Assembly (NCBI GenBank): GCA_018650465.1 | Contig: JABIFY010000112.1 | Span: forward strand, 1-64,000 | From: Alphaproteobacteria bacterium | GTDB taxonomy: Bacteria > Pseudomonadota > Alphaproteobacteria > UBA2966 | Reading direction: 5' to 3' | DNA: 64,000 nt | Shown here: piece by piece, positions 1 to 64,000 of the stretch | Position numbering within the stretch: the first letter of the stretch is position 1 | Layout: each line of letters opens with the position of its first letter | Made by a program: the position numbers and the translations under genes | Notes under the pieces: generated by a model | The model's database searches: none | Seen by the model: only the letters and a program-made list of their open reading frames with translations | Told to the model about the DNA's origin: nothing

Positions 1-443
1 ATCGAGCCGATCTCACCCGACTTGATGGCCCGTTCTATTTCTGCCACCGCCCGACACTGGGACTGGGCAAAATTCACAATATTCTTTGTGCCGGTTTCTT
101 CCAGCCGAGCCACAAAGGCTTCGCTATCGGCCAGATCAATGCCCAACGGTTTTTCACAATAAACCGGCTTGCCCGCATCCATGGCCAAGTCCGCATATTC
201 GCGATGCCAGTGCGGCGGGCAAGCGATGTAGATAAGGTCAGTTATGTCTGAAGCAATTAACTCCGCTGCCGACGCCACAATATTCAAACCTGGTGCCGCA
301 CCTTGCGCCGCCGTGCAGGCTTCAGCCAGTGGGTCCCAGGCGGCGGTCACTTCGAAAGATGCATGGCCCTGCATATTCGTCAACATACGCTGGCCCATAA
401 CGCCGAGGCCGATGATACCGACGCGGATGATTTTGTCTGTCAT
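1..443 (-). CDS. Gfo/Idh/MocA-family NAD(P)-dependent oxidoreductase, 3' end cut by window edge
   Basis: Reading the minus strand from ATG at 443 gives about 147 residues before the window ends. The N-terminus has a Rossmann dinucleotide fold with GLGVMG at residues 12-17, and CEKPLG at 96-101, the EKP motif whose lysine is catalytic in this family. These enzymes oxidise or reduce sugars, inositols or related polyols with NAD(P). Only the nucleotide-binding domain and the start of the substrate domain are visible, so the substrate cannot be named. It is divergent from the SDR gene at 676, with a strong palindrome in the gap. Confidence 0.88.
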   Translation of the reverse strand, partial: MTDKIIRVGIIGLGVMGQRMLTNMQGHASFEVTAAWDPLAEACTAAQGAAPGLNIVASAAELIASDITDLIYIACPPHWHREYADLAMDAGKPVYCEKPLGIDLADSEAFVARLEETGTKNIVNFAQSQCRAVAEIERAIKSGEIGS

Positions 444-526
444 TTGAAGTCCGTGAACTGGAGGGGAATTTGGTGCGGAGGCTAACATCACCCTGACTAG
501 TCTACAAGAAGAAGTCCCTGGCCTTT

Positions 527-557
527 CGTCATGCGCGGGCCAAGCCCGCGCATGACG
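527..557. repeat. Perfect 14-bp-arm palindrome, dispersed-repeat type
   Basis: Arms CGTCATGCGCGGGC and its exact complement are separated by CAA. The half-site AGCCCGCGCATGACG recurs at about 56501-56515, so this is a dispersed element rather than a local operator. It sits between divergent genes, where a terminator is less expected than for the other copies in this window. Confidence 0.75.
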
Positions 558-675
558 AATCATCAGGGATGATCACAAATATTTCCATTCGTTCCAACCT
601 CCCCACCTCTCGACAACACCTTTTACCTGGTGCACCATCGCGCCTCCCCTCCTCTATCCAACAGGAAAAATTCAC

Positions 676-1446
676 GTGCATAATCTCTTTTCAGTTGCGG
701 ACAAGATCGCCCTTGTGACCGGTGGCAGCCGGGGTATTGGTCTGATGATCGCCCGGGCCTATGTCGAAGGTGGCGCCACAGTTTATATCTCCTCACGCAA
801 AGCTGATGTTTGTGATGCCGTCGCGGCTGATCTGTCAAAATATGGCACTTGTTATTCCCTGCCTGCGGATATCTCCACTATGGAAGGTGTCGAGTATCTG
901 GCGGCGGAGGTTGCCAAGCGTGAGGACAAGCTGGATATTCTGGTGAACAATGCCGGGGTCGCCTGGGGCGCGCCCGTTGACGATTTCCCGGAACAGGGTT
1001 GGGACAAAGTCATGGACCTGAATGTTAAATCGCTATTTTTCCTAACCCAAAAATTGTTGCCGCTGTTGCGTGCTGCTGCCAGTGCTGAAGACCCGGCCCG
1101 CATCATCAATATCGGCTCCGTTGATGGGCTGTCGAACACATTGATGGAAACCTGGTCCTATCCGGCATCCAAGGCCGCCGTGCATCACCTGACCCGCGCC
1201 ATGGCACATCGTTTTGCCCAAGATAACATCAACGCAAACGCCATCGCCCCTGGCCCCTTTGTCAGTCAAATGACCGAGGTCATGCTGGAACAACACGGCG
1301 ACAAAATGGCCGAAACAATTCCCTGCGGTCGCATTGGCTCGCCCGATGATATGGCTGGCACGGCGATTTATTTGGCATCAAAGGCGTCGGCCTATGTCAC
1401 CGGCCATGTCATTCCCCTGGATGGCGGTTTGGTGAATGCGACTTAG
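676..1446 (+). CDS. Short-chain dehydrogenase/reductase (SDR), classical type
   Basis: A 256-residue cytosolic NAD(P)-dependent oxidoreductase. TGGSRGIG near residues 15-22 is the cofactor loop, NNAG is at 91-94, and the catalytic residues are Ser148, Tyr162 and Lys166 (YPASK). The length is normal for classical SDRs such as FabG or gluconate 5-dehydrogenase. I chose the GTG start because an AGGA-like site lies a few bases upstream. It lies 61 bases upstream of a feruloyl-CoA-synthase-like gene on the same strand, so a joint role in aromatic or acyl side-chain catabolism is possible but inferred. The substrate is unknown. Confidence 0.9.
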   Translation: MHNLFSVADKIALVTGGSRGIGLMIARAYVEGGATVYISSRKADVCDAVAADLSKYGTCYSLPADISTMEGVEYLAAEVAKREDKLDILVNNAGVAWGAPVDDFPEQGWDKVMDLNVKSLFFLTQKLLPLLRAAASAEDPARIINIGSVDGLSNTLMETWSYPASKAAVHHLTRAMAHRFAQDNINANAIAPGPFVSQMTEVMLEQHGDKMAETIPCGRIGSPDDMAGTAIYLASKASAYVTGHVIPLDGGLVNAT

Positions 1447-1507
1447 GGAATAATGAGCCGTACCGGTTGTTCTCCTCGCAACAATTATAAAAACCAAACG
1501 AGACACC

Positions 1508-3367
1508 ATGCCTGATCAATCCAATCTGCCGCCTTTCATGCACCTGAACCGACCGGACGCCGCCGCTGATGTGACCCATCTCGATGATGGCTCGATCATC
1601 ATGACTTGCCCGCGTCCGCTGCCGCCACACCCGGACAGCCTGATTGAGCATTTGCTCGACAATGCCCGCGACGTGCCGGACAGGACATTCCTGGCGGAGC
1701 GCGAGAACAATAAGGGCGACTGGATTCACATGACCTGGGGTCAGTGTCTGGCGCGCGCCGATGCCGTCGCACAATGGCTGCTGGACCAGGGTTTTGGGCC
1801 GAACAAGCCAGTCATGATCCTGTCGGAAAACAGCCTGGCCCAGGCCGCCATGATGTTCGGGGCCATGTCGGTCTCAGCCCCGCTGGTTCAGGTTTCACCG
1901 GCCTATTCCTTGCTGAGCACCGATTACGACAAACTGAAATACATCTATGACCTGACCGATCCGGCCCTGATCATGGTCGAGGATGGCACACGCTTTGCCA
2001 AAGCCCTGGCCGCTTTGCCTTTGGGTGATACACCCGTGGTCTGCGTCAAGGATCACTTGCCCAATAGCATCGATTTTGCTGAGCTGCTGGCCACGCCCAA
2101 AACTGCGGCCGTTGATGATGCCCGCGCCAAAATCACCCTGGATACGGTCGCCAAAATTCTCTTTACCTCTGGCTCCACCGGCATGCCCAAGGGCGTGATC
2201 AACACCCATCGCATGATGTTAGTCGTGCAGTCCATGCTGGAAGATATCCGCGATGCCGGAAACGAAGATGCTGTGACGGTGGTGCTGGATTGGCTGCCCT
2301 GGCATCATACCTTTGGTGGCAACGCAACCATGAATTCGATTTTGCGCAATGCGGGCACGTTGTATATCGACAGTGGCCGTCCGGTGCCGGGCCTGTTTGA
2401 ACAGACCATCAATAATTTGCGTGAGATCAATCCAACCTTTTTCTCCTGCGTACCTGGGGCCTACACCATGTTGGCCGAAGCCCTGGAAGACGACGCGGAT
2501 TTACGTAAATTTTTCTTCAGTCGCCTGACCGGCATGTCCTATGGCGGGGCCGCCCTGCCCCAGGCCTTGTACGAGCGTATGCAGAAACTGGCCATCGCCG
2601 AAATCGGCCAGCGCATCAATATATCCACCGGCTATGGCGCCACTGAAACAGGTGCCTTGAACACCGCTGTCTATTGGACCACTGCCCGCATGGGTATGCT
2701 CGGTCTGCCCATGGCCGAGGTGCAACTGAAACTGATTCCGCTGGGCCAGACCGACACGGCAGAAAAGTTCGAGCTGCACGTCAAAGGCCCGCAGATCACG
2801 CCGGGCTATTACAAGCGCCCGGACCTGGATGCAGATGCCTTCGATGGAGAGGGCTGGTTCAAGACCGGCGACGCCGTAACCTGGGTTGATGAAAGTGATC
2901 CTCTGCAAAGCCTCTCCTTTGCGGGGCGCGTGACAGAAGATTTCAAGCTGACCTCCGGCACCTGGGTGCATACGGGCTCGCTACGCGTCGAGGTCCTCGC
3001 CGCTCTCAGCCCGTTGGCTGGTGATGCCTTGATCTGTGGCCACAACCGCGATCACATGGCCCTGGCCATCTGGCCCAACCCCTCGGCCCTGAAGGCCCTG
3101 GCACCGGATGCCGACCCGGCCACCTACGCCGGCGACCCCGCCGTCCTTTCCGCCCTGAAAGAAAAGATCGACGCCTGGAACCAGGCCAACCCTGGCAACA
3201 GCCGCCGTATCCACCGCGCTTTGTTCATGCTGACCCCGCCGTCCATCGACGCCGGCGAGATCACAGACAAACGCTACATCAACCAGCGCGTCGCCCTGGA
3301 CATCCGCGCGGCAGAGGTGGAACGGTTATATGCGGATGAAATAGATGCAGGGGTTGTGAGCGGTTAA
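1508..3367 (+). CDS. Feruloyl-CoA synthase-like AMP-dependent acyl-CoA ligase
   Basis: A 619-residue member of the ANL adenylating superfamily, which activates a carboxylic acid through an acyl-AMP and transfers it to CoA. The ATP loop is FTSGSTGMPKG, followed by YGATETG and the adenylate-binding FKTGDAV region. The N-terminal region (PDRTFLAER and the extended lead-in before it) and overall length match the feruloyl-CoA synthase subgroup, which runs longer than acetyl-CoA synthetase-like ligases. It probably acts on a hydroxycinnamate or related aromatic acid in the cytosol. No enoyl-CoA hydratase/lyase or vanillin dehydrogenase is adjacent, so the ferulate assignment rests on family resemblance only. 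Confidence 0.82.
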   Translation: MPDQSNLPPFMHLNRPDAAADVTHLDDGSIIMTCPRPLPPHPDSLIEHLLDNARDVPDRTFLAERENNKGDWIHMTWGQCLARADAVAQWLLDQGFGPNKPVMILSENSLAQAAMMFGAMSVSAPLVQVSPAYSLLSTDYDKLKYIYDLTDPALIMVEDGTRFAKALAALPLGDTPVVCVKDHLPNSIDFAELLATPKTAAVDDARAKITLDTVAKILFTSGSTGMPKGVINTHRMMLVVQSMLEDIRDAGNEDAVTVVLDWLPWHHTFGGNATMNSILRNAGTLYIDSGRPVPGLFEQTINNLREINPTFFSCVPGAYTMLAEALEDDADLRKFFFSRLTGMSYGGAALPQALYERMQKLAIAEIGQRINISTGYGATETGALNTAVYWTTARMGMLGLPMAEVQLKLIPLGQTDTAEKFELHVKGPQITPGYYKRPDLDADAFDGEGWFKTGDAVTWVDESDPLQSLSFAGRVTEDFKLTSGTWVHTGSLRVEVLAALSPLAGDALICGHNRDHMALAIWPNPSALKALAPDADPATYAGDPAVLSALKEKIDAWNQANPGNSRRIHRALFMLTPPSIDAGEITDKRYINQRVALDIRAAEVERLYADEIDAGVVSG

Positions 3368-3396
3368 TCAGGTATCTCTTCAACACCCCTACATCA

Positions 3397-3906
3397 TCAA
3401 AGATGAGGAAAAATAACGAAAAAAACTGTCAGTACGAAGCCGGTCAGATCACTATACCTGCCCTTAAAAAACAATGGAAAAGTGGCATTACGGCAATTAC
3501 CGACACCTGATTGAACACGCGTTTGAATTTCGTCCCCATCCAATCTCTCGCTCCAGCCCCCAATCATTGCATCCATTTCATTCAATAGACGATCATAATA
3601 ATCGTTCAGCAAAAAGACTTTCAGCAATAACCTGATCAAATACAAAACAAATTGGGCACTGGCGAAAACCGTAATCCAGATATTGATCGTACGCAGCTCC
3701 AATTGCGGCATCGTCGCCAGAAGATCAATACCGTCAAACCAGTGTCTCTCTTTTTCTATAGCCAGCAAGACAAATACTGCTATCCCAAGCCAGAACAGAC
3801 CTTCAAGAGCCCTTATCATTCTCAGTAGGACACGAATATTCCTTAGCTCGTCCAGCCGTTTTGAAATGGCATCAGTTTCAGGTTTATCTGAATCAGAGGT
3901 AACCAT
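3397..3906 (-). CDS. Small multipass membrane protein, third gene of GTPase block
   Basis: A 169-residue protein of no recognised family. There are two central hydrophobic segments (about residues 33-53 and 76-101) and a C-terminal one ending at the last residue. The soluble stretch between carries a predicted amphipathic region, and before the last helix is PLFFKGRYS. The gene upstream encodes PSFLTGTYS in the same place, and both have LLR before the first helix, so the two are probably distant paralogues. The ATG at 3906 lies 3 bases after the upstream stop, implying one transcript with the GTPase. Codon use and base composition are AT-richer than the flanking metabolic genes, suggesting transfer. 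Function unknown. Confidence 0.72.
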   Translation of the reverse strand: MVTSDSDKPETDAISKRLDELRNIRVLLRMIRALEGLFWLGIAVFVLLAIEKERHWFDGIDLLATMPQLELRTINIWITVFASAQFVLYLIRLLLKVFLLNDYYDRLLNEMDAMIGGWSERLDGDEIQTRVQSGVGNCRNATFPLFFKGRYSDLTGFVLTVFFVIFPHL

Positions 3907-3909
3907 CAG

Positions 3910-4347
3910 TCAACTCTGTGCCGTCAATATGTATGCGACCACAGCAATTGCTGCAGAAGCTGTCCTGAACGCCCTGATGCTGTACGTACCAGTAAGAAAT
4001 GATGGGCCTTCAAATTCTGTATAAGTAAATACAAAATTCATCGCGGCTTTCAATTCAGTACGTATTCCGGGTTTCGACAAACGCTCTCTGATCGTCTTGA
4101 ACACAGGAACAGCCATCTTGTATATCTTGCTGTGTAAAATCTGGGTCGATACAAGCAACATCGAAAAAGCAACAAGCATATCGGGCACCATCCCAAAAAT
4201 GGGGGCTCCATTTAATTTTGCCACCAAAATGGAAATCAACAAGATGCTGAAAAGAAACGACGCGGTTTCAAATAATTGAAATATTCGAAGTAGAGCCGCT
4301 GCAACCTTGACCTGCAGATCAGCCGGAAAATATTGACCAATAACCAT
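3910..4347 (-). CDS. Small multipass membrane protein, second gene of GTPase block
   Basis: A 145-residue protein with two adjacent hydrophobic segments (about residues 23-44 and 51-71), a charged middle and a C-terminal membrane segment. I start it at ATG 4347 rather than at a longer upstream start: GAGGAGA lies about 11 bases ahead, and the start is only 2 bases past the GTPase stop. The layout of a two-helix hairpin, soluble arm and terminal helix copies that of the next gene. This resembles the form of two-TM effector proteins in conflict systems, but no specific family such as SLATT can be asserted from the sequence. Confidence 0.72.
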   Translation of the reverse strand: MVIGQYFPADLQVKVAAALLRIFQLFETASFLFSILLISILVAKLNGAPIFGMVPDMLVAFSMLLVSTQILHSKIYKMAVPVFKTIRERLSKPGIRTELKAAMNFVFTYTEFEGPSFLTGTYSIRAFRTASAAIAVVAYILTAQS

Positions 4348-4349
4348 AG

Positions 4350-5216
4350 TTAGCTCTGTCTCCTCACCATAAAGTCGATCTTGGCGACACATTCTGAATT
4401 CTTTTGCTGAACAGTGTCAGCGCCCACGGCACTCACTTTTGGAACCCGGCCACGAAAATTGGTGCCCAGTTTCGGTTCACCACAGGCCATCACAAAGTCA
4501 TACCGGGCTTCCCCGATGGCCTCGCAAATCCGTTTGCCATATTCACCTTCAGGCCCATAATATGCTGCGATCTCATCTTCATCTACTGACCAAAGGTCGT
4601 ACTTGTTTACGACTGTTAAAATCGAATTGATCTTGTCGTGCATTCCCCGGCGCTTCATCAGCCACCTCTCAAGAAAGACAAGATCTTTCTCTCTCTGGGA
4701 TTCCAGATAGCTACTGTTAATCTCTCCATCGCTATCGGGCAGATAAGCTTGGGGAGAATCGTCTTCCGGCCGAATACTGTATGAATCGTTGTAGCCGTAG
4801 CTGACGACATTGACGATCCCGAGGAAATGTTTTGTCGGCAATTTGTCGAGGGCTTCTTCCAGGACTTCAAAAAATGCTTCGTTTCCGGGCGTGTCAGCGA
4901 CCAGAAAAGGAACGCCCGGGCGGTCTGCCATATATTCAACAATGTCCTTTGTTGATTTAAATTTTGCTTCCGCATGCTTTCGTCCCGCAATCACATTTTC
5001 GACCAGTGCCGTTTTTCCTGTGCCAGTATTCCCGACGACCAAAACTCTGGACTTCTTCAATTCGATGAAAAAAATCTTGATCATCTCATGAACCGTCGGA
5101 ACTACATCCGAAGCGGTGTTGATGACTTTTTTCAAAACGCCGACACCTGAAGATATATCCATAAAGTATCCTAACAAACCATTATTATTAGAATTTTTTT
5201 CATCATCACTATTCAT
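4350..5216 (-). CDS. P-loop GTPase (TRAFAC-like), first gene of three-gene membrane block
   Basis: A 288-residue protein with GTPase motifs in order: G1 GNTGTGKT at 62-69, G3 DTPG at 108-111 and G4 NKYD at 204-207, the last giving guanine specificity. A putative amphipathic stretch precedes the P-loop (about 24-55). The N-terminal 12 residues are Asn/Asp rich. There is no signal peptide, so it should be cytosolic and may dock on the membrane. The closest broad resemblance is to single-domain Era/GIMAP/IRG-like GTPases; no translation-factor domain follows. It is followed with almost no gap by two membrane proteins, so a nucleotide-controlled membrane complex is a reasonable inference. AT-rich composition suggests acquisition. 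Confidence 0.83.
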   Translation of the reverse strand: MNSDDEKNSNNNGLLGYFMDISSGVGVLKKVINTASDVVPTVHEMIKIFFIELKKSRVLVVGNTGTGKTALVENVIAGRKHAEAKFKSTKDIVEYMADRPGVPFLVADTPGNEAFFEVLEEALDKLPTKHFLGIVNVVSYGYNDSYSIRPEDDSPQAYLPDSDGEINSSYLESQREKDLVFLERWLMKRRGMHDKINSILTVVNKYDLWSVDEDEIAAYYGPEGEYGKRICEAIGEARYDFVMACGEPKLGTNFRGRVPKVSAVGADTVQQKNSECVAKIDFMVRRQS

Positions 5217-5406
5217 GCCATACTCCTGTATGCGTTTGGATTCTAAATGGTGTTATCTTTACTATTATATATACTATTAGTTTAGTTGTCTTTCAATAAG
5301 CTCTTTTGACGTGAATCAAATTTAAAATTGCGCCAATCCCATGGAGCTTCCGATCTGCGTGACAGTTTGACTTTTGGCTTAGCCACAAATGGCCTAAGGT
5401 TTCAGG
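5217..5406. promoter_or_regulatory. Divergent AT-rich promoter region of GTPase block and fnr-like gene
   Basis: This 190-base gap separates the GTPase gene (minus) from the Fnr-type gene (plus). It is very AT-rich around 5250-5285, with several TATA-like hexamers suited to -10 elements, and holds the FNR-type box at 5306-5319 about midway between the two starts. The box could therefore act on either gene. Confidence 0.5.
5306..5319. promoter_or_regulatory. FNR/FixK-type box TTGAC-N4-ATCAA
   Basis: TTGACGTGAATCAA differs at one base from the consensus TTGAT-N4-ATCAA of Fnr, FnrN and FixK proteins. Its centre lies about 94 bases before the ATG of the Fnr-type gene and about 96 bases before the GTPase gene start. 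Autoregulation is common for fnrN genes. Confidence 0.65.
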
Positions 5407-6159
5407 ATGAATGCTTTGCTCTCCAAAACACCCTCACAAAAGTTGCCCGCCTCCATGTGTGCCGCCTGTGGGGCGCAGCTGTTGTCTATGTGTGCGTCGC
5501 TGGACAGGGCGGGCCGGGATGAGCTGGAGGCGTTGTTGGAGCCAGTGTCACTGGCGTCGGGGGATGTGTTGTTTGAGGAAGGCGCGCCCGCAACACGATC
5601 CTTTAATCTGATTGAGGGCTGCCTCAAGCTTTACAAATTGTTGCCGGACGGGCGGCGGCTGGTGACGGATTTTTTGTATCCGGGCGATTTTCTCGGACTG
5701 GCGGACAAGGACCATTATACCTGCACGGCTGAAGCTGTCGGGGCGGCTACCCTGTGCCGGTTTGAACGCTCGGCCCTCGATGATCTGGTTCAGCGTCAGT
5801 CCTGTCTGGAAGGGCATTTGCTGGATCGGGCACGGGCCGAACTGGCTGACGGGCGGTCGCAGTTATTGTTGTTGGGCCACAAGACAGCACGGGAGCGGGT
5901 GGCGTCGTTTATTTTGACTCAATCGGCGCGGGCCGTGCAGCGGGGATTATCGGCATCGCCCGTGGAAACGCCCATGCGCCGGGTGGATATTGCCGATCAT
6001 CTGGGCCTGACCACGGAAACTGTAAGCCGCACCCTGACAGGTCTGACCGCGGACGGCATGATCGGGGTGGAGGCCGGGCGGCGCATTATCATTCGGGAAA
6101 CGGATCAACTTGCAGCATTGGCTGCCGGGCACAAATTCCACAAATTCATCAAAAATTGA
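5407..6159 (+). CDS. Crp/Fnr-family oxygen-responsive transcription regulator (FnrN/FnrL type)
   Basis: A 250-residue regulator with an N-terminal cyclic-nucleotide-type beta-roll and a C-terminal winged helix-turn-helix. Cys18, Cys21 and Cys29 (C-x2-C-x7-C) plus Cys106 match the four ligands of the oxygen-labile [4Fe-4S] cluster in FnrN proteins. The recognition helix contains ETVSR, the Glu, Ser and Arg that read TTGAT-N4-ATCAA. It should activate or repress genes when oxygen is low. An FNR-like box lies upstream and two more lie over and just past its stop codon, so autoregulation and control of the small downstream gene are likely. A role in micro-oxic respiration is known for the family but not shown here. 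Confidence 0.92.
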   Translation: MNALLSKTPSQKLPASMCAACGAQLLSMCASLDRAGRDELEALLEPVSLASGDVLFEEGAPATRSFNLIEGCLKLYKLLPDGRRLVTDFLYPGDFLGLADKDHYTCTAEAVGAATLCRFERSALDDLVQRQSCLEGHLLDRARAELADGRSQLLLLGHKTARERVASFILTQSARAVQRGLSASPVETPMRRVDIADHLGLTTETVSRTLTGLTADGMIGVEAGRRIIIRETDQLAALAAGHKFHKFIKN

Positions 6160-6188
6160 TCCAGATCAACGCGGTTGATCATAATCAT
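6156..6188 (+). promoter_or_regulatory. Two tandem FNR boxes with class-II-type promoter for microprotein gene
   Basis: TTGATCCAGATCAA at 6156-6169 is a perfect consensus box that overlaps the regulator's stop codon. A second, TTGATCATAATCAT, is at 6175-6188 with one mismatch. Centres are 19 bases apart. TATGAA at 6192-6197 fits a -10 element if the first box is centred near -41.5, the usual class II activation spacing. The start of the 30-residue gene follows at 6236. Confidence 0.75.
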
Positions 6189-6235
6189 TGCTATGAAACC
6201 TATAGGTAAACATTCAATTTCTGGAGGATTTTGTG

Positions 6236-6328
6236 ATGATGATCGGTGTACTGATGGCAATTGTTTTTGGTGGCTTCATGGCTGCTTTGTTGTGGGGTCA
6301 GCTGAATTCGAAGGGTGATTTCGAGTAG
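6236..6328 (+). CDS. 30-residue single-span membrane microprotein under FNR boxes
   Basis: ATG at 6236 (GTG at 6233 is an in-frame alternative) follows a strong GGAGGA site at 6223-6228. The product is one hydrophobic helix (IGVLMAIVFGGFMAALLW) followed by a short tail ending KGDFE. Size, single span and acidic tail recall tiny respiratory-oxidase accessory proteins (CydX, CcoS-like), but the sequence is not a clear match to either and no oxidase genes are in the window. The paired FNR boxes suggest induction at low oxygen. A rho-independent terminator follows at once, so it is probably transcribed alone. Confidence 0.72.
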   Translation: MMIGVLMAIVFGGFMAALLWGQLNSKGDFE

Positions 6329-6348
6329 GCTGCGTGACCACTTGAGAG

Positions 6349-6388
6349 AAAGGCCGCCCTTTTGATTTTACTTCGGGGGGGCCTTTTT
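6349..6388 (+). terminator. Rho-independent terminator after microprotein gene
   Basis: AAGGCCGCCC pairs with GGGGGGCCTT about 15 bases on, followed by a T run. It lies between the convergent microprotein and flagellin genes. The A run before the stem gives some activity in the other direction too. Confidence 0.75.
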
Positions 6389-6412
6389 TACGTCCAGAAC
6401 CCAGTGTCTTTA

Positions 6413-7231
6413 TTAACGCTGAAACAATTTCAGGATCAGCCCTGGACCGGAATTGGCGATGGACAGGGCCTGAATACCGAGTTGCAGTTTGATCTGCAGG
6501 GCGACCAGATTGGCGCTTTCTTCGGCCAGGTCGGCGTCGACGAGGTTGCCGACCCCTGCTTTCATGGCATCGACAAGTTGACTGGTGAAATCTGTCTGGA
6601 TTTCGATGCGCCGGGCGGCGGACCCGAATGACGCCAACGAACTGGCCACACTGTCGATGGCTGAGTTGATCTGGGTAAGGGCTGTGGCAGCACCGGAGGC
6701 ACTGAAAAGACTTGCGGTCTGGATGCCAAGCGATGTGGTGTCCATGGAGCGGCTGTTAACGCTGATGGTCGCACCCTGGACACTACCCAGGACCTCAAGG
6801 TTTGAGGCACCGGATGTGATCAGGTTTTTGCCATTGAATTGAGCCGTCTGAACAATTGTGCTGAGCTGGTCCCGCAATGCCGTAAAGTCATTTTGCAATG
6901 CGTTACGCGAGGCCGTATCCAGACCCGCCTGATTGGCCTGCACCACCTTGGCTTTCATTTCGGTGAGCAAGTCGGCCACGGCTTTGCCGCCCATGATGGC
7001 AACGCTGAGGGTACTGTCACCGGCGGCAAGGGCTGTTTTAACGGCTCCCATGCCGGCAATGTCGCCGCGCATGCGCTGGGCAATGGCATAGGTAGAGGGA
7101 TCGTCTTTTGGGCCGTTGACCCGCAGGCCCGTGGTGATGCGAAGCTGTGTTTGCTCCAGCATGCGCTGCGTCGCCCCCAGATGCCGCAAGGCAACCATGG
7201 CACTGACATTTGTATTGACCGAAAACGACAT
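6413..7231 (-). CDS. Flagellin, short alphaproteobacterial form
   Basis: A 272-residue filament subunit. The conserved N-terminal D0/D1 region (SVNTNVSAMVALRHL, then LRITTGLRVNGPKDDPSTYAIA) and the C-terminal D1/D0 helix (DADLAEESANLVALQIKLQLGIQALSIAN) are both complete, with almost no variable D2/D3 domain between. This is typical of alphaproteobacterial flagellins. It has no signal peptide, as expected for type III flagellar export. A sigma-54 promoter lies 56-70 bases upstream. No other flagellar structural gene is in the window, so this is an isolated flagellin locus. Confidence 0.95.
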   Translation of the reverse strand: MSFSVNTNVSAMVALRHLGATQRMLEQTQLRITTGLRVNGPKDDPSTYAIAQRMRGDIAGMGAVKTALAAGDSTLSVAIMGGKAVADLLTEMKAKVVQANQAGLDTASRNALQNDFTALRDQLSTIVQTAQFNGKNLITSGASNLEVLGSVQGATISVNSRSMDTTSLGIQTASLFSASGAATALTQINSAIDSVASSLASFGSAARRIEIQTDFTSQLVDAMKAGVGNLVDADLAEESANLVALQIKLQLGIQALSIANSGPGLILKLFQR

Positions 7232-7286
7232 GGATTTCTTCCATAAGACTGGCTGCCAGACGAGGCATTACCTATGGGGTGAATTC

Positions 7287-7301
7287 GCAATTGCCGTGCC
7301 A
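7287..7301 (-). promoter_or_regulatory. Sigma-54 (RpoN) promoter of flagellin gene
   Basis: On the minus strand this reads TGGCACGGCAATTGC: the -24 TGGCAC and -12 TTGC blocks with exactly five bases between, matching the RpoN consensus. Predicted transcription would start near 7275, giving an untranslated leader of about 44 bases before the flagellin ATG, with GGAAG near the start. Confidence 0.85.
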
Positions 7302-7563
7302 ACAACCACAGCGCCGAATAGGTGGGGTTATCTGCAAAATTGCAAGCAACCGATCCGGGGCACACTGCAAAGCAGGCAATATCTGCCCCCATTCATCGAA
7401 AATGGCTGATTACGGCCAAATTCGCCCAACCAAAACAGGCAATTATTGCCGAATCGACCGGATATTCGCCCTATTGCAGCCTGTACACCCGATCAAGGCG
7501 GCAATAATTGCCGCAACGTCATTTTACTTGTGTTGAGCGCAGCAAAACCCTAGAACATGCGCC
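7302..7563. promoter_or_regulatory. Array of GGCAAT...TTGCC palindromes, candidate flagellar enhancer
   Basis: The 332-base gap between flagellin and the divergent U32 gene has no ORF of note but several related dyads: GGCAATATCTGCC (7375-7387), GGCAATTATTGCC (7438-7450) and the perfect 17-bp GCGGCAATAATTGCCGC (7498-7514), with looser ones near 7413-7427 and 7458-7470. The three best are about 60-63 bases apart. Position 75-230 bases upstream of a sigma-54 promoter suits binding of an NtrC-class activator such as FlbD. The last copy, about 50-66 bases before the U32 start, could also affect that gene. Confidence 0.6.
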
Positions 7564-9279
7564 ATGAACAAATTTTCCCCGACAGAAGCGGTACCAGGTC
7601 CCCACACCGGTCGCCGTAGCGAACTTTTGATGCCTGCAGGCTCGCTCGACAAGCTGAAAATCGCTGTGCTTTATGGGGCCGACGCGGTTTATCTGGGCAC
7701 GCCCGATCTGTCGCTGCGGTCCAAGTCGGAATTCACCCTGGAAGAGGTTGTTGAAGGCATCGAATTCGCCCACAGCCACGGCAAGCGCGTGTACCTCACC
7801 CTGAACCTGTTTTCCCACAACAAGGACATCGACAAGCTGCCGGACTATGTGGAAACGGTGCGCAAAGTTAAGCCCGACGGCCTGATCGTCGCCGACCCAG
7901 GTGTCTTTATGTTCGTCAAACAACAAGCCCCTGAGCTGGAACTGCATGTCTCCACCCAGGCCAATGTATGTTCCTGGCAGTCGGTACAGTTCTGGCAAAA
8001 CCAGGGCGCTTCCCTTTGCGTGCTGGGCCGCGAAGTATCCTTTGCCGAGCTGACCGAAATTCGCGAAAAATGCCCTGATATCAAACTGGAAGCCTTTGTG
8101 CATGGCGCCATGTGCATGACCTATTCCGGGCGCTGTTTGTTATCGAATTTCATGGCGGAACGGGGTGCCAACCAGGGGGCTTGTGCCAACAGTTGTCGCT
8201 GGAAGTACAAGGTGCACATGCAGTTGAAAGACGGCACCACAAAAGAGCTGAAGCTGACCGAAGAAAATCTCGAGCTGTTTGATTTTCTGCTGGAAGAAGA
8301 AATGCGCCCAGGCGACATGATGCCCATCGAAGAAGATGATCGTGGGTCTTATATTCTGAATTCCAAAGACCTGTGCATCATGCCGAAGCTGGATGACTAT
8401 TTGCGTATCGGTGTTGATAGCCTGAAGGTCGAGGGACGTGGCAAGAGCGTCTATTACGCGGCCCTTGTCGCCCGCGCCTATCGCATGGCCATTGATGACT
8501 GGTATGACGATCCGAAAAACTGGAACGCCGACGATTACATGGCCGAACTGCTGACCGTGCCCAGTCGCGGTTATACCTATGCCTTCCATGAGGGCCGCCT
8601 GACCAACCATTCACACGGCTACGAGAACACCGGCACCCTGGCAGACTGGGAATATGCCGGCACGGTCATGTCCGTGGAAGACGACGCCTTTTTTATCGAA
8701 GCCAAGAACAAACTGGAAGCCGGTGACGTACTGGAATTTGTGCCACCTCTGACCGCCAGTTCAGGGGGCCGCGAAACCATCTTGCTCAGGATTTATGAAT
8801 TTGAGCGCGTCAAAACCGGCAAGGTCGTCGAGGTCATCAATCCCGGCCACGAGACCCTGTTCCGCCTGCCGTTCTCAGCCTTTGACCAGGAAGACATCGC
8901 CACCTTGCGCAATCGTATTCCGGCCAACACCATCATCCGCAAGGAACGCTCCCTCACCCCGGAACAGTGGGATCGCCTGAAGCTGGATACCGAGACCCGC
9001 CTGATCGAAGCCGACAAGGGATCAGACGAAGCCTATGCGGCACGGCGCGAAAATCTGCAAACGTCCCAAGCCGAAGCCGACAGCACCCGCCGCCCCCGCA
9101 CCCCACGTCTTGGTGTCGAAGGTTGTTGCGGCAAGGGCTGTAACGGCTGCCTCGTCTTCTGGCACGACCCGGTCTATGAAAAAGCCCGGACTTTGCTCGC
9201 CAAAAAGAAACAAGGCGAAATGTTCGACCGCGACATGCGCGATGATGTGGTCGATCAAATCGAACAAGCGGCCAGCTAA
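7564..9279 (+). CDS. U32-family protein, TrhP (YegQ)-like tRNA hydroxylation factor with Cys-rich tail
   Basis: A 571-residue protein of the peptidase U32 family, whose members are now known mainly as Fe-S proteins for prephenate- or O2-independent hydroxylation of RNA or quinones. The N-terminal ELLMPAGSLDKLKIAV and GADAVYLG, then FVHGAMCMTYSGRCLLS and GACANSCRWKY, align closely with TrhP, which makes 5-hydroxyuridine at tRNA position 34; the cysteines there bind the cluster. It is about 120 residues longer than E. coli TrhP and ends in a second cysteine group (CCGKGCNGC, near residue 522). The peptidase label is historical. A TrhP role is inferred. Confidence 0.85.
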   Translation: MNKFSPTEAVPGPHTGRRSELLMPAGSLDKLKIAVLYGADAVYLGTPDLSLRSKSEFTLEEVVEGIEFAHSHGKRVYLTLNLFSHNKDIDKLPDYVETVRKVKPDGLIVADPGVFMFVKQQAPELELHVSTQANVCSWQSVQFWQNQGASLCVLGREVSFAELTEIREKCPDIKLEAFVHGAMCMTYSGRCLLSNFMAERGANQGACANSCRWKYKVHMQLKDGTTKELKLTEENLELFDFLLEEEMRPGDMMPIEEDDRGSYILNSKDLCIMPKLDDYLRIGVDSLKVEGRGKSVYYAALVARAYRMAIDDWYDDPKNWNADDYMAELLTVPSRGYTYAFHEGRLTNHSHGYENTGTLADWEYAGTVMSVEDDAFFIEAKNKLEAGDVLEFVPPLTASSGGRETILLRIYEFERVKTGKVVEVINPGHETLFRLPFSAFDQEDIATLRNRIPANTIIRKERSLTPEQWDRLKLDTETRLIEADKGSDEAYAARRENLQTSQAEADSTRRPRTPRLGVEGCCGKGCNGCLVFWHDPVYEKARTLLAKKKQGEMFDRDMRDDVVDQIEQAAS

Positions 9280-9286
9280 CACACTC

Positions 9287-9378
9287 CGTCACCCCGCACT
9301 TGATGCGGGGTCTACGCCTGTAAGGTGAAGGTATCCCTCCTGGCGTAAGCATGGATCCCGCATCAAGTGCGGGATGAC
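9287..9378. repeat. Composite inverted repeat (BIME-like) between convergent genes
   Basis: A palindrome with core CCCCGCACTTGATGCGGGG, then about 40 bases, then the same element reversed (ATCCCGCATCAAGTGCGGGAT). Closely related composites are at 23640-23739 and 45784-45878. Each of the three lies between the 3' ends of two convergent genes, so a role in bidirectional termination or mRNA 3'-end protection is likely. Confidence 0.8.
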
Positions 9379-9385
9379 ATTTCTA

Positions 9386-9775
9386 CTAACCCTTCGCCGC
9401 CGTGGCTTCGATCTCGATTAACATGTCGGGTGAAGCCAGGCCGTTGACGATCAGCAAAGTTGACGCAGGTACCGTGGCATCGCCAATGACCTTTTTACGG
9501 GCGGCGCGATATTCGGCAATGTGGCGACTGTCGGTCAAAAAGACGGTGAACTTCACCAGATCCTTTTTGGCCATGCCCCCATCTTTCAGACAGGCAAGAA
9601 TATTGCGAAAGACCTGCTCCGCCTGCTTGCGGATGCCCGGCTGCAATTTACCTTTGGCATCCAGACCGACCTGACCTGAAATCACCAGCCAGTTGGCACC
9701 GGCGGGCACGGCCACAGTGTGGCTATAGGCCCCAAGGGGCGTGGCGACGGTTTTTGGATTGCTGGCTTTGTTCAT
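9386..9775 (-). CDS. RidA/YjgF/UK114-family protein
   Basis: A 129-residue protein of the RidA superfamily, trimeric enzymes that hydrolyse reactive enamine/imine intermediates from PLP enzymes. SGQVGLDAKGKL and the C-terminal LIEIEATA region fit. The canonical catalytic Arg near residue 105 of E. coli RidA is not obvious: the equivalent segment reads VPASTLLIVNGLASPDMLIEIEA, so it may belong to a non-archetypal Rid subfamily. ATG 9775 is preferred to a longer in-frame start because CAGGAG lies about 8 bases upstream. Confidence 0.85.
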   Translation of the reverse strand: MNKASNPKTVATPLGAYSHTVAVPAGANWLVISGQVGLDAKGKLQPGIRKQAEQVFRNILACLKDGGMAKKDLVKFTVFLTDSRHIAEYRAARKKVIGDATVPASTLLIVNGLASPDMLIEIEATAAKG

Positions 9776-9909
9776 GATTTCCACTCCTGTAAACGTTGAT
9801 TTCCCCCAGATTAGAGAAAAATTCACTCAGAAACATCCCGGAAACCTTTTTAGTGCGCAGACAAGGCATATTCCTTTCAACAGCACCCAAGCAAACAAAC
9901 GAGGAAATC

Positions 9910-10140
9910 ATGTCAAAACCAATCACAAAATCTCCGTGGGCCAAACTGGCCGCAAATGTTGCCATCGTTCTGGCCGTCTCCGTCATCGCCTCAGTGTCAT
10001 GGCGTCAACACATCATGGCCAGCATCCAGGCACCAACCATGGAACAGATCGAAATGTTCACGGACATGGACGAAGCCGATTATGAAGCCGAAGACGCAAT
10101 CATAGAGGTCGAAAACCCACCGGTTTACGCCACACACTAA
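9910..10140 (+). CDS. Small single-span membrane protein, acidic tail, unknown
   Basis: A 76-residue protein starting at ATG 9910 after GAGGAAATC, a good ribosome site. Residues 10-30 form one hydrophobic helix (KLAANVAIVLAVSVIASVSW), and the C-terminal half is strongly acidic (DMDEADYEAEDAIIEVE). I do not recognise a family. It ends 7 bases before the convergent amidase gene. Confidence 0.65.
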   Translation: MSKPITKSPWAKLAANVAIVLAVSVIASVSWRQHIMASIQAPTMEQIEMFTDMDEADYEAEDAIIEVENPPVYATH

Positions 10141-10147
10141 ATCCGGA

Positions 10148-11578
10148 TCACGCACTCACCATCGGCCTGCGATCCACCCAGGGCCGGGCCTGTTCCAGTT
10201 GTCCGGCGAGGCGAAATAAAGTGGCTTCGTCCGCATAACGACCGATGATTTGCATGCCTAACGGCAAACCATTTTCACTCCATTGCAAGGGCAAGGTCAT
10301 GGCGGGCTGCCCGGTGGCGTTGAACATGGAGGTAAAGCCGGAATATTGGCCCAGTCTGCGAATATGTTCGTCGCGGGCCTCCGCCGTGAAGGCAAAATAT
10401 CCCAGCGGGGCCGGATCGCGGCACAAGGTCGGCGTTAGCCAGACATCAAATGTATTGAACAAAAGTGCTATATCGCGGCTCATGGCTTGCAGGTCTTCGA
10501 TGGCGGCAAGGTACTCCGCTGCACTGACACGCTGGTTGCTTTGATACATGCGCCAGGTCACGCCTTCAAAATCGGCCTCGGTGGCACTGCGACCCAGCTT
10601 TTTCTCCCAGGACTTTACAGCCCAGCCCAACATGCCAACCCAGACCCGGCCAAAGGCCTTCAAGGCACGGGGACGATCCAGTGTGGGTTGTGCCTCTTCC
10701 ACTGTATGGCCCAGGCTTTCGCATAATTTCGCCGTATCTTCCAAAGCTGCACGTACTTCGTCGGTCACAGCCACACCCGTTAGCGGCAAACTGGAAAAGG
10801 CGATGCGCAATTTGCCCGGATCGCGCCGGACTTCTTGTGCATAAGGGCGTTCGGGCGGGGCTGGAAAATAAGGATCACCGGGCATCGCACCGTGGGTAGC
10901 ATCGAGTAACGCGGCACTGTCCCGCACCGTACGACTGACCACATGTTGGGCCACAATGCCGTTGGCCATATCACCAGCCGGGGCCATTGAATTGCGCCCG
11001 CGTGTCGGTTTCAGCCCCACCAAACCACAGGCCGACGCGGGAATGCGAATGGAACCACCGCCGTCATTGGCATGAGCCACCGGCACGATGCCAGCCGCCA
11101 CGGCAGCACAGGCCCCCCCGGAGGAGCCACCCGAACCCAGTTCGGGGTTCCAGGGGTTTCGCGTTACTCCATAAAGTTCCGGCTCCGTCGTCGGCAGCAG
11201 GCCAAATTCCGGGGTGTTGGTCTTGCCCATGATATTCAGACCGGCACGTTTAAACCGCGCTGTCAGTTCGCTGTCTTCTGGTGAGACATAGCCCCGCATA
11301 AAACGGGAGCCCTCTTCCATCTTCACCCCGGCCAGTTCTGCGCCGATGTCTTTCATCAAGAAGGGCACACCCCTGAACGGTCCATCTGGCAAATCTTTGC
11401 TGGCTTCGCGGGCAAGATCATACAACGGATTAATGATGGCATTGATTTCAGGATTGAGCTGCTCGGCACGCTCGATGGCACCTTCCAGCAGCTCTATGGG
11501 GCTGATTTCGCCCTTTTGCACCAGCTCAGCCTGGGCCGTGGCATCCATCCAGGCGATGTTGTCTTCCTGTGTGCTCAT
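10148..11578 (-). CDS. Amidase-signature family amidohydrolase
   Basis: A 476-residue serine amidase. The Ser-cisSer-Lys triad is visible: Lys76 in VPFLMKDIG, cis-Ser152 in the GGSSGG loop and nucleophile Ser176 in [11 protein letters not shown]. The full-length fold looks intact. The family includes aryl-acylamidases, 6-aminohexanoate cyclic dimer hydrolase and GatA; this one is not GatA because no gatB/C lie nearby. It probably hydrolyses a carboxylic amide in the cytosol. It is divergent from the dehalogenase-like gene at 11678, separated by 99 bases. Confidence 0.9.
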
Positions 11579-11677
11579 GATTTCAATTCCTTTTTCGCGT
11601 CTTTTATTTTCCGTGGCATTTCACAAAGCCTCATCTGACCTTTAGCATAGGCCCAATTCGCCAAAGGGGAGAAGACT

Positions 11678-12409
11678 TTGTCTGTACAAAATAGCACCAT
11701 ACTCATCACCAATGTCACCAGTTTTGTCGGTAAGCCGGGTTGTCAGGCCCTGCTGGACGGCGGGGCCAATATCATGGTCCACGACCGCAGTTTCGCCGAA
11801 GCTGAGGGTCGTGCGGCCTTCGAAGCTGAAGTGCCGGGCGTGCATGCACTGGCCGCACAAACACCGGAAGAAATTGTGGCCGAAGCTGAAGCCCTGGCCC
11901 CTGTGGACGTACTGATCAACAATGATGACGGGGCCGCCAAGCGGGCAAAAATTGAAGACGCTGACCCGGCTGATTTACGTGAGGCCCTGGAAAGCATGGT
12001 CGTCTGGCCTTTTGTTTTGACCGGTGCCATGACCCCGGCCATGAAGGCACGCAAATCCGGCAAGATCATCTTTGTGACCTCCGCCACGCCACTGCGTGGT
12101 TTGCCCAATTATTCCATGTATGTGACGGCGCGGGGGGCGACAAACTCCCTTACCCTGTCCCTGGCCCACGAACTGGCGGGACATAACATCCAGGTCAATG
12201 CCCTGGCCCCCAACTTCGTCGAAAGCGAGGCATATTTCCCAAAGGTATTGAGAGATAATCCCGAAACCCTGGCGAAGATCACGAAAAACATCCCGCTCGG
12301 TCGCCTGGCCAAACCGGAAGAAGTCGGCAAGGTGCTGGCGTTCCTGTCGGGTGATGGTTCTGATTTCATCACGGGCATGGTCATGCCTTATGCCGGCGGT
12401 TGGGCTTGA
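11678..12409 (+). CDS. Halohydrin dehalogenase-like SDR (HHDH family)
   Basis: A 243-residue SDR-fold protein with the signatures of halohydrin dehalogenases rather than dehydrogenases. The NAD loop TGxxxGxG is replaced by TNVTSFVG at residues 11-18, exactly the T-x4-F-x-G anion-pocket motif of HHDHs, and the catalytic set is Ser135, Tyr148 and Arg152, with Arg in place of the SDR Lys. HheC has Ser132, Tyr145 and Arg149 with the same spacing. KSGKIIFVTSATP and VDVLINND also parallel HheC. Such enzymes convert vicinal halohydrins to epoxides plus halide and open epoxides with nucleophiles. TTG start at 11678 follows GGGGAG with a 6-base gap. Activity is inferred from motifs. Confidence 0.86.
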   Translation: MSVQNSTILITNVTSFVGKPGCQALLDGGANIMVHDRSFAEAEGRAAFEAEVPGVHALAAQTPEEIVAEAEALAPVDVLINNDDGAAKRAKIEDADPADLREALESMVVWPFVLTGAMTPAMKARKSGKIIFVTSATPLRGLPNYSMYVTARGATNSLTLSLAHELAGHNIQVNALAPNFVESEAYFPKVLRDNPETLAKITKNIPLGRLAKPEEVGKVLAFLSGDGSDFITGMVMPYAGGWA

Positions 12410-12481
12410 CCCATACCGCCCATCAAACAAACTGGTTGGGCTTGACCCATATCGCCCATCAAACAAACTGGTTGGGCTTGA
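12398..12481 (+). repeat. 36-bp tandem repeat, 2.3 copies, over the dehalogenase stop codon
   Basis: Copies begin at 12398, 12434 and 12470; the first two differ at one base. The first copy contains the last codons and TGA of the dehalogenase-like gene; each later copy repeats those bases, so the sequence past the stop re-creates the gene's end. It looks like a recent slippage duplication in the gap before the next SDR. Confidence 0.9.
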
Positions 12482-12523
12482 AGCGCGCGTTGATTTATTT
12501 CTCCAAACACTGAAAGAAACTAA

Positions 12524-13309
12524 ATGTCTGACAAAATTTTTGATCTGACCGGCAAGGTAGCCGTCATCACGGGTTCGACCAAAGGCATTGGCAAGGCCAT
12601 CGCTGAACAGATGTCTCGCGCCGGGGCCAAAGTTGTCATCTCGTCCCGTAAAGCAGGTCCCTGTGACGACGTCGCGGCGGAAATCAATGCAGCCGGTGGC
12701 GAGGCTGTGGCCATACCTTGTCATATCGGCGACAAGGACCAGTGCAAAAACCTGATCGACAGCACGATTGAAAAATGGGGCAAGATCGACATTCTGGTCT
12801 GCAACGCCGCTGTCAATCCGTATTACGGATCCATGAGCGACATTCCCGACGATCTTTTCGACAAGACCATGTCAACCAACATCAAATCCAACGCCTGGCT
12901 GGCAACGATGGCCGCACCACAAATGCGGGCGCGTAAAGATGGCGTCATCATCATTACGTCATCCATTGGCGGTTTGATAGGCGACGCTAATATCGGCGTT
13001 TACTCCATCTCGAAGGCCGCCGATATGCAGCTGGCCCGCAACCTGGCCGTGGAATGGGGCCCGGACAATATCCGCGTCAACTGCATCGCCCCCGGCCTGG
13101 TGCGGACAGATATGGCCAAGGCCTTGTGGGAAAATCCCGACATCTACAAACGCGTGACGTCCAGCGCACCTCTGCGACGCATTGGCGAGCCCAATGAAAT
13201 CGCCGGAGCCGCCGTCTACCTGGCTTCAAGTGCCGGCAGTTTCACGACCGGCCAGACCATGGTCATTGATGGCGGCGTCACTATCGCAGGTTCGCCGCCT
13301 GTGGAGTGA
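12524..13309 (+). CDS. Short-chain dehydrogenase/reductase (SDR), classical type
   Basis: A 261-residue NAD(P)-dependent SDR with TGSTKGIG at 16-23, NAA in place of NNAG near 94, catalytic Ser147, Tyr160 and Lys164, and a C-terminal GQTMVIDGG common to FabG-like enzymes. Unlike the gene before it, it keeps the cofactor loop and the Lys, so it is a true oxidoreductase. Co-directional position after the halohydrin dehalogenase-like gene suggests it may act on the alcohol or ketone product, but this is inference. A strong terminator follows. Confidence 0.9.
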   Translation: MSDKIFDLTGKVAVITGSTKGIGKAIAEQMSRAGAKVVISSRKAGPCDDVAAEINAAGGEAVAIPCHIGDKDQCKNLIDSTIEKWGKIDILVCNAAVNPYYGSMSDIPDDLFDKTMSTNIKSNAWLATMAAPQMRARKDGVIIITSSIGGLIGDANIGVYSISKAADMQLARNLAVEWGPDNIRVNCIAPGLVRTDMAKALWENPDIYKRVTSSAPLRRIGEPNEIAGAAVYLASSAGSFTTGQTMVIDGGVTIAGSPPVE

Positions 13310-13332
13310 CAAGAAACATACTGGTGAAATAG

Positions 13333-13376
13333 AAAAAGGGTGACAGTCACGATCAATGTGACTGTCACCCTTTTTT
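13333..13376. terminator. Strong bidirectional rho-independent terminator
   Basis: AAAAAGGGTGACAGTCAC and its complement form a stem of about 18 bp around GATCAAT, with an A run on one side and a T run on the other. It lies between the convergent SDR and parvulin genes and should stop both transcripts. Confidence 0.92.
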
Positions 13377-13391
13377 GAAGAAGTATCGTGG

Positions 13392-14288
13392 TTATTCTGT
13401 TTTGGTTTTGGTTTCGCTTGCTTCGGGCTTTTTGGGTTCGGCTTTGATTTCCTCGCCCTTTTCGTCGAAGCGTTTGATTTTTGCGGATTGGCGCAGAGTT
13501 GTCATCAGTTCAACCGAAGCTTTTTGTGCTTCGCGTGAGCGAATTTCCGGCATGGTTTCTTCGAAGGTTGGCTTTTTGCCGGGGCGGCGGGCTTCGACCT
13601 TGATAACATGAAAACCGAATTCGGTTTTTACGGCTACCTTCGAATATTCCCCAACCTTGATGGCAAAGGCTGCGGCGGCGAAGGCCGGGACCATGGTCTT
13701 TTTCTCGAAGAACCCGAGGTCACCGCCACGTGGGCCGGAAGGACCGGTTGATTTGGATTTGGCCAGTTCAACAAAATCGCCGCCCTTGTCCAGTTCCGCG
13801 ATCACGGCCTTGGCTTCGTCTTCGGTTTTCAACAGGATATGCCGGGCATGGACTTCGTCCTCGGCTTCGTGTTTGGCAGCTTCTTCTTCATAGATTTTCA
13901 GCAGCTTGTCTTCAGTCAGAACCTTGGCGATATGTTGGCCGATATACATGTCCTGGAGAATACTATCACGCGTGAAGATCAGGCGTCGGGCGACCTTGGG
14001 GTCCTTCAACATGCCTTCTTTTTCGGCAATCTGAGAGACAATTTTGCGATCAATAATGGCGTCAACCAATTGCGGGAACAGCATCTGCATGGGCATGCGT
14101 TTGTACTGGTCCGGCAAGCTTTGATACATCATGGCGACTTCAGAATTATAGACCGGCATGCCGTTTACAGTGGCAATCACATCATCCGTTTTATCCGCCT
14201 TGTTTGCCGTATCCTCGGCGGCAGCTGGTAGCGACAGCATCGCCGCAAGCATGGTCGCCGCAACAGTGGCGACAAATCTGGTTCTCAT
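13392..14288 (-). CDS. Periplasmic parvulin-type peptidyl-prolyl isomerase
   Basis: A 298-residue exported foldase. The first 24 residues are a Sec signal peptide (ending LPAAAE). An N-terminal chaperone-like helical part precedes a single parvulin domain at about 145-235, with ARHILLKTEDEAK and GGDLGFFEKKTMVPAFAAAAF. The C-terminus is rich in Lys, Glu and Pro. The arrangement matches SurA/PrsA/Cbf2-type PPIases that assist folding of envelope proteins. Transcribed toward the bidirectional terminator. Confidence 0.92.
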   Translation of the reverse strand: MRTRFVATVAATMLAAMLSLPAAAEDTANKADKTDDVIATVNGMPVYNSEVAMMYQSLPDQYKRMPMQMLFPQLVDAIIDRKIVSQIAEKEGMLKDPKVARRLIFTRDSILQDMYIGQHIAKVLTEDKLLKIYEEEAAKHEAEDEVHARHILLKTEDEAKAVIAELDKGGDFVELAKSKSTGPSGPRGGDLGFFEKKTMVPAFAAAAFAIKVGEYSKVAVKTEFGFHVIKVEARRPGKKPTFEETMPEIRSREAQKASVELMTTLRQSAKIKRFDEKGEEIKAEPKKPEASETKTKTE

Positions 14289-14329
14289 AACACTTCTCCT
14301 GAACGTAATCGGGCTATGCGCCCCGTTTA

Positions 14330-14662
14330 CTAGTTATGCCCGCTGATGTCAGCGTGCAAGGGTTTGGTTTCTTCAAATTTCTGTTTCTGTTCGTCACTGG
14401 CGCCGACCTGATGTTTGTTTTTCCAATCATCATATGGCATGCCGTAAACGGCTTCCCGCGCATCGTCATAGGACATCTCAATGCCGCGGGTTTCCGCTTC
14501 GGCACGCATCCATTTAGACAGGCAATTGCGGCAAAATCCGGCCAGGTTCATGATATCAATATTCTGGGCATCGGTGCGTTTTTGCAAATGCGCCACCAGG
14601 CCACGAAAGGCGGCGGCTTCTATTTCAGTTCTCGATTTTTGATCGATGTCTTCGATTTTCAT
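14330..14662 (-). CDS. DUF1244 family protein
   Basis: A 110-residue cytosolic protein. FRGLVAHLQKRTDAQNIDIM and LAGFCRNCLSKWM match the conserved core of DUF1244 proteins of alpha- and gammaproteobacteria; the CxxC in that core may bind a metal. Function is not established. Confidence 0.9.
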   Translation of the reverse strand: MKIEDIDQKSRTEIEAAAFRGLVAHLQKRTDAQNIDIMNLAGFCRNCLSKWMRAEAETRGIEMSYDDAREAVYGMPYDDWKNKHQVGASDEQKQKFEETKPLHADISGHN

Positions 14663-14694
14663 GATTCGGATCCAGCAAGAATTTGGTTCAGGAT

Positions 14695-15390
14695 TTATTC
14701 TACAGCGTTATCACCAACAAAGGGATTAGTCGCCCGTTCTTCACCAAAAGTTGACAGGGGACCGTGGCCGGAAATAAAGGTCACGTCATCACCCAGGGGC
14801 CAAAGTCGTTCACGGATCGAACGTAACAAGTCATCGTGATTTCCCTTGGGAAAATCCGTGCGGCCAATTGATCCTTTGAACAAAACATCGCCCACCATGG
14901 CAACCTGCGAGCCCTCGTGGAAAAAAATCACATGGCCCGGCGTGTGGCCTGGGCAATGGCGAACTTCCAGTTCAACCTGGCCAAAGGATACTGTATCGCC
15001 TTCATCCAGCCAGCGGTCCGGCTCAAAGGCACGGGCACCTTCGATGCCGTATTTGGCACCGGCTTCGGCAATATCATCAATCCAGAATTTATCGTCGATA
15101 TGCGGGCCTTCAATGGGCACACCCATGCGTTCTGAAAGCTCGGCGGCGCCCCCTGCATGGTCCATGTGACCGTGCGTTATCAGGATACGCTCCAGCTCAA
15201 GGCCCTGTTCTTTCAGGGCTTCGACAATGCGGTCAACTTCGCCACCAGGATCAACAACAGCGGCTTTTTTGCTGGCATCACACCAAAGGATGGAGCAGTT
15301 CTGCTGAAAGGGCGTGACGGGCATAATCGCCGCTTTCATGGCGCTTAGGCGCGAGGGGGTAATGTTACTGTCAGTCATGCCCCAGAACAT
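14695..15390 (-). CDS. Metallo-beta-lactamase-fold hydrolase, glyoxalase II/YcbL-like
   Basis: A 231-residue enzyme with the zinc motif THGHMDHAGG (His73, His75, Asp77, His78), a further His in CPGHTPGH, Asp in VGDVLF and the final His in SGHGP. The short size without the C-terminal helical domain of GloB suggests a YcbL-type thioester hydrolase. An alternative ATG is four codons downstream; upstream ribosome-site evidence is weak for both, so the start is uncertain. Confidence 0.9.
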   Translation of the reverse strand: MFWGMTDSNITPSRLSAMKAAIMPVTPFQQNCSILWCDASKKAAVVDPGGEVDRIVEALKEQGLELERILITHGHMDHAGGAAELSERMGVPIEGPHIDDKFWIDDIAEAGAKYGIEGARAFEPDRWLDEGDTVSFGQVELEVRHCPGHTPGHVIFFHEGSQVAMVGDVLFKGSIGRTDFPKGNHDDLLRSIRERLWPLGDDVTFISGHGPLSTFGEERATNPFVGDNAVE

Positions 15391-15435
15391 ACTTCCGACG
15401 CCGCCAGTTGCAAGCGTTTATGCGGATTTTTTGCC

Positions 15436-16563
15436 TTAAGAACAGTCCAGATCAAAGGTAACTTTGGCCATACTTTGGCCATTAATCTGCAATTCCAGAA
15501 AATGCTCGCCCGAATAGTAGACCCGCGTCGTAATAGGCTTGATCGCGTGTTTCTTTTGCGCCGAGACCGTCGCCCCCGATTTCAGATTAATCGTCTTCCA
15601 TTTGAAGACCTTTGGCGTGGTTGACCCATTGGCCTTGCGGTGGTGGATGACAAAATCAATCATCAAGGGCTGATCCTGGTCTGACGAGGAGGTCAATTCC
15701 AGATCAAAGATCAGGTGCTGTCCAAGGGATATGGCATTTGCCTGAATGTCGAAACTGTCGACTGTCAGGCTCACATCACCATAACCAAAGGCTGACAAGG
15801 CACCCTGGTGGCCCTGCTTTAACAAGGTGCGGCATGCATGGCGGACCATGCGCTGTTCGTCCTTGCTGGCACCCTTTAACCAGTGGGTTGCCGTCTCTGC
15901 CACCAGATCCGGGTGGTGTTTGGCGATGTCGTTCAGGTTATTGGCCACGGACCGGCGCACATATTCTTCCCCATCGTGGCGCAACGCTTCCAGCAAGGGC
16001 AGGATCAGGGACGGGTCCTCGACAAAGGTCTGGATTTTCGGCGACCAGGGCAACAACGGCCGTGAGCCTTCCGACACCAGACGGCGCACATGGCGGTTCT
16101 TGTCTTTTGTCCAGGGCTTGATGGCCTTAAGGGTCTTTTTGGGGTTCTCAAGGAAAAAATGGCGTATGGCCGATTCAGATGTAAAGCGGCTGGTCATTTC
16201 TTTCAGCAGGTTCAGGGACAGGTCAAAATCCTGCTGGCCGTACAATCCGACATACTCCCCCATGGGCATGATGGCCCAACCGGCAAGTCCGGCATCAGTT
16301 ACGGCAATGCCATAAAGATCATCCGGTGGGTCGGGATGCAAACTGGCCAGCATGATCTTTGCGGCGGCTGGAAAATTATCTGGTAGATATTTTGCCATGC
16401 CCTCGACGATCTTGTTGGACCGTTCCTTCAATTCCAGCTTGTCGAAGTCTTTCAGGACAAAACGGGCAAAGGCCTTTTGATCCAGTTTTTTGTCGTGCCG
16501 GGCGAAATGTGTTGCCATGCCCTGAACCAGGGCTTTGTTGAACAGGTTTTTGAAGGGCTCCAT
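15436..16563 (-). CDS. alkC: AlkC-type DNA alkylation-repair glycosylase with C-terminal Ig-like domain
   Basis: A 375-residue protein of HEAT-like (ALK) repeats over about residues 1-260, which bind alkylated DNA without base flipping and excise N3-methyl purines or pyrimidines. HVRRLVSEGSRPLLPWSP and EYVRRSVANNLNDIAKHHP are typical of AlkC/AlkD proteins. Residues about 268-375 form a beta-rich extension (RVYYSGEHFLELQINGQ) matching the immunoglobulin-like domain of the Pseudomonas-type AlkC branch. It is cytosolic. No other Ada-response gene is nearby. Confidence 0.88.
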   Translation of the reverse strand: MEPFKNLFNKALVQGMATHFARHDKKLDQKAFARFVLKDFDKLELKERSNKIVEGMAKYLPDNFPAAAKIMLASLHPDPPDDLYGIAVTDAGLAGWAIMPMGEYVGLYGQQDFDLSLNLLKEMTSRFTSESAIRHFFLENPKKTLKAIKPWTKDKNRHVRRLVSEGSRPLLPWSPKIQTFVEDPSLILPLLEALRHDGEEYVRRSVANNLNDIAKHHPDLVAETATHWLKGASKDEQRMVRHACRTLLKQGHQGALSAFGYGDVSLTVDSFDIQANAISLGQHLIFDLELTSSSDQDQPLMIDFVIHHRKANGSTTPKVFKWKTINLKSGATVSAQKKHAIKPITTRVYYSGEHFLELQINGQSMAKVTFDLDCS

Positions 16564-16575
16564 CCGGCGGTTGGC

Positions 16576-16866
16576 TCAGGTCTTCAGCACGGTTAAGCGT
16601 TGAATGTTGATCTCGTCGATCATCGGCTTGCCGTCCCGACCGAAGGCGGCGTAATGGGGCGTCTCAAGATGGGTATTGAAGGCATTCTCATCGGCATAGA
16701 CTTCGTACAGCACAATGGTTTCCGCATCACTTTGATCATGCAGAACCTGAAATTGATGGCAGCCCGGCTCGTCGCGCACCGAAGCCTCGGCGTTTTCAAT
16801 CATGATCGGGTTGAAGGCCTGGGCGGAACCCGGCTTCAGTTTGAAGGTCACAACAACTGCAAACAT
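16576..16866 (-). CDS. ABM-family monooxygenase/quinol oxygenase-like protein
   Basis: A 96-residue dimeric alpha+beta barrel protein of the antibiotic-biosynthesis-monooxygenase superfamily. VTFKLKPG at the start and ETIVLYEVYADENAFNTHLETPHY are characteristic. Members include YgiN-type quinol oxygenases and cofactor-free aromatic oxygenases; some are simple detoxifiers. It lies 10 bases after the SDR at 16876 on the same strand, so they are probably co-transcribed. The substrate is unknown. Confidence 0.85.
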   Translation of the reverse strand: MFAVVVTFKLKPGSAQAFNPIMIENAEASVRDEPGCHQFQVLHDQSDAETIVLYEVYADENAFNTHLETPHYAAFGRDGKPMIDEINIQRLTVLKT

Positions 16867-16875
16867 CTCATCATC

Positions 16876-17640
16876 CTATATCTGAATTGAAAAACCACCA
16901 TCGACCGGAATAGCCGTGCCGGTCAAAAAGTCCGAACCGGACGATGCCAGAAAAACAGCGATGCCCTGGAAATCATCCGGCGTGCCCCAACGGTTTTGTG
17001 GGGTGCGCTCGATAATCTTGTCATGCAAGCCATCGACCTGCTTGCGGGCGTTGCGCGTCAGGTCCGTATCGACCCAACCCGGCAGGATGGCATTGACCTG
17101 AATATTGTCCGCTGCCCAGGCAGATGCCAGGCCTTTTGTCATTTGCACCACACCGCCTTTGGAGGTGCCATAGGGCACGGCAAAGGATGCGCCAAAGATC
17201 GAGAGCATAGAGCCGATATTGATAATCTTGCCGCCCCCTGCCCGCTGGAAGGCCGGATAGATGGCCTGGCAACAAACAAAGACGCTGTTGAGATTGGTAT
17301 CAATGATCTTGCGCCATTCGCTTAAACTATAATCCTGCGGTGGTTTGCGGTCGTTAATGCCCGCATTGTTGACCAGGATATCGACCCGGCCAAATCGTTT
17401 TTCGGCCGACTCAACCATGGCATGGCATGAGGCCTCGTCGACCACATCAACCGCGATGAATTGTGCTTCAACACCTAATGACGTCAGATGATCCACAGCT
17501 TCGCGGGATTTTTTTTCATCGCGTGCAGCAACCACAATATTGGCACCGGCGCGGGCTATGCCTTCGGCCATGCCAAGGCCTAAACCCCGGTTGCCGCCGG
17601 TAATAATTGCCACCTTACCCGTTAGATCAAATAGTTTCAT
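16876..17640 (-). CDS. Short-chain dehydrogenase, KduD/gluconate dehydrogenase-like
   Basis: A 254-residue classical SDR with TGGNRGLG (14-21), NNAG (91-94), Ser144, Tyr157, Lys161 and the closing IPVDGGFSIQI. Overall spacing resembles 2-deoxy-D-gluconate 3-dehydrogenase (KduD), but many FabG-like SDRs look alike and no pectin or ulosonate genes accompany it. Forms an apparent operon with the downstream ABM gene. Confidence 0.88.
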   Translation of the reverse strand: MKLFDLTGKVAIITGGNRGLGLGMAEGIARAGANIVVAARDEKKSREAVDHLTSLGVEAQFIAVDVVDEASCHAMVESAEKRFGRVDILVNNAGINDRKPPQDYSLSEWRKIIDTNLNSVFVCCQAIYPAFQRAGGGKIINIGSMLSIFGASFAVPYGTSKGGVVQMTKGLASAWAADNIQVNAILPGWVDTDLTRNARKQVDGLHDKIIERTPQNRWGTPDDFQGIAVFLASSGSDFLTGTAIPVDGGFSIQI

Positions 17641-17666
17641 TCTGTGCCCCCCGCGTGATATCTGGA

Positions 17667-19835
17667 CTAGCTTTGAGCTGCCTTGGCCTCGCGTCGACGG
17701 GCGTGCAAAATTGGCTCGGTATATCCGCTGGGCTGTTCACGTCCCTTGAAGACCAGATCGCAAGCGGCCTGAAAGGCAATGCTGGCGTCAAAGTCAGGCG
17801 CCATGTTGCGATAGGTCGGATCACCGGCATTTTGCCGATCCACCACTGCCGCCATGCGTTGCAGGGTCTCAATGACCTGTTCTTCGGTGCAAATGCCATG
17901 GTGTAACCAGTTGGCAATATGTTGCGATGAAATGCGCAAGGTCGCACGATCTTCCATCAATCCAACATCATTGAAATCGGGCACCTTGGAACAGCCGACA
18001 CCAGCATCAACCCAGCGCACAACATAGCCCAAAAGACCCTGGGCGTTATTATCCAGTTCCTCAGCGACGTCCTGGGCCGACAAGTTTTGCCCGGCCATCA
18101 AAGGCACAGTCAGAATGTCATCCAGGTTGGCTTTCGCCCGCGATTTCAACTCGTCCTGGACAGCGGACACCTTGACCTGGTGGTAATGCATGACATGCAG
18201 GGTTGCTGCCGTGGGCGATGGTACCCAGGCACAGTTGGCCCCGGCTTTTGGGTGGCCTATCTTGGCCTCCAACATCTTGGCCATTTCGTCCGGCATGGCC
18301 CACATGCCCTTGCCGATTTGGGCCTTGCCCTGAAGACCCGCAGCCAGACCGGTATCAACATTCCAGTCCTCATAGGCAGCGATCCAGGGTTCACCCTTGA
18401 TGGCATCTTTACGCAGGAACGCCCCGGCTTCCATGCTGGTATGAATTTCATCGCCTGTCCGATCCAGGAAGCCCGTGTTGATGAACACCAGGCGATCTTT
18501 GGCTGCGCGAATGCATTCCTTCAGATTAACGGTAGTCCGGCGTTCCTCATCCATCACGCCGACTTTCAGCGTATTGCGCGGCAGGTTGATGGCGTCTTCT
18601 ACGGCGGTGAACAAATCAGCCGTAAAAGCCACTTCTTCGGGGCCGTGCATTTTTGGCTTCACGATATAGACACTGCCAGATTTGCTGTTATTGCCCGCGC
18701 CGTCGGCAAGATCATGTTTGGCGCACAGGCTGGTCATCAGGCCGTCCAAAATACCTTCCGGAATTTCATTGCCGCCGCTGTCCAACACTGCATCGGTTGT
18801 CATTAGATGCCCCACGTTGCGGACCAGCAACAGACTGCGGCCTTTCAGCGTAAGGTCACTGCCATCAGCACCAGTGTAGGTCCGATCCGGGTTCAGGGTG
18901 CGCACCAGCTGTTTGCCACCTTTTTCAAAGGCGTCTTCAAGGTCGCCCTTCATCAGGCCCAGCCAGTTGCTGTAGACAATTGTTTTGTCCTCGGCATCCA
19001 CAGCGGCGACGGAATCTTCACAATCCTGAATGGTGGTAATGGCCGATTCCAAAAGGATATCTTTTTTACCAGCCGGATCATCCTTGCCGACGGCATGGTC
19101 CCGATCAATCTGGATTTCCGCGTGAAGATTGTTGTTTTTCAGCAATATCGCCGTGACGGGATCAGCGCCGAGGAAACCAACAAACTTTTGTGGTTCAGCC
19201 AGAGCCGTTTCAGTGCCATCAGCCAGGGCAATGACAAGTGCGCCGTCTTTAACATTATAAGACGTCACGTCCGCATGACCGCCAGCCGCGAGTGGCGCGA
19301 TCTGATCGAGGAAGCCGTTGGCGAAGGCGATGACTTTACCGCCACGCACCGGGTTATAGCCGCCACTACGTTCCGCACCACCGTCTTCGGAAATGGCGTC
19401 TGTGCCATACAAGGCGTCGTACAGGCTGCCCCATCGGGCGTTGGCGGCGTTCAGGGCATAGCGCGCATTCATTACCGGCACGACCAGTTGGGGCCCGGCG
19501 ATGACGGCAACTTCCGGGTCTACATTTGTGGTGCCGATGGCAAAGTCATCACCCTCGGACACCAGATAGCCGATATCGGTCAGGAACTGTTTATATTCAG
19601 CTGCATCGTGGGCCTGGCCCTTGCGCGCTAAATGCCAGGCGTCGATTTCGGCCTGCAGGCTATCGCGTTTTTCCAGCAAGGCCTTGTTGCGTGGTGCCAG
19701 TGCCGCAAGAATGTCGGCCAGGGCAGACCAGACGTCATCAGCCGACATGCCGGTACCTGGAGCCATCTTTGTTTCGACCAGGGTGTGGAGAACTTCAGCG
19801 ACCTGCAGGCCAGACTTTTCAATACGCTTTGTCAT
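17667..19835 (-). CDS. glcB: Malate synthase G
   Basis: A 722-residue single-chain malate synthase that condenses glyoxylate with acetyl-CoA to malate. Length is right for isoform G. Clear blocks include [20 protein letters not shown]-like ([21 protein letters not shown] region), GTNVDPE near the start, PNPDRTYTG and [11 protein letters not shown]. It allows growth on C2 compounds and fatty acids, together with isocitrate lyase or glyoxylate from other sources; isocitrate lyase is not in the window. TTGCAA and TTTGC cores lie about 35-50 bases upstream, possible regulator sites. Confidence 0.97.
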
Positions 19836-19869
19836 GATTCAAACGTTGCCTTTATTGAATATTGAATTG

Positions 19870-19883
19870 TTGCAAGAATTTGC
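19870..19883. promoter_or_regulatory. TTGCAA/TTTGC element upstream of malate synthase
   Basis: TTGCAAGAATTTGC, followed by CGATGCATTGC, lies 35-48 bases before the glcB start. It resembles the TTTGCAA cores bound by ScfR-type regulators such as PccR and RamB, though spacing differs from the published PccR pair. The assignment is tentative. Confidence 0.35.
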
Positions 19884-20074
19884 GATGCATTGCCAGGAAA
19901 GGCTTTAACAGAATATCTACTTTGGAATATATCAAATATGACATCTGACGACCATAGGGCAAGCGCGCACTGCGTCCAAAACCTGCTTAATCAAATTTGC
20001 ACTGGACGCCAGTAGCTACAACCGGCAAATTACAGCTCAACAACATTGAAACATTTGGCAGGAATATTCGGGAA

Positions 20075-20470
20075 ATGATTACCAAAGGCATCAAGGAATT
20101 ATGCGCTGAAGCAGAAGAGATCGTTGAAACCTGGACGGTCGCGCAAGCCATGGAACAGTACGGCAACGACGATGTGACTTTTGTGGATATCCGCGATGTG
20201 CGTGAATTGTGGCGCGAAGGGGCCATCCCCGGTGCCTTGCACGCCCCGCGTGGTATGCTGGAATTCTGGGTTGATCCCGCCAGCCCCTATGCCAAAGAGG
20301 TTTTTCAGTCGGGCAAACGCTTCGCCTTTTTCTGTGCCGGTGGCATGCGCTCGGCTTTGGCGGCCAAAGCTGTGCACGAAATGGGTCTGGCCCCGGTTTG
20401 TCATATAGAAGGTGGATTTGCGGCCTGGAAAGCGGCTGAAGGGACTATCGAGGCAGTCGAGAAAAAATAG
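20075..20470 (+). CDS. Rhodanese-like sulfurtransferase
   Basis: A 131-residue single-domain rhodanese. FVDIRDVRELWREGAIPGA and the active-site loop CAGGMRSA with Cys87 are intact. It can carry a persulfide sulfur for transfer to cyanide, thiols or Fe-S/molybdenum cofactor assembly. I start it at ATG 20075, 26 codons into the longer open frame, as the domain begins there and AGGA lies 12 bases upstream. It ends 3 bases before the convergent permease gene. Confidence 0.88.
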   Translation: MITKGIKELCAEAEEIVETWTVAQAMEQYGNDDVTFVDIRDVRELWREGAIPGALHAPRGMLEFWVDPASPYAKEVFQSGKRFAFFCAGGMRSALAAKAVHEMGLAPVCHIEGGFAAWKAAEGTIEAVEKK

Positions 20471-20473
20471 CGG

Positions 20474-21886
20474 TCAAAGAAACGCGCCGAAATGCACAGC
20501 CAACCCGAGCACCACTGAAGACAGCAGATAGCAGGACAACGTATAGGCCCGGTTCCAGACCAGGCCCACGGTGGCCCCACTGACATTATTCAGGTTGCCG
20601 ATGGTCAGGGTCGACATGGCGACGGGCGATGAGCCCACGGTCATGCCCCAGGCCGCGAGGTAACTTGTCGCCAGAACAACTGGCGCCACCCCAAAAGAAG
20701 TTGGGTCTGGTAAGGCACTACCCAGGATCATCACCGTGATAATGGCGTTCAAGCCCATTAGTCCGCCTGAAATAATGAGACCGATGACAATGGCCGGCAC
20801 CAAAAAGGCCGGTGCCCCCGTCCACGCCAGGGCAGAGGAAATCATTTGCGGTTCCAGAAAATGAGCGATGATGGCCCCGGCAAACCCGGCCGTGGACAAA
20901 ATCGTCAATTCCATACGGTAGCGCGGGACAGTTTCACGCACAAAGCGGCCCAGATTTCTCATGACATGGGCCGAAGTGGAAACTGATGGCCGCTGTCTGC
21001 CCTGGACGACAAGCCATAATAAGGTCACCAAAGGCGCACCCGTCATGACCCCGGTGGCCAGGGTAATATCAAACTGACTTTCCAGGCCTGAGCCGATGGC
21101 AAAAATGGTCAACAACAAACAGGTTGGGTACAGAAATACCATCCAGCTTTCGCTTGACTGGGGGGGTGCGACCGTAACGGCGGACCGGGGATAAGCAAGG
21201 CGATCCAGAAACCAGCCCAGGGACATCTGCAACAGGGCGATGACCGCCCCCGTCGACAATACATATGGCCAGCGGGCACCCGGCAAGGCCTGAAGCACAA
21301 TCGCCAGAGAGATCGACATCGGCGACCACAGCAGACTGGAGGTAAAGCCCCTGAGCAGTGCCAGCATGGAACGTTTGGCCCGGATCAGACGGATACGTTC
21401 ATCACCACCGACGGAGGCCAGGGTGTTTGCTGAATTGATCATGGGGCCAAACATGCTCAGGCTGCCGATGCTGATGATGGCTCCAAACAAGGTGCCGCCC
21501 GTCCAGAAGGCGGTGTAGCGTTTGCCTGGTTTTTGCGAAAGAAGCAAACTGCCGCAGCGACGAACAATCTCCGAGCCATCTGCTGCGGCCCGGATAATGC
21601 CGAGGAATAACAAAAATGTGCACATAAAGACGCTGCGTTCCAGGCCCTGGATGATCAAACCGAGCGGATCCTCCGTCGCCAGGGCAACACCGATCAACAG
21701 CACGGCGCCAATGGCCAGAGCCTTGCCCGCAACCGGCAATTCAGACCATTGGGCAATAATGTAAAAAGCCACGGCCACAGCACCAACAGCCCCAAGTACC
21801 GGATTGCCGAGATATTCGGCGAACAGGGTCAGTCCTGCCGCACACATGACCAGAATGCCGATGAAGGCCGGAGGTATTTTATTCAT
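20474..21886 (-). CDS. Multipass membrane transporter, ion-transporter-like
   Basis: A 470-residue integral membrane protein with about 12 predicted helices and no signal peptide. Two broad halves are separated by a loop near residue 230, and Gly/Ser/Asn-rich motifs (IISIGSLSMFGPMINSANTL; IISGGLMGLNAIITVMILGS; WGMTVGSSPVAMS) are placed like the re-entrant loops of the ion transporter superfamily, which carries dicarboxylates and similar anions. The substrate is unknown. It is followed at 28 bases on the same strand by ubiX. Confidence 0.75.
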   Translation of the reverse strand: MNKIPPAFIGILVMCAAGLTLFAEYLGNPVLGAVGAVAVAFYIIAQWSELPVAGKALAIGAVLLIGVALATEDPLGLIIQGLERSVFMCTFLLFLGIIRAAADGSEIVRRCGSLLLSQKPGKRYTAFWTGGTLFGAIISIGSLSMFGPMINSANTLASVGGDERIRLIRAKRSMLALLRGFTSSLLWSPMSISLAIVLQALPGARWPYVLSTGAVIALLQMSLGWFLDRLAYPRSAVTVAPPQSSESWMVFLYPTCLLLTIFAIGSGLESQFDITLATGVMTGAPLVTLLWLVVQGRQRPSVSTSAHVMRNLGRFVRETVPRYRMELTILSTAGFAGAIIAHFLEPQMISSALAWTGAPAFLVPAIVIGLIISGGLMGLNAIITVMILGSALPDPTSFGVAPVVLATSYLAAWGMTVGSSPVAMSTLTIGNLNNVSGATVGLVWNRAYTLSCYLLSSVVLGLAVHFGAFL

Positions 21887-21913
21887 GAAACTCTTAAGCT
21901 TGAATAGACAAGG

Positions 21914-22486
21914 TCATTTGGCTTGATCGCCAGACCAGCGGCGGAACAGGTTATGTTCAATACCGAACTGATCCAGTGCCTTGCCGATGCTTTGGTTGAT
22001 AATATCCTGAATGGTTTCCGGCCTATGATAAAAGGCGGGCACAGGCGGCAGGATGATCGCGCCCAGATCAGCCGCACGTGACATCAGATCAAGATGCCCT
22101 TTATGCAGGGGCGTTTCGCGAACCATCAACACCAGGGTGCGCCGTTCCTTCAGGGAAACATCGGCGGCGCGGGTAATCAGGTTGTCGTTATAGGAATTGG
22201 CGATGCCGGACAGAGATTTGATGCTGCACGGGGCAACAACCATGCCTCGGGTCTGGAATGAGCCGCTGGAAACAGATGCCGCCAGGTCCTTGTTGGCATA
22301 CACGACCTCGGCCATGTCTTTTACTTCGCTGACGGTCAGATCCATTTCGATTTGCAGGTTACGCCCGGCTGATGAGCTGAGGATCAGATGCGCCGGACAG
22401 TCCGTTGTCTGCAAGGCACGCAGCATCTCAACGCCATAAATGACGCCTGAGGCACCTGAAATTGCAACAACCAAGGGTTTGGACAT
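21914..22486 (-). CDS. ubiX: Flavin prenyltransferase UbiX
   Basis: A 190-residue enzyme that attaches a dimethylallyl group to FMN to make prenylated FMN, the cofactor of UbiD-type decarboxylases. ISGASGVIYG near the start binds the flavin phosphate, SSSAGRNLQ and MVVAPCSIKSLSGIA are typical, and the C-terminus has LPPVPAFYHRP. ATG 22486 follows GGGAAG; a longer upstream start lacks support. The partner UbiD is not in this window. It may serve ubiquinone synthesis or aromatic acid decarboxylation. Confidence 0.95.
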   Translation of the reverse strand: MSKPLVVAISGASGVIYGVEMLRALQTTDCPAHLILSSSAGRNLQIEMDLTVSEVKDMAEVVYANKDLAASVSSGSFQTRGMVVAPCSIKSLSGIANSYNDNLITRAADVSLKERRTLVLMVRETPLHKGHLDLMSRAADLGAIILPPVPAFYHRPETIQDIINQSIGKALDQFGIEHNLFRRWSGDQAK

Positions 22487-22646
22487 ATTCTTCCCGTTTG
22501 AAATGGTGACGATCACCTTGCGTATCTAACTATGAATTCGTTGATCTGTCATGCCCCTCAAGCGACAACGAGACAAGATGTTATCTCGACATTGCCCAAA
22601 GTGATGATCATAATCCGCCTTCTTTTCAACAACTTCCGGCTTCCGA

Positions 22647-23606
22647 ATGTATTTTGTTTTCTCTGTCCTTATTACTGTCACCCTGCTGATCAGCGCCCCT
22701 GCATACGCCAAACCTTTGACGTTTAGCGTCGAACAGGTGTTTGTTGATGAGGACAATCACGACTTGCGTCGCGTCGGGGAGCTTGAGTTCATCAGTGGCA
22801 TTTCTGTCACCAGCGACAACAAACGCTTTGGTGGATTATCGGACCTGCATGTCAACCCGGATGGCCAAATGATCGCCATAACAGACAAGGGGAACAGATT
22901 GGCTGCCCAACTGGTGTTTGACCGCCACGGCAGCCTGGTTGGCCTGACCAATGGGGATATTACAAAGCTTCAAACTCCAAAAGGCAAAAAGCTGAAAGGC
23001 AAGAAAAAGTCCGATGCCGAAGGACTGACCCGGACAAAAGACGGTTGGTTTGTCAGCTTTGAACATAAACAGCGCATCTGGTTTTTTCCGGGCACTGATC
23101 CGGCAGTAGTCGCGGCGACAAAAATTTCTCCACCCAAGGGCCTGAAAGACATGCCTGCCAATGGCGGGCTGGAAAGCCTTGTTGAACTGGTCGACGGCCG
23201 ACTGCTGACCTTCAGCGAAGATCTGGAAAATGCGCCAAGCCAAACCCAGGGCTGGTTGCGAACTGGCAAGGCTTGGGAAAATATATATCTCAGTCGCTCC
23301 GATGACTTCGCCCCTACGGGCATGACCCGTTTGGCGTCCGGCGACATTTTGGTATTGGAACGCAGCTTTAGTATTATGAAAGGTCCAGCCGCCCGGATCA
23401 GATTGATCGACCAGACGGATATCAAACCCGACGCCCTGCTTATGGGTCGCGAAATCGCCCGACTGTCCGGATCACAAACTGTGGATAATATGGAAGGCAT
23501 CAGCGCCGTTATGACGCTACATGGAGAGCGGATTTATTTGATTTCAGATGACAATTTTAATCCCTTGCAACGAAACCTGATTTTCATGTTTCGCTTTGCG
23601 GAGTAG
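22647..23606 (+). CDS. Exported phytase-like esterase-domain protein
   Basis: A 319-residue secreted protein with a Sec signal peptide (about residues 1-21, ending PAYAK) and a beta-propeller-type domain. FGGLSDLHVNPDGQMIAITDKG, DAEGLTR, NGGLESLVEL and the closing NMEGISAV...IYLISDDNFNPLQRN match the esterase-like activity of phytase family (PF13449). Function in cells is poorly known. The start has little ribosome-site support. Confidence 0.85.
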   Translation: MYFVFSVLITVTLLISAPAYAKPLTFSVEQVFVDEDNHDLRRVGELEFISGISVTSDNKRFGGLSDLHVNPDGQMIAITDKGNRLAAQLVFDRHGSLVGLTNGDITKLQTPKGKKLKGKKKSDAEGLTRTKDGWFVSFEHKQRIWFFPGTDPAVVAATKISPPKGLKDMPANGGLESLVELVDGRLLTFSEDLENAPSQTQGWLRTGKAWENIYLSRSDDFAPTGMTRLASGDILVLERSFSIMKGPAARIRLIDQTDIKPDALLMGREIARLSGSQTVDNMEGISAVMTLHGERIYLISDDNFNPLQRNLIFMFRFAE

Positions 23607-23639
23607 GCAAATAACGACAGGCCTATTCTCACAACACTC

Positions 23640-23739
23640 CGTCACCCCGCACTTGATGCGGGGTCTACGCCTGTGTCGTTATGTTCAATGCCTCCCAATT
23701 GGTTCGCCGCATGGATCCCGCATCAAGTGCGGGATGACG
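23640..23739. repeat. Composite inverted repeat (BIME-like), second copy
   Basis: Outer arms match those at 9287-9378 almost base for base (CCCCGCACTTGATGCGGGG and reversed CCCGCATCAAGTGCGGGAT), but the spacer differs in sequence. Located between the 3' ends of two convergent genes. Confidence 0.8.
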
Positions 23740-23761
23740 TGGGAGAGGACACCGCTCACCA

Positions 23762-24226
23762 TCACCCCTCAAATTCAAGTATCTGTTTGAAGCCAAACGA
23801 AACGGCATTGTCGATCCACGTAATGGACAAGGGCCGAAAGCGATAAAGCGATGTTTTTTCCATGCGCTCAGCGCCCGGCCCGGATGCGAATTCCTTCATG
23901 AAGGCGTATTTGGCATTCAGGGCATCAAGACCGGTCTGGCGCTCACTTGTCTCGACCAGTTCCTCGCCCACACCCTGCAACTGCAAGCCTTGAATTAATT
24001 TGTAGTCGTCAACATTGTCCGCGATCGTCCCGGCACAGCCCACACCCATGGCGAGGTCCCGGGAATGGCGTGTGGAATTTTCCGAGAACCAGAACAGGTC
24101 AAAATGACGCCTGGCGTAAAAAACTGAGGCTGCATGAGCACCGTTCGGTCCGCTGGTTGCCAGGTTCAGGACCGTGTGGCTGTCAAGATAAGCAGCAATG
24201 ACTTCTGACAGTTCTGTGTCATTCAC
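23762..24226 (-). CDS. PNPOx-like FMN-binding split-barrel protein
   Basis: A 154-residue protein of the pyridoxamine-phosphate-oxidase-like split-barrel fold. The N-terminal VLNLATSGPNGAHAASVFYA and FDLFWFSENSTRHSRDL are the conserved flavin-binding strands. Many such small proteins bind FMN, F420 or haem rather than make PLP. Function not assigned. Confidence 0.83.
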   Translation of the reverse strand: MNDTELSEVIAAYLDSHTVLNLATSGPNGAHAASVFYARRHFDLFWFSENSTRHSRDLAMGVGCAGTIADNVDDYKLIQGLQLQGVGEELVETSERQTGLDALNAKYAFMKEFASGPGAERMEKTSLYRFRPLSITWIDNAVSFGFKQILEFEG

Positions 24227-24265
24227 AATACGACCTCCGATGATTTCCGGAGAAGTCTAACAGAA

Positions 24266-25213
24266 TCAGATCGTCGTTTCACCGTAATAAAGGTTCACCA
24301 CATGTTTGGCCTCGGCAAAGAACAGCCAACGCTCGGCAACCATGCCGACCATCATCAGCAAGGCGGCCAGGCAACTGAACAGCACAGCCGGTACACCACT
24401 TGCCAATCCGGCGAGAATGACCAGCAAGGCTGGCAATACAAATCCGAATATAATGGCAATACGGCGCAGCTTGGCGGCATGTTTGCGGGCCACCTTGAAG
24501 CCCATTTCGGTATTCAGATAATTGGCTGAGGTATTCGGGGTTTCCAGCAGCCGGACTTCACCCAAGTCGCCAAGCCCGGTGGCGGTTCCCGAAGTGGACG
24601 TGACCGGGGCGTGATCTATTTGCCGCCAGAAGCGAACTTTTGCAGCCAGGCCAAACACCAGCAAGACGACTGCCATGACGCTTACTTGCATCGACGGCAG
24701 GCTGAAAATATTCAACAGAGCCAAAAACCAGACTGCGCCCGTCATAAGCGCCAGAATAACATAATTCACCGGCACGATGGTCTGATGCCATGCTGGAATG
24801 GTCTTCAGCGAGGCGTAAATCTTGCCCGTGCAATAAACCGTCACCAGCGACAGAACAGCCACGGCAATTGCTGCCAGAGCAATACTGCCAGAAATCTGTT
24901 CATAGAAAACCCAGGCAATGCCCAGCACGGCAGCGGGCACATAGGTCAGCAAAGCCAGCACCCCTTCCCGCGCCAGCCACGACGAGCGCCATTGGCTAAC
25001 AGCCCGCCAGGCGCGCTCCGGACGACCCAGATGAAAAGTGGAGCTCAACAAACCAAAGGTAATGGCGGCAAGGGCCAGGCCCAACCCCCAGAAGCCCAAC
25101 CAACGATCTGCTGGCAACAGGCCAAGGCTGGCAAACACACCAATAAAGACAAGCAGGCCATAACCCAAGCCAGAGGCCGTGGTGAAAAAGATAACGGAAT
25201 AGGCCGGGTTCAT
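24266..25213 (-). CDS. soeC: SoeC, membrane anchor of sulfite dehydrogenase (DmsC-like)
   Basis: A 315-residue membrane protein with about 8 helices, of the DmsC/NrfD-like anchor family. MNPAYSVIFFTTASGLGYGL opens it, and STFHLGRPERAWRA is a hallmark of this group. It passes electrons from the Fe-S subunit to the quinone pool. Its start overlaps the soeB stop by 4 bases (ATGA), so translation is coupled. Assigned to SoeC rather than DmsC because of its partners. Confidence 0.88.
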   Translation of the reverse strand: MNPAYSVIFFTTASGLGYGLLVFIGVFASLGLLPADRWLGFWGLGLALAAITFGLLSSTFHLGRPERAWRAVSQWRSSWLAREGVLALLTYVPAAVLGIAWVFYEQISGSIALAAIAVAVLSLVTVYCTGKIYASLKTIPAWHQTIVPVNYVILALMTGAVWFLALLNIFSLPSMQVSVMAVVLLVFGLAAKVRFWRQIDHAPVTSTSGTATGLGDLGEVRLLETPNTSANYLNTEMGFKVARKHAAKLRRIAIIFGFVLPALLVILAGLASGVPAVLFSCLAALLMMVGMVAERWLFFAEAKHVVNLYYGETTI

Positions 25214-25965
25214 CGCACGTCTCCTGTCGTAGATAACAACCGGTCAACCCAACCCAGAAAACCGCCCTCGGGTGAAGCATCCTCTAGCGATGTGGCTGAG
25301 GTAATGGCGCCGTCCTCGTCCCGTCGGGGCCGTGGTGGCAGATACTTATTTGTAGGACGGGTTTGCATTTCCGGCATCAGATCATAGCCTTCACGTGCGG
25401 CTACCAGACGCGACACATCTGAGGCCGGATCGCCCAAGTCTCCAAAGTGACGTGCCCCGGCCGGACAGGTCGCCACACAAGCTGGCACCCGATCCACGGC
25501 TTCCATATTCTGGTTATAAATCCGGTCGACACAAAGCGTGCATTTTTTCATCACACCGACATCGGCATCAAATTCCCGCGCTCCATAAGGACAAGACCAG
25601 GAACAGAGCTTGCAGCCAATGCACATATCTTCATCGACCAGAACAATACCGTCTTCAGTGCGTTTATAGGATGCGCCGGTCGGGCAAACGGTGACACAAG
25701 GCGCGTCTTCACAATGCAGGCACGAGCGTGGGAAATGGACCGTGCGGCCCGCATGTCCTTCCCCCACTTCAAAGGCATGCACACGGTTGAACCAGACGCC
25801 AGTTGGATCAGTACCATAAGGGTCGCTGTCCGTCAGGGGGGCATGATAGCCGCCCGTATTCCATTCCTTGCAATTGACGGCGCAGGCGTGGCAGCCAACA
25901 CAAATATCCAGATCAATAACAAGGCCCAGTTTGGTGGGCGACGGATTGGCGGGCAACGACGTCAT
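25210..25965 (-). CDS. soeB: SoeB, four-cluster ferredoxin subunit of sulfite dehydrogenase
   Basis: A 251-residue electron-transfer subunit with four Cys groups: CVGCHACAVNCKEWN, CLHCEDAPCVTVCPTGA, CIGCKLCSWSCPYGA and a last group near CTLCVDR/CVATCP, giving four [4Fe-4S] clusters between the molybdenum subunit and SoeC. No signal peptide, in line with a cytoplasmic complex. ATG 25965 follows GGGAGG and sits 1 base after the soeA stop; a longer ORF upstream overlaps soeA and is not used. Confidence 0.9.
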   Translation of the reverse strand: MTSLPANPSPTKLGLVIDLDICVGCHACAVNCKEWNTGGYHAPLTDSDPYGTDPTGVWFNRVHAFEVGEGHAGRTVHFPRSCLHCEDAPCVTVCPTGASYKRTEDGIVLVDEDMCIGCKLCSWSCPYGAREFDADVGVMKKCTLCVDRIYNQNMEAVDRVPACVATCPAGARHFGDLGDPASDVSRLVAAREGYDLMPEMQTRPTNKYLPPRPRRDEDGAITSATSLEDASPEGGFLGWVDRLLSTTGDVR

Positions 25966-25966
25966 G

Positions 25967-28825
25967 TTACTTGCCTCCCTTGCGGAAGTTGGCACCAAAA
26001 CGCGAAACCTTCGGCGGTTCAGGCATATTGGGTGGTGTCGACAAGACCGGGAATTGCGGCAGGGTTTCTTCTGTGCCTGCACTGGCCTTTTCGATTTTCA
26101 CCCGCACATCATACCAGGCCGCCTGCCCGGTCACCGGATCGGAGTTGGACAACTGCGTGCCGGTTTTGGTGGGCAGTAATTCGTCGATCAAATGGTTCAT
26201 CAAAAAGCCGTCTTTGACTTCGGATGATTTGGGATCGATGCGCCAGGCCCCACCGCGCTTGCCAATGGCATTCCAGGTCCAGACCGTATTGGTCTCAACG
26301 CCATCCATCAACTTGACCTGAACCTTGATCCGACCGGATCGACTGGTCAGCCAGGCCCAGTCATCGTCGACCAGGTCGTGCTTGGCGCCCAGATCACGGG
26401 AAATATACAAGGCGTTTTGGCCATGGATTTGCCGCAGCCAGGCATTTTGTGTGCCCCAGGAATGGTACATGACCATGGGTCGCTGAGTGATCGCATAAAG
26501 CGGGAATTCCTCAACCCCTTCGACGCGGGCCTCGAAAGTCGAATACCAGGTCGGCAGCGGATCAAAAGCCTCGTGGATACGGTCCCGGCGGTTATCCGGG
26601 GGCTGGATATCACCATGGCCGTCAGCGGCGAGACGAAACTTTTGCATTTCCTCGGAATATAGCTGGGCGATAATAGGTTCTTCGTTAACGATGAAGCCCT
26701 TTTTATGCGCGTATTCCAGATAGTCCTTGTTGACGTGTTTGTAGTACTGAATGTTGGCCGGGAATTCCTCCTGCCAGAAACACTGGTGCTTGATGTATTC
26801 CTCAATCTGGTGGGCGTTGGGCTCGCCGGTGCCGGTGTCTTTGCCGTCGCGCCCGCGCCAGCCCGCCAGCAAACCAATGCCGGGGCGGCGTTCGTGATAG
26901 GTAATGTAGTCGCGATAACCATCCGGGTATTTCGGCGTCCCGTCTTCATTGACCATGCCGTTCAGTCCCAGACGTGCGCCCAGGTCCAGCAAGACACTTT
27001 GAAAGGGCCGCACATCCCGGTCAGGTTCCATGACAGGCTGGCGGATGGCATCGCCTGCCGCGTGGGCCGTGCCGATGGGCCGATCCAGCATGGAGATACA
27101 GTCCCAGCGTTCCAGATAGGTCGTATCCGGCAGGATCAAGTCTGCATAGGCCACGGTTTCTGAATAATAGGCATCGGAATAAATAATGCGCGGAATTTTG
27201 TATTCGCCCGTATCCGCGTCCACATCCGTCAGCATCTTGATGGTTTCATCCGTGTTCATGGAAGAATTCCAGGCCATGTTGGCCATATACATGAACAGGG
27301 TATCAATCTTGTAGGGATCGCCCTTCCAGGCATTATTGATGACCATATGCATCATGCCGTGGGCGGCCATGGGGGCATCCCAGGAAAAGGCCTTGTCGAT
27401 GCGCTGGGGCTTGCCGTCATCGTCGATCAGCAGATCTTCAGGGCCGCGCGAAAAACCAAGATGCGGCCCGCGCAAAGGTGTATTGGGTGATACCTGATCT
27501 GGGCGTCCCGAGGGGCGCGGCAAGCTGTCGAGCCCTTTGGGATAAGGTGCCTTGAAACGCCAGCCACCGGGACAATCAACCGAGCCCAAAAGCAATTGCA
27601 GGATATGGATCGACCGGCACGTGTGAAAACCATTGGTGTGGGCCGATATGCCGCGCATGGCATGCATGCTGACCGGTCGGCCAATCATGGTTTCGTGTTT
27701 ACGCCCGGTCCAGTCGGTCCAGGGTTGTTCGATAACGATTTCTTCTTCGAAGGCGACGTGGGCCAGTTCTGTGGCAATGCGCTTGATCGTTGCCGCAGAC
27801 ACGCCGCATTGGTCTTCGACGGTCTCAGGTGCGTAACAATCATCAAGATAGCGTTCGGCCAGAATTTCGAAAGACGGTTTGACCTTGCGGCCATCCGGCA
27901 ATTCATAATGACCGTTCAGCGCCCCGTCGGCATCAGCCGAGGCCGGATCACCAAGGGCCCCTGTTGTACGGTCCCAGCATTGTGGCTTGCCATCTTCATC
28001 GCGGGCAAACAGACCATCATCAGCCGTACCAGGCGCATCAAACACCAGCCAGGAAGCATTGGTGTAGCGTTGGAGGTACCCCGCATCCACCTTGCCCGCC
28101 CGCAGCAATTCATGCACCAGCGACAATATAAACAAACCATCTGTTCCGGGTCGAATGCCAATCCATTCGTCGGCAATGGCGGAATAGCCGGTCTTGACCG
28201 GATTAACCGAAATATATTTGGCCCCGCGGGTCTTCAGTTTGCCAAGACCCCGCTTGATGGGATTGGAATCATGATCCTCGGCAACGCCAAACATCATGAA
28301 ATATTTGGTCTGATCCCAGTCCGGCTCGCCAAATTCCCAAAAGGCCGAGCCCATGGTGTAGAGACCAGCCGCCGCCATATTAACTGAACAAAAGCCGCCA
28401 TGGGCAGCGTAATTGGGGGTGCCAAATTGCTGGGCCCACCAGGATGTCAGGGACTGGCTCTGGTCACGGCCGGTAAAGAAAGCGAGCTTGCGAGGATTGG
28501 TGGCACGGGCGCGGGCCAGCCAGGCTGTGGCAATATCCAGCGCTTCTTCCCAGTCGATTTCCTTGAATTCACCTGAGCCACGCGGGCCAACGCGTTTCAA
28601 AGGCTTTTTCAGGCGGGCCGGGGAATTGTGCTGCATAATCCCGGCAGCACCCTTGCCGCACAACACACCCTGATTCACGGGGTGATTACGGTTGCCTTCA
28701 ATATACTTTATTTCGTTGTCCTTGATGTGGACCTTGATGCCGCAACGACAGGCGCACATATAGCACGTGGTATATTTGATTTCGTCTGCGCCCTCAGGCG
28801 ATAGCTCAATATTATGGTCTTGCAT
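25967..28825 (-). CDS. soeA: SoeA, molybdopterin-guanine-dinucleotide sulfite dehydrogenase catalytic subunit
   Basis: A 952-residue Mo-bisMGD enzyme from the chosen start. The N-terminal [4Fe-4S] motif is CYMCACRCGIKVH with the fourth Cys in VLCGKG. FTGRDQSQSLTSWWAQQFGTP and AHGGFCSVNMAA match cytoplasmic sulfite dehydrogenase SoeA, not DMSO reductase, and no twin-arginine signal is present. It oxidises sulfite to sulfate and feeds quinone through SoeB and SoeC. A TTG at 28897 and ATG at 28855 also open the frame; I prefer ATG 28825 because AGG lies 7-9 bases upstream and earlier ones have none. A 7-5-7 palindrome lies upstream. Confidence 0.88.
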   Translation of the reverse strand: MQDHNIELSPEGADEIKYTTCYMCACRCGIKVHIKDNEIKYIEGNRNHPVNQGVLCGKGAAGIMQHNSPARLKKPLKRVGPRGSGEFKEIDWEEALDIATAWLARARATNPRKLAFFTGRDQSQSLTSWWAQQFGTPNYAAHGGFCSVNMAAAGLYTMGSAFWEFGEPDWDQTKYFMMFGVAEDHDSNPIKRGLGKLKTRGAKYISVNPVKTGYSAIADEWIGIRPGTDGLFILSLVHELLRAGKVDAGYLQRYTNASWLVFDAPGTADDGLFARDEDGKPQCWDRTTGALGDPASADADGALNGHYELPDGRKVKPSFEILAERYLDDCYAPETVEDQCGVSAATIKRIATELAHVAFEEEIVIEQPWTDWTGRKHETMIGRPVSMHAMRGISAHTNGFHTCRSIHILQLLLGSVDCPGGWRFKAPYPKGLDSLPRPSGRPDQVSPNTPLRGPHLGFSRGPEDLLIDDDGKPQRIDKAFSWDAPMAAHGMMHMVINNAWKGDPYKIDTLFMYMANMAWNSSMNTDETIKMLTDVDADTGEYKIPRIIYSDAYYSETVAYADLILPDTTYLERWDCISMLDRPIGTAHAAGDAIRQPVMEPDRDVRPFQSVLLDLGARLGLNGMVNEDGTPKYPDGYRDYITYHERRPGIGLLAGWRGRDGKDTGTGEPNAHQIEEYIKHQCFWQEEFPANIQYYKHVNKDYLEYAHKKGFIVNEEPIIAQLYSEEMQKFRLAADGHGDIQPPDNRRDRIHEAFDPLPTWYSTFEARVEGVEEFPLYAITQRPMVMYHSWGTQNAWLRQIHGQNALYISRDLGAKHDLVDDDWAWLTSRSGRIKVQVKLMDGVETNTVWTWNAIGKRGGAWRIDPKSSEVKDGFLMNHLIDELLPTKTGTQLSNSDPVTGQAAWYDVRVKIEKASAGTEETLPQFPVLSTPPNMPEPPKVSRFGANFRKGGK

Positions 28826-28913
28826 TTGAACCTGTGACGTCCCCGGTGTTGGCATGAACGAGAATGGCAATAATGGCGGGCTTTTTGAAGTCGACAACGC
28901 ACATATATTACAT

Positions 28914-28932
28914 TTTGCTTATATAAAGCAAA
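28914..28932. promoter_or_regulatory. Perfect 7-5-7 palindrome upstream of soeA, candidate operator
   Basis: TTTGCTT-ATATA-AAGCAAA, about 90-107 bases before the soeA start. The form (T-N11-A symmetry) suits a LysR-type or similar dimeric regulator, but none is encoded next to it. Confidence 0.5.
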
Positions 28933-28999
28933 TTCATTCCGTTATTTTTTGGAATTACTTCAACTCAGCCCTAATAACCGCAAAAGCGAGGTGCCTGAT

Positions 29000-29386
29000 T
29001 TATCGGCGGCAAATGGCGGTGGCCTGGGTTTTTCCCATGCTGGCCAGTTTCACCGTCACTGTCGCCTTATTGCCAACAATTTCCCAGAATTCGGTGCCCC
29101 GGATCGGGCAAACCAGACGGGCCACTTCGCCCTTGTCCATGGCACTCAAGCTATTCAGTTTGTTGGCTGCCGTGGCGCTGTACATATCGACGAGGATATC
29201 CAGCTTGCCTTTACCAATGACGGAGACTTCCTGGATTTTCCAGCCACTGTTCACAGGGACCTGCAGGTTTTCCTGCAACCAGGCAGCACCCTTGTCCGTC
29301 GCCTCGTCGTCCCCGCACGAGGAAAGAAAACCGGCGACAATGAGCAATATGGCGAGTTTCAAGGAGAATCGAATATTGCCGGACAT
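29000..29386 (-). CDS. Predicted lipoprotein, unknown function
   Basis: A 128-residue exported protein with a lipoprotein signal: hydrophobic LAILLIVAGF then the lipobox LSSC with Cys24 as acylation site and GDDEATDKG after it. The mature part (~100 residues) has no family I recognise. Two further cysteines, CPIRG and AICRR, may form a disulfide. It lies upstream of soeA in the same direction, 174 bases away with an operator-like site between. Confidence 0.72.
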   Translation of the reverse strand: MSGNIRFSLKLAILLIVAGFLSSCGDDEATDKGAAWLQENLQVPVNSGWKIQEVSVIGKGKLDILVDMYSATAANKLNSLSAMDKGEVARLVCPIRGTEFWEIVGNKATVTVKLASMGKTQATAICRR

Positions 29387-29515
29387 AACAGGGCCTCATT
29401 TATTGTTCGGTAAACTTCTTTTCTGAACAGCAATCATAACTGCCTAAAGGTTTCAGGACGGTAAAGCGTCGTCAATTACAGGTGCCACGAAATTACAGGT
29501 TCAGCAGGGCTTCAA

Positions 29516-29953
29516 TCAAGCCGTAATCCACTTGTCGTTGCCTGTGCAGACGCCCTTCTTGCGGGGTTTGGCGGACTGGCTTTCGATAATCGTTTTGCGC
29601 AGGCGCTTCAGATTGCCCTCATTGAATTTCAGGATCTTGCGCGAGCCTTCATTGGGGGCATATGACCGGGCCCAACGCATATGACTGACCGCCTTATCGA
29701 TCAGCGGCACCACTAACGTTGCCGGGGCCCGATCCAGATGCCCGCCGTAGTCCTGCCTCAGTTTCTGCAATTTATGGGCAGCGACCAGACTTTGTTGTTG
29801 GTGCAGGTTATACAGCCGGTTTGTGGCCTCGACTTCATTGGCCGACACCGGTCCGGTCCACAAGGCTAATCCAAATGACATTGCCGCCAGCAAAGACAAA
29901 ACAATCAAGCGCCCAAAAATGCTTCCGGTTCGAAATTGCGTTTTACCAGTCAT
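29516..29953 (-). CDS. Exported small protein, unknown
   Basis: A 145-residue protein with a Sec signal (residues about 14-38, ending VSANE). The mature region is helical and basic, with NRLYNLHQQQSLVAAHKLQKLRQDYGG resembling a coiled coil. No family recognised. Confidence 0.68.
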   Translation of the reverse strand: MTGKTQFRTGSIFGRLIVLSLLAAMSFGLALWTGPVSANEVEATNRLYNLHQQQSLVAAHKLQKLRQDYGGHLDRAPATLVVPLIDKAVSHMRWARSYAPNEGSRKILKFNEGNLKRLRKTIIESQSAKPRKKGVCTGNDKWITA

Positions 29954-30126
29954 ATTTCATCCGACATTATTTTCTCTAAATTCAGCCCACACCTGCAGGC
30001 GAGCCCACGGTTTGATAATAGTATACTAAAACACTTTGGACTGTCTGCAAATTTCCCTCTGAGAAAAACCGCTCTGATCACTGCATATGACTATGCAGAG
30101 TATGTGTTCACCAAAGAGGCAGCCAA

Positions 30127-30864
30127 ATGATCATGGATAAATCCAGCCAATACCCGAAAAACATCGCTTCACCTGTAACCATTGATCTGCTGGCAGCCCG
30201 AAGTAGCTACCGGGATTTTGGCGCAGCGGAAATATTTGTCGACCGGATCGACACCCAACTCATCGAAGTTTCGCCGGAAACAGCTGCTGCCAAACTGATC
30301 GTCGACTTGCTGTTGTTGTTGCCCCGGCTGGCCCCGCTCACCCGCTCACAGATCATCAGGCAGCGCCACCAGATCGTAGAGCCGATCAGATTGTTAATCA
30401 CCCCACTGATCTCGGGCGAAACGCCCTATCTGGAAGGTACAACAACCCCGGAACAAATGTTCATCAGCATGCTGAACTGGCTGAACAAAAATGGCCACAC
30501 GCGACGGCCTGAGAATAATAATATGTGCCGGGCGGGGATCGATGGACAAAGCTTTGCCTTTGATAAGGGCGTTCTTGCAGTCTATCTGACACTGGATGTT
30601 TTGCTGGACGGGGCAGACCTGCGCCAGGCCCTGAACGGTAGTGTCAAACTGAATATGCCGCAAATGTTCAACTGCCTGTGCCACTTGCTGCTCAGGTTTT
30701 CAGTCTGGCAGGAAATCGACAATATGGACATTCTGGATATCGCCGAAGCCCGCAGGAAACTGTTGTCTGACTGTTTGCGTCAACTGCATGACGATCGTGT
30801 CACACGCATGGATCCAGATCCCGCCTTGCCTGTCAGCCATAGCCCTGGAAAACCTTTACACTAG
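30127..30864 (+). CDS. Hypothetical protein, 245 residues, unknown family
   Basis: Starts at ATG 30127 after GAGG with a 7-base gap (an ATG two codons on is possible). No signal peptide and no clear membrane helix; the sequence is largely helical, leucine-rich (LIVDLLLLLPRLAPL, AVYLTLDVLLDGADL) and contains cysteines near NNMCRAG and FNCLCHLLLR. I do not recognise a domain. It is isolated: a divergent gene lies before it and the carboxylase genes begin about 190 bases after it. Codon use resembles the host. Confidence 0.6.
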   Translation: MIMDKSSQYPKNIASPVTIDLLAARSSYRDFGAAEIFVDRIDTQLIEVSPETAAAKLIVDLLLLLPRLAPLTRSQIIRQRHQIVEPIRLLITPLISGETPYLEGTTTPEQMFISMLNWLNKNGHTRRPENNNMCRAGIDGQSFAFDKGVLAVYLTLDVLLDGADLRQALNGSVKLNMPQMFNCLCHLLLRFSVWQEIDNMDILDIAEARRKLLSDCLRQLHDDRVTRMDPDPALPVSHSPGKPLH

Positions 30865-30888
30865 AGCGAGTTCGGATCAATCCGAACC
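30862..30888. repeat. TAGAGCG-type dispersed palindrome
   Basis: CTAGAGCGAGTTCGGATCAATCCGAAC contains GTTCGGAT and its complement around CA. A related CTAGAGCGATTCC... element lies at 41892-41920. The same CTAGAGCG lead-in with a variable palindrome suggests a family of small repeats. Confidence 0.55.
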
Positions 30889-30906
30889 GCATCTGTTCAT
30901 ATCTGC

Positions 30907-30989
30907 CTTGCATTGCAAGAAGTTAAGGACACCCTGTATTTTAAATAGAAGTTAAACCACCCTAATTAACCTGAAAGAATCTTTGCAAG
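30907..30989. promoter_or_regulatory. TTGCAA-type palindromes upstream of acyl-CoA carboxylase genes
   Basis: CTTGCATTGCAAG at 30907-30919 is a perfect 13-bp dyad, and TTTGCAAG occurs at 30982-30989, 69-76 bases before the gene start. TTTGCAA cores are the known sites of ScfR-type regulators controlling propionyl-CoA carboxylase genes in Rhodobacter (PccR), and an ScfR gene lies at 51421. The link is inference. Confidence 0.4.
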
Positions 30990-31057
30990 TTATCTGGTAT
31001 CACGTCCGCAAATCAGCCAACCTGTTAAAAATGAATTGATGGTTTGGGAGGTTGAAG

Positions 31058-32605
31058 GTGAGTTGGGAGTCAGCAATTGAGGAACTGCGCAGGCGCGAGG
31101 GTCTCGCCCGCCGCATGGGCGAACAGGTCAAAGTCGACCGTCATCATAATGCCGGTAAACTTGACGTCCGGCAACGCATCGATGCCTTGCTGGACAAGGG
31201 CTCCTTTCACGAAACAGGCTCGATTTCCGGCAAAGCTGAATATGACGAAGATGGTAACCTGGTCGACCTTCGTGCCTCCAATTTCATCATGGGTCGCGGC
31301 AAGATCAATGACCGGGTTGTCGTTGTCGCCGGAGACGACTTCACCGTACGTGGTGGTGCCGCTGATGCCTCCATTCGGGAAAAGCCGATCTTCGCCGAAC
31401 AAATGGCCAATGAATATCGCTTGCCCATCGTGCGTCTGATTGATGGCACCGGCGGTGGTGGTTCCGTAAAATCGCTGGAGATGGACGGCAGAACCTATAT
31501 CCCTGCCAATCCGGGTTGGGAATGGGTCGTGCGCAATCTGTCGACCGTGCCGGTTGTGGGTCTCGCCCTTGGTTCTGTTGCCGGTCTTGGTGCTGCCCGC
31601 GCTGTCACCAGTCATTATTCCCTGATGGTCAAAGGTCTTTCACAGATGTTCGTGGCCGGGCCGGTCGTGGTCGCCAGGGTCAGTGGCCCGATTACCAAGG
31701 AAGAACTTGGCGGATCAGAAATTCACACACGCAATGGCGCCATTGATGACGAAGTGACAAGCGAAGCCGAAGCTTTTGAGCGCACCGCCCGGTTCTTGTC
31801 CTACCTGCCCTCCTCCGTACACGAGCTGCCACCCCGTGGGCCGGTCACCGATGATGTTAATCGCCGCGAAGAAAGCCTGATTTCAGCGGTACCAGTGAAC
31901 AAGCGCAAAGTTTACAAGATGCGCAAGATCATCAATAGCGTCGTCGACGAAGACAGCTTCTTTGAAATCGGACGCCAGCATGGCAAATCGGCCATCACCG
32001 GCTTCGCCCGGCTTGACGGCTGGCCTGTCGCGATCCTTGCCAATGATCCCTATATCTATGGTGGTTCGTGGACAGCGGACGCCTCCCACAAGGTCACGCG
32101 GTTCATCGATCTTGCCAATACCTTTCATTTGCCTGTTGTGCATCTGGTGGATAATCCAGGCTTCCTGATCGGCCTTGAAAGCGAAAAGGCAGGCACTATT
32201 CGTCACGGTGCCCACGCACTGGCAGCGTTGTATCAGGCGGATGTGCCCTGGTGCACGGTCATTGTGCGCAAGGCCTTTGGCGTGGCCGGCGCTGGCAACA
32301 GCAATCACAGCAAACTCTTTTTCCGTTATGCCTGGCCTTCGGCGGATACCGGCTCTTTGCCCATCGCCGGTGGTCTGGAAGCAGCCTACAAGTCTGATCT
32401 GGAAGCCTCGGATGATCCGGACGCCTTGCTGGCTGACATCGAAGAACGGTTAACCCGTGTTTGTTCCCCCTTCCGCACAGCAGAAGCTTTTCGCATTGAG
32501 GAAATCATCGACCCCCGTGATACCCGTCCGTTGCTTTGTGAATTTGCCAATCTGGCAGCACCTTTGCGCAAACCAGGACCAGCCACGGCCCCCTACCGTC
32601 CCTGA
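31058..32605 (+). CDS. Acyl-CoA carboxylase carboxyltransferase (beta) subunit
   Basis: A 515-residue crotonase-fold carboxyltransferase that moves CO2 from carboxybiotin to an acyl-CoA. Typical features are ARRMGEQVKVDRHHNAGKLD, the GGAAD region near residue 105 and, in the C-terminal half, GRQHGKSAITGFARLDG and KAFGVAGAGNS. Propionyl-CoA or methylcrotonyl-CoA-type substrates are likely. I use GTG 31058, with GGGAGG 6 bases upstream; TTG 31052 has no room for a ribosome site. A separate 74-residue biotin carrier gene follows. No biotin carboxylase is nearby, so that subunit must be encoded elsewhere. Confidence 0.88.
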   Translation: MSWESAIEELRRREGLARRMGEQVKVDRHHNAGKLDVRQRIDALLDKGSFHETGSISGKAEYDEDGNLVDLRASNFIMGRGKINDRVVVVAGDDFTVRGGAADASIREKPIFAEQMANEYRLPIVRLIDGTGGGGSVKSLEMDGRTYIPANPGWEWVVRNLSTVPVVGLALGSVAGLGAARAVTSHYSLMVKGLSQMFVAGPVVVARVSGPITKEELGGSEIHTRNGAIDDEVTSEAEAFERTARFLSYLPSSVHELPPRGPVTDDVNRREESLISAVPVNKRKVYKMRKIINSVVDEDSFFEIGRQHGKSAITGFARLDGWPVAILANDPYIYGGSWTADASHKVTRFIDLANTFHLPVVHLVDNPGFLIGLESEKAGTIRHGAHALAALYQADVPWCTVIVRKAFGVAGAGNSNHSKLFFRYAWPSADTGSLPIAGGLEAAYKSDLEASDDPDALLADIEERLTRVCSPFRTAEAFRIEEIIDPRDTRPLLCEFANLAAPLRKPGPATAPYRP

Positions 32606-32649
32606 TTGCCATCAAATCATCTAATTGAATCCCAATACAGGAGGCCCGC

Positions 32650-32874
32650 TTGGCCCGCAAAGAAATTAAATCAGAAGTCGCCGGCACCGTCTGGCTGGTC
32701 GAAACAGAAGTCGGCGCAAAAGTAGCTGAAGACGATACCTTGATCGTGCTCGAATCCATGAAAATGGAGATTCCGGTTGATGCGCCACAGGCGGGTATCG
32801 TTGTGGAAATCCTCGTCGCGAAGGACGATCCGATTGAAGAAGGCCAAGCCGTCGCTATTATCGAAACGATTTAG
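32650..32874 (+). CDS. Biotin carboxyl carrier protein, small free-standing form
   Basis: A 74-residue biotinyl domain with the biotinylation motif ESMKMEIP (the Lys is modified). TTG start follows AGGAGG. It carries CO2 between the biotin carboxylase and the carboxyltransferase encoded just upstream, 44 bases away. Its stop overlaps the stop of the convergent reductive-dehalogenase-like gene by 4 bases. Confidence 0.9.
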   Translation: MARKEIKSEVAGTVWLVETEVGAKVAEDDTLIVLESMKMEIPVDAPQAGIVVEILVAKDDPIEEGQAVAIIETI

Positions 32875-33848
32875 GTGCTGCGCCTGCGGGCCAATTTTTG
32901 CACCAGGTTATCAGCGACACCAGGACGGCTCCAGGGGCAGACGGTTGTGCAGATTGAACAGCCGAGATGTTCATTGAAATAGGGAATGCATTTGTCGAAA
33001 TCTACCGACCAGCGTTCCACGCCACGCACATGAACCTTGCCAGAGCGTATTGCCCCAGGCACGCAGGCCTTTTCGCAAATTTTGCAATTGGCACAAAAAT
33101 CATCGACGCCGAATTCATCACTTTTTTGCGCCACCAACGGCATATCTGTCAGCACAGCACTGAGGCGAAAATTAGAGCCCAGGCGGCGGTTGATAATGGA
33201 GCCATGCTTGCCTAATTCACCAAAGCCACATTCAAGGGCAGGCGGTATCTGCACAAACTTTGCATGAGTGGGTGAGCCAAAGGGTTCGGCATGATACCCC
33301 TGTTCGCGGATCCAGCTGGACAGGGTGCGAGCCGTTTCAAGGACTTTGCCATAGATATTCAATACTTCAGCACCGGCGATCTGGCCCGGTACATTCAGCA
33401 TTTTTTCAAAATCTTGTTCACCACCGATCATGATCACCCAGGGGTCGGCAGGTGGGTCAAAGCGGTCATAGGTCCAGTCCGGATCAAAGGCCGTGATGCC
33501 CACAAGGTCTGCACCCCGATCCAGCGCTGCGGCCTCGACCAACTTTGCCCAGACATCCGGTTCATTTTCGACTGGCGTATCAGCCACATCGGACATAGGC
33601 GTATCAAAAATAACCTGTCGCCGTTGCAGGGCATCCAATACATCAACAATCAGGTCCTGGCTGCCAAACCACTTCTGCATTTTTCCGTGGGCGATTGAAT
33701 CCGGTTCCTGCCAATAGACCGGAGAGGGTCGGCGAAATCCGACTTCACCAACCCCGTTGATATCGTTGCCCGAAACATCCGGCACCAACGCCATCAAATC
33801 TTCATTGGGTGTATATTCATGGTCGATATCAGGTGAACGGGTTTTCAT
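32871..33848 (-). CDS. Compact cytosolic reductive dehalogenase (RdhA)-like Fe-S protein
   Basis: A 325-residue protein with two [4Fe-4S] motifs: Cys252, 255, 258, 262 (CANCKICEKAC) and Cys287, 297, 300, 304 (ending CSICTTVCPW). ECGFGELGKHGSIINRRLGS, AVLTDMPL and FGVDDFC, and W-x-V-D-F-D-K-C before the last cluster, follow the RdhA pattern more closely than the epoxyqueuosine reductase QueG. RdhA enzymes use cobalamin and two clusters to remove halogen. It has no twin-arginine signal and no membrane anchor gene beside it, so it would be cytosolic and probably not respiratory. Tyr166 lies roughly where the catalytic Tyr would be. Substrate unknown; a non-dehalogenating Fe-S role remains possible. 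Confidence 0.78.
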   Translation of the reverse strand: MKTRSPDIDHEYTPNEDLMALVPDVSGNDINGVGEVGFRRPSPVYWQEPDSIAHGKMQKWFGSQDLIVDVLDALQRRQVIFDTPMSDVADTPVENEPDVWAKLVEAAALDRGADLVGITAFDPDWTYDRFDPPADPWVIMIGGEQDFEKMLNVPGQIAGAEVLNIYGKVLETARTLSSWIREQGYHAEPFGSPTHAKFVQIPPALECGFGELGKHGSIINRRLGSNFRLSAVLTDMPLVAQKSDEFGVDDFCANCKICEKACVPGAIRSGKVHVRGVERWSVDFDKCIPYFNEHLGCSICTTVCPWSRPGVADNLVQKLARRRST

Positions 33849-33918
33849 GGTGTGTTCGCCTATCTGTTATCCAGAACAAAACTTTATCAAGCAGGCTCCC
33901 CAGGTGCAAACGATTGCC

Positions 33919-36900
33919 TTACATGGCAGCGATGTTAGCCATAACGGCAGTGAACATAGGTTCCAGTTGATCATAATTCCGTTCGATTTCCGGCCAATCA
34001 TCGGACTTACCCGCCGCCTCAAGCCTGGCACATATATCCGCCAGACCGTCCGCACCAATAGATCGGGAAGCCGATTTCAGCTTATGCCCGGCAGCACCAA
34101 TCTGGGCCGCGTCTTTTGCCTCATAGGCAGCATCGATTTCACCGACGGTCTCCCCGGCTGGACCAACGTAATCCTGCATGATTTCGCGGATTGTTTCTTC
34201 ATCATCACCAAAAGTTTCACGCAAAAACTTTGGATCGACGACACCTGAACGAGTGTTTACATCCGCTTGTGCAGAAGGATTACTCTCATCCGTCTTCACC
34301 GCCGGGGGCGCCACGCCTGCCTGGGCTGCAGGCATCCACTTGCGCAAGGTGTTTTTCAAATCCACCATGGCCAGGGGCTTGGACAAATAGTCATCCATAC
34401 CGGCGGCAATACAGCGCTCGGCCTCCCCTTCCAGGGCATTGGCGGTCACGGCAACGATGGGCGCACGGCGATTACCATTTTTTTCGTCCGCGCGGACAGC
34501 CGCTGTCAATTCGAAGCCATCCATATAAGGCATGTGGCAATCTGTCAGTAAAAGCGCATATTGCTTGCTGCGCCACGCAGCCAGGGCCAGCTTACCGTCG
34601 TCAGCCATCTCGCAAACATAGCCCAGCTTGTTCAACTGCCGACCGATAACCTGGCGGTTGGTCGGATTGTCTTCGGCCAAAAGGATCAGGGTGCCCGCGG
34701 CCAGCGCCTGCGCTGTCGTTGGCAATTCAACCTCGGCAATTTGCGTGTCTTCTGCCTCAGGCCTGGCCAGGGGGCTGGCACGTCCTGCTGCCACGGCAAC
34801 TGCCTTCACAAGCCGGCCGCGATAAAGCGGATGGCCATCCAGATTGACGGTGTTACTGTTTTCAATGCGCGCACTTCTGCGTCGGCCCCGGGCCAACAAA
34901 ACGCACTTCATACTTGTCGCCGACAAATTCTCTGACAATTTGCCATCCATATTAAGAACCGGATCAACATCCACAACGACGACATCAAAAGGTTTGCCGG
35001 AAAAGGTTTTTTGTTCCAGGGCTTCCAAGGCCTGTTGCATGGAAATTGCGACCACACAGTTAGCATTTTCTTTTTCCAGATAGCTACGCATCACCTGCGG
35101 CATCATGGAACTGTTGGTTACAAGTAAAATGTCGAGCCCCGAAAGATCTTCCCTGTTCCTGGTACTCTGTTGGTCTGGTTTTTTCAGAGAGACCTCAACA
35201 CTGAAGGTCGAGCCACTGCCGATCTCACTGTCGACACTGATCTTGCCGCCCATCAAATCGGTAATGTGTCGGCATATGGTCAAGCCCAGACCGGTTCCGC
35301 CAAAACGGCGAGTCGTCGAGTTTTCCGCTTGCGAAAAGGCCTCGAACAATCCTTCCAGGGCATCTTTGGAAATACCAATGCCCTGGTCCACGACTGACAA
35401 TCGAATTGTGACCGCGTTGTCATCTTCAGAAACCCGGTCGGCGCGGACGATAACCTCGCCCTGTTCGGAGAATTTGACCGCATTGCCGGTCAGATTAAAA
35501 ACAATCTGGCGCAAACGCACGGGATCGCCCAGCAAAGTCGCCGGCAAATCGGGATCAACATAACTGACAATACGAACACCCTTGCGATCAGCACCCGGTG
35601 CAATGGTCGCAGAAGCGCCTTCAATGATATCTTCCAGCGCCAGCGGAATGCTTTCAATGGTAAGCTTTCCAGCCTCAATTTTGGAAAAATCAAGGATGTC
35701 ATTGATAATCGTCAGCAGACTGTTACCTGAATCGCGAATGGTATCCAGAATTTGGGTTTGGTCATCATCCAGTGTGGTTTGAGAAAGCAGATCAGCCATC
35801 CCCAGAACACCGTTCATGGGGGTGCGAATTTCGTGGCTCATGGAGGCCAGAAAGTTTGCTTTTGCATCTGATGCTGCTTCAGCGGCATCAAGGGCGCGTC
35901 TTAACTCCTGCTCCGCCGCCTTGCGTTCGGTAATATCAGTGTAGGTGCTGACAAAACCGCCACCCGGTATCGGTCCGCCCCGGACTTCGATGTAATTGCC
36001 ATCCGGTCTTTGCCGTTCAAAAGCATGAGGTTCGAACAGTCGGGCACGTGCTATTTGTTTGCTAACATCATATTCCGGTGAACCTTTGTCAAATTCGTGA
36101 TGTTCGACATCATATTTCATGAAATCTTCAAAATCGGTGCCGACCCGGGCCAGTTCTTTCGGGTAACCTCTGATTTCAAGAAAATGGTCATTCCAGACCT
36201 GAAGCTTCAGATCATCACTAAAAGCGACAATCCCTTGTGCCATGGACCCCATGACTGCATGCAACATTCTTGTTTGCTCTTCCAGATCCGTTTCTGCCAA
36301 TTTCAAATCTGTAACATCCGTGCGAATTGTAACCACACCACCATCCGCAAGAGGATAGTTGTTGTCCATCAACCAACGGCCATTCACATCATGAACCGCC
36401 CCCTGGTCCCGCGCGCGCAAACGCAAAAGGCGCTCTTTCACCCATTCGTCAATGGTTTCGCCGGTCTTCTCATGGGCATTAGTCCGCTGGCATCCCTCAC
36501 GCAGGATTTCTTCATAATTCCGACCGGGAAACAGAAGTTCAGATACGGCCGAATACATTTGCGCGTAACGTTGGTTATGAATGACGAGACATTCGTCGCT
36601 GTCATACATGGCAAATCCAACCTCCAGCGCCTCAATGGCATCCCGTAATCTGCCGCGTTCACGTTCAACCGCATCGCGCGACTGCTTGATTTCGGCTTCC
36701 CACTCAGAGCGATAGGTAATGTCATGGAAGATGGCAATCACTGATCCGTCAGAGGCGCGTTTACGGATAACCTCAAATACCTGCTCACCGAACCGCTCCT
36801 CTACTGAATCCGTTTCCAATGTTCGATAAAACTCAAGACGATTGGCGACCAGCTGTTTGATGTCGATGTCAACGTCACCGTAGTCACCCCGTTCGGCGCG

Positions 36901-37284
36901 ATAGATTAAATGGTCATGCATGGAAGCGCCGGGTGCGGACAGCCGGGCAGGTAAATCGGCAAGAACCCGAAGGCGTTCACTGAAAGCAACAAACTTCATA
37001 TTCGGATCAAGAATGAAGAAGCCGTCTCCGGTTGAATCAAGCGCCTTGGTCAGGTACTCCCCGACAGCACTAACGCTGTTGTTACCGCCGCTCTTGTCTG
37101 TCCCAAACCTGATCAACAAATAGATAATCAGGAGGGATAATCCGGCGCTCAGAGCCAGAATAATATGGCGGAACCAATCCGTTTCAGGCGCACCAGAACG
37201 GTCAAATGATCCCGTTATTGACCATAAAACGAGTGTCAGGCCAAAGACCAAAAGTCCGACTGCAATTGATCCCCACTTTGGCAT
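33919..37284 (-). CDS. Hybrid sensor histidine kinase with three PAS domains, receivers and Hpt
   Basis: A 1121-residue phosphorelay protein in the inner membrane. Order: two N-terminal helices (about 5-27 and 40-62), three PAS-type domains (about 80-200, 215-335, 345-455, the last ending GGGFVSTYTDITERK), HisKA (SHEIRTPMNGVLG) and HATPase (GGTGLGLTICRH), a receiver-like domain lacking usual residues (near DVVVVDVDPVLNMDG), a canonical receiver (LLAEDNPTNRQ, LLLTDCHMPYMDG, KPL) and a C-terminal Hpt (AAGHKLKSASRSIGA). This matches BvgS/ArcB-like multistep relays. No partner response regulator is adjacent. The signal is unknown. Confidence 0.9.
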   Translation of the reverse strand: MPKWGSIAVGLLVFGLTLVLWSITGSFDRSGAPETDWFRHIILALSAGLSLLIIYLLIRFGTDKSGGNNSVSAVGEYLTKALDSTGDGFFILDPNMKFVAFSERLRVLADLPARLSAPGASMHDHLIYRAERGDYGDVDIDIKQLVANRLEFYRTLETDSVEERFGEQVFEVIRKRASDGSVIAIFHDITYRSEWEAEIKQSRDAVERERGRLRDAIEALEVGFAMYDSDECLVIHNQRYAQMYSAVSELLFPGRNYEEILREGCQRTNAHEKTGETIDEWVKERLLRLRARDQGAVHDVNGRWLMDNNYPLADGGVVTIRTDVTDLKLAETDLEEQTRMLHAVMGSMAQGIVAFSDDLKLQVWNDHFLEIRGYPKELARVGTDFEDFMKYDVEHHEFDKGSPEYDVSKQIARARLFEPHAFERQRPDGNYIEVRGGPIPGGGFVSTYTDITERKAAEQELRRALDAAEAASDAKANFLASMSHEIRTPMNGVLGMADLLSQTTLDDDQTQILDTIRDSGNSLLTIINDILDFSKIEAGKLTIESIPLALEDIIEGASATIAPGADRKGVRIVSYVDPDLPATLLGDPVRLRQIVFNLTGNAVKFSEQGEVIVRADRVSEDDNAVTIRLSVVDQGIGISKDALEGLFEAFSQAENSTTRRFGGTGLGLTICRHITDLMGGKISVDSEIGSGSTFSVEVSLKKPDQQSTRNREDLSGLDILLVTNSSMMPQVMRSYLEKENANCVVAISMQQALEALEQKTFSGKPFDVVVVDVDPVLNMDGKLSENLSATSMKCVLLARGRRRSARIENSNTVNLDGHPLYRGRLVKAVAVAAGRASPLARPEAEDTQIAEVELPTTAQALAAGTLILLAEDNPTNRQVIGRQLNKLGYVCEMADDGKLALAAWRSKQYALLLTDCHMPYMDGFELTAAVRADEKNGNRRAPIVAVTANALEGEAERCIAAGMDDYLSKPLAMVDLKNTLRKWMPAAQAGVAPPAVKTDESNPSAQADVNTRSGVVDPKFLRETFGDDEETIREIMQDYVGPAGETVGEIDAAYEAKDAAQIGAAGHKLKSASRSIGADGLADICARLEAAGKSDDWPEIERNYDQLEPMFTAVMANIAAM

Positions 37285-37369
37285 TCATTGGCCTTTTTCT
37301 TTTTTCCAATACCGCATCACCTCGCGATTATACTACTACAAGTAGGCTTTACGGCAAAACCTATCCGCC

Positions 37370-38305
37370 CTAGCCATCAGCATTAATTTTTCCGATCAAC
37401 TCACCCAACACCTCAACGGCCTTGTCATTTTCAACCTGGCAGGTGCCTGCTGCCTTGTGGCCACCGCCGCCATAAGTCAGGCAAAGTTCACCCACATCTG
37501 TTTCGGAAGAGCGATCCAGGATGGATTTGCCTATCGCGTATACTGTGTTCTGCTGTTTCAGCCCCCACAGCGCGTGAATGGAAATATTGCAATCCGGATA
37601 AACAGCGTAAATCACAAACCGGTTTCCGGCATAGATGACTTCTTCGTCACGCAAGTCCAGGACAACCAGATTGCCGTGCACTGTACCGCATCGGTCCAAC
37701 TGATCCTTGAATAATTCATCATGTTCCATGTAAAGATCAACGCGTTCCTTTACATCCGGCAAATCCAGAATCTGTGCAATTGTGTGTTCCCGGCAATAGT
37801 CAATTAATTCCATCATCAGGTCATAGTTCGATACCCGGAATTCCCGGAAGCGCCCCAGGCCGGTGCGCGAATCCATCAGGAAGTTCAACAGGTCCCAATC
37901 GTTGGGATTCAATATTTCACGTTTGTTGAACTGCGCGGCATCGCCCTTGTCTACGGCCGCCATCAAATCAACGTCGACCGAAGCAAAGCCATCCTTGCCG
38001 CCATAATGGTCATAGACCACCCGGGCCGCAGAGGCTGCATCAGGATCAATAATATGATTTTCGGGCAGGGCCCCGCCACCCCTTGTGACTTCACTTGAAT
38101 GGTGATCAAAGGCCAGGTGACAACCAGCGACATAGGGCAGGTTAGTCGTAATATCGTTGTCGGTAATTTCGATCTTGCCATCCTGCATGTCCTTTGGATG
38201 GACAAACTTGATCTCGTCAATCAGGCCTTTTTCTTTCAGCAAAACGGCACAGACCAAGCCATCAAAATCACTACGGGTAACAAGGCGAAATTTGTTCTCG
38301 GACAA
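37370..38305 (-). CDS. DHH-family phosphoesterase
   Basis: A 311-residue enzyme with DFDGLVCAVLL, FDHHSSEV and a C-terminal DHHA1-type GGGGHKAAGTC, the metal-binding motifs of DHH phosphoesterases. Members cleave nano-RNA, pAp, c-di-AMP or inorganic polyphosphate. The short form without extra sensor domains fits NrnA-like or exopolyphosphatase-like members; the sequence does not decide. Cytosolic, Mn-dependent. Confidence 0.85.
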   Translation of the reverse strand: MSENKFRLVTRSDFDGLVCAVLLKEKGLIDEIKFVHPKDMQDGKIEITDNDITTNLPYVAGCHLAFDHHSSEVTRGGGALPENHIIDPDAASAARVVYDHYGGKDGFASVDVDLMAAVDKGDAAQFNKREILNPNDWDLLNFLMDSRTGLGRFREFRVSNYDLMMELIDYCREHTIAQILDLPDVKERVDLYMEHDELFKDQLDRCGTVHGNLVVLDLRDEEVIYAGNRFVIYAVYPDCNISIHALWGLKQQNTVYAIGKSILDRSSETDVGELCLTYGGGGHKAAGTCQVENDKAVEVLGELIGKINADG

Positions 38306-38495
38306 GGTAACCTCCCAATCATTTTCTTAAAAGATATCCAGCACTTGGTGGCCGGTTTTCAAAACTATACTAAGGCTATTTGCACAGGAGAATCCAGATG
38401 CCGATGCACCTTTGATTTTATGAGTTTTTGTCAGCAAAGGCTCATCCGGTTTAAACGAAATTGCTGCTGCCTCGATTATTAACGCCCACCCTGAT

Positions 38496-38873
38496 TTATA
38501 TGAAACGCAAGGTTTCCGACAAAGCAGGAATCGCACTAATATTTTGGCAGCGGGTCCAGACTTGTGGTGGGGTTTGTGGTCCGGGGGCCGCCTCCGGCGT
38601 TTGCCAGAAATTCATGATTTCCTCTGATCTTTGGACCATAAAAACATTTTCTCCGGCACCTTTATCTGAAGCAGGAATTTTGTAGCGAAAAGCATGGCGA
38701 TCATAGCTACCGGTCATTGACGTACCACCTGGCGTCACAATTTGTGGCCCATTAATCTTCAAATGTCGGCCAGCATTACACCAGTCACCGTCGATGGCAT
38801 CGGCAAATGCGGGACTGGAAAATCCGGCCAGTAACAATATGAAAACAAGAAACTTCACAGCGACATGGCTCAT
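38496..38873 (-). CDS. Small exported protein, unknown
   Basis: A 125-residue protein from ATG 38873, with a Sec signal (hydrophobic FLVFILLLAGF, cleavage after AFA). An alternative start ten codons upstream lacks a ribosome site. The mature part has DGDWCNAGRHLKINGPQIVTP and FWQTPEAA; two cysteines may pair. It looks like the small lipocalin-like or PepSY-unrelated periplasmic proteins common in marine alphaproteobacteria. No function assigned. Confidence 0.65.
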   Translation of the reverse strand: MSHVAVKFLVFILLLAGFSSPAFADAIDGDWCNAGRHLKINGPQIVTPGGTSMTGSYDRHAFRYKIPASDKGAGENVFMVQRSEEIMNFWQTPEAAPGPQTPPQVWTRCQNISAIPALSETLRFI

Positions 38874-38992
38874 TTTCAAGACCTTTCTGCCCATCGACAT
38901 CATTGTTTGACCGACTATGTCACATTTATGTCTTGCAGGTCTTTTGACAAGTTCGTTACTGAAAGCCGATTGCCGCCGTCAAAGACCGGGGA

Positions 38993-39883
38993 TCAATCCG
39001 AAGTCGCGGATTGCTGACCCTGAACGGTGAAGAAAGAGGCCGATTTTGGTTGCGCGGGCAATTCTACTTCCAGCGGGATCATGCGGGCGACCGGACTGGC
39101 CACGCCGTTTACAATCAGACCCTCAAAGCGCGACGGCATGGGGTTCCGCGCAATCGGCACCGCATCCGCCGCCGAGTAAACACAGATATAAAGGGTTCTG
39201 GAGCGGGCAGATTTGTTGGCTCGGGAACTGTGCTGCAATCGGGTATGCATCAGGCAGACGCTGCCTGCCTTGCCCATGACAGGTACTTCCTGCCGCGCCA
39301 GTTCTCTGGTTGTTTCTTCGTCAACCGTGCCGGTAAAAACACCGTCCTGAAACAAGGAATTCACGGCCCCGCGATGGGTGCCGGGTGCAACAAGCAGACA
39401 ACCATTTTCCTCAGTGACATCGTCCAGCATCAGCAGCGCTGTAACAACATCATCGTTCGTATGCGGCGTATAGGGAAAATCCTGATGCCAGTGAACAACC
39501 GTATTGTTACCGGGCAATTTCGAGTTAATCTTGCAATGATGATACTTGATGTTGGGGCCAATGAGATCAGCCACCATCCCGACAACAGCCGACCCGCGCA
39601 TGACTTCCATGTAAGTGTCGGATATCTCTGACGGGTTATTGACCCGTCGCAAGGCCGGGTTCCCGGATGTATGTTCAGCGCCGATGTCGAACCGTGGCCG
39701 GTTATCTACGGTTGGCGTTCCCCACGGTTCAGTATGGCCGCGACTTTCAGCCACCCAGTCAGTGAACTCACCCTGCAGCCGCTTCAGTTCTTCGTCTGTT
39801 ACGGCATTTTCAACGGTTACATAGCCTTCTTGCCAGAAGGTAGCGATATCCGCATCAGAAAGTATGTTGGTTTTGCTATTCAT
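38993..39883 (-). CDS. Phytanoyl-CoA dioxygenase (PhyH)-like Fe(II)/2-oxoglutarate oxygenase
   Basis: A 296-residue member of the PhyH family. His133-x-Asp135 in HWHQDFPY and distal His218 in RLQHSS form the iron triad, with Arg near residue 227 for 2-oxoglutarate. Substrates of the family include phytanoyl-CoA, ectoine and small halogenated or hydroxylated compounds. The 296-residue length is close to many uncharacterised bacterial members. Function not known here. Confidence 0.88.
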   Translation of the reverse strand: MNSKTNILSDADIATFWQEGYVTVENAVTDEELKRLQGEFTDWVAESRGHTEPWGTPTVDNRPRFDIGAEHTSGNPALRRVNNPSEISDTYMEVMRGSAVVGMVADLIGPNIKYHHCKINSKLPGNNTVVHWHQDFPYTPHTNDDVVTALLMLDDVTEENGCLLVAPGTHRGAVNSLFQDGVFTGTVDEETTRELARQEVPVMGKAGSVCLMHTRLQHSSRANKSARSRTLYICVYSAADAVPIARNPMPSRFEGLIVNGVASPVARMIPLEVELPAQPKSASFFTVQGQQSATSD

Positions 39884-39954
39884 AAGCTGACAGTAAATCT
39901 ATTTACGCGACCAATGCAAATAACACTCTTTTCCTTCACAGCGGCCAATACTCA

Positions 39955-41862
39955 TCAGCTCTCGGCCTTTTTGCGCTGGACCGTGCGTTCTGGTGGGAAT
40001 GACAACAAGACTGTTGTTCCAAGGCCCACCTGGCTTTCAAGGGTCAGGGTACCACCGTGCATTTCCATAAACCGCCTCGCCAGAGGCAACCCAAGGCCCG
40101 TACCTTCGTGAGAAACTTCCGAGCTTTCCCGCACCTGGCCAAAGGGTTCAAAAACCCGATCCAGATCCTTGACATCGATGCCCGGTCCGTTGTCACGAAT
40201 TGAAATTGTCAGCCCCATATCTTCTTGAAGTTTTGTCGATATGGAAATGCGACCGTTTTCTTCCGTAAATTTAACGGCATTGCCCAAGAGATTGATCAGA
40301 ATTTGTTTCAGGATGCGTTCATCGGCATGTATTTCTGCCACATCCGGATCAAGTTGAACGTCGGGATAGATATATTTCCCGCGGGCCTTTCCACCGATCA
40401 GTCGCAAGCATGCACTGATTGTACCTTCAACATTGACGATACTCTCGTCCAGTTCAAATTCGCCTGCTTCAACCTTTGAGACATCCAGAATATCTGTAAT
40501 CAGGGACAAAAGATGGCCACTTGCAGCGTTGATATCGCTGGCATAGTCGACATATCTTTGATTGTTTAGTTTACCAAACATCTCGTCTTTTAATATCTGG
40601 GAAAATCCGTTGATGGCGTTCAGGGGCGTACGAAGTTCGTGGCTCATATTTGCCAGAAACTCGGTTTTCGCAAAACTGGCGTGCTCCGCCCGTTCCTTTT
40701 CTGCTTGCAAGGACATGGTGCGTTCCAGAACCCGTGACTCCAGGGTGCGGTTTAACTGTTTGAGTTCCTCGCGCGCCTGATAGATCAAGGTAATATCAGA
40801 ACCTGTGCCCCGGTAGCCAAGAAACTTGCCGTGAACATCGAAGGAAGGAACGCCATTGACTGAAAGCCATCTTGGCCTCCCGTCCCGCCCCATAACTTCA
40901 TACTCGAAATCGCGAAATGGTTGATGCAGTTCCAGTCTTTGTTGATGACGCTGCCATTGCCGTTCACTGCCCGTTGGGTTGAAATATTCGACGTCCAAAC
41001 GTGTTTTACCGATGATGTCCTCAGGCTCTATCTGCACGATTTCAAAAAATCGTTTGCTGATTCGACTAAACTTGTATGCGTCGTCATATTCCCAAAACCA
41101 GTCAGCCGCAGATTCCGCAAATTTCACGAGTTCTTCTTCGCTGTGTTTCAGGGCATTCACCGCCTCTTCACGTTCCTGCATGATGCGGGCCAAAACGTCG
41201 CGGCTTGTTTTCATCTGATCACTCAGCCCCTCCCGTTCCAGCCGGGTTTGCCGGCCAGCAGCGTGAAACAGCCAAATCCCCATGCCAAGTGCCGCCGTCA
41301 TGATCGCAAGGGCAAACCTGGTCAAAAATTCGAAGCGAGACCAGTTTTTCTGGTTATTGCCAACAGCAATCTTATCGGCAATGCTCCGACGCTCAATCAA
41401 CTGTCGGACCATCGTCAACGCAGCAACCATTCCTGGCGTCAGTTGATCAAGGTCTGCCTGGCCAGGTTGATCAAACAAGGAAATTTTCTGACTTGTAATT
41501 TCTATCTGCCTGGTGATTTTCCGTACTTCGCCAATATTCAGTTCCGGATATTGTTCATTCAAACGTATCAGGTCGCGCAAACGCCCCAGCAGTTTTCCAC
41601 GCACCTGGTCCAGTTTTCGCCTTTGCTCAAGATCGTTTAATTTAATGAAGTCGCCGACCTGACGATTGAAATTCTCAACGTCAAATACCAGAAAACTGAG
41701 ATCGGCTGCCGCGATTTGACGCTGCGGGGCCAGATCTTGCCTGATTTCAGACTTCGAATATTCAGCATAAGTCCATGTCGCCGTACCCGCCAGAAAAGCA
41801 GATACGACAATCAGGATCATCACCCCTGATTTCGTGAACCTGCTTTCATCGAACAGCGTCAT
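39955..41862 (-). CDS. Membrane PAS-sensor histidine kinase
   Basis: A 635-residue kinase. One helix near the N-terminus (SGVMILIVVSAFLAGTATW), a periplasmic sensor region of about 150 residues, a second helix (FALAIMTAALGMGIWLF), a PAS domain (DWFWEYDD to GYRGTGSDITL), a coiled linker, HisKA (SHELRTPLNAINGFSQIL) and HATPase (DNGPGI, GTGLGLPLARRF). I use ATG 41862 with AGGAGC before it rather than the TTG at 41883. No response regulator is adjacent. The upstream region has 11-bp tandem repeats. Confidence 0.9.
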   Translation of the reverse strand: MTLFDESRFTKSGVMILIVVSAFLAGTATWTYAEYSKSEIRQDLAPQRQIAAADLSFLVFDVENFNRQVGDFIKLNDLEQRRKLDQVRGKLLGRLRDLIRLNEQYPELNIGEVRKITRQIEITSQKISLFDQPGQADLDQLTPGMVAALTMVRQLIERRSIADKIAVGNNQKNWSRFEFLTRFALAIMTAALGMGIWLFHAAGRQTRLEREGLSDQMKTSRDVLARIMQEREEAVNALKHSEEELVKFAESAADWFWEYDDAYKFSRISKRFFEIVQIEPEDIIGKTRLDVEYFNPTGSERQWQRHQQRLELHQPFRDFEYEVMGRDGRPRWLSVNGVPSFDVHGKFLGYRGTGSDITLIYQAREELKQLNRTLESRVLERTMSLQAEKERAEHASFAKTEFLANMSHELRTPLNAINGFSQILKDEMFGKLNNQRYVDYASDINAASGHLLSLITDILDVSKVEAGEFELDESIVNVEGTISACLRLIGGKARGKYIYPDVQLDPDVAEIHADERILKQILINLLGNAVKFTEENGRISISTKLQEDMGLTISIRDNGPGIDVKDLDRVFEPFGQVRESSEVSHEGTGLGLPLARRFMEMHGGTLTLESQVGLGTTVLLSFPPERTVQRKKAES

Positions 41863-41891
41863 TTCTGCTCCTTGAACTTGCAATCAACTAA

Positions 41892-41920
41892 CTAGAGCGA
41901 TTCCGTTTAAGCAGGAATCG
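41892..41920. repeat. TAGAGCG-type dispersed palindrome, second copy
   Basis: CTAGAGCGATTCC then, after a short loop, GGAATCG. It shares the CTAGAGCG lead-in with the element at 30862-30888. Confidence 0.5.
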
Positions 41921-41927
41921 CCCTGGT

Positions 41928-41960
41928 CTGAACCTGATCTGAACCCGGTCCGAACCTGAT
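41928..41960. repeat. Three 11-bp tandem repeats upstream of PAS kinase
   Basis: CTGAACCTGAT, CTGAACCCGGT and CCGAACCTGAT lie end to end, one helical turn apart, about 66-98 bases before the kinase start. They could be an operator array or slippage copies. The rest of the 335-base gap to the MFS gene holds a 6-2-6 dyad AACCTCAAGAGGTT (42012-42025) and no further gene of note. Confidence 0.55.
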
Positions 41961-42162
41961 CAGACAAAGTATGAGCCCTTGAAGCAATATACCAAACTTT
42001 ACAAAACTTAAAACCTCAAGAGGTTCAAGCACACTTGGCGAAAGCCATTATTTCACATATTGCACTGCCCCGGGATTATTTGTTTGCGCTGCCTGGCACA
42101 CATCTAGTCGTCCCACGGTGCCAACGTCTGGTCATTACCTGCAATTAAGATAGTCTGACGCC

Positions 42163-42201
42163 ATGAAAAATTCCAAACCACCTCGCCGCCCGACATTGTG
42201 A
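42163..42201 (+). other. Possible 12-residue leader ORF overlapping MFS start
   Basis: ATG at 42163 opens a 12-codon frame (KNSKPPRRPTL after Met) whose stop TGA overlaps the GTG of the MFS gene by 4 bases. It may couple translation of the transporter, but could equally be chance. Confidence 0.3.
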
Positions 42202-43373
42202 CAAATCGCCAGACTTTTTCAGTCGCTGTTGGCGGCATGATCGCCATGGCTGCGGCCATGGGAATTGGCCGCTTTGTATATACCCCGATCCTGCCCTTCA
42301 TGGAATCGGCTCTGGCCTTGTCAAAATCTGATGCTGGACTAATCGCTACGGCAAATTTCGCCGGGTATCTCACCGGTGCCCTTTTGGCATCTTCGCCAGT
42401 ATTGAAAGGCAGCCGTCGTCTGTGGTGTATTGGCATGTTGGCCGTCAGTGCAGTACCGACCGGTATGATGGCGGCAACAGTTTCCATCGAATTCTTTATG
42501 GCGTTGCGATTTGCTGGCGGGTTTGCCAGCGCATTTGTTCTTGTTTTTGGTTCTGCTCTGGTACTGGAAACCCTGGCCCGACAACACAGAGCAGATTTAT
42601 CTGCTTTGCATTTTGGTGGTGTCGGTATTGGCATCGCCTTTTCAGCCGTCCTGGTGGCCCAAATTGACGGACTGGGATTTGACTGGCGTGCCCAGTGGCT
42701 TGCCTGCGCCTTTGTGACATTGGTGGCCGCAATTGCTGTCATGTTTTTGATCAAGCCCGAAATGGATGTTGCTCCCCCCGCCGCGAACAAAGTTGATATT
42801 ATCCCGGCCCAGGATCAGTCCGCGCCACGTTTGTGGCCCCTGGTGCTGGCCTACGGCTTGTTTGGTTTTGGTTACGTGATCACGGCAACGTTCATTTCAA
42901 CCATGGTCAGGACACAAACAGAAATCCAGTTCCTGGAGCCATATATCTGGTTGATTGTCGGGCTGGCAGGCGTGCCGTCCGTTTTTATCTGGACAATCGT
43001 TGCCAGGCGCTTTGGCACGTCCCAGGGTTTTGCCATGGCCTGCCTGGTCGAAGCCATTGCTGTGGCGCTGAGTGTGCTGGCATCGGGACCTGTGGCCATG
43101 GTTACAGCGGCAATTTTTCTGGGTGGAACCTTTATGGGAATCACAGCCCTTGGTTTGATGCGGGCACGTGAGATCAATACCGGAGATTCACGCCGCATGC
43201 TGGGGCTGATGACCGCCGCGTTCGGGGTTGGCCAGATGATCGGCCCCAGCTTTGCCGGATACGCCTGGCAGTTTGGCAACAGCTTCCTGTTCCCATCAAT
43301 GACGGCGGCACTCGGTCTTGCCATCGCAGCCGCCCTGACCATCAAGCCGATAAAACCAGGTCGCCCGGCATAA
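42198..43373 (+). CDS. MFS transporter, YbfB/YjiJ-like
   Basis: A 391-residue major-facilitator protein with about 12 helices and the start motif MGIGRFVYTPILPFM typical of YbfB/YjiJ family members. Exports or imports an unidentified small molecule. The GTG start has only weak support; a GGCGGC-rich stretch lies before it and an upstream 12-codon frame overlaps it. Confidence 0.88.
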   Translation: MTNRQTFSVAVGGMIAMAAAMGIGRFVYTPILPFMESALALSKSDAGLIATANFAGYLTGALLASSPVLKGSRRLWCIGMLAVSAVPTGMMAATVSIEFFMALRFAGGFASAFVLVFGSALVLETLARQHRADLSALHFGGVGIGIAFSAVLVAQIDGLGFDWRAQWLACAFVTLVAAIAVMFLIKPEMDVAPPAANKVDIIPAQDQSAPRLWPLVLAYGLFGFGYVITATFISTMVRTQTEIQFLEPYIWLIVGLAGVPSVFIWTIVARRFGTSQGFAMACLVEAIAVALSVLASGPVAMVTAAIFLGGTFMGITALGLMRAREINTGDSRRMLGLMTAAFGVGQMIGPSFAGYAWQFGNSFLFPSMTAALGLAIAAALTIKPIKPGRPA

Positions 43374-43406
43374 GCGATTCCGGATTAGATGGAAACGTTC
43401 TGGAAT

Positions 43407-43724
43407 TTAGCCTGTCGGGGAGAGGACGTGAATAATACGATCCGCGATCATTTCTTTTGAGCGCGCACCATAGTCTTTCATATGCGGCGAAACGGCATGG
43501 GCCATCAGTGCAGCAAGACTTTCCCATTTTTCGATGACGACAAATGTGTCTTCGCCAAAGGCGGTCTGAAATGGCCCGACATCCGCGGTGTCGATAGTTG
43601 CACCATATTCAATACAGCCATCTTCGGCATGAACTGCGGGTACATTTGCGTTGAACATTTCCAGCAAAGCAGTCCGCTGGCCGGGTTTCGCCGTGATAAC
43701 AGCCACAACATTGACCATTTCCAT
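43407..43724 (-). CDS. ABM-superfamily protein
   Basis: A 105-residue member of the antibiotic-biosynthesis-monooxygenase fold: VVAVITAKPGQRTALLEMF and EDTFVVIEKWESLAALMAHAV. Like the protein at 16576 but only distantly similar. Could be a quinol oxygenase or a ligand-binding protein. Confidence 0.83.
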   Translation of the reverse strand: MEMVNVVAVITAKPGQRTALLEMFNANVPAVHAEDGCIEYGATIDTADVGPFQTAFGEDTFVVIEKWESLAALMAHAVSPHMKDYGARSKEMIADRIIHVLSPTG

Positions 43725-43975
43725 TTATTATCTCTCCTGAGTGTCAGATTTTACTGTTTCTGTGATATTTGATCCGCAACATCAGTTCCGGGCCAAGCGA
43801 CAAGCGCCTATACTAGAGTGAAACTGTATGTGACGGAAACTCTCAATCAATGAAAATTTGCCCTGCGAGCCCCAAAAAACATATTATTAACAAGTCCCTG
43901 TCACATTGCAGAAACAATTCTCCCTTAAGTTCATCGCCTTTAGTTGTTTAAAAAAATTTGTGAAAGCCAGTCTAA

Positions 43976-44755
43976 ATGAATCCTCTGCAAATCCAGCTCG
44001 TCCAGGACTCTTTCAAAGCCGTTATCCCGATACAGGCCCAGGCCGCTGATCTGTTTTATGACCGGTTGTTTGAGCTGGACCCTTCCCTGCGCGGGATGTT
44101 CAAGGGCGACATCGTTGAACAGGGTCGCAAGTTGATGAAGGCTCTGGCCACGGTGGTCAGAGGACTGAACACAACATCCAGTATTGTGCCGACTATTCGA
44201 GACCTGGGTGCGCGTCATCTCGATTTTGGTGTGACGGACGACCAATATGATACGGTGGGTGCCGCCCTGATCTGGACCCTGGAGCAAGGTTTGGGCGAGG
44301 CATTCACGACAGATGTCATGAATGCCTGGATTGAAGCCTATACCCTGATTTCCAACACCATGATCGAGGGGGCCAATGCAAGCAGAAAATCGGCGCCCCC
44401 TGCCCCATCCAGAGTTCCCCCGCCTGCAACAATGCATACACCGGAACCTGAGGTATCAACCGCGAACGATGCCATGAAAGAAAAACTTCTGGAAGAGATC
44501 AAGGATTTACGGAACGAGATCGAGCGGGTCGGTAACGTTGCCGGGGAAATTGGCGATATCGCAAAGCAAACCAATCTTTTGGCCTTGAACGCCACCATTG
44601 AGGCTGCCCGCGCGGGCGAACAGGGCAAGGGTTTCGCCGTTGTCGCGGGTGAGGTAAAAGTGCTGTCAGGTCAGACTGCCGAGGCAACAAAGGAAATTTC
44701 TGAAGTCGTGACGCGCTTGAGAAAACGGGCTGATACAATTGCCGAATTGTTTTAG
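43976..44755 (+). CDS. Globin-methyl-accepting-domain mini-fusion (haem sensor)
   Basis: A 259-residue soluble protein. Residues 1-135 are a haem globin of the flavohaemoglobin/VHb class, not the usual globin-coupled-sensor type: proximal His81 in ARHLDFGV matches VHb His85, and distal Gln49 in [11 protein letters not shown] matches VHb Gln53. A Pro-rich linker (about 139-155) follows, then only the hairpin tip of a chemoreceptor cytoplasmic domain (about 165-250, with [20 protein letters not shown]). There is no membrane span or HAMP. It may signal O2 or NO to CheA. The MCP part is far shorter than normal. A Hpt/receiver-like gene follows on the same strand. Confidence 0.82.
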
Positions 44756-44844
44756 CCCCCTGGCATTTGCCTCATTTCATCGCCCGGAAACAAACCAGAT
44801 AAGAAATAAACCGGATATTATGACAACAACAGAGTAGTAAGCCC

Positions 44845-45639
44845 ATGACTTCACAAAATTCTGACTCGACAAAAACCTTTGATTTGGCGAGCGCCAACAA
44901 GGAGCTTCTTCATGAAAATCTGGAAGAAGCATTGGATCAGACACGAGCACTTGACGGCATTCTGGATGATATTGATGCCGGTCGAAAATTTTCCGGTGAT
45001 CTGGTTTTTGCTATTTCCGGTCTGAACGGTCTGTTGAACCGCATCGCTGTAACTGATGGCTATCAGGTTCTCGGGATCATCAGCCATCGCCTTGATGATT
45101 ATTTCAGTTCCATCAAAGATCTACCAGCGAACGTTATGGCTGACCTGAGGAAGTTTGTTGAAGTCCTGGAAGACCTGCTGGACAGTCCCGAAACAATTCC
45201 AGGCGACGCATCAGAGATTGTTCGCATGCTGCCAGCCAAAGGTGGCTTCGACGGAAACGACATCGAAGTTCGCAGTATTGAAGTCATGCTGGTTATGCTG
45301 CCAGGCACGGCCACACGATTTGTGGAGCGGGAATTGCAGCAATGCGGCTATCGGGTCACGCGGGTGTCCAGTGTCTTTGAAGCGTTACCAACGATCGTCC
45401 GCACCAAACCTGATCTCGTTGTTATCTCCGGCGTCATGCAGGAACTGAACGGCATCGACCTTGCCATCGGTCTGTCGGCCATGCCTGCGACACGCAACGT
45501 GCCCATCGCCCTGATTACAGCCTTGGGAGAAGACGACAGTTATCTCAGTCTGCTGCCAGAAAATGTCCCGGTCATTCACAAGGGCGCATCCTTCGCAGAT
45601 GACCTCTTCAAAGCCCTGGACGATATGTTCCTGATTTAG
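44845..45639 (+). CDS. Protein with degenerate receiver domain, partner of globin sensor?
   Basis: A 264-residue cytosolic protein. The N-terminal half (about 1-130) is helical, with a region resembling a four-helix Hpt or dimerisation domain, but no clear HxxKGxSxx motif. The C-terminal half (about 143-260) is receiver-like: PDLVVISGVMQELNGIDLAIGL stands where PDLVLLDVMMPEMDG is usual, with Ser or Gly replacing the phosphorylated Asp, though IALITALG and VIHKGA resemble the later Thr/Lys motifs. So it is probably not phosphorylated in the standard way. It is 89 bases after the globin-MCP gene, same strand. Confidence 0.7.
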   Translation: MTSQNSDSTKTFDLASANKELLHENLEEALDQTRALDGILDDIDAGRKFSGDLVFAISGLNGLLNRIAVTDGYQVLGIISHRLDDYFSSIKDLPANVMADLRKFVEVLEDLLDSPETIPGDASEIVRMLPAKGGFDGNDIEVRSIEVMLVMLPGTATRFVERELQQCGYRVTRVSSVFEALPTIVRTKPDLVVISGVMQELNGIDLAIGLSAMPATRNVPIALITALGEDDSYLSLLPENVPVIHKGASFADDLFKALDDMFLI

Positions 45640-45783
45640 AAAAACCTGTTTTGTTGCGATGTCGCCGTGCTCGCGCTTGACACACCGGTGTCCGGTTTAA
45701 TTGTCAGCCTGCAAGAAGATGTGGTTGTGCTTGTTTCCAACCGACACTAACAATTTACGACTGGAATCTGCCAACAACAACTC

Positions 45784-45878
45784 CGTCACCCCGTACCTGG
45801 TACGGGGTCTACGCCTACAAAGTAAAGGTATCCCTCTTGGTGTAAGCACGGATGCCGGATCAAGTCCGGCATCACGGC
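45784..45878. repeat. Composite inverted repeat (BIME-like), diverged third copy
   Basis: CCCCGTACCTGGTACGGGG replaces the core of the other copies, and the second arm is GATGCCGGATCAAGTCCGGCATC, with paired changes on both sides that keep the stems. It lies between the 3' ends of the convergent receiver-like and livF genes. Compensating changes support selection for structure. Confidence 0.75.
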
Positions 45879-45899
45879 GTGTATAGGTGCCAGAATTAC

Positions 45900-46730
45900 C
45901 TAAATAGCCAGGTATTCGTGGCGTAGTTCCTTGTTGTCCAGCACTTCAGCCGCTGTGCCATCGAAGGCAACCTGGCCCATATCTAGGATGATGGCGCGGT
46001 CGGCCAGATGCAGGGCGGCGATGGCATTTTGTTCGACAATGATTGTCGTCATGCCATGCTCCTTGATCTCTTCAAGGGTTCGCTCAATTTCCTGTACAAT
46101 GACCGGTGCCAGCCCTTCATAAGGCTCATCCAGCAACAACAGCTTCACATCGCGGGCAAGGGCGCGGGCCACGGCCAGCATCTGTTGCTCGCCGCCTGAA
46201 AGCGTGATGCCTTCCTGTGTGCGACGTTCAGCCAGGCGGGGGAACAATTCAAACAGGCGTTCCTTGGACCAACCTTTCGGTGGCGCGATTTGTGCGATAT
46301 CGATATTTTCTTCCACTGTCAGACCCGGAATGATACGCCGGTCTTCGGGCACCAGGCCAACGCCATTGCGGGCGGCCTGATGGACTTTCATGTCATGCAG
46401 CGGTTGGTGATCAAGCCAGATCTCACCGTGCTTCAGGGCAGGATCATCCAGCCGGGCAATGGCCCGCAGGGTTGACGTTTTGCCCGCCCCGTTGCGTCCC
46501 AGCAAGGCAACGATTTCGCCTTCACGCACATCAAAGCTGACACCCTGAACAATGTAACTTTCACCGTAATAGGCATGCATGTCCCAGACGGACAGAAAGG
46601 CCGGTTGTGTGCCCTTGGCGGGAATCGGCCTCACGCCGGGGGCTGCACCCTTGAATTGAGCGTCACCCAGCAACGAGCCCGGATCATCTTCTTCACTGAC
46701 ACTCAGTGTATGTATTTCAGCCGAGGTCAT
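45900..46730 (-). CDS. livF: Branched-chain amino acid-type ABC transporter ATPase LivF
   Basis: A 276-residue ABC ATPase. Walker A GRNGAGKTST, signature LSGGEQQ and Walker B LLLLDEPYEGL are intact. Together with LivG it powers the LivH/LivM permease. Its start overlaps the livG stop by 4 bases (ATGA). An N-terminal extension of about 45 residues precedes the usual LivF start and is unusual. The operon ends here, next to a composite repeat. Confidence 0.92.
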   Translation of the reverse strand: MTSAEIHTLSVSEEDDPGSLLGDAQFKGAAPGVRPIPAKGTQPAFLSVWDMHAYYGESYIVQGVSFDVREGEIVALLGRNGAGKTSTLRAIARLDDPALKHGEIWLDHQPLHDMKVHQAARNGVGLVPEDRRIIPGLTVEENIDIAQIAPPKGWSKERLFELFPRLAERRTQEGITLSGGEQQMLAVARALARDVKLLLLDEPYEGLAPVIVQEIERTLEEIKEHGMTTIIVEQNAIAALHLADRAIILDMGQVAFDGTAAEVLDNKELRHEYLAI

Positions 46731-47482
46731 AGATGTGCTCCTCCAAGATAGGCTTCCTGCACTTTGGCATTGCCTTTAATTTCTTCCGGCAGACCTTCAA
46801 CAATGGGCGTACCTTGCGCCATTACCGTGATCTTGTCAGCAAGAGAAAATACCACGTGCATGTCGTGCTCAATAACGACCATTGTTATGCCCTGCGCCGC
46901 AATGCCTTTCAGCAAATCAACGGTTGCGTTTGTATCCGCCCGGGCCATGCCTGCTGTGGGTTCGTCCAGCAGCAACAATTTCGGCTCTTGCACAAGACAC
47001 ATGGCCAGTTCCAGCCGCCGCTTGTCGCCCCGTGACAGCGTTGCCGCTGTAATCTTCAGTTTATCACCAATGCCCAAATCCGACAGCATGGACACGGCCT
47101 TGTCCCTGATATCACCTTCGCGTCGTAAATCCGGCCATGCGTTCAGGGTAAAAGCACCATCCCTTTTGGCAAAAGCCGGGATCATGACATTTTCCAGCAG
47201 GGTCAGGTCACCAAAGATCTCTGGTGTCTGAAATACCCGGCTGACCCCGGCCTGATTAATCTCGTGCGGCGAAATGCCCAACAAGGATGTGCCATCAAAC
47301 ATGACCGTGCCGGTATCCGGCTTGAGCCGCCCGACAAAGCAGTTCAACAAAGTCGATTTCCCGGCACCGTTGGGTCCGATAATGGCGTGCACGGTTGATT
47401 GTTCAATATCCAGATTGACATCCGCCAGAGCGGCCAGTCCACCGAAGCGTTTGTTAACATTCTTGACCTGTAAGATACCCAT
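46727..47482 (-). CDS. livG: Branched-chain amino acid-type ABC transporter ATPase LivG
   Basis: A 251-residue ABC ATPase: Walker A GPNGAGKST, signature LSRGDKRRLE (a common LivG variant) and Walker B LLLLDEPTAGM. Pairs with LivF. It lies 9 bases after livM. Confidence 0.93.
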   Translation of the reverse strand: MGILQVKNVNKRFGGLAALADVNLDIEQSTVHAIIGPNGAGKSTLLNCFVGRLKPDTGTVMFDGTSLLGISPHEINQAGVSRVFQTPEIFGDLTLLENVMIPAFAKRDGAFTLNAWPDLRREGDIRDKAVSMLSDLGIGDKLKITAATLSRGDKRRLELAMCLVQEPKLLLLDEPTAGMARADTNATVDLLKGIAAQGITMVVIEHDMHVVFSLADKITVMAQGTPIVEGLPEEIKGNAKVQEAYLGGAHL

Positions 47483-47491
47483 GATACGCCC

Positions 47492-48649
47492 CTATTCCGC
47501 CGGTGTGGCGAATTTGGCCGCCGCATCTTTTTTGCCATCACCACCGCCACCGCGGCGGAACAATTTTCCGATCCTGCTTAGACCTTCCATCAACCCGCCC
47601 GGCAGGAAGACAACAATGATCACAAACAGCGCACCCAGTGTCAGGTGCCAGCCTTCGCCCACGAACAAACCAGCGACCGCAGTGGCCGCATGTTGCAGAG
47701 GTTCAGGCATGAAGCTGAAAAAGCCCATGAGGATATTGTCGTTCAGCGAGGAAAAGATATTTTCAAAATATTTGATGGTGACCGCGCCCAGCACCGGACC
47801 GATCAAGGTACCCGCGCCGCCAAGGATCGTCATCAATACGACTTCGCCACCAACTGTCCACTGCATGCGCTCGGCACCTGCCAGAGGATCAGTCACTGCC
47901 ATCAAACCGCCAGCCAAACCTGCGAACATGCCGGAAATGACAAAGGCCGCCAGAGTATAAGGTCGAGTGTTGAGACCGGTATAGCTCATGCGTTCCTGGT
48001 TTGATTTCACTGCCCGCAACATAACGCCAAAGGGCGAACGGAAGATACGCAGGGAGACATAGAAACAGATGATCAATATCACGGCACAGAAATAGAACCC
48101 GGAGAAACCTGACATGGACAGGCCGAAAAAGGTCGTCGACGGCAAACTGGTCTCAACTGAACTGGTTAAAAAATTGTCCAGATATCTTGGATCATGCAGC
48201 CTCAGTTGCAGACCCGTTTCACCGTTGGTGATCGGCGTCAGAACTGAATAGGCCAGGTTGTAGGCCATCTGCGCGAAAGCCAGTGTCAGGATCGAAAAAT
48301 AAATGCCCGAGCGACGCAAGCTGACAACGCCGATCAACAAGGCAAACAGGCCACCCATAAGGGTCGACAGAAAGATCGCTGGCACCACATTCATGGTCAA
48401 CAGTTTAAAGGTCCAGACCGCTGTGTATGAGCCGACACCCAGGAAGGCAGCATGGCCAAATGACAGATAACCGGTGAGGCCAAAAAGGATGTTAAAGCCA
48501 ATGGCAAAAATGCCAAAGATGGCAAATTTTTGCAAAAGGTCAGGGTAACCTGCACCGAGGGGATTCATAATTATCGGAGCCAGCAAGACGACGACGATGA
48601 AACCCAAAAATAATGGCAGGTCACGTTTGTTGATCAAATTATGCATCAT
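47492..48649 (-). CDS. livM: Branched-chain amino acid-type ABC permease LivM
   Basis: A 385-residue permease with about 9 helices; [18 protein letters not shown] near the start and [13 protein letters not shown] later are conserved in LivM. The C-terminal tail is basic and Gly-rich. Follows livH with 3 bases between. The encoded system could carry amino acids, short amides or urea; the binding protein decides. Confidence 0.92.
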
Positions 48650-48652
48650 GGT

Positions 48653-49681
48653 CTAGCTTTCCATCACGCCTTTGCGACCCATCAACCCACGGGGGCGAAC
48701 AAGCAGCGTGACGACGGCAACAAGGTAAATAATGATCTGATCAATACCCGGGAAAATGTTTTTAACCTCATTCAACGAGGCAAAGGATTGCAGGATGCCT
48801 AGCAGGAACCCGGCTAAAATCGCCCCTGGTAAACTGCCCATGCCGCCAACGACAACCACCACAAAAGACAGCACGAGGAAGTCCATGCCCATATGATAAT
48901 CTGGCGACAGGATCGGCGTGTACATCACCCCGGCCATGCCAGCGACAATGGCCGCGAGGCCAAAGACAATCGTAAAGCGACGGTCTATATCGATGCCCAT
49001 CAAGCCAACCGTTTCCCGGTCCGCCATGCCGGCACGGACGACCATACCAAAGGTGGTAAACTGCAAGAAGCAAAAGACAGCGGCAATAACGAAGGCGGAA
49101 AAAGCCAGGTAAACCATGCGCCACCAAGGGTAGACAACCGACCCGGCCTTGAGACCAAGCCAGGATCCCACATCGGCGGAACCAGCAAAAATTTCAGGAG
49201 CCGGTTGCGGAATTGGGTTGGCACCAAAAATGGCTTTAATAATTTCCTGCATGACAATGGCCAGGCCAAAAGTCACCAGAATCTGATCAGCGTGGGGGCG
49301 TTTGTAAAAATGTTTAATCAGGCCGCGTTCAATCACCACGCCAATAAGCAGCATGATTGGTATGGCGAGGAGAATGGACACCGGTACAGAATATTCCAGC
49401 AGCACCGCGCCAAAGTCACCGAACCAGGCTTCGACGTAGGGCGTCTTGATTTCCAGCGGTGTGCCCCAGGCCGTTTTTTTGGTCGGGTCCAGCGCGATCA
49501 TTTGCATGCTGAGGACCGATTTCACGGTCACAGCACAAAAAGCACCCAGCATGAACAAAGCACCATGGGCAAAGTTCACAATACCCAACGTGCCAAATGT
49601 CAGCGTCAGACCGAGGGCGATCAGGGCATAAGCCCCGCCCTTGTCCAGTCCGTTCAACAATTGCAGCAGAATAACGTCCAC
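48653..49681 (-). CDS. livH: Branched-chain amino acid-type ABC permease LivH
   Basis: A 342-residue permease with the LivH hallmarks LLNGLDKGGAYALIALGLTLTFG, NFAHGALFMLGA and GGMGSLPGAILAGFLLG. GTG start follows AAGGGG with a 6-base gap. About 60 residues longer than E. coli LivH owing to an inserted loop after the third helix (near VLSMQMIALDPTKKTAWGT). Confidence 0.92.
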   Translation of the reverse strand: MDVILLQLLNGLDKGGAYALIALGLTLTFGTLGIVNFAHGALFMLGAFCAVTVKSVLSMQMIALDPTKKTAWGTPLEIKTPYVEAWFGDFGAVLLEYSVPVSILLAIPIMLLIGVVIERGLIKHFYKRPHADQILVTFGLAIVMQEIIKAIFGANPIPQPAPEIFAGSADVGSWLGLKAGSVVYPWWRMVYLAFSAFVIAAVFCFLQFTTFGMVVRAGMADRETVGLMGIDIDRRFTIVFGLAAIVAGMAGVMYTPILSPDYHMGMDFLVLSFVVVVVGGMGSLPGAILAGFLLGILQSFASLNEVKNIFPGIDQIIIYLVAVVTLLVRPRGLMGRKGVMES

Positions 49682-49787
49682 AGCGGGCCCCTTGTGCTTA
49701 ATAAATGGTACTTCGGTAATGTCTCGGTCAGGAAATTTCTTCCTGCATATACAGGTAATCAGTGATCAAGGATATCTAATTGCCTGA

Positions 49788-49826
49788 ACAAAAGAACCGG
49801 CCGCCCGGATGACCCGAGCGACCGGC
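49788..49826 (-). terminator. Terminator/attenuator between binding-protein gene and livH
   Basis: On the minus strand CCGGTCGCTCGG pairs in full (two G-T) with CCGGGCGGCCGG, followed by TTCTTTT. It falls between the binding-protein stop and livH and would make the binding protein more abundant than the permease. Confidence 0.8.
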
Positions 49827-49838
49827 ACTTGTTGCTTC

Positions 49839-51182
49839 TTACGCTTTACCTGCGTTACAGGCGCCGAGGTTACCGCCAAAGATTTTGGGGTCATACTCAA
49901 CCTGGCTACGCGGGGTGACTTCCACAACTTCGAGAATATCGAACTGTGAAGTCGGGTTTTCGTTACCCTTCACAACCAGTACATCCTTGAAGCACTGGTG
50001 ATCGTCGGCACGATATTCGGTTGCACCGTTACCGGCACCATCGAACTTGTGGCCTTCCAGGGCTTCAACAACACCACATGGGTTGAAGGTACCGGCGCGC
50101 TCGCAGGCATCCGCATACATGATGGTCTGTACATAACATGTGTGTGCAGCCTGTGATGGCGGGAAGCCATATTCCTGACCGAAGGACTTAACAAAGGCTT
50201 TTGAGCCTGCGTCCTGCAGCGACCAGTGCCAGTTTGTTGAACCAAAGATGCCCTTAACGTTCTTGCCGGCACCTTGAGCCATCAGACGAGAATACAACGG
50301 CACAACAATGGTGAAGTCCTTGCCGTTCACAACCTTGTCACGCAGGCCAAACTGAACGGCCTGTGTCAGGGAGTTGATCATATCCTTGCCATAGTGGTTC
50401 AGGATCAACACATCAGCGCCCGAGTTCAACACAGGTGTGATGTACTGCGAGAAATCACCGGCACCCAAAGGTGTGCGCACAGCGTTAACCGTGTTCCAGC
50501 CAATGGCTTCCGTGGAGTTCTTGATTGATTCTTCCTGTGTCCAGCCCCAGGTGTAATCAGCTGTCAGGTGATAAGCGTTACGGTCAGCGCCATAGTTCTT
50601 TTTCAGCACAGGGGCCAGAGCCGCACCAGACATATAGGCGTTGAAGAAGTGACGGAAACCGTTGCGCTTCTTGTCCTTGCCTGTGGTGTCGTTGGAGTGG
50701 GTCAAACCAGCCATGAAGATAACGCCAGCTTCCTGACACAGACCTTGTGTGGCGATAGCAACACCAGAGGATGAACCACCGGTAATCATCAGGGCACCAT
50801 CTTTTTCGATCATGCGCTTGGCAGAAGCACGGGCAGCATCAGACTTGGTCTGGGTGTCACCTGTTACGTAGGCTACTTTCTTGCCGAGGATACCGTTCCC
50901 TTTAAGGGACAATGGCTTGATGGTGTTCAGCATGCCGCCGTCACCTTCGCCATTCAGATGTTTTACGGCAAGTTTGTAGGCGCGCAACTCATCGCCGCCT
51001 TCATCAGCATAAGCGCCTGTTTGCGGCACGTTGAAACCAAGGGTCACCGAGCCACCGGTCGGGGCGTTGGTAAAGTTGGCTGCATAGGCTTTGCTGTGGA
51101 AAAATGTTGGCATGGCCAGACCGGCTGCTGCCGCTGTAGTGCCCTTCAAAACTGTACGACGATTGACTGATAGTTTCTTCAT
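49839..51182 (-). CDS. Periplasmic substrate-binding protein of the ABC importer (LivK-type)
   Basis: A 447-residue exported Peripla_BP_6 protein. The signal has a twin-arginine motif (NRRTVLKG) and ends SKAYA. The two-lobe domain opens GGSVTLGFNVPQTGAYADEG and includes ITGGSSSGVAIATQ. I use ATG 51182 with GGGAGA 8 bases upstream. The ligand is unknown: a branched-chain amino acid, amide or related solute. It leads the liv operon and is divergent from the ScfR gene across a region with repeats. Confidence 0.9.
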   Translation of the reverse strand: MKKLSVNRRTVLKGTTAAAAGLAMPTFFHSKAYAANFTNAPTGGSVTLGFNVPQTGAYADEGGDELRAYKLAVKHLNGEGDGGMLNTIKPLSLKGNGILGKKVAYVTGDTQTKSDAARASAKRMIEKDGALMITGGSSSGVAIATQGLCQEAGVIFMAGLTHSNDTTGKDKKRNGFRHFFNAYMSGAALAPVLKKNYGADRNAYHLTADYTWGWTQEESIKNSTEAIGWNTVNAVRTPLGAGDFSQYITPVLNSGADVLILNHYGKDMINSLTQAVQFGLRDKVVNGKDFTIVVPLYSRLMAQGAGKNVKGIFGSTNWHWSLQDAGSKAFVKSFGQEYGFPPSQAAHTCYVQTIMYADACERAGTFNPCGVVEALEGHKFDGAGNGATEYRADDHQCFKDVLVVKGNENPTSQFDILEVVEVTPRSQVEYDPKIFGGNLGACNAGKA

Positions 51183-51420
51183 CAAGAAGTCTCCCATATG
51201 ATTTTTTGTCTGAAGCGCTCCCGACCGTGTGTCGGTAATAAATTCTCAAATTGCCTCCAGCCCTGCATCCTCTGTAAATTTTCTCTGTCACCTTTTCAAT
51301 AATTACTTGAAAATGCTGATGTTTCTTGTCAATAATTGGATTGAAAATTATACAGTTTTGTAAATTTCTCGTTTCCCCCTGAATTTCCCGGTATTTTCCC
51401 GTATTTGCAGGACGTTGTTC
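51183..51420. promoter_or_regulatory. Divergent promoter region with repeated operators
   Basis: This gap has two direct copies of TGTAAATTT(T)CTC (starting 51273 and 51359) and two related dyads, TTTTCAA-N7-TTGAAAA (51293-51313) and TCAAT-N6-ATTGA (51328-51343), both containing TCAATAATT. TTTGTAAA at 51357-51364 is one base from TTTGCAAA. They lie between the regulator and the importer genes, so autoregulation or joint control is likely. Confidence 0.5.
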
Positions 51421-53001
51421 ATGGCCCGTATCCCCCTTGGCCCCAAGATCAGATCCCGGCGCAAAGACCAGGGGTTGACCCAGGCAGCGCTGGCCAGCGC
51501 AATCGGTATATCTGCGTCTTACATGAATTTGATTGAGCAAGACAAACGCCAGATCGGTGGTGCCTTGCTTAATCGTATCGCCGAAAAGCTGGTCAGTTCA
51601 CCGGAAGATTTGACTGGGGAAGCCGAACGCCACGTGATCGATGATCTGGAAGAATTGATCGCCGATCCCCTGCTTCGTCCCCTGATGATTGATCCTCGAT
51701 CTGCCGCTGATCTGGCAGCAAAAAACCCTGAGTGGGCCCGGGCTCTGGTGACGCTCTACCGGGCCTGGCTGGATCAGTCCCGATCTGTGATGGCCCTGAC
51801 AGATCGCTTGCAACAGGATCCCTTTCTGGCAGAGAGCATTCACGCCATGCTCAGCCACGTCACTGCCATTCGTTCAACATCTGAAATTCTCGATCAGGAA
51901 AAAGACCTTCCCGCCGAACAAGCAGCCCGTTTTCACAGCATCCTGTCCAGCGAAAGTGAAAAACTGTCTGACGTCAGTATGACGCTGAATACCTGGTTCG
52001 ATGCCAGCAACATCAACACCCGGTCTGAAACGCCTGCGGAAGAAGTCGAAGACCTGTTCTCATCGCACAACAATTATTTTGCAGAACTGGAAACAGCGGC
52101 GACATCCCTCGCTGAAAAAATTACCCGCGGGGATCGAGTGCTGGAAGGTGATATGTCCGACTATGCCCGGCATAAACTGGGTGTGTTGATCCATCATGAA
52201 GCTGAACTCCCGGCGGCAGTAGAGCGGCTGGGGAAACTATCGGCCTGGGACCCGGAAACCAGAACCCTGACTTTGTTGAGCACCGCCGCCCCGGCAAACC
52301 GGCGCTTTCTGGTGGCCCGTCTGATCGTCGAGCTCAGTTTGCACGACTTGATCGATGATTTGGTGCGCCCGGAACCTGTTTTGTCATCAGATGCCTCCCG
52401 CGAGCGGGCTGGACACGCGCTCTCCGCTTATGCCGCAAGTGCCATGTTGTTACCCTATGACAGTTTCCTCGAGACCGCCCGGCAAGTACGCTTCGATATT
52501 GATGCCCTGTGCCAGCAATTTTCCGTCAGCTATGAACAGGTCTGCCAACGCCTGGTCGCCCTGCGTCGCGCGGGCGATGAAGGCGTGCCTTTCGCCCTGA
52601 TGCAAACCGATCCGTCCGGGTCAACAACAAAACGCTTCCCGTTACCGCAACTTCCCCTGCCCCGGCATGGCAGCGCCTGCCCCCTTTGGGCGATCTACAG
52701 CGCTTTTCAGACACCTGGCAGAACCGTGCGCCAGATCGTGCGCTTCCCGGACCGGAGTCGGTTCGTATTTGTAGCCCGCAGCATCGGCAAACTGTCGATG
52801 ACATTTCACGAACCGGAATTCATGCACTCAATGATGCTGGCCTATGATGTGCTGTATGCGGATGAGGTTGTTTACTCGGATGGCCTTGATCTGACCCATG
52901 CAGATAATGTCACTGACGTCGGCCCCAATTGCCGCTTATGTCCGCGTGAAGATTGTCAGTTCCGCCAGGTTGACCCGATCCTCGAACGTCAAGTGGAATA
53001 G
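51421..53001 (+). CDS. ScfR-type XRE regulator (short-chain fatty acyl-CoA responsive)
   Basis: A 526-residue regulator: XRE helix-turn-helix at about 10-62 (QAALASAIGISASYMNLIEQDKRQIG), a degenerate ImmA/IrrE-like domain without HExxH near residue 300, and a C-terminal domain with CRLCPREDCQFR. This architecture matches short-chain fatty acyl-CoA regulators such as PccR, RamB and MccR, which sense propionyl- or acetyl-CoA-type ligands and control glyoxylate or propionyl-CoA genes. ATG 51421 follows GCAGGA. Its targets could include the carboxylase and malate synthase genes in this window, which have TTTGCAA sites. Confidence 0.85.
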   Translation: MARIPLGPKIRSRRKDQGLTQAALASAIGISASYMNLIEQDKRQIGGALLNRIAEKLVSSPEDLTGEAERHVIDDLEELIADPLLRPLMIDPRSAADLAAKNPEWARALVTLYRAWLDQSRSVMALTDRLQQDPFLAESIHAMLSHVTAIRSTSEILDQEKDLPAEQAARFHSILSSESEKLSDVSMTLNTWFDASNINTRSETPAEEVEDLFSSHNNYFAELETAATSLAEKITRGDRVLEGDMSDYARHKLGVLIHHEAELPAAVERLGKLSAWDPETRTLTLLSTAAPANRRFLVARLIVELSLHDLIDDLVRPEPVLSSDASRERAGHALSAYAASAMLLPYDSFLETARQVRFDIDALCQQFSVSYEQVCQRLVALRRAGDEGVPFALMQTDPSGSTTKRFPLPQLPLPRHGSACPLWAIYSAFQTPGRTVRQIVRFPDRSRFVFVARSIGKLSMTFHEPEFMHSMMLAYDVLYADEVVYSDGLDLTHADNVTDVGPNCRLCPREDCQFRQVDPILERQVE

Positions 53002-53099
53002 TCAGCCCGGATTGATAGCCGGGGTTATTTCTACTAACATCTAACCACAGACGATCTCTCGCGACGATTTTTAGCACGCATTTTTTACTGTCGACAGGT

Positions 53100-53507
53100 A
53101 TGAATATTGTGAGCAACAGCGAAGGCGCAGGCAAGGGAACCAGCATACTGATTGCTGAGGACGAGCCCAATATTGTGGAATCGCTGTCCTTTTTGCTGGA
53201 GCGTGAAGGCTATGCCGTCAGTGCTGTCAGTGATGGAGATACGGCCCTGCGCATCCTGCAACAAGCACCACCCGGCCTGTTGATCCTTGACGTTATGCTG
53301 CCGGGTCGCAACGGTTTTGAAATCCTCAAAGCCATCCGCAGTGATGGCAGTTTGACGAAACTGCCGGTGATCGTCCTGACGGCCAAAGGCCAGGAAAAGG
53401 ATCGAAAGACAGCCCTTGATCTGGGTGCCAATGCTTTCATCACCAAACCCTTTTCAAACCAGGACCTGGTCGAACAGGTCAACCGGATCTCCTCTGGTAT
53501 AGCCTGA
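53100..53507 (+). CDS. CheY-like single-domain response regulator
   Basis: A 135-residue receiver: acidic pocket AEDEP, phosphorylation Asp in LLILDVMLPGRNG, Thr in VLTAKG and Lys in ITKPFS. There is no output domain. It stands just before the two-TM protein and SSS-kinase genes on the same strand, so it is probably the partner of that kinase, acting by phosphotransfer or protein contact. Confidence 0.93.
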   Translation: MNIVSNSEGAGKGTSILIAEDEPNIVESLSFLLEREGYAVSAVSDGDTALRILQQAPPGLLILDVMLPGRNGFEILKAIRSDGSLTKLPVIVLTAKGQEKDRKTALDLGANAFITKPFSNQDLVEQVNRISSGIA

Positions 53508-53512
53508 TCGCT

Positions 53513-53788
53513 ATGGATCGACTGAAGCAAAAATTCAGCGATATGCAAGCTGTTGTGACTGTGCTGGCTGTCTTGCTGATGATGCCGCCGATCATTCTGA
53601 TTTTTAATAATGCAGGTATTGTCGGGCAAATTCCGGTCGTGGTTGCCTTTATCTTCGGGGCCTGGCTTGTGTTGATCCTGGTGACATGGTGGCTGGTTCG
53701 CGTCTCCAATAATATGTCCCCCGAGAAGCCAGAAGAAAAGCCGGAACAGATAAACAACCACACACCACTCGTTGGGACGGACATATAA
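53513..53788 (+). CDS. Small two-TM membrane protein linked to SSS kinase
   Basis: A 91-residue protein with an amphipathic start and two helices (AVVTVLAVLLMMPPIILIFNN and VVVAFIFGAWLVLILVTWW), then a charged tail. Stop TAA overlaps the kinase ATG (TAATG), so the two are coupled. Small two-helix partners (DUF485/DUF4212) accompany some SSS symporters; this one may be similar in role but is not a clear match to either. Confidence 0.8.
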   Translation: MDRLKQKFSDMQAVVTVLAVLLMMPPIILIFNNAGIVGQIPVVVAFIFGAWLVLILVTWWLVRVSNNMSPEKPEEKPEQINNHTPLVGTDI

Positions 53789-56487
53789 TGCTGTCTTCCC
53801 AGCTTGTACTTACGACATCATTTCTTTATGTAGCTTTCCTCTTTCTGATCGCCTTTCTCAGTGACCGGGCTTCAAAATCTGGCTCAACAGGTCTGCTTCA
53901 GTCGCCGCTGGTCTACACCTTGTCGATCTCGATCTATTGCACCTCCTGGACCTTCTACGGAGCGGTGGGGTCAGCCGGTCGCAACGGTCTGGAATTTGTG
54001 GCCATTTACCTGGGCCCAACCATGGTCTTTGTCGGCTGGTGGTGGTTCTTGCGCAAACTGGTCAAGATTGGGCGCAGCCAGCGCGTCACTTCCATCGCCG
54101 ATTTGATTTCATCGCGCTATGGCAAAAGCACCACTCTGGCCGTGCTGGCAACCCTGATCGCCGTCATCGGCACCACACCCTATATCGCCCTGCAATTGAA
54201 GGCCGTGATTTCCAGCCTTGAAGTTATTACCGGTGCCACTGAAACCTTTGCGACAACGGCAGAACATTATGACTCCCGTATCCGCACTGCTTTCTGGGTG
54301 GCGACAGGCATGGCCATTTTCACCATCCTGTTTGGGACGCGCAATGTTGATGCCAATGAACGTCATCACGGCGTTGTCGCCGCCATCGCCGTTGAAGCCG
54401 TGGTCAAGCTGGTGGCTTTGCTGGCGGTTGGCATGTATGTGGTCTTTGCCATCGCCGACGGACCGGGTGAATTGCTTTCCAATCCCCGCATCACCGAAGT
54501 CATGGCCACCAAGAATATTTTTGGCGAACGCTGGATTACCCTGACCTTTTTGGCGGCCGCCGCGATCATCTGTTTGCCGCGACAGTTCCACGTTACTGTC
54601 GTTGAAAATTCCGACGACAATCAGCTGAAAACTGCCGCCTGGATGTTTCCGCTGTACCTCTTTTTGATCAGCCTGTTCATCCTGCCCATTGCCGCTGCCG
54701 GTCTGATCTTTCTGCCGGAAAATGCCAACCCGGATATGTTTGTGCTGACCCTGCCCCTGTCGCAGGGCCAGGGCAACCTTGCCCTGCTCGCCTTTATCGG
54801 TGGCTTTTCCAGCGCCACATCCATGGTTGTAGTTGCTTCCATCGCCCTGTCGACCATGGTTTCAAACCACATCGTCATGCCCATCGCTTTGCGCCTGCCC
54901 TGGTTGCCTCTGGATGCCAGCGGTGACGTCAAACGCCTGATCCTGATGAGCCGACGCTTCAGCATCTGCCTTATTCTGGGACTTGGTTTTCTATATTACC
55001 TTTTCAGTCACGAAGGCGGTGCTCTGGCTTCTATGGGATTAATCGCCTTTGCAGGTGTGGCCCAGTTCCTGCCCAGTGTTATTGGCGGCCTGTTCTGGCG
55101 CAACGCCACTGCCCGCGGGGCCATTCTTGGCCTGGTGGGTGGGTTTGCTGCCTGGGCCTATACGCTCTTTCTGCCCAGTCTGGCGGGCACAGCTGAATTG
55201 ACAGAGTCCCTGATTGCCAACGGCCCCTGGGGAATCAGCTGGTTGCGACCGGAAGCTTTGTTCGGACTGGAAGGCGTCGACCCGTTGGTTCACGCTGTCG
55301 CATGGAGCATGAGCATCAATGCATTTCTGTTTGTCATGGGCTCACTGTTTTCTGAGGCCCGTCCACTGGAAAGACTTCAAGCCGCCTTGTTCGTCGATGT
55401 CTTCAAACGCGACGGTGGGCCGGAAACGCAGTTTATTGAACGCTCCGCCAGCACCAGCGATCTGTTTTCCCTGGCCCAAAGGGTGCTTGGTCGGGACGAA
55501 GCCAGCAAGATGTTTGCGACTGATGAAGCCAGCAACAACAATAACGAAACCTCCCTGATTTCCAGTCCTGAATTCATTGCCCGGCTGGAACGACGTTTCG
55601 CCGGAAACGTGGGCGCGGCCTCTGCGCGGGCCCTGATATCCCGAGTGGTCACCGGCGAGCGCATTACCTTTGACGCCGTGATGAAGATCGTTGACGAAGC
55701 CCAGCAGGTCATTGAATACAGTCATCAACTGGAACAAAAATCCACCGAACTGGAACAGACCGCCAGCCAGCTGCGTGATGCCAACGAACAGCTCACTCAA
55801 ATTGACCAGCAGAAAGACGATTTCCTTAGCCAGGTTAGCCACGAGATGCGCACCCCCATGACGTCCATTCGCTCCTTCAGTGATATCCTCAGTAACGCCG
55901 AAGACCTGGGCGATAACCAGTCGCGTCGCTATCTCGGTATTATCTCTAACGAAAGTGAACGCCTGACCCGCCTGCTGGACGAAATCCTGGAGGCCAACAG
56001 ACTCGAACGTGGTGAGCTGACACTGAATATCGAAACGGTGCTGGCAGACGCCGTACTCGCCCGCGGCATTGATACCTGCCAGGGCCTGGCCAACCAGTCC
56101 GGCGTGACCATCAACCGAACCGGCGAAACAGACCACGTCATGGTCAAGGCAGACCCGGATCGATTATGTCAAATCTTCATCAACATTCTCAGTAACGCCA
56201 TTAAATACAACGCCTCGGATAATCCCGTTGTCGACATCAACAGCCGGACAGCTGACGGCAACTATATCGTTGAATTCACAGACAACGGCCCCGGCGTGCC
56301 GGCTGCCGATGGCGAACGAATTTTCGGCAAATTCACCCGCCTTGAGGCCTCCGCCAGCAATCGCCCCGGCTCTGGCCTTGGCCTCTCCATCGGCCGCGAA
56401 CTGGCCCGCAAATTCGGTGGCGACCTGCGCCTGGTCTCAGGCGGCGAAACCGGCGCCCGTTTTGTCTTGACCGTGCCGGTGGTTTAA
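53788..56487 (+). CDS. SSS-symporter-fused histidine kinase (CbrA/CrbS-like)
   Basis: An 899-residue fusion. Residues 1-480 are a sodium:solute symporter of about 13 helices (SISIYCTSWTFYGAVGSAGR, VTSIADLISSRYGKST), followed by a STAC-like linker (DLFSLAQRVLGRDEA region), a coiled coil, HisKA (SQVSHEMRTPMTSIRSF) and HATPase (TDNGPGVP, GSGLGLSIGRELA). The family senses or carries solutes, as CbrA does histidine and CrbS does acetate. The upstream receiver gene is its likely partner. Ligand unknown. Confidence 0.93.
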   Translation: MLSSQLVLTTSFLYVAFLFLIAFLSDRASKSGSTGLLQSPLVYTLSISIYCTSWTFYGAVGSAGRNGLEFVAIYLGPTMVFVGWWWFLRKLVKIGRSQRVTSIADLISSRYGKSTTLAVLATLIAVIGTTPYIALQLKAVISSLEVITGATETFATTAEHYDSRIRTAFWVATGMAIFTILFGTRNVDANERHHGVVAAIAVEAVVKLVALLAVGMYVVFAIADGPGELLSNPRITEVMATKNIFGERWITLTFLAAAAIICLPRQFHVTVVENSDDNQLKTAAWMFPLYLFLISLFILPIAAAGLIFLPENANPDMFVLTLPLSQGQGNLALLAFIGGFSSATSMVVVASIALSTMVSNHIVMPIALRLPWLPLDASGDVKRLILMSRRFSICLILGLGFLYYLFSHEGGALASMGLIAFAGVAQFLPSVIGGLFWRNATARGAILGLVGGFAAWAYTLFLPSLAGTAELTESLIANGPWGISWLRPEALFGLEGVDPLVHAVAWSMSINAFLFVMGSLFSEARPLERLQAALFVDVFKRDGGPETQFIERSASTSDLFSLAQRVLGRDEASKMFATDEASNNNNETSLISSPEFIARLERRFAGNVGAASARALISRVVTGERITFDAVMKIVDEAQQVIEYSHQLEQKSTELEQTASQLRDANEQLTQIDQQKDDFLSQVSHEMRTPMTSIRSFSDILSNAEDLGDNQSRRYLGIISNESERLTRLLDEILEANRLERGELTLNIETVLADAVLARGIDTCQGLANQSGVTINRTGETDHVMVKADPDRLCQIFINILSNAIKYNASDNPVVDINSRTADGNYIVEFTDNGPGVPAADGERIFGKFTRLEASASNRPGSGLGLSIGRELARKFGGDLRLVSGGETGARFVLTVPVV

Positions 56488-56492
56488 ACGCT

Positions 56493-56518
56493 TACCGTCA
56501 AGCCCGCGCATGACGGTA
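56493..56518. repeat. Dispersed palindrome (half-copy of the 527 element) between convergent genes
   Basis: TACCGTCA and TGACGGTA flank AGCCCGCGCA. It shares AGCCCGCGCATGACG with the element at 527-557. It lies between the 3' ends of the SSS-kinase and malonyl-CoA decarboxylase genes and may act as a terminator. Confidence 0.65.
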
Positions 56519-56567
56519 GATCTACAAACTCCTTGAGGTGCACCATATGGCGCATCGTTTTCTCAAA

Positions 56568-57815
56568 TCACAAATAGCCTTTCACCTCGCGGCTCATGAC
56601 GACTTTGCCTTCGCGCCACAGGGCTTCGTGGTTGGCCTCTATAGTGCGCAGGTCATAGAGGTAATTGACCATGATGCCACTGGACTGGGCATGGCCACGG
56701 GATGATGTGTCACCCATCCAGTTGATGCGCTCCAGCCTCGCCCCGTTCCCAAGGTGAAAACGGGCGACCGGGTCCAGAGGTAAATCTCCACGTTTTTCCT
56801 TCGCCAGATATTGCGCACAGCTTTGCATGAGATTCTTGCGGGCGTTGTCGTCGGCATCTGCGGCGGAGACCTCATCAAGATCATTGGCCTTGCGCCAGTG
56901 GTTGAAGCCAGGCACTGGCGATAATGTCGAGAACATTTTCAGGTGAGGCAGTTCAGCCTTTAGTTCTGCGGCGACCTGTTTAATCAGGAAATTGCCAAAT
57001 GAAATGCCTTTCAGACCTGCCTGACAATTGCTGATGGAATAGAAAATCGCTGTGTCGGCCTGTTTCTGGCGCATCCCCGCACCTTCGGCTTCGTCCTGTA
57101 ACAAGGTTTGCACAGAACTCGCCAAGCCTTTGGTCAGGGCAACCTCAACAAAAATCAATGGATCTGCCGGCAGGGCCGGATGGAAAAAGGCATAGCAGCG
57201 TCGGTCTGCTTCCAGACGTCGCCTGAGATCATCCCAACCGGTGATGGCATGCACGGCTTCATAGGCAATCAGTTTTTCAAGGATCGCCGCCGGGGTGTCC
57301 CACGAGATTTGCTCGAGATGCAAAAAGCCCCGGTTAAACCAGGATTTGAACAGATGTACAAAGTCCGCATCCACGACCTTCAGGGACGGGTCATCCTTCA
57401 CATAGGCTTGCAGGTCTTTACGCATCTGGACCAGGGCCACGGTACCATCGGGGGCCATATTCAGGGCGCGTATCAAATGCTGGCGGGGTGTTTCGACAAC
57501 CCGTTCAAGTTTCAACCGGTTTTCCGCACTTGAGTTTGCCAGAAAGACTTGAATAGCATCCCGCAGTTTTTCAGAGTCCGGCTCGAATTTGCCCTTCAGC
57601 GTCTGAAAAAACCAGGCCTTATCCTCGTCCGAATATCCCTGATAGCGATCCAGGACTTCACGGGCCAGAGCTGTCCCCAGGGCCTCGCCCTTTTGGCCCA
57701 GCAAACTGTGGCACAGTTCCAGCATTGTGGACTTGCTTTGCAATAACGGTTTGCGCCCGCCATATAATAATTCACGCCCCGCATCCGCAATGGACGTGAC
57801 CATACTTTCAAACAT
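56568..57815 (-). CDS. Malonyl-CoA decarboxylase
   Basis: A 415-residue enzyme that converts malonyl-CoA to acetyl-CoA and CO2. The N-terminal helical domain (about 1-140) and the C-terminal acetyltransferase-fold catalytic domain are both complete; FYSISNCQAGLKGISFGNFLIKQV, FHLGNGARLERINWMGDTS and HAQSSGIMVNYLYDL are typical. ATG 57815 has GAGG upstream. It is divergent from a malonyl-CoA synthetase gene 152 bases away; together they turn malonate into acetyl-CoA. Confidence 0.93.
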   Translation of the reverse strand: MFESMVTSIADAGRELLYGGRKPLLQSKSTMLELCHSLLGQKGEALGTALAREVLDRYQGYSDEDKAWFFQTLKGKFEPDSEKLRDAIQVFLANSSAENRLKLERVVETPRQHLIRALNMAPDGTVALVQMRKDLQAYVKDDPSLKVVDADFVHLFKSWFNRGFLHLEQISWDTPAAILEKLIAYEAVHAITGWDDLRRRLEADRRCYAFFHPALPADPLIFVEVALTKGLASSVQTLLQDEAEGAGMRQKQADTAIFYSISNCQAGLKGISFGNFLIKQVAAELKAELPHLKMFSTLSPVPGFNHWRKANDLDEVSAADADDNARKNLMQSCAQYLAKEKRGDLPLDPVARFHLGNGARLERINWMGDTSSRGHAQSSGIMVNYLYDLRTIEANHEALWREGKVVMSREVKGYL

Positions 57816-57967
57816 TCAGAGCCTCATAAATCAGCAAGTGTTTCGAGAACTTCTATATAGGCAGCTTTAGCATTTTTCCCATGGCTTGTTCAGGCAAGCT
57901 TTATGATTATTAAACAATCGTTATACTGCGCGTGATCGACTTTCCTTTCTTTCCTTTGAGTATTTCC

Positions 57968-59485
57968 ATGAACCAAAACCTGTATGCCCTGATCCAGAGC
58001 CGCTTTCCGGCTGACACGTCAAAACCATTCTTGATCCTGCCCACAGGCCGGACGATATCTTATACCGAGGCAGATCAAGGCGCCGCACGTTTTGCCGCTG
58101 TGTTGGCAGATGCCGGGGTCACGCCCGGTGACCGGGTAATGGTGCAAACGGACAAGTCCCCGGAAGCCGTGATGCTGTATCTCGCCTGTTTGCGTCTCGG
58201 CAGCATCTACATCCCCCTGAATACGGCCTACACGCCCACGGAAGTTGACTATTTTCTGAATGATGCCGAACCGACTGTTCTGGTTTGTCGCCCCAAATCG
58301 CTGGTTGCCCTGTCAGCCATCGCGGCCAGGGCGGGCGTTACAAAAACATTTGTCATGGACGTTGACGGCAGCGGCAGCATCACCGATGCAGCAAACACAG
58401 CGACACCGCTTGAGGCGATTGCCAACTGTGACAGTGATGACCTCGCCGCAATCCTTTATACCTCGGGCACCACCGGGCGCTCCAAGGGGGCCATGCTGAG
58501 CCATCAGAACCTCTCATCCAATGCGCTGACCCTGCATGAAATATGGGCCTTTGAAGACGGCGATATTTTGTTGCACGCCTTGCCGATCTATCATGTGCAT
58601 GGATTATTCGTCGCCCTGCATTGCGCGCTGATGAACGGCTCTTCCATCCATTTCCTCGACAAGTTTGATCCAGACACTGTGATTAGCCTTTTATCACAAT
58701 CGACCGTGATGATGGGTGTGCCAACTTTTTATACACGCCTGCTGGCTGAAACCGCCTTTACATCCGAAGTCAGCAAAAATATCCGGCTGTTTGTTTCAGG
58801 CTCGGCCCCCATGCTGGCCGAAACCCATGTTCAGTTCACCGAACGCACCGGCCACAAAATCCTGGAGCGCTATGGCATGACCGAAGGCGGCATGATCACC
58901 TCCAACCCTTATGATGGAGATCGAGTGCCCGGCACCGTCGGCCCGGCTCTGCCCGATGTCGAGGTCAGGATTTGTGCCAAAGACGGCACACCCGTGGCCG
59001 CCGGTGAAATCGGCGTGCTCGAATATAAAGGCCCGAACTTGTTCAAGGGTTACTGGGGCATGCCGGAAAAGACCGCTGAAGAGTTTCGCAGTGACGGTTT
59101 TTTCATCTCTGGCGATAATGCCATCATGGACATTGACGGTCGCGTATCGATTGTCGGTCGCGACAAGGATCTGATCATCACTGGCGGCTATAATGTTTAT
59201 CCAAAAGAGATCGAAATCGAAATCGATCAGATGGATGGGGTTATCGAAAGTGCCGTGATCGGATTACCGCACAAGGATTTTGGTGAAGGTGTCACCGCGG
59301 TTGTCGTGGCAAAAGATGATGGCGGCGTGACGGAAGACGCCATAATCGATGCCTTGAAGGACAAACTTGCCCGCTTCAAGCAACCGAAAAAGGTTTATTT
59401 TGTCCCGGAATTGCCACGCAATGCCATGGGTAAAGTGCAGAAGAATGCCTTGCGCGAAACCTATTCAGGAACCTATGATTCCTGA
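57968..59485 (+). CDS. matB: Malonyl-CoA synthetase (MatB-like)
   Basis: A 505-residue ANL ligase that makes malonyl-CoA from malonate, CoA and ATP. ATP loop YTSGTTGRSKGAM, ERYGMTEGGM, hinge GGYNVYPKEIE and Lys in PRNAMGKVQKNAL are intact, and DFGEGVTAVVV is common in MatB. ATG 57968 starts at the domain; a longer GTG start at 57932 has no ribosome site. Context with malonyl-CoA decarboxylase supports malonate use. Its 3' end overlaps the convergent MFS gene by 13 bases. Confidence 0.92.
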   Translation: MNQNLYALIQSRFPADTSKPFLILPTGRTISYTEADQGAARFAAVLADAGVTPGDRVMVQTDKSPEAVMLYLACLRLGSIYIPLNTAYTPTEVDYFLNDAEPTVLVCRPKSLVALSAIAARAGVTKTFVMDVDGSGSITDAANTATPLEAIANCDSDDLAAILYTSGTTGRSKGAMLSHQNLSSNALTLHEIWAFEDGDILLHALPIYHVHGLFVALHCALMNGSSIHFLDKFDPDTVISLLSQSTVMMGVPTFYTRLLAETAFTSEVSKNIRLFVSGSAPMLAETHVQFTERTGHKILERYGMTEGGMITSNPYDGDRVPGTVGPALPDVEVRICAKDGTPVAAGEIGVLEYKGPNLFKGYWGMPEKTAEEFRSDGFFISGDNAIMDIDGRVSIVGRDKDLIITGGYNVYPKEIEIEIDQMDGVIESAVIGLPHKDFGEGVTAVVVAKDDGGVTEDAIIDALKDKLARFKQPKKVYFVPELPRNAMGKVQKNALRETYSGTYDS

Positions 59486-60801
59486 TCTGGCGTGTCATCG
59501 TCTGAGGCCAGTTCCGTCACCAACTCTTCAAAGCTCTCCTGGATATCTTCGGCGTCAACGTCGCTTGCAGCCAGGACTTCTTCCAGTTCCAGTTCAGGAT
59601 TTAAGTTCGCGCTCATGGGTGTCGGCGACATAATCACAAAGTCACTTGTGTCTTCGGCAGCCAACGCTTGGCGTTGCGTTACCCGCCATAGTCCAAAGAA
59701 AAAGAGTGTGGCCAGGGAAAGTCCGATCACCTGGAAAAATGCCTGATCCCCCAGATAGTCCATGGCAAATGCCGTTATGGGTGCGCCAAGGCTGGAGCCA
59801 ATGCTGGTGGCCAGCACCAGGGTGCCACTGGCAGCAACCATCTGCCCCGGATTGAGATAGTCATTTGTATGGGCAATGCACAAGGCATAAAGAGGTGTTG
59901 AGACCCCCCCAATCAGAGCGATATAGAAATAGAGCAGCCAGCCCGTGCCTTCATGGCGGCTTGCAAGCACAGCAACAACAATCCCGATTGCACAGGTGCT
60001 GATGATCACCTGGCGTCGTCCTATGATGTCGGACATGCGGCCAATGGGAAATTGCAAAACAGCGCCGCCCAGAACCAGCGCGCCCATGAAAAATGAAACC
60101 TCCGACACGGACAAACCAATGTTGGTGGCATAGACCGCCCCCATGCCAAAAATCGCACCCATGGTCAAACCATTGATCAGCATGCCAAAAACGCCCAGTG
60201 GCGACACCTGATAGAGCTGAAACAGATTCACCGATTCCGAGGTCTCGAACTCTGGTGCCTTGCTGACCGACAACAAAATCGGAATAACGGCGAAACTCAC
60301 CAATACCGAGATCAGCACAAACAGCTCGTAACTGGAGGGACTGGCAATATTCAACATGAACTGACCGCCCGCCAGACCGCCCAGCGAAATCAGCATATAA
60401 AAACTGAGTAATTGCCCACGGGTGTTATTTTCCGAGGCATCGTTCAGCCAGCTCTCCGCCACGATATAAAGCCCGGCATAAGCAAAGCCCGTGACAAAGC
60501 GCATGGCCCACCACATCCAGGGATCAATGACAATGACATGAATCAGGATCGACGTTGACGCCAGCGAGGCCATGGCCCCGAAACTGCGGATATGGCCAAC
60601 CCGCGCCACAATCCCCGGCACTATCGTCGAACCCGCCAAAAGACCGACAAAATAGCCCGACATCACCAACCCGGTCGCGGTGATACCAAAGCCTTCCATA
60701 GACGCCCGCAAACCCAGAAGTGAGCCTTGCAGACCATTGCCCAGCATGATCAATGCCAGGCCCAGAAACAACGCCCAGCTGTTGGATATTACCTTGATCA
60801 A
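59473..60801 (-). CDS. MFS transporter, YcaD-like, with acidic C-terminal tail
   Basis: A 442-residue transporter with about 12 helices; GLYIVAESWLNDASENNTRGQ is the hallmark of the YcaD-type family. The last 60 or so residues form an unusual highly acidic cytosolic tail (ELELEEVLAASDVDAEDIQESFEEL), not part of the transport domain. TTG start, weakly supported. Its end overlaps the matB end. Malonate export or import is possible but not shown. Confidence 0.88.
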   Translation of the reverse strand: MIKVISNSWALFLGLALIMLGNGLQGSLLGLRASMEGFGITATGLVMSGYFVGLLAGSTIVPGIVARVGHIRSFGAMASLASTSILIHVIVIDPWMWWAMRFVTGFAYAGLYIVAESWLNDASENNTRGQLLSFYMLISLGGLAGGQFMLNIASPSSYELFVLISVLVSFAVIPILLSVSKAPEFETSESVNLFQLYQVSPLGVFGMLINGLTMGAIFGMGAVYATNIGLSVSEVSFFMGALVLGGAVLQFPIGRMSDIIGRRQVIISTCAIGIVVAVLASRHEGTGWLLYFYIALIGGVSTPLYALCIAHTNDYLNPGQMVAASGTLVLATSIGSSLGAPITAFAMDYLGDQAFFQVIGLSLATLFFFGLWRVTQRQALAAEDTSDFVIMSPTPMSANLNPELELEEVLAASDVDAEDIQESFEELVTELASDDDTPDQES

Positions 60802-60970
60802 TTCGTTCGACTTTCGGAATATTTCCCTAAAAATCGCTTATGCCTGATGATGCAACCCCGCACAAGCAGGAATATGCATCTGAACATTCGCAGTTGATTG
60901 TAACCCTCCAAAAAGAAGGGTAATTTTTCTGTCATACTCCCAAAATCAACATCCCAAACCGGACAAAAGA

Positions 60971-62095
60971 ATGACCATGCCGAAGAACAAAAACACCCCC
61001 CCTGAATATGACCTGGCAATTGTCGGTGGCGACGGCATTGGCCCCGAAGTTTGCGCCGCAGCCCTTCAGGTCATCAAGGCCGCCGTTGGATCTGAACGCA
61101 CCTTGAATTGTGTGGAATATGAAGCCGGCGCGAATTGTTTTACCAGGACAGGCATTGCGTTCCCGGAAAAAACGCTTGAGGGCTGTCGACAAGCGGATGC
61201 CGTTTTGCATGGCGCCGCCGGTTTGCCAGGCGTGCTTTATCCGGATGGCACCGAGGCTGGGCAGGATTTCTCTCTGCAACTGCGTATGGCGCTGGATCTT
61301 TATGCCAATGTCCGACCGATCAAATTGTATGATGGTGTTCGTTCGACCTTGGTCGGGCGGCAACCGGGCGATATCGACTATGTCATTGTTCGGGAAAATA
61401 CCGAAGGTCTCTATGCCTCGCGCGGTGGCGGTGTTGTCCTGGGTGACGAGGTTGCAACAGACACACTGATGATCACCAGAAAAGGTGTCGAGCGTATCGT
61501 TCGCTTTGCCGCCGAATTGGCCCGCACCCGAAACGGTGCCCCGGCGGATGGTGTGCGGCGGGTCACCATTGTCGACAAGTCAAACGTCCTGAGAAGCTTC
61601 GCATTTTTCCGCAAAGTCGCTGACCAGGTCATGCTGGACTATCCCGATATTGAAGTCGATTATGCCCTGACCGATGCCATGGCCGTTTATATGATTGAGC
61701 GCCCGGATACTTTTGATGTGGTCGTTTGTGAGAACTTTGTCGGCGACCTGCTGTCTGACCTGGGGGCGGCAACAATAGGTGGCATGGGCATGGCAGCTGC
61801 AGCGGAAATTGGCGACCGCTATGGATATTTTCAGGCCTCCCACGGCACCGCGCCTGACATTGCCGGAAAAGGCATTGCCAATCCGGTTGCGACAATTCTC
61901 TCAGGGGCCTGGATGCTGGAATGGCTGGGGCAAAAACATAGCGATGATTTCATGATCGCCGCTGCGGCGCGTATCAGGAGGGCCACGACGGATGCCTTGA
62001 CGTCGGGAGCTGCCCTGACCACAGATACGGGCGGCAAGGCCCGGACCAGCGATTGTGTCGATGCCATTTGCCAGGCCCTTGTCGAAGATGCGTGA
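60971..62095 (+). CDS. Isopropylmalate/isocitrate/tartrate dehydrogenase-family enzyme
   Basis: A 374-residue beta-decarboxylating dehydrogenase. GGDGIGPEV at the start, VRENTEGLYASRGGGV and ENFVGDLLSDLGAATIGGMGMA carry the Mg2+ and substrate-binding residues, and HGTAPDIAGKGIANPVATILS the NAD-binding region. Known members act on 3-isopropylmalate, isocitrate, homoisocitrate or tartrate. There is no leuCD nearby, so LeuB is unlikely to be its only role; tartrate or a malate-like acid is possible. Confidence 0.88.
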   Translation: MTMPKNKNTPPEYDLAIVGGDGIGPEVCAAALQVIKAAVGSERTLNCVEYEAGANCFTRTGIAFPEKTLEGCRQADAVLHGAAGLPGVLYPDGTEAGQDFSLQLRMALDLYANVRPIKLYDGVRSTLVGRQPGDIDYVIVRENTEGLYASRGGGVVLGDEVATDTLMITRKGVERIVRFAAELARTRNGAPADGVRRVTIVDKSNVLRSFAFFRKVADQVMLDYPDIEVDYALTDAMAVYMIERPDTFDVVVCENFVGDLLSDLGAATIGGMGMAAAAEIGDRYGYFQASHGTAPDIAGKGIANPVATILSGAWMLEWLGQKHSDDFMIAAAARIRRATTDALTSGAALTTDTGGKARTSDCVDAICQALVEDA

Positions 62096-62122
62096 TCACG
62101 GACGTTCACGTCGCGGCAGATA

Positions 62123-62875
62123 TTATTGTCGCAGTATCATTTTCCGGCCCAAAACTTCATAGGAGCCAAGGCGGTCGAGAAAGGACATGCCCAGCAAAGA
62201 TCCATTCATGTCGGCCTGGTTGATAGTCACAGCAACATCCCTGAATTCGATGGGTCCGATAGACAGAGTGTCGAGACGCCAGGGTGCCCCCCGCCCCCGC
62301 CCGTTCGCTGTTTCAAAAATGCGGGTATATTCCAGTCTCGAAAGATCGATGCCAATGCGACTGGCATCTGCGGGACTTAAAGCGATGCCCGTGGCACCGG
62401 TATCGATCAGAAAATTGATCCGCGATCCATTGGCCAGACCCGTGACATGAAAATGCCGGTCACTGCCTTTGGTCAAGGTAATCACTCCTTCACCATGTAC
62501 TGATGGCTGCCCTGGCAGTAGCTCCGATTTTACCCTGACGGCTGCAACCCCGATTTCCTCCTGATAGCTGTAGCCGAGGATCAACACAAATGCGACGCCA
62601 ATCCAGATGGCAATGTTTCGCCCGACGTTATTGAACTCAATACGCCGACTGAACAAAAGCCCGCTGGAAATCAATGCCAACAAGGCAATGCCATGGACAA
62701 AGCTCATCTGGTTGTCCTGCGATCCAAGGCTGCCGGGGAAATAGCTGAACAACCCCCACAAACCGACACCTGCAGCGACGGCCAGCAGCAACCAGACGGC
62801 CATACCAACGTGAAAATCCGCACGCTTGCGAGGCAACGGATCACGCCAAGGGCTCTTGTTTTCGGGTTTTTCCAC
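62123..62875 (-). CDS. Membrane-anchored retropepsin-like aspartyl protease (TIGR02281-type)
   Basis: A 250-residue protein. Three membrane helices lie in the first half (MAVWLLLAVAAGVGLWGLF, SFVHGIALLALISSGLLF, IAIWIGVAFVLILGY), and the last 120 residues form a single protease lobe with FLIDTGATGIALS as the catalytic Asp-Thr-Gly. Such clan AA proteins are common in alphaproteobacteria and little studied. I start it at GTG 62875, since the longer frame to 63379 runs into the gene at 63005 on the other strand. An ATG at 62803 is an alternative. Confidence 0.8.
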   Translation of the reverse strand: MEKPENKSPWRDPLPRKRADFHVGMAVWLLLAVAAGVGLWGLFSYFPGSLGSQDNQMSFVHGIALLALISSGLLFSRRIEFNNVGRNIAIWIGVAFVLILGYSYQEEIGVAAVRVKSELLPGQPSVHGEGVITLTKGSDRHFHVTGLANGSRINFLIDTGATGIALSPADASRIGIDLSRLEYTRIFETANGRGRGAPWRLDTLSIGPIEFRDVAVTINQADMNGSLLGMSFLDRLGSYEVLGRKMILRQ

Positions 62876-63004
62876 AATGATGCCTATGTTATCCTGATAT
62901 ATCTGTATTTTGATGACGGTATTAAACGAAGAAATACAACCAATCTTTGGACTCTTTCTTTTGCTTGTTCTATATATGGTTGCTGAAGTATCCTGGCGAG
63001 CGAA

Positions 63005-64000
63005 ATGGTTCAAAATCCAGATTATAATAACATGCCGATAAATGCTGCAGGCGGCCTTTCCCGTGTTCGGGACAGGCTGGAGCGCGTTAACGAGGCCGTG
63101 GATTGGTCGCGATTTGACAAATATTTGCATTGGCTGAAATCTGATTTTGCTGCGAATGAAGGGTTTGAGCCTGTCTTGCTCTTCAAAGCCATGCTGGTTC
63201 TTCACTGGCATGCCTTCACAGCACCCGAATTTGACCACGCAATCGAAGACAGTGTCACCATCCGCAGCTTCGTCGGGATAAAACCCCGTGATCCAGGACC
63301 ACGCCATCTGACAGTCAACGCCTTTCGCCGCTTTCTTGTTGACCGGGGCACAGCGACTGATGCCCTGGCGGAACTGCATCGCCAGCTATCTGAAACCGGA
63401 TTCCTGGCGGTTGATCACAAGGAAATAGAAACAGAGGAAAACTCGATACCGGACGAGCTGTACAGCCTGGCCAATGATGTCCGGCTAACGCGACCTTCAA
63501 GGTGGGTATCCATTGAAAAGGACTTTGTCGATTTCTGGAAGGAATATTGCCACGACGGAAAAATTCCCGTGATGCAAACAACGAGATACGACTCCATTCC
63601 TGGCCGTCTGCTTCGACAATTTGTTGTTTTGGATATTGACGACACGGAATTCCGCTTTGCTTTTGCGGGCAGCGCAATCACGGCCCAAAACAAGGGAGAT
63701 CTTGTCAAAGCCTCTGTCGTCCCAAAGCATAAACAATCTGCTTCAGCAATAAGCCATATGGGAGTCCAGGACGAGTTGATATCGATCTGCCGTGCTGCCA
63801 CGGACCGTCAGCAACCCGTCGCCACGTCGACCAGTTTTATCAATGGCAATGGCGACAGAAAAAACCTTTGGGCAATCCTGGCGCCCGTAATCGACAGCGA
63901 CTCAGAAGAAACCCGTTTGGCAGGCGCCGTCCTGATCACCGACACGGACGATGCAGTTTCAGAGAAAACCGGTGCAACTGCGGCAAAGATGTCGATGTTG
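63005..64000 (+). CDS. IS5-type transposase N-domain fused to a PAS_5-like domain, 3' end cut by window edge
   Basis: An open frame of 332 codons that runs off the window. Residues about 20-130 match the IS5-family transposase N-terminal domain (DUF772): DWSRFDKYLHWLK, LLFKAMLVLHWHAFTAPEFD, FVGIKPRDPG, HLTVNAFRRFLVDRG. A linker follows, then about 165-320 looks like the PAS_5 sensor domain: DFVDFWKEYC, YDSIPGRLLRQFVVLDI, FRFAFAGSAIT and a C-terminal strand LAGAVLITDTD. No DDE catalytic core appears in the visible part, so this is not an ordinary transposase. It may be a domesticated DNA-binding regulator. The rest lies outside the window. ATG 63005 has a weak ribosome site. Confidence 0.7.
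   Translation, partial: MVQNPDYNNMPINAAGGLSRVRDRLERVNEAVDWSRFDKYLHWLKSDFAANEGFEPVLLFKAMLVLHWHAFTAPEFDHAIEDSVTIRSFVGIKPRDPGPRHLTVNAFRRFLVDRGTATDALAELHRQLSETGFLAVDHKEIETEENSIPDELYSLANDVRLTRPSRWVSIEKDFVDFWKEYCHDGKIPVMQTTRYDSIPGRLLRQFVVLDIDDTEFRFAFAGSAITAQNKGDLVKASVVPKHKQSASAISHMGVQDELISICRAATDRQQPVATSTSFINGNGDRKNLWAILAPVIDSDSEETRLAGAVLITDTDDAVSEKTGATAAKMSML

Follow-up and report, generated by a model that had tools for sequence, protein, structure and literature searches.

Does the open reading frame at positions 11678-12409 (plus strand) of the window, the 64,000-nucleotide stretch of alphaproteobacterial DNA analysed here, encode a halohydrin dehalogenase (HHDH) or an ordinary SDR, and what would such an enzyme do in its host? 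The first-pass annotation had read it as a new HHDH-family gene from a T-x4-F-x-G motif and the residues Ser135-Tyr148-Arg152, and motif and residue numbers were both correct on the translation of the frame, which starts with TTG and gives a protein of 243 amino acids. Motif 1 (T-x4-F-x-G; residues 11-18, positions 11708-11731, plus strand) reads TNVTSFVG, with T11, F16 and G18, and corresponds to the nucleophile-pocket loop that replaces the SDR cofactor loop. Motif 2 (S-x12-Y-x3-R; residues 135-152, positions 12080-12133, plus strand) reads SATPLRGLPNYSMYVTAR and holds the catalytic triad S135, Y148 and R152. The window protein thus carries both fingerprints given for HHDHs in the available portions of two articles, T-x4-F/Y-x-G and S-x12-Y-x3-R (PMC11976700; PMC4989007), and the match exceeds chance. 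The classical SDR signature (the TG-x3-G/A-x-G cofactor loop and Y-x3-K) was absent from it. The TTG start is supported by its conservation in a sister species (locus L014), together with that of the purine-rich GGAGAAGA stretch on its 5' side. The gene is under purifying selection, with a dN/dS of 0.09 against the 85% identical ortholog of the sister species.

A phmmer search of the PDB returned as best match 6a41, labelled 'dehalogenase' (E 6.7e-64, residues 3-243). Each of the nine distinct sequences ranked after it carries a halohydrin dehalogenase or halohydrin epoxidase label. Below 6a41 came the sets of HheC and HheA, and then HheD-type entries and the first ordinary SDRs. Identity to the window protein was 47.3% for 6a41, 37.6% for HheC, 34.9% for HheD2, 32.6% for both HheA2 and 8xxb (a HheD8 variant by its entry title), and 30.1% for HheB. 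The closest relative of solved structure, 6a41, bears only the names 'dehalogenase' and 'Dehalogenation enzyme' in its entries, and our literature search found no paper on it as a dehalogenase. Pfam and NCBIfam were uninformative here, because both matched SDR families only and none of the best 25 of 203 NCBIfam matches reached its cut-off.

To place the protein, we built a maximum-likelihood tree of 68 proteins. Besides the window protein, it contained 40 motif 2-bearing relatives, 21 SDRs (six encoded in the window's own genome) and six HHDHs of solved structure (types A, B, C and D, entry 8xxb, and 6a41, with types E, F and G left out). The 47 HHDH rows were split from the 21 SDR rows by a 100/100 branch, which was present in 100% of 200 bootstrap trees, so the window protein does not lie among ordinary SDRs, the placement that the first-pass annotation had named as refuting its reading. 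It paired with the ortholog of the sister species (100/99), and the pair was joined next by relatives in two further families of alphaproteobacteria (98/98). A 42-row branch contained HheA, HheC, 6a41 and the window protein (94/94, just under the value that the tool stars), and HheB and HheD lay on a separate sub-branch (100/99); on this topology the window protein falls on the A/C branch with HheA, HheC and 6a41, not with HheB and HheD.

We then counted residue columns in the same 68 rows. The rows had been sorted into HHDHs and SDRs by motif 2, so that the Ser, Tyr and Arg counts among the HHDHs follow from the sorting itself and are not independent; motif 1 played no part in the sorting. 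Among the SDR rows, the position of Arg152 was Lys in all 21, and that of Phe16 was Gly in 19 and a gap in two. In the 47 HHDH rows, the Thr column of motif 1 held Thr in 44 and Ser in three, its aromatic column Phe in 40, Tyr in four and Trp in three, and its Gly column Gly throughout. The Pro178 column of the HHDHs was more varied (33 P, 7 S, 5 Q, 2 A), and the Asn179 column held Asn in 46 and His in one, against Gly in 19 and Thr in two of the 21 SDR rows. One of the three rows with Ser for Thr was L017 (of which L011 is a duplicate), and such relatives would be missed by strict motif searches. Three alphaproteobacterial relatives, L050, L053 and L054, lacked a strict motif 1; they are probably the three HHDH rows with Trp for Phe/Tyr, a variant beyond the published motif.

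Comparison with characterized and solved members of the family brought out both likenesses and differences. The protein 6a41 and its alphaproteobacterial relatives share the motifs and are 47% identical to the window protein over the full length, 6a41 being its best match in both sequence and fold, and within the A/C branch 6a41 stands in a starred group of its own (five rows, 100/100). HheC of Agrobacterium radiobacter AD1 (1pwx) aligned one to one in triad and pocket residues, T7, F12, G14, S132, Y145 and R149 with T11, F16, G18, S135, Y148 and R152, and P175, N176, Y177 and L178 with P178, N179, F180 and V181. The last four residues (positions 12209-12220, plus strand) form a putative halide-pocket loop, since we take residues 175-178 of HheC to be its halide-pocket loop; two of them differ from HheC, with Tyr177 replaced by Phe180 and Leu178 by Val181. 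Taken together, the residues lining the halide pocket of HheC are largely conserved. According to the part of PMC11976700 that deals with HheC, its Phe12 contacts the halide. The C-terminal extension of HheC with Trp249, described in the available text of PMC4989007, is absent from the window protein, which ends where residue 244 of HheC lies. HheA/HheA2 (1zmo, 4z9f) belong to the same branch and are of nearly the same length (244 against 243 amino acids), but a near-identical plasmid copy in Microbacterium adjoins an epoxide hydrolase and a glycerol kinase, and the window gene adjoins neither. The HheD and HheB types (7b73, 8xxb, 4zd6) belong to the same SDR-derived family and carry the same kind of motifs, but they are only 30-35% identical to the window protein and occupy the separate sub-branch. 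In a tblastn search, 24 plasmid records matched at 28-40% identity, and one, H3, was labelled haloalcohol dehalogenase. A Tistrella HHDH is treated in the accessible portion of PMC7321119, and that of PMC6941271 reports no HHDH in its Rhodococcus.

Motifs, solved relatives, tree and pocket residues, with the structural model described below, bear out the assignment to the HHDH family. We consider it highly likely that the gene encodes a cofactor-independent HHDH of the A/C branch, an activity assigned from sequence. The description of the gene as 'new' holds for the sequence but not for the type, since the A/C branch is known and close relatives occur in many alphaproteobacteria; the gene is very probably one more sequence of a known enzyme family. 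As HHDHs find biocatalytic use for chiral epoxides and substituted alcohols, a sequence of the A/C branch is a usable candidate there.

By homology with HheC, the enzyme would convert a vicinal haloalcohol to an epoxide and halide, along the lines of the mechanism set out for HHDHs in the relevant part of PMC4989007. Ser135 would hold the substrate hydroxyl, and Tyr148, its pKa lowered by Arg152, would take the hydroxyl proton; the alkoxide would then displace the neighbouring halide to give the epoxide. The halide would exit into a pocket that the motif 1 loop, with F16, forms together with the loop P178-N179-F180-V181 at the site where SDRs hold NAD(P), and the reverse reaction might proceed with other small anions. 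The analysis shows family membership, triad, pocket residues, fold and the loss of the cofactor loop; we infer the activity, and likewise its direction in the cell and its substrate.

HHDHs of the A/C branch are common in alphaproteobacteria. At E <= 1e-50, a sample of 385 alphaproteobacterial genomes contained 36 with a match, the window's own included, and a draw of 398 from the phylum contained two, namely its own and one of the same class. Within its own order, 6 of 15 genomes (its own included) had matches at E <= 1e-45, all of them in its own family. The HHDHs of this family were scattered in the tree: the window protein and L016/L017 (of which L010 and L011 are duplicates) fell into different starred sets, and the pair L012/L013 stood apart, on an unresolved part of the A/C branch. 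Because the members of the family do not all group together, this pattern suggests transfer or ancient duplications in place of simple descent, within a tree whose deep branching order is unresolved.

Although the A/C branch is this common, the natural role of the family is unsettled, as far as the consulted text of PMC4989007 goes. An enzyme that is a HHDH by descent could naturally catalyze another reaction of epoxides and anions, for example the opening or closure of a native metabolite's epoxide with a non-halide nucleophile, and dehalogenate only as a side activity. The frequency of the clade in alphaproteobacteria would fit this, as would the surroundings of the gene in four genomes of one alphaproteobacterial family (L075-L078), where purK and purE adjoin the HHDH and, in three of the four, coq9 and a peptide deformylase lie on its other side, the Pfam names being taken from one of these genomes. 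According to the portion of this 2016 review consulted (PMC4989007), an epoxide hydrolase accompanied no more than two of the known HHDH genes, and other physiological functions are for this reason kept possible for HHDHs. Against such a role stand the largely conserved halide-pocket residues, and none of the loci compared had a common neighbour pointing to another reaction. On this evidence, a different natural reaction is possible but doubtful. In the four genomes with purK and purE, the HHDH lies in housekeeping surroundings, as though the gene had long been resident there.

The gene neighbourhood in the window was compared with those of relatives. The HHDH gene lies between a divergently transcribed gene for an amidase-signature-family protein (positions 10148-11578, minus strand; PF01425), which is in turn adjoined by a RidA-family gene (Ribonuc_L-PSP; positions 9386-9826, minus strand; PF01042), and a gene for an ordinary SDR oxidoreductase that carries TGxxxGxG and YxxxK (positions 12524-13309, plus strand). 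The sister species has the same order of RidA, amidase, HHDH and SDR, at 85-93% identity, as would be expected if the four acted in one local pathway, in which the SDR would oxidize an alcohol and amidase and RidA would handle a nitrogenous precursor or product. However, this order was found only in one genus, in two of its species; the amidase gene is transcribed away from the HHDH gene, its counterpart in the sister species matches in two reading frames, and relatives at 51-61% identity (L010-L013, L015-L022) have other neighbours, without counterparts of RidA, amidase or SDR. Across 20 regions, the window and 11 further loci, nothing in the HHDH neighbourhoods was constant beyond the genus. 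A 28% identical amidase was found about 3 kb from the HHDH in L018, and SDRs of only about 30% identity near it in L016 and L017; neighbours in other relatives include a TauD-type dioxygenase, a Rieske ring-hydroxylating enzyme, acyl-CoA dehydrogenases and a sulfotransferase. We regard a local pathway as unlikely.

The amidase and SDR neighbours are thus as the first-pass annotation had described them, and its remark that the setting is unusual is true but a weak claim, as one species and one sister say little about the family. The setting reveals no pathway, because it is common to one sister species only and the neighbours of the other relatives are unrelated. A broader proposal, that the alphaproteobacterial A/C branch consists of native metabolic enzymes for epoxides or halohydrins and not of tools for man-made pollutants, and that in this genus the HHDH, together with the adjoining SDR, RidA and amidase, acts on a natural halohydrin or epoxide that contains nitrogen, has in our estimate only a slim chance of being right. 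We also considered an operon with an epoxide hydrolase and rejected it: none lies directly beside the window HHDH, and the one EHN-domain epoxide hydrolase-type protein (PF06441) is encoded on another contig of the genome (contig 163). The sister amidase (L014:3271-4696) matched as two overlapping pieces in different frames, reflecting either a frameshift or an assembly error.

An AlphaFold model of the window protein, built from 12 sequences, had a mean pLDDT of 83.5 and was weak in the catalytic and pocket loops, around residues 141-150 (block pLDDT 58) and 181-190 (59), and also in a loop around 201-210. Foldseek searches with the model returned only 6a41, HheC or HheA at ranks 1-15, with 6a41 at the top (TM 0.87), and VIA-align also ranked 6a41 first (Z 29.4, rmsd 2.9, 239 aligned). 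As to an SDR fold with a nucleophile pocket in place of the cofactor site, the residues align and the fold matches, in a ligand-free model whose loops are weak. HheC (5kwe) and the ketoreductase SDR 3grp both scored Z 27.0; with HheC and ordinary SDRs nearly tied, the fold alone is not decisive, and residues and tree decide. Many SDRs nearly equalling HheC in fold Z, and the SDR-only family matches (for NCBIfam, among the best 25 of 203), would suit an ordinary NAD(P)-dependent SDR with a chance likeness to HHDHs, but the lack of a glycine-rich loop, the replacement of Lys by Arg and the 100/100 separation from all 21 SDRs make this exceedingly improbable, and we rejected it on tree and residues.

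At the 3' end of the HHDH gene, a 36-bp unit in 2.3 tandem copies (positions 12398-12481) spans the stop codon and the intergenic region, and this is the sole occurrence of the repeat pattern in the genome. Folded as RNA, the repeat was unremarkable (z -1.17). Diverged copies of the 36-bp repeat occur at the same place in the sister species (L014, about 5549-5633).

Follow-up and report, generated by a model that had tools for sequence, protein, structure and literature searches.

The window, the whole 64,000-nucleotide stretch of DNA analyzed here (G000:C150:1-64000), ends within an open reading frame on a contig that runs on to position 83337. The first 332 codons of this frame lie at 63005..64000 on the forward strand, and the frame closes past the window, at contig position 64516, to encode a protein of 503 aa in total. 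The protein is composed of an IS5/IS1182-type transposase N-domain (aa 20-138; 63062..63418, + strand) followed by two PAS_5-like domains, PASa (aa 166-322; 63500..63970, + strand) and PASb (aa ~346-503; contig 64040-64513, + strand, beyond the window). The base composition of the fusion gene is native (51% vs 53% G+C). An aspartyl protease gene (gag-asp_proteas / Asp_protease_2; 62123..62875, - strand) is its divergent neighbor and occupies the same place in G001, an independent MAG that carries a full-length orthologue of the fusion. Alignment with G001 also revealed a conserved block, TTGTTCTATATATGGTTG (62965..62982, + strand), upstream of the fusion start. The position of the block is only suggestive of a candidate promoter, and a sigma-70 scan found no site there. 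On the other side, an alpha/beta hydrolase gene (contig 64538-65284, outside the window) is convergent with the fusion, with 21 bp between the two genes.

Profile searches were performed for both halves of the protein. The N-terminal ~115 residues matched NCBIfam IS5_4 (E 1.2e-11) and IS1182 transposases (E 1.3e-5) over the pre-catalytic part only, and the alignment stops just ahead of the position of the first DDE aspartate (VDAT motif). Against Pfam DUF772 the window's protein fails E<=0.1; six of seven family members match, the best at 5.6e-9. The PAS_5 (PF07310) score was 18.6 bits on the frame truncated at the window end and 27.2 bits on the full protein, the curated gathering cut-off being 22 bits. 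Profile-profile comparison of the N-domain with transposases gave 99.7% (E 2.7e-26), and comparison of PASb and PASa with standalone PAS_5 proteins gave 99.2% and 97.1%, respectively, with column-shuffled controls at <=0.7%. The second PAS domain matched the MopJ equivalog NF051868 weakly, at 18.4 bits vs a cut-off of 200, and a sequence search of the PDB with the fusion returned no convincing relative (one match, E 0.21). No DDE catalytic domain is present in the full 503-aa fusion, the remainder after the N-domain being PAS, and no inverted-repeat pair bracketing the gene was found within ~0.4 kb past either end, where degenerate ends are possible. A sequence-only reading of the window had described a transposase-type front that continues, in place of the DDE nuclease, into a PAS_5-like module whose end lies outside the window. 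Each of these points is borne out: both halves match their families, neither a DDE domain nor flanking inverted repeats appear after position 64000, and the remainder of the frame adds the second PAS domain.

Eight DDE-less fusions with one or two PAS domains were found in six alphaproteobacterial genomes: G000 (the window's own), G001, G005, G015 (three copies), G029, and G401. The full-length G001 orthologue, which is 66% identical (public MAG JABILA010000025.1, Alphaproteobacteria isolate SI054_bin61), and the homologues in G005, G015, and G029 came from a search of 61 related genomes; G401 was added by a later search. The frames are intact at 32-66% identity, with open frames of 509-565 aa where there are two PAS domains and 319-358 aa where there is one, and the C-terminal PAS_5 domain is present in every member. 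In a class-level draw of 385 genomes the fusion occurred in at least four (G000, G001, G015, and G029), a lower bound with the best four candidates scored in most genomes, and a phylum-level draw of 398 genomes held no additional fusion. The other strong N-domain matches whose sequences were read either run on into a DDE transposase or are truncated transposases, with one exception in G140. On plasmids, relatives match the N-domain region only, some of them annotated IS5 transposases; the viral contigs held no fusion relative and one transposase-like N-domain locus. Nuclease-free transposase parts fused to a sensor domain appear to be rare in bacteria.

Elsewhere in G000, DUF772 and PAS_5 gave no match at E<=0.001; weak relatives there may have escaped, since even the fusion goes undetected by these Pfam models in this search. 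Ordinary DUF772 transposases were not detected in G000 and are few in its sister genomes. G015 has ~20 PAS_5 matches (none were found in G000 and G001), and a standalone PAS_5 gene (L059:9891-10463, G015:C35) is found two genes away from one of its fusion copies. The exception in G140 (L135:4125-6713, G140:C422) likewise lacks a DDE domain. Its IS5_4-type N-domain (NCBIfam E 6e-6) leads into a long region that looks ankyrin-like in places by eye, and its first 658 aa gave no Pfam match. Elsewhere in G140, relatives of the later parts of this protein are located at contig ends and are without the N-domain. The G140 protein may represent a separate capture of the same N-domain.

The tree of N-domains separated the eight fusions from the transposases with support of 100/100; the G140 row, on a long branch, was placed within the fusion group, a placement that is unsure. 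In the PAS tree, which set the fusion PAS domains against 16 standalone PAS_5 proteins, all of the former fell into one clade (100/100), and PASa domains formed one clade among themselves (93/89). The simplest reading of these trees is one fusion event, followed by one internal PAS duplication in some lineages. Between G000 and G001, two species of a genus, the N-domain is 80% identical (dN 0.137, dS 1.85); the exact dN/dS ratio is withheld because dS is near saturation. PASb is 82% identical and PASa, the fast-evolving domain, only 42%, while a neighboring dehydrogenase, at 83%, is about as conserved as the N-domain and the second PAS. The low dN at near-saturated dS indicates that the N-domain is under purifying selection. 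Several findings support domestication well, as the sequence-only reading had proposed: conserved orthologues and paralogues without a DDE domain occur in six genomes, the N-domain is under this selection, the fusions form a single clade with stable synteny, and ordinary DUF772 transposases went undetected in G000. The fusion is therefore probably a domesticated transposase part.

The hydrolase lies directly downstream of the fusion, in convergent orientation, in six of seven readable loci (G000, G001, G005, G015 C101, G015 C35, and G029), with intergenic distances of 21-263 bp. G401 has a different gene at this position, and G015 C77 stops at the contig end. The hydrolase has conserved residues GxSxGG, D184, and H212 and resembles PcaD-type enol-lactonases and related esterases, scoring far below every equivalog cut-off. 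Together with a seventh member (G015 C24), the hydrolases formed a clade (100/100) relative to the 26 best others, and their leave-one-out scores were 271-392 bits compared to 245.5 for the best unlinked protein. In the 385-genome draw, the subfamily occurred only in the four fusion-bearing genomes, a specificity that is partly by construction because the profile was built from fusion neighbors; this caveat does not extend to the adjacency, the clade, or the seventh member. The supported branches of the hydrolase tree match those of the fusion trees (G005, then G015 C101, then G000 with G001).

In the case of G015, the hydrolase on contig C24 and the fusion on contig C77 each have their 3' end facing a contig end, and no overlap was found between the two contigs. 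A dispersed G015 repeat, AGAGCAGTTCCTCTTTAGATGGAAACATTCTG and its variants (L058 end, L057 near 9200, L094 end), closely follows the fusion in C77, lies between the two genes in C101, and comes after the hydrolase in C24; two of these three places are near contig breaks.

Next to the fusion locus in G005, G015 C35, G029, and G401 is a gene whose protein has two HTH-like regions. Within the 385-genome draw, this two-domain family occurred only in G000 (on another contig), G015, and G029, all of which are fusion-bearing. The G000 copy (L139:6440-6979, G000:C148) lies beside a large multi-domain histidine kinase gene and not beside the fusion. The hydrolase is co-inherited with the fusion, usually tail-to-tail, as is the HTH protein in several genomes; the convergent orientation means that hydrolase and fusion are not in one operon. 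PADLOC anti-phage models gave no match for the fusion or the hydrolase and only weak partial matches for the HTH protein.

Structure prediction gave a low-confidence model (mean pLDDT 50.4), in which the PASa region displays PAS-like secondary structure (block pLDDT mostly 57-83) and for which the top Foldseek matches were tandem-PAS proteins, suggestive of a PAS fold. The N-domain was modeled at moderate confidence as helices only (pLDDT 75.5, three sequences). Compared to the PDB, this model had nothing significant by Foldseek (best E 3.6), and VIA-align returned winged-helix repressors at Z <=4.0, within noise; this lack of a fold match is no evidence for a new fold. The N-domain core positions K61, D82, F89, G91, P99, and F107 are kept in common with transposases, while W43 and W68 are invariant in, and specific to, the fusions. 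Mean net charge of the N-domain was -2.9 in the fusions vs +0.9 in the transposases. The rows are not phylogenetically independent, and a truncated G001 fusion and the G140 protein are among the 25 used for comparison.

These observations were weighed against several possible functions. A ligand-responsive, PAS-controlled regulator in which the N-domain has kept its ancestral binding of DNA ends, much as the sequence-only reading had proposed, is the likeliest role, with a chance that we put at about even. It is the leading model because, in this transposase family, recognition of element ends is the expected task of the pre-catalytic part. IS903 is a member of the IS5 family, and its binding of the terminal repeat is located in the N-terminal part of the transposase. 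The binding of the IS903 transposase to its terminal inverted repeat is cited in PMC3299598. The fusion probably originated when a pre-catalytic IS5/IS1182-type N-domain was joined to a PAS_5 domain, the PAS being later duplicated in some lineages. The protein would act in the cytoplasm as a one-component sensor-regulator. Binding of a small molecule or partner by the C-terminal PAS_5 domain would change the oligomeric state or the exposure of the N-domain, and the N-domain would exert its ancestral end-binding role at genomic sites. Most simply, the neighboring serine hydrolase would produce or clear the signal, or its gene would be a target of the regulator. The more specific proposal, in which the DNA-reading regulator forms an as yet undescribed signaling module with a dedicated hydrolase and HTH protein, is possible but less likely than not. 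Counting against the DNA-binding model are the more acidic N-domains of the fusions, the N-domain model without a significant PDB match, the convergent hydrolase, and the precedent of MopJ, a PAS_5 protein that works by binding a kinase. A search upstream of the fusions also speaks against it, having found no DNA target, shared palindrome, or motif, only the block conserved between G000 and G001.

Several of the same results bear on a different function, in which the protein is domesticated but does not bind DNA, its helical N-domain serving oligomerization or partner docking and its signaling proceeding by protein contacts. MopJ, the best-studied PAS_5 protein, is a single-domain PAS protein that works through contact with the kinase DivJ (PMC4432633), and the C-terminal part of the fusion is related to it. 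The loss of positive charge from the N-domain and the failure of the motif search to find a DNA motif are in keeping with such a function, and the invariant W43 and W68 could form an interface. However, the transposase core (K61, D82, F89, G91, P99, and F107) is retained, and the pairing of a DNA-binding HTH protein with several loci fits a transcriptional setting equally well. Signaling by protein contacts is possible, if somewhat doubtful.

Restraint of mobile elements, by a PAS-gated N-domain that competes for IS5/IS1182 ends or poisons transposase complexes, would agree with the scarcity of ordinary DUF772 transposases in G000 and its sister genomes. We consider it highly unlikely, however: the long branches that separate the fusion N-domain from the sampled transposases make shared end recognition doubtful, PADLOC gave no match, and the conserved hydrolase partner would be left unexplained. 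An accident, whether a decaying transposase copy run into a PAS gene or a chimera of these draft assemblies in many contigs, can be dismissed given the same architecture in conserved orthologues and paralogues across six genomes, with intact frames, selection on the N-domain, conserved synteny, and native base composition.

The DNA-binding regulator can be compared with several known systems. The fusion corresponds to transposases of the IS5 group (NCBIfam IS5_4) and IS1182 with DUF772 over its N-terminal ~115 residues, where the invariant core is shared, but it differs from these in that it has no DDE domain, has no terminal inverted repeats that could be found, and is present as a single copy or a few paralogues conserved over long times. 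With Caulobacter MopJ (PF07310, NF051868) it shares the C-terminal PAS_5 family and the alphaproteobacterial setting, whereas MopJ is a single domain of 165 aa and the fusion is a transposase N-domain followed by one or two PAS_5 domains. The proposed sensor-plus-output layout is that of bacterial one-component PAS and HTH regulators, except that the output would be a transposase N-domain and not a recognized HTH family. TldR proteins are RNA-guided transcription factors derived from TnpB. We know of no PAS sensor in these or in the known animal transposon-derived factors. Both the animal transcription factors (PMC10027918) and TldR (named in PMC13418256) are likewise transposon parts reused outside transposition, but they derive from other transposon protein classes than the fusion, for which DNA binding is only predicted.

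The sequence-only reading was aware of no earlier account of such a protein, and a literature search, mostly outside subscription journals, likewise found no description of the architecture. If the model is true, a DNA-reading PAS regulator would parallel, in bacteria, the capture of transposases in eukaryotes. As a selected family with defined partners, the fusions offer a testable case of DNA-transposon proteins becoming bacterial host regulators, and they allow the function of the little-studied DUF772/IS5 N-domain to be separated from catalysis.
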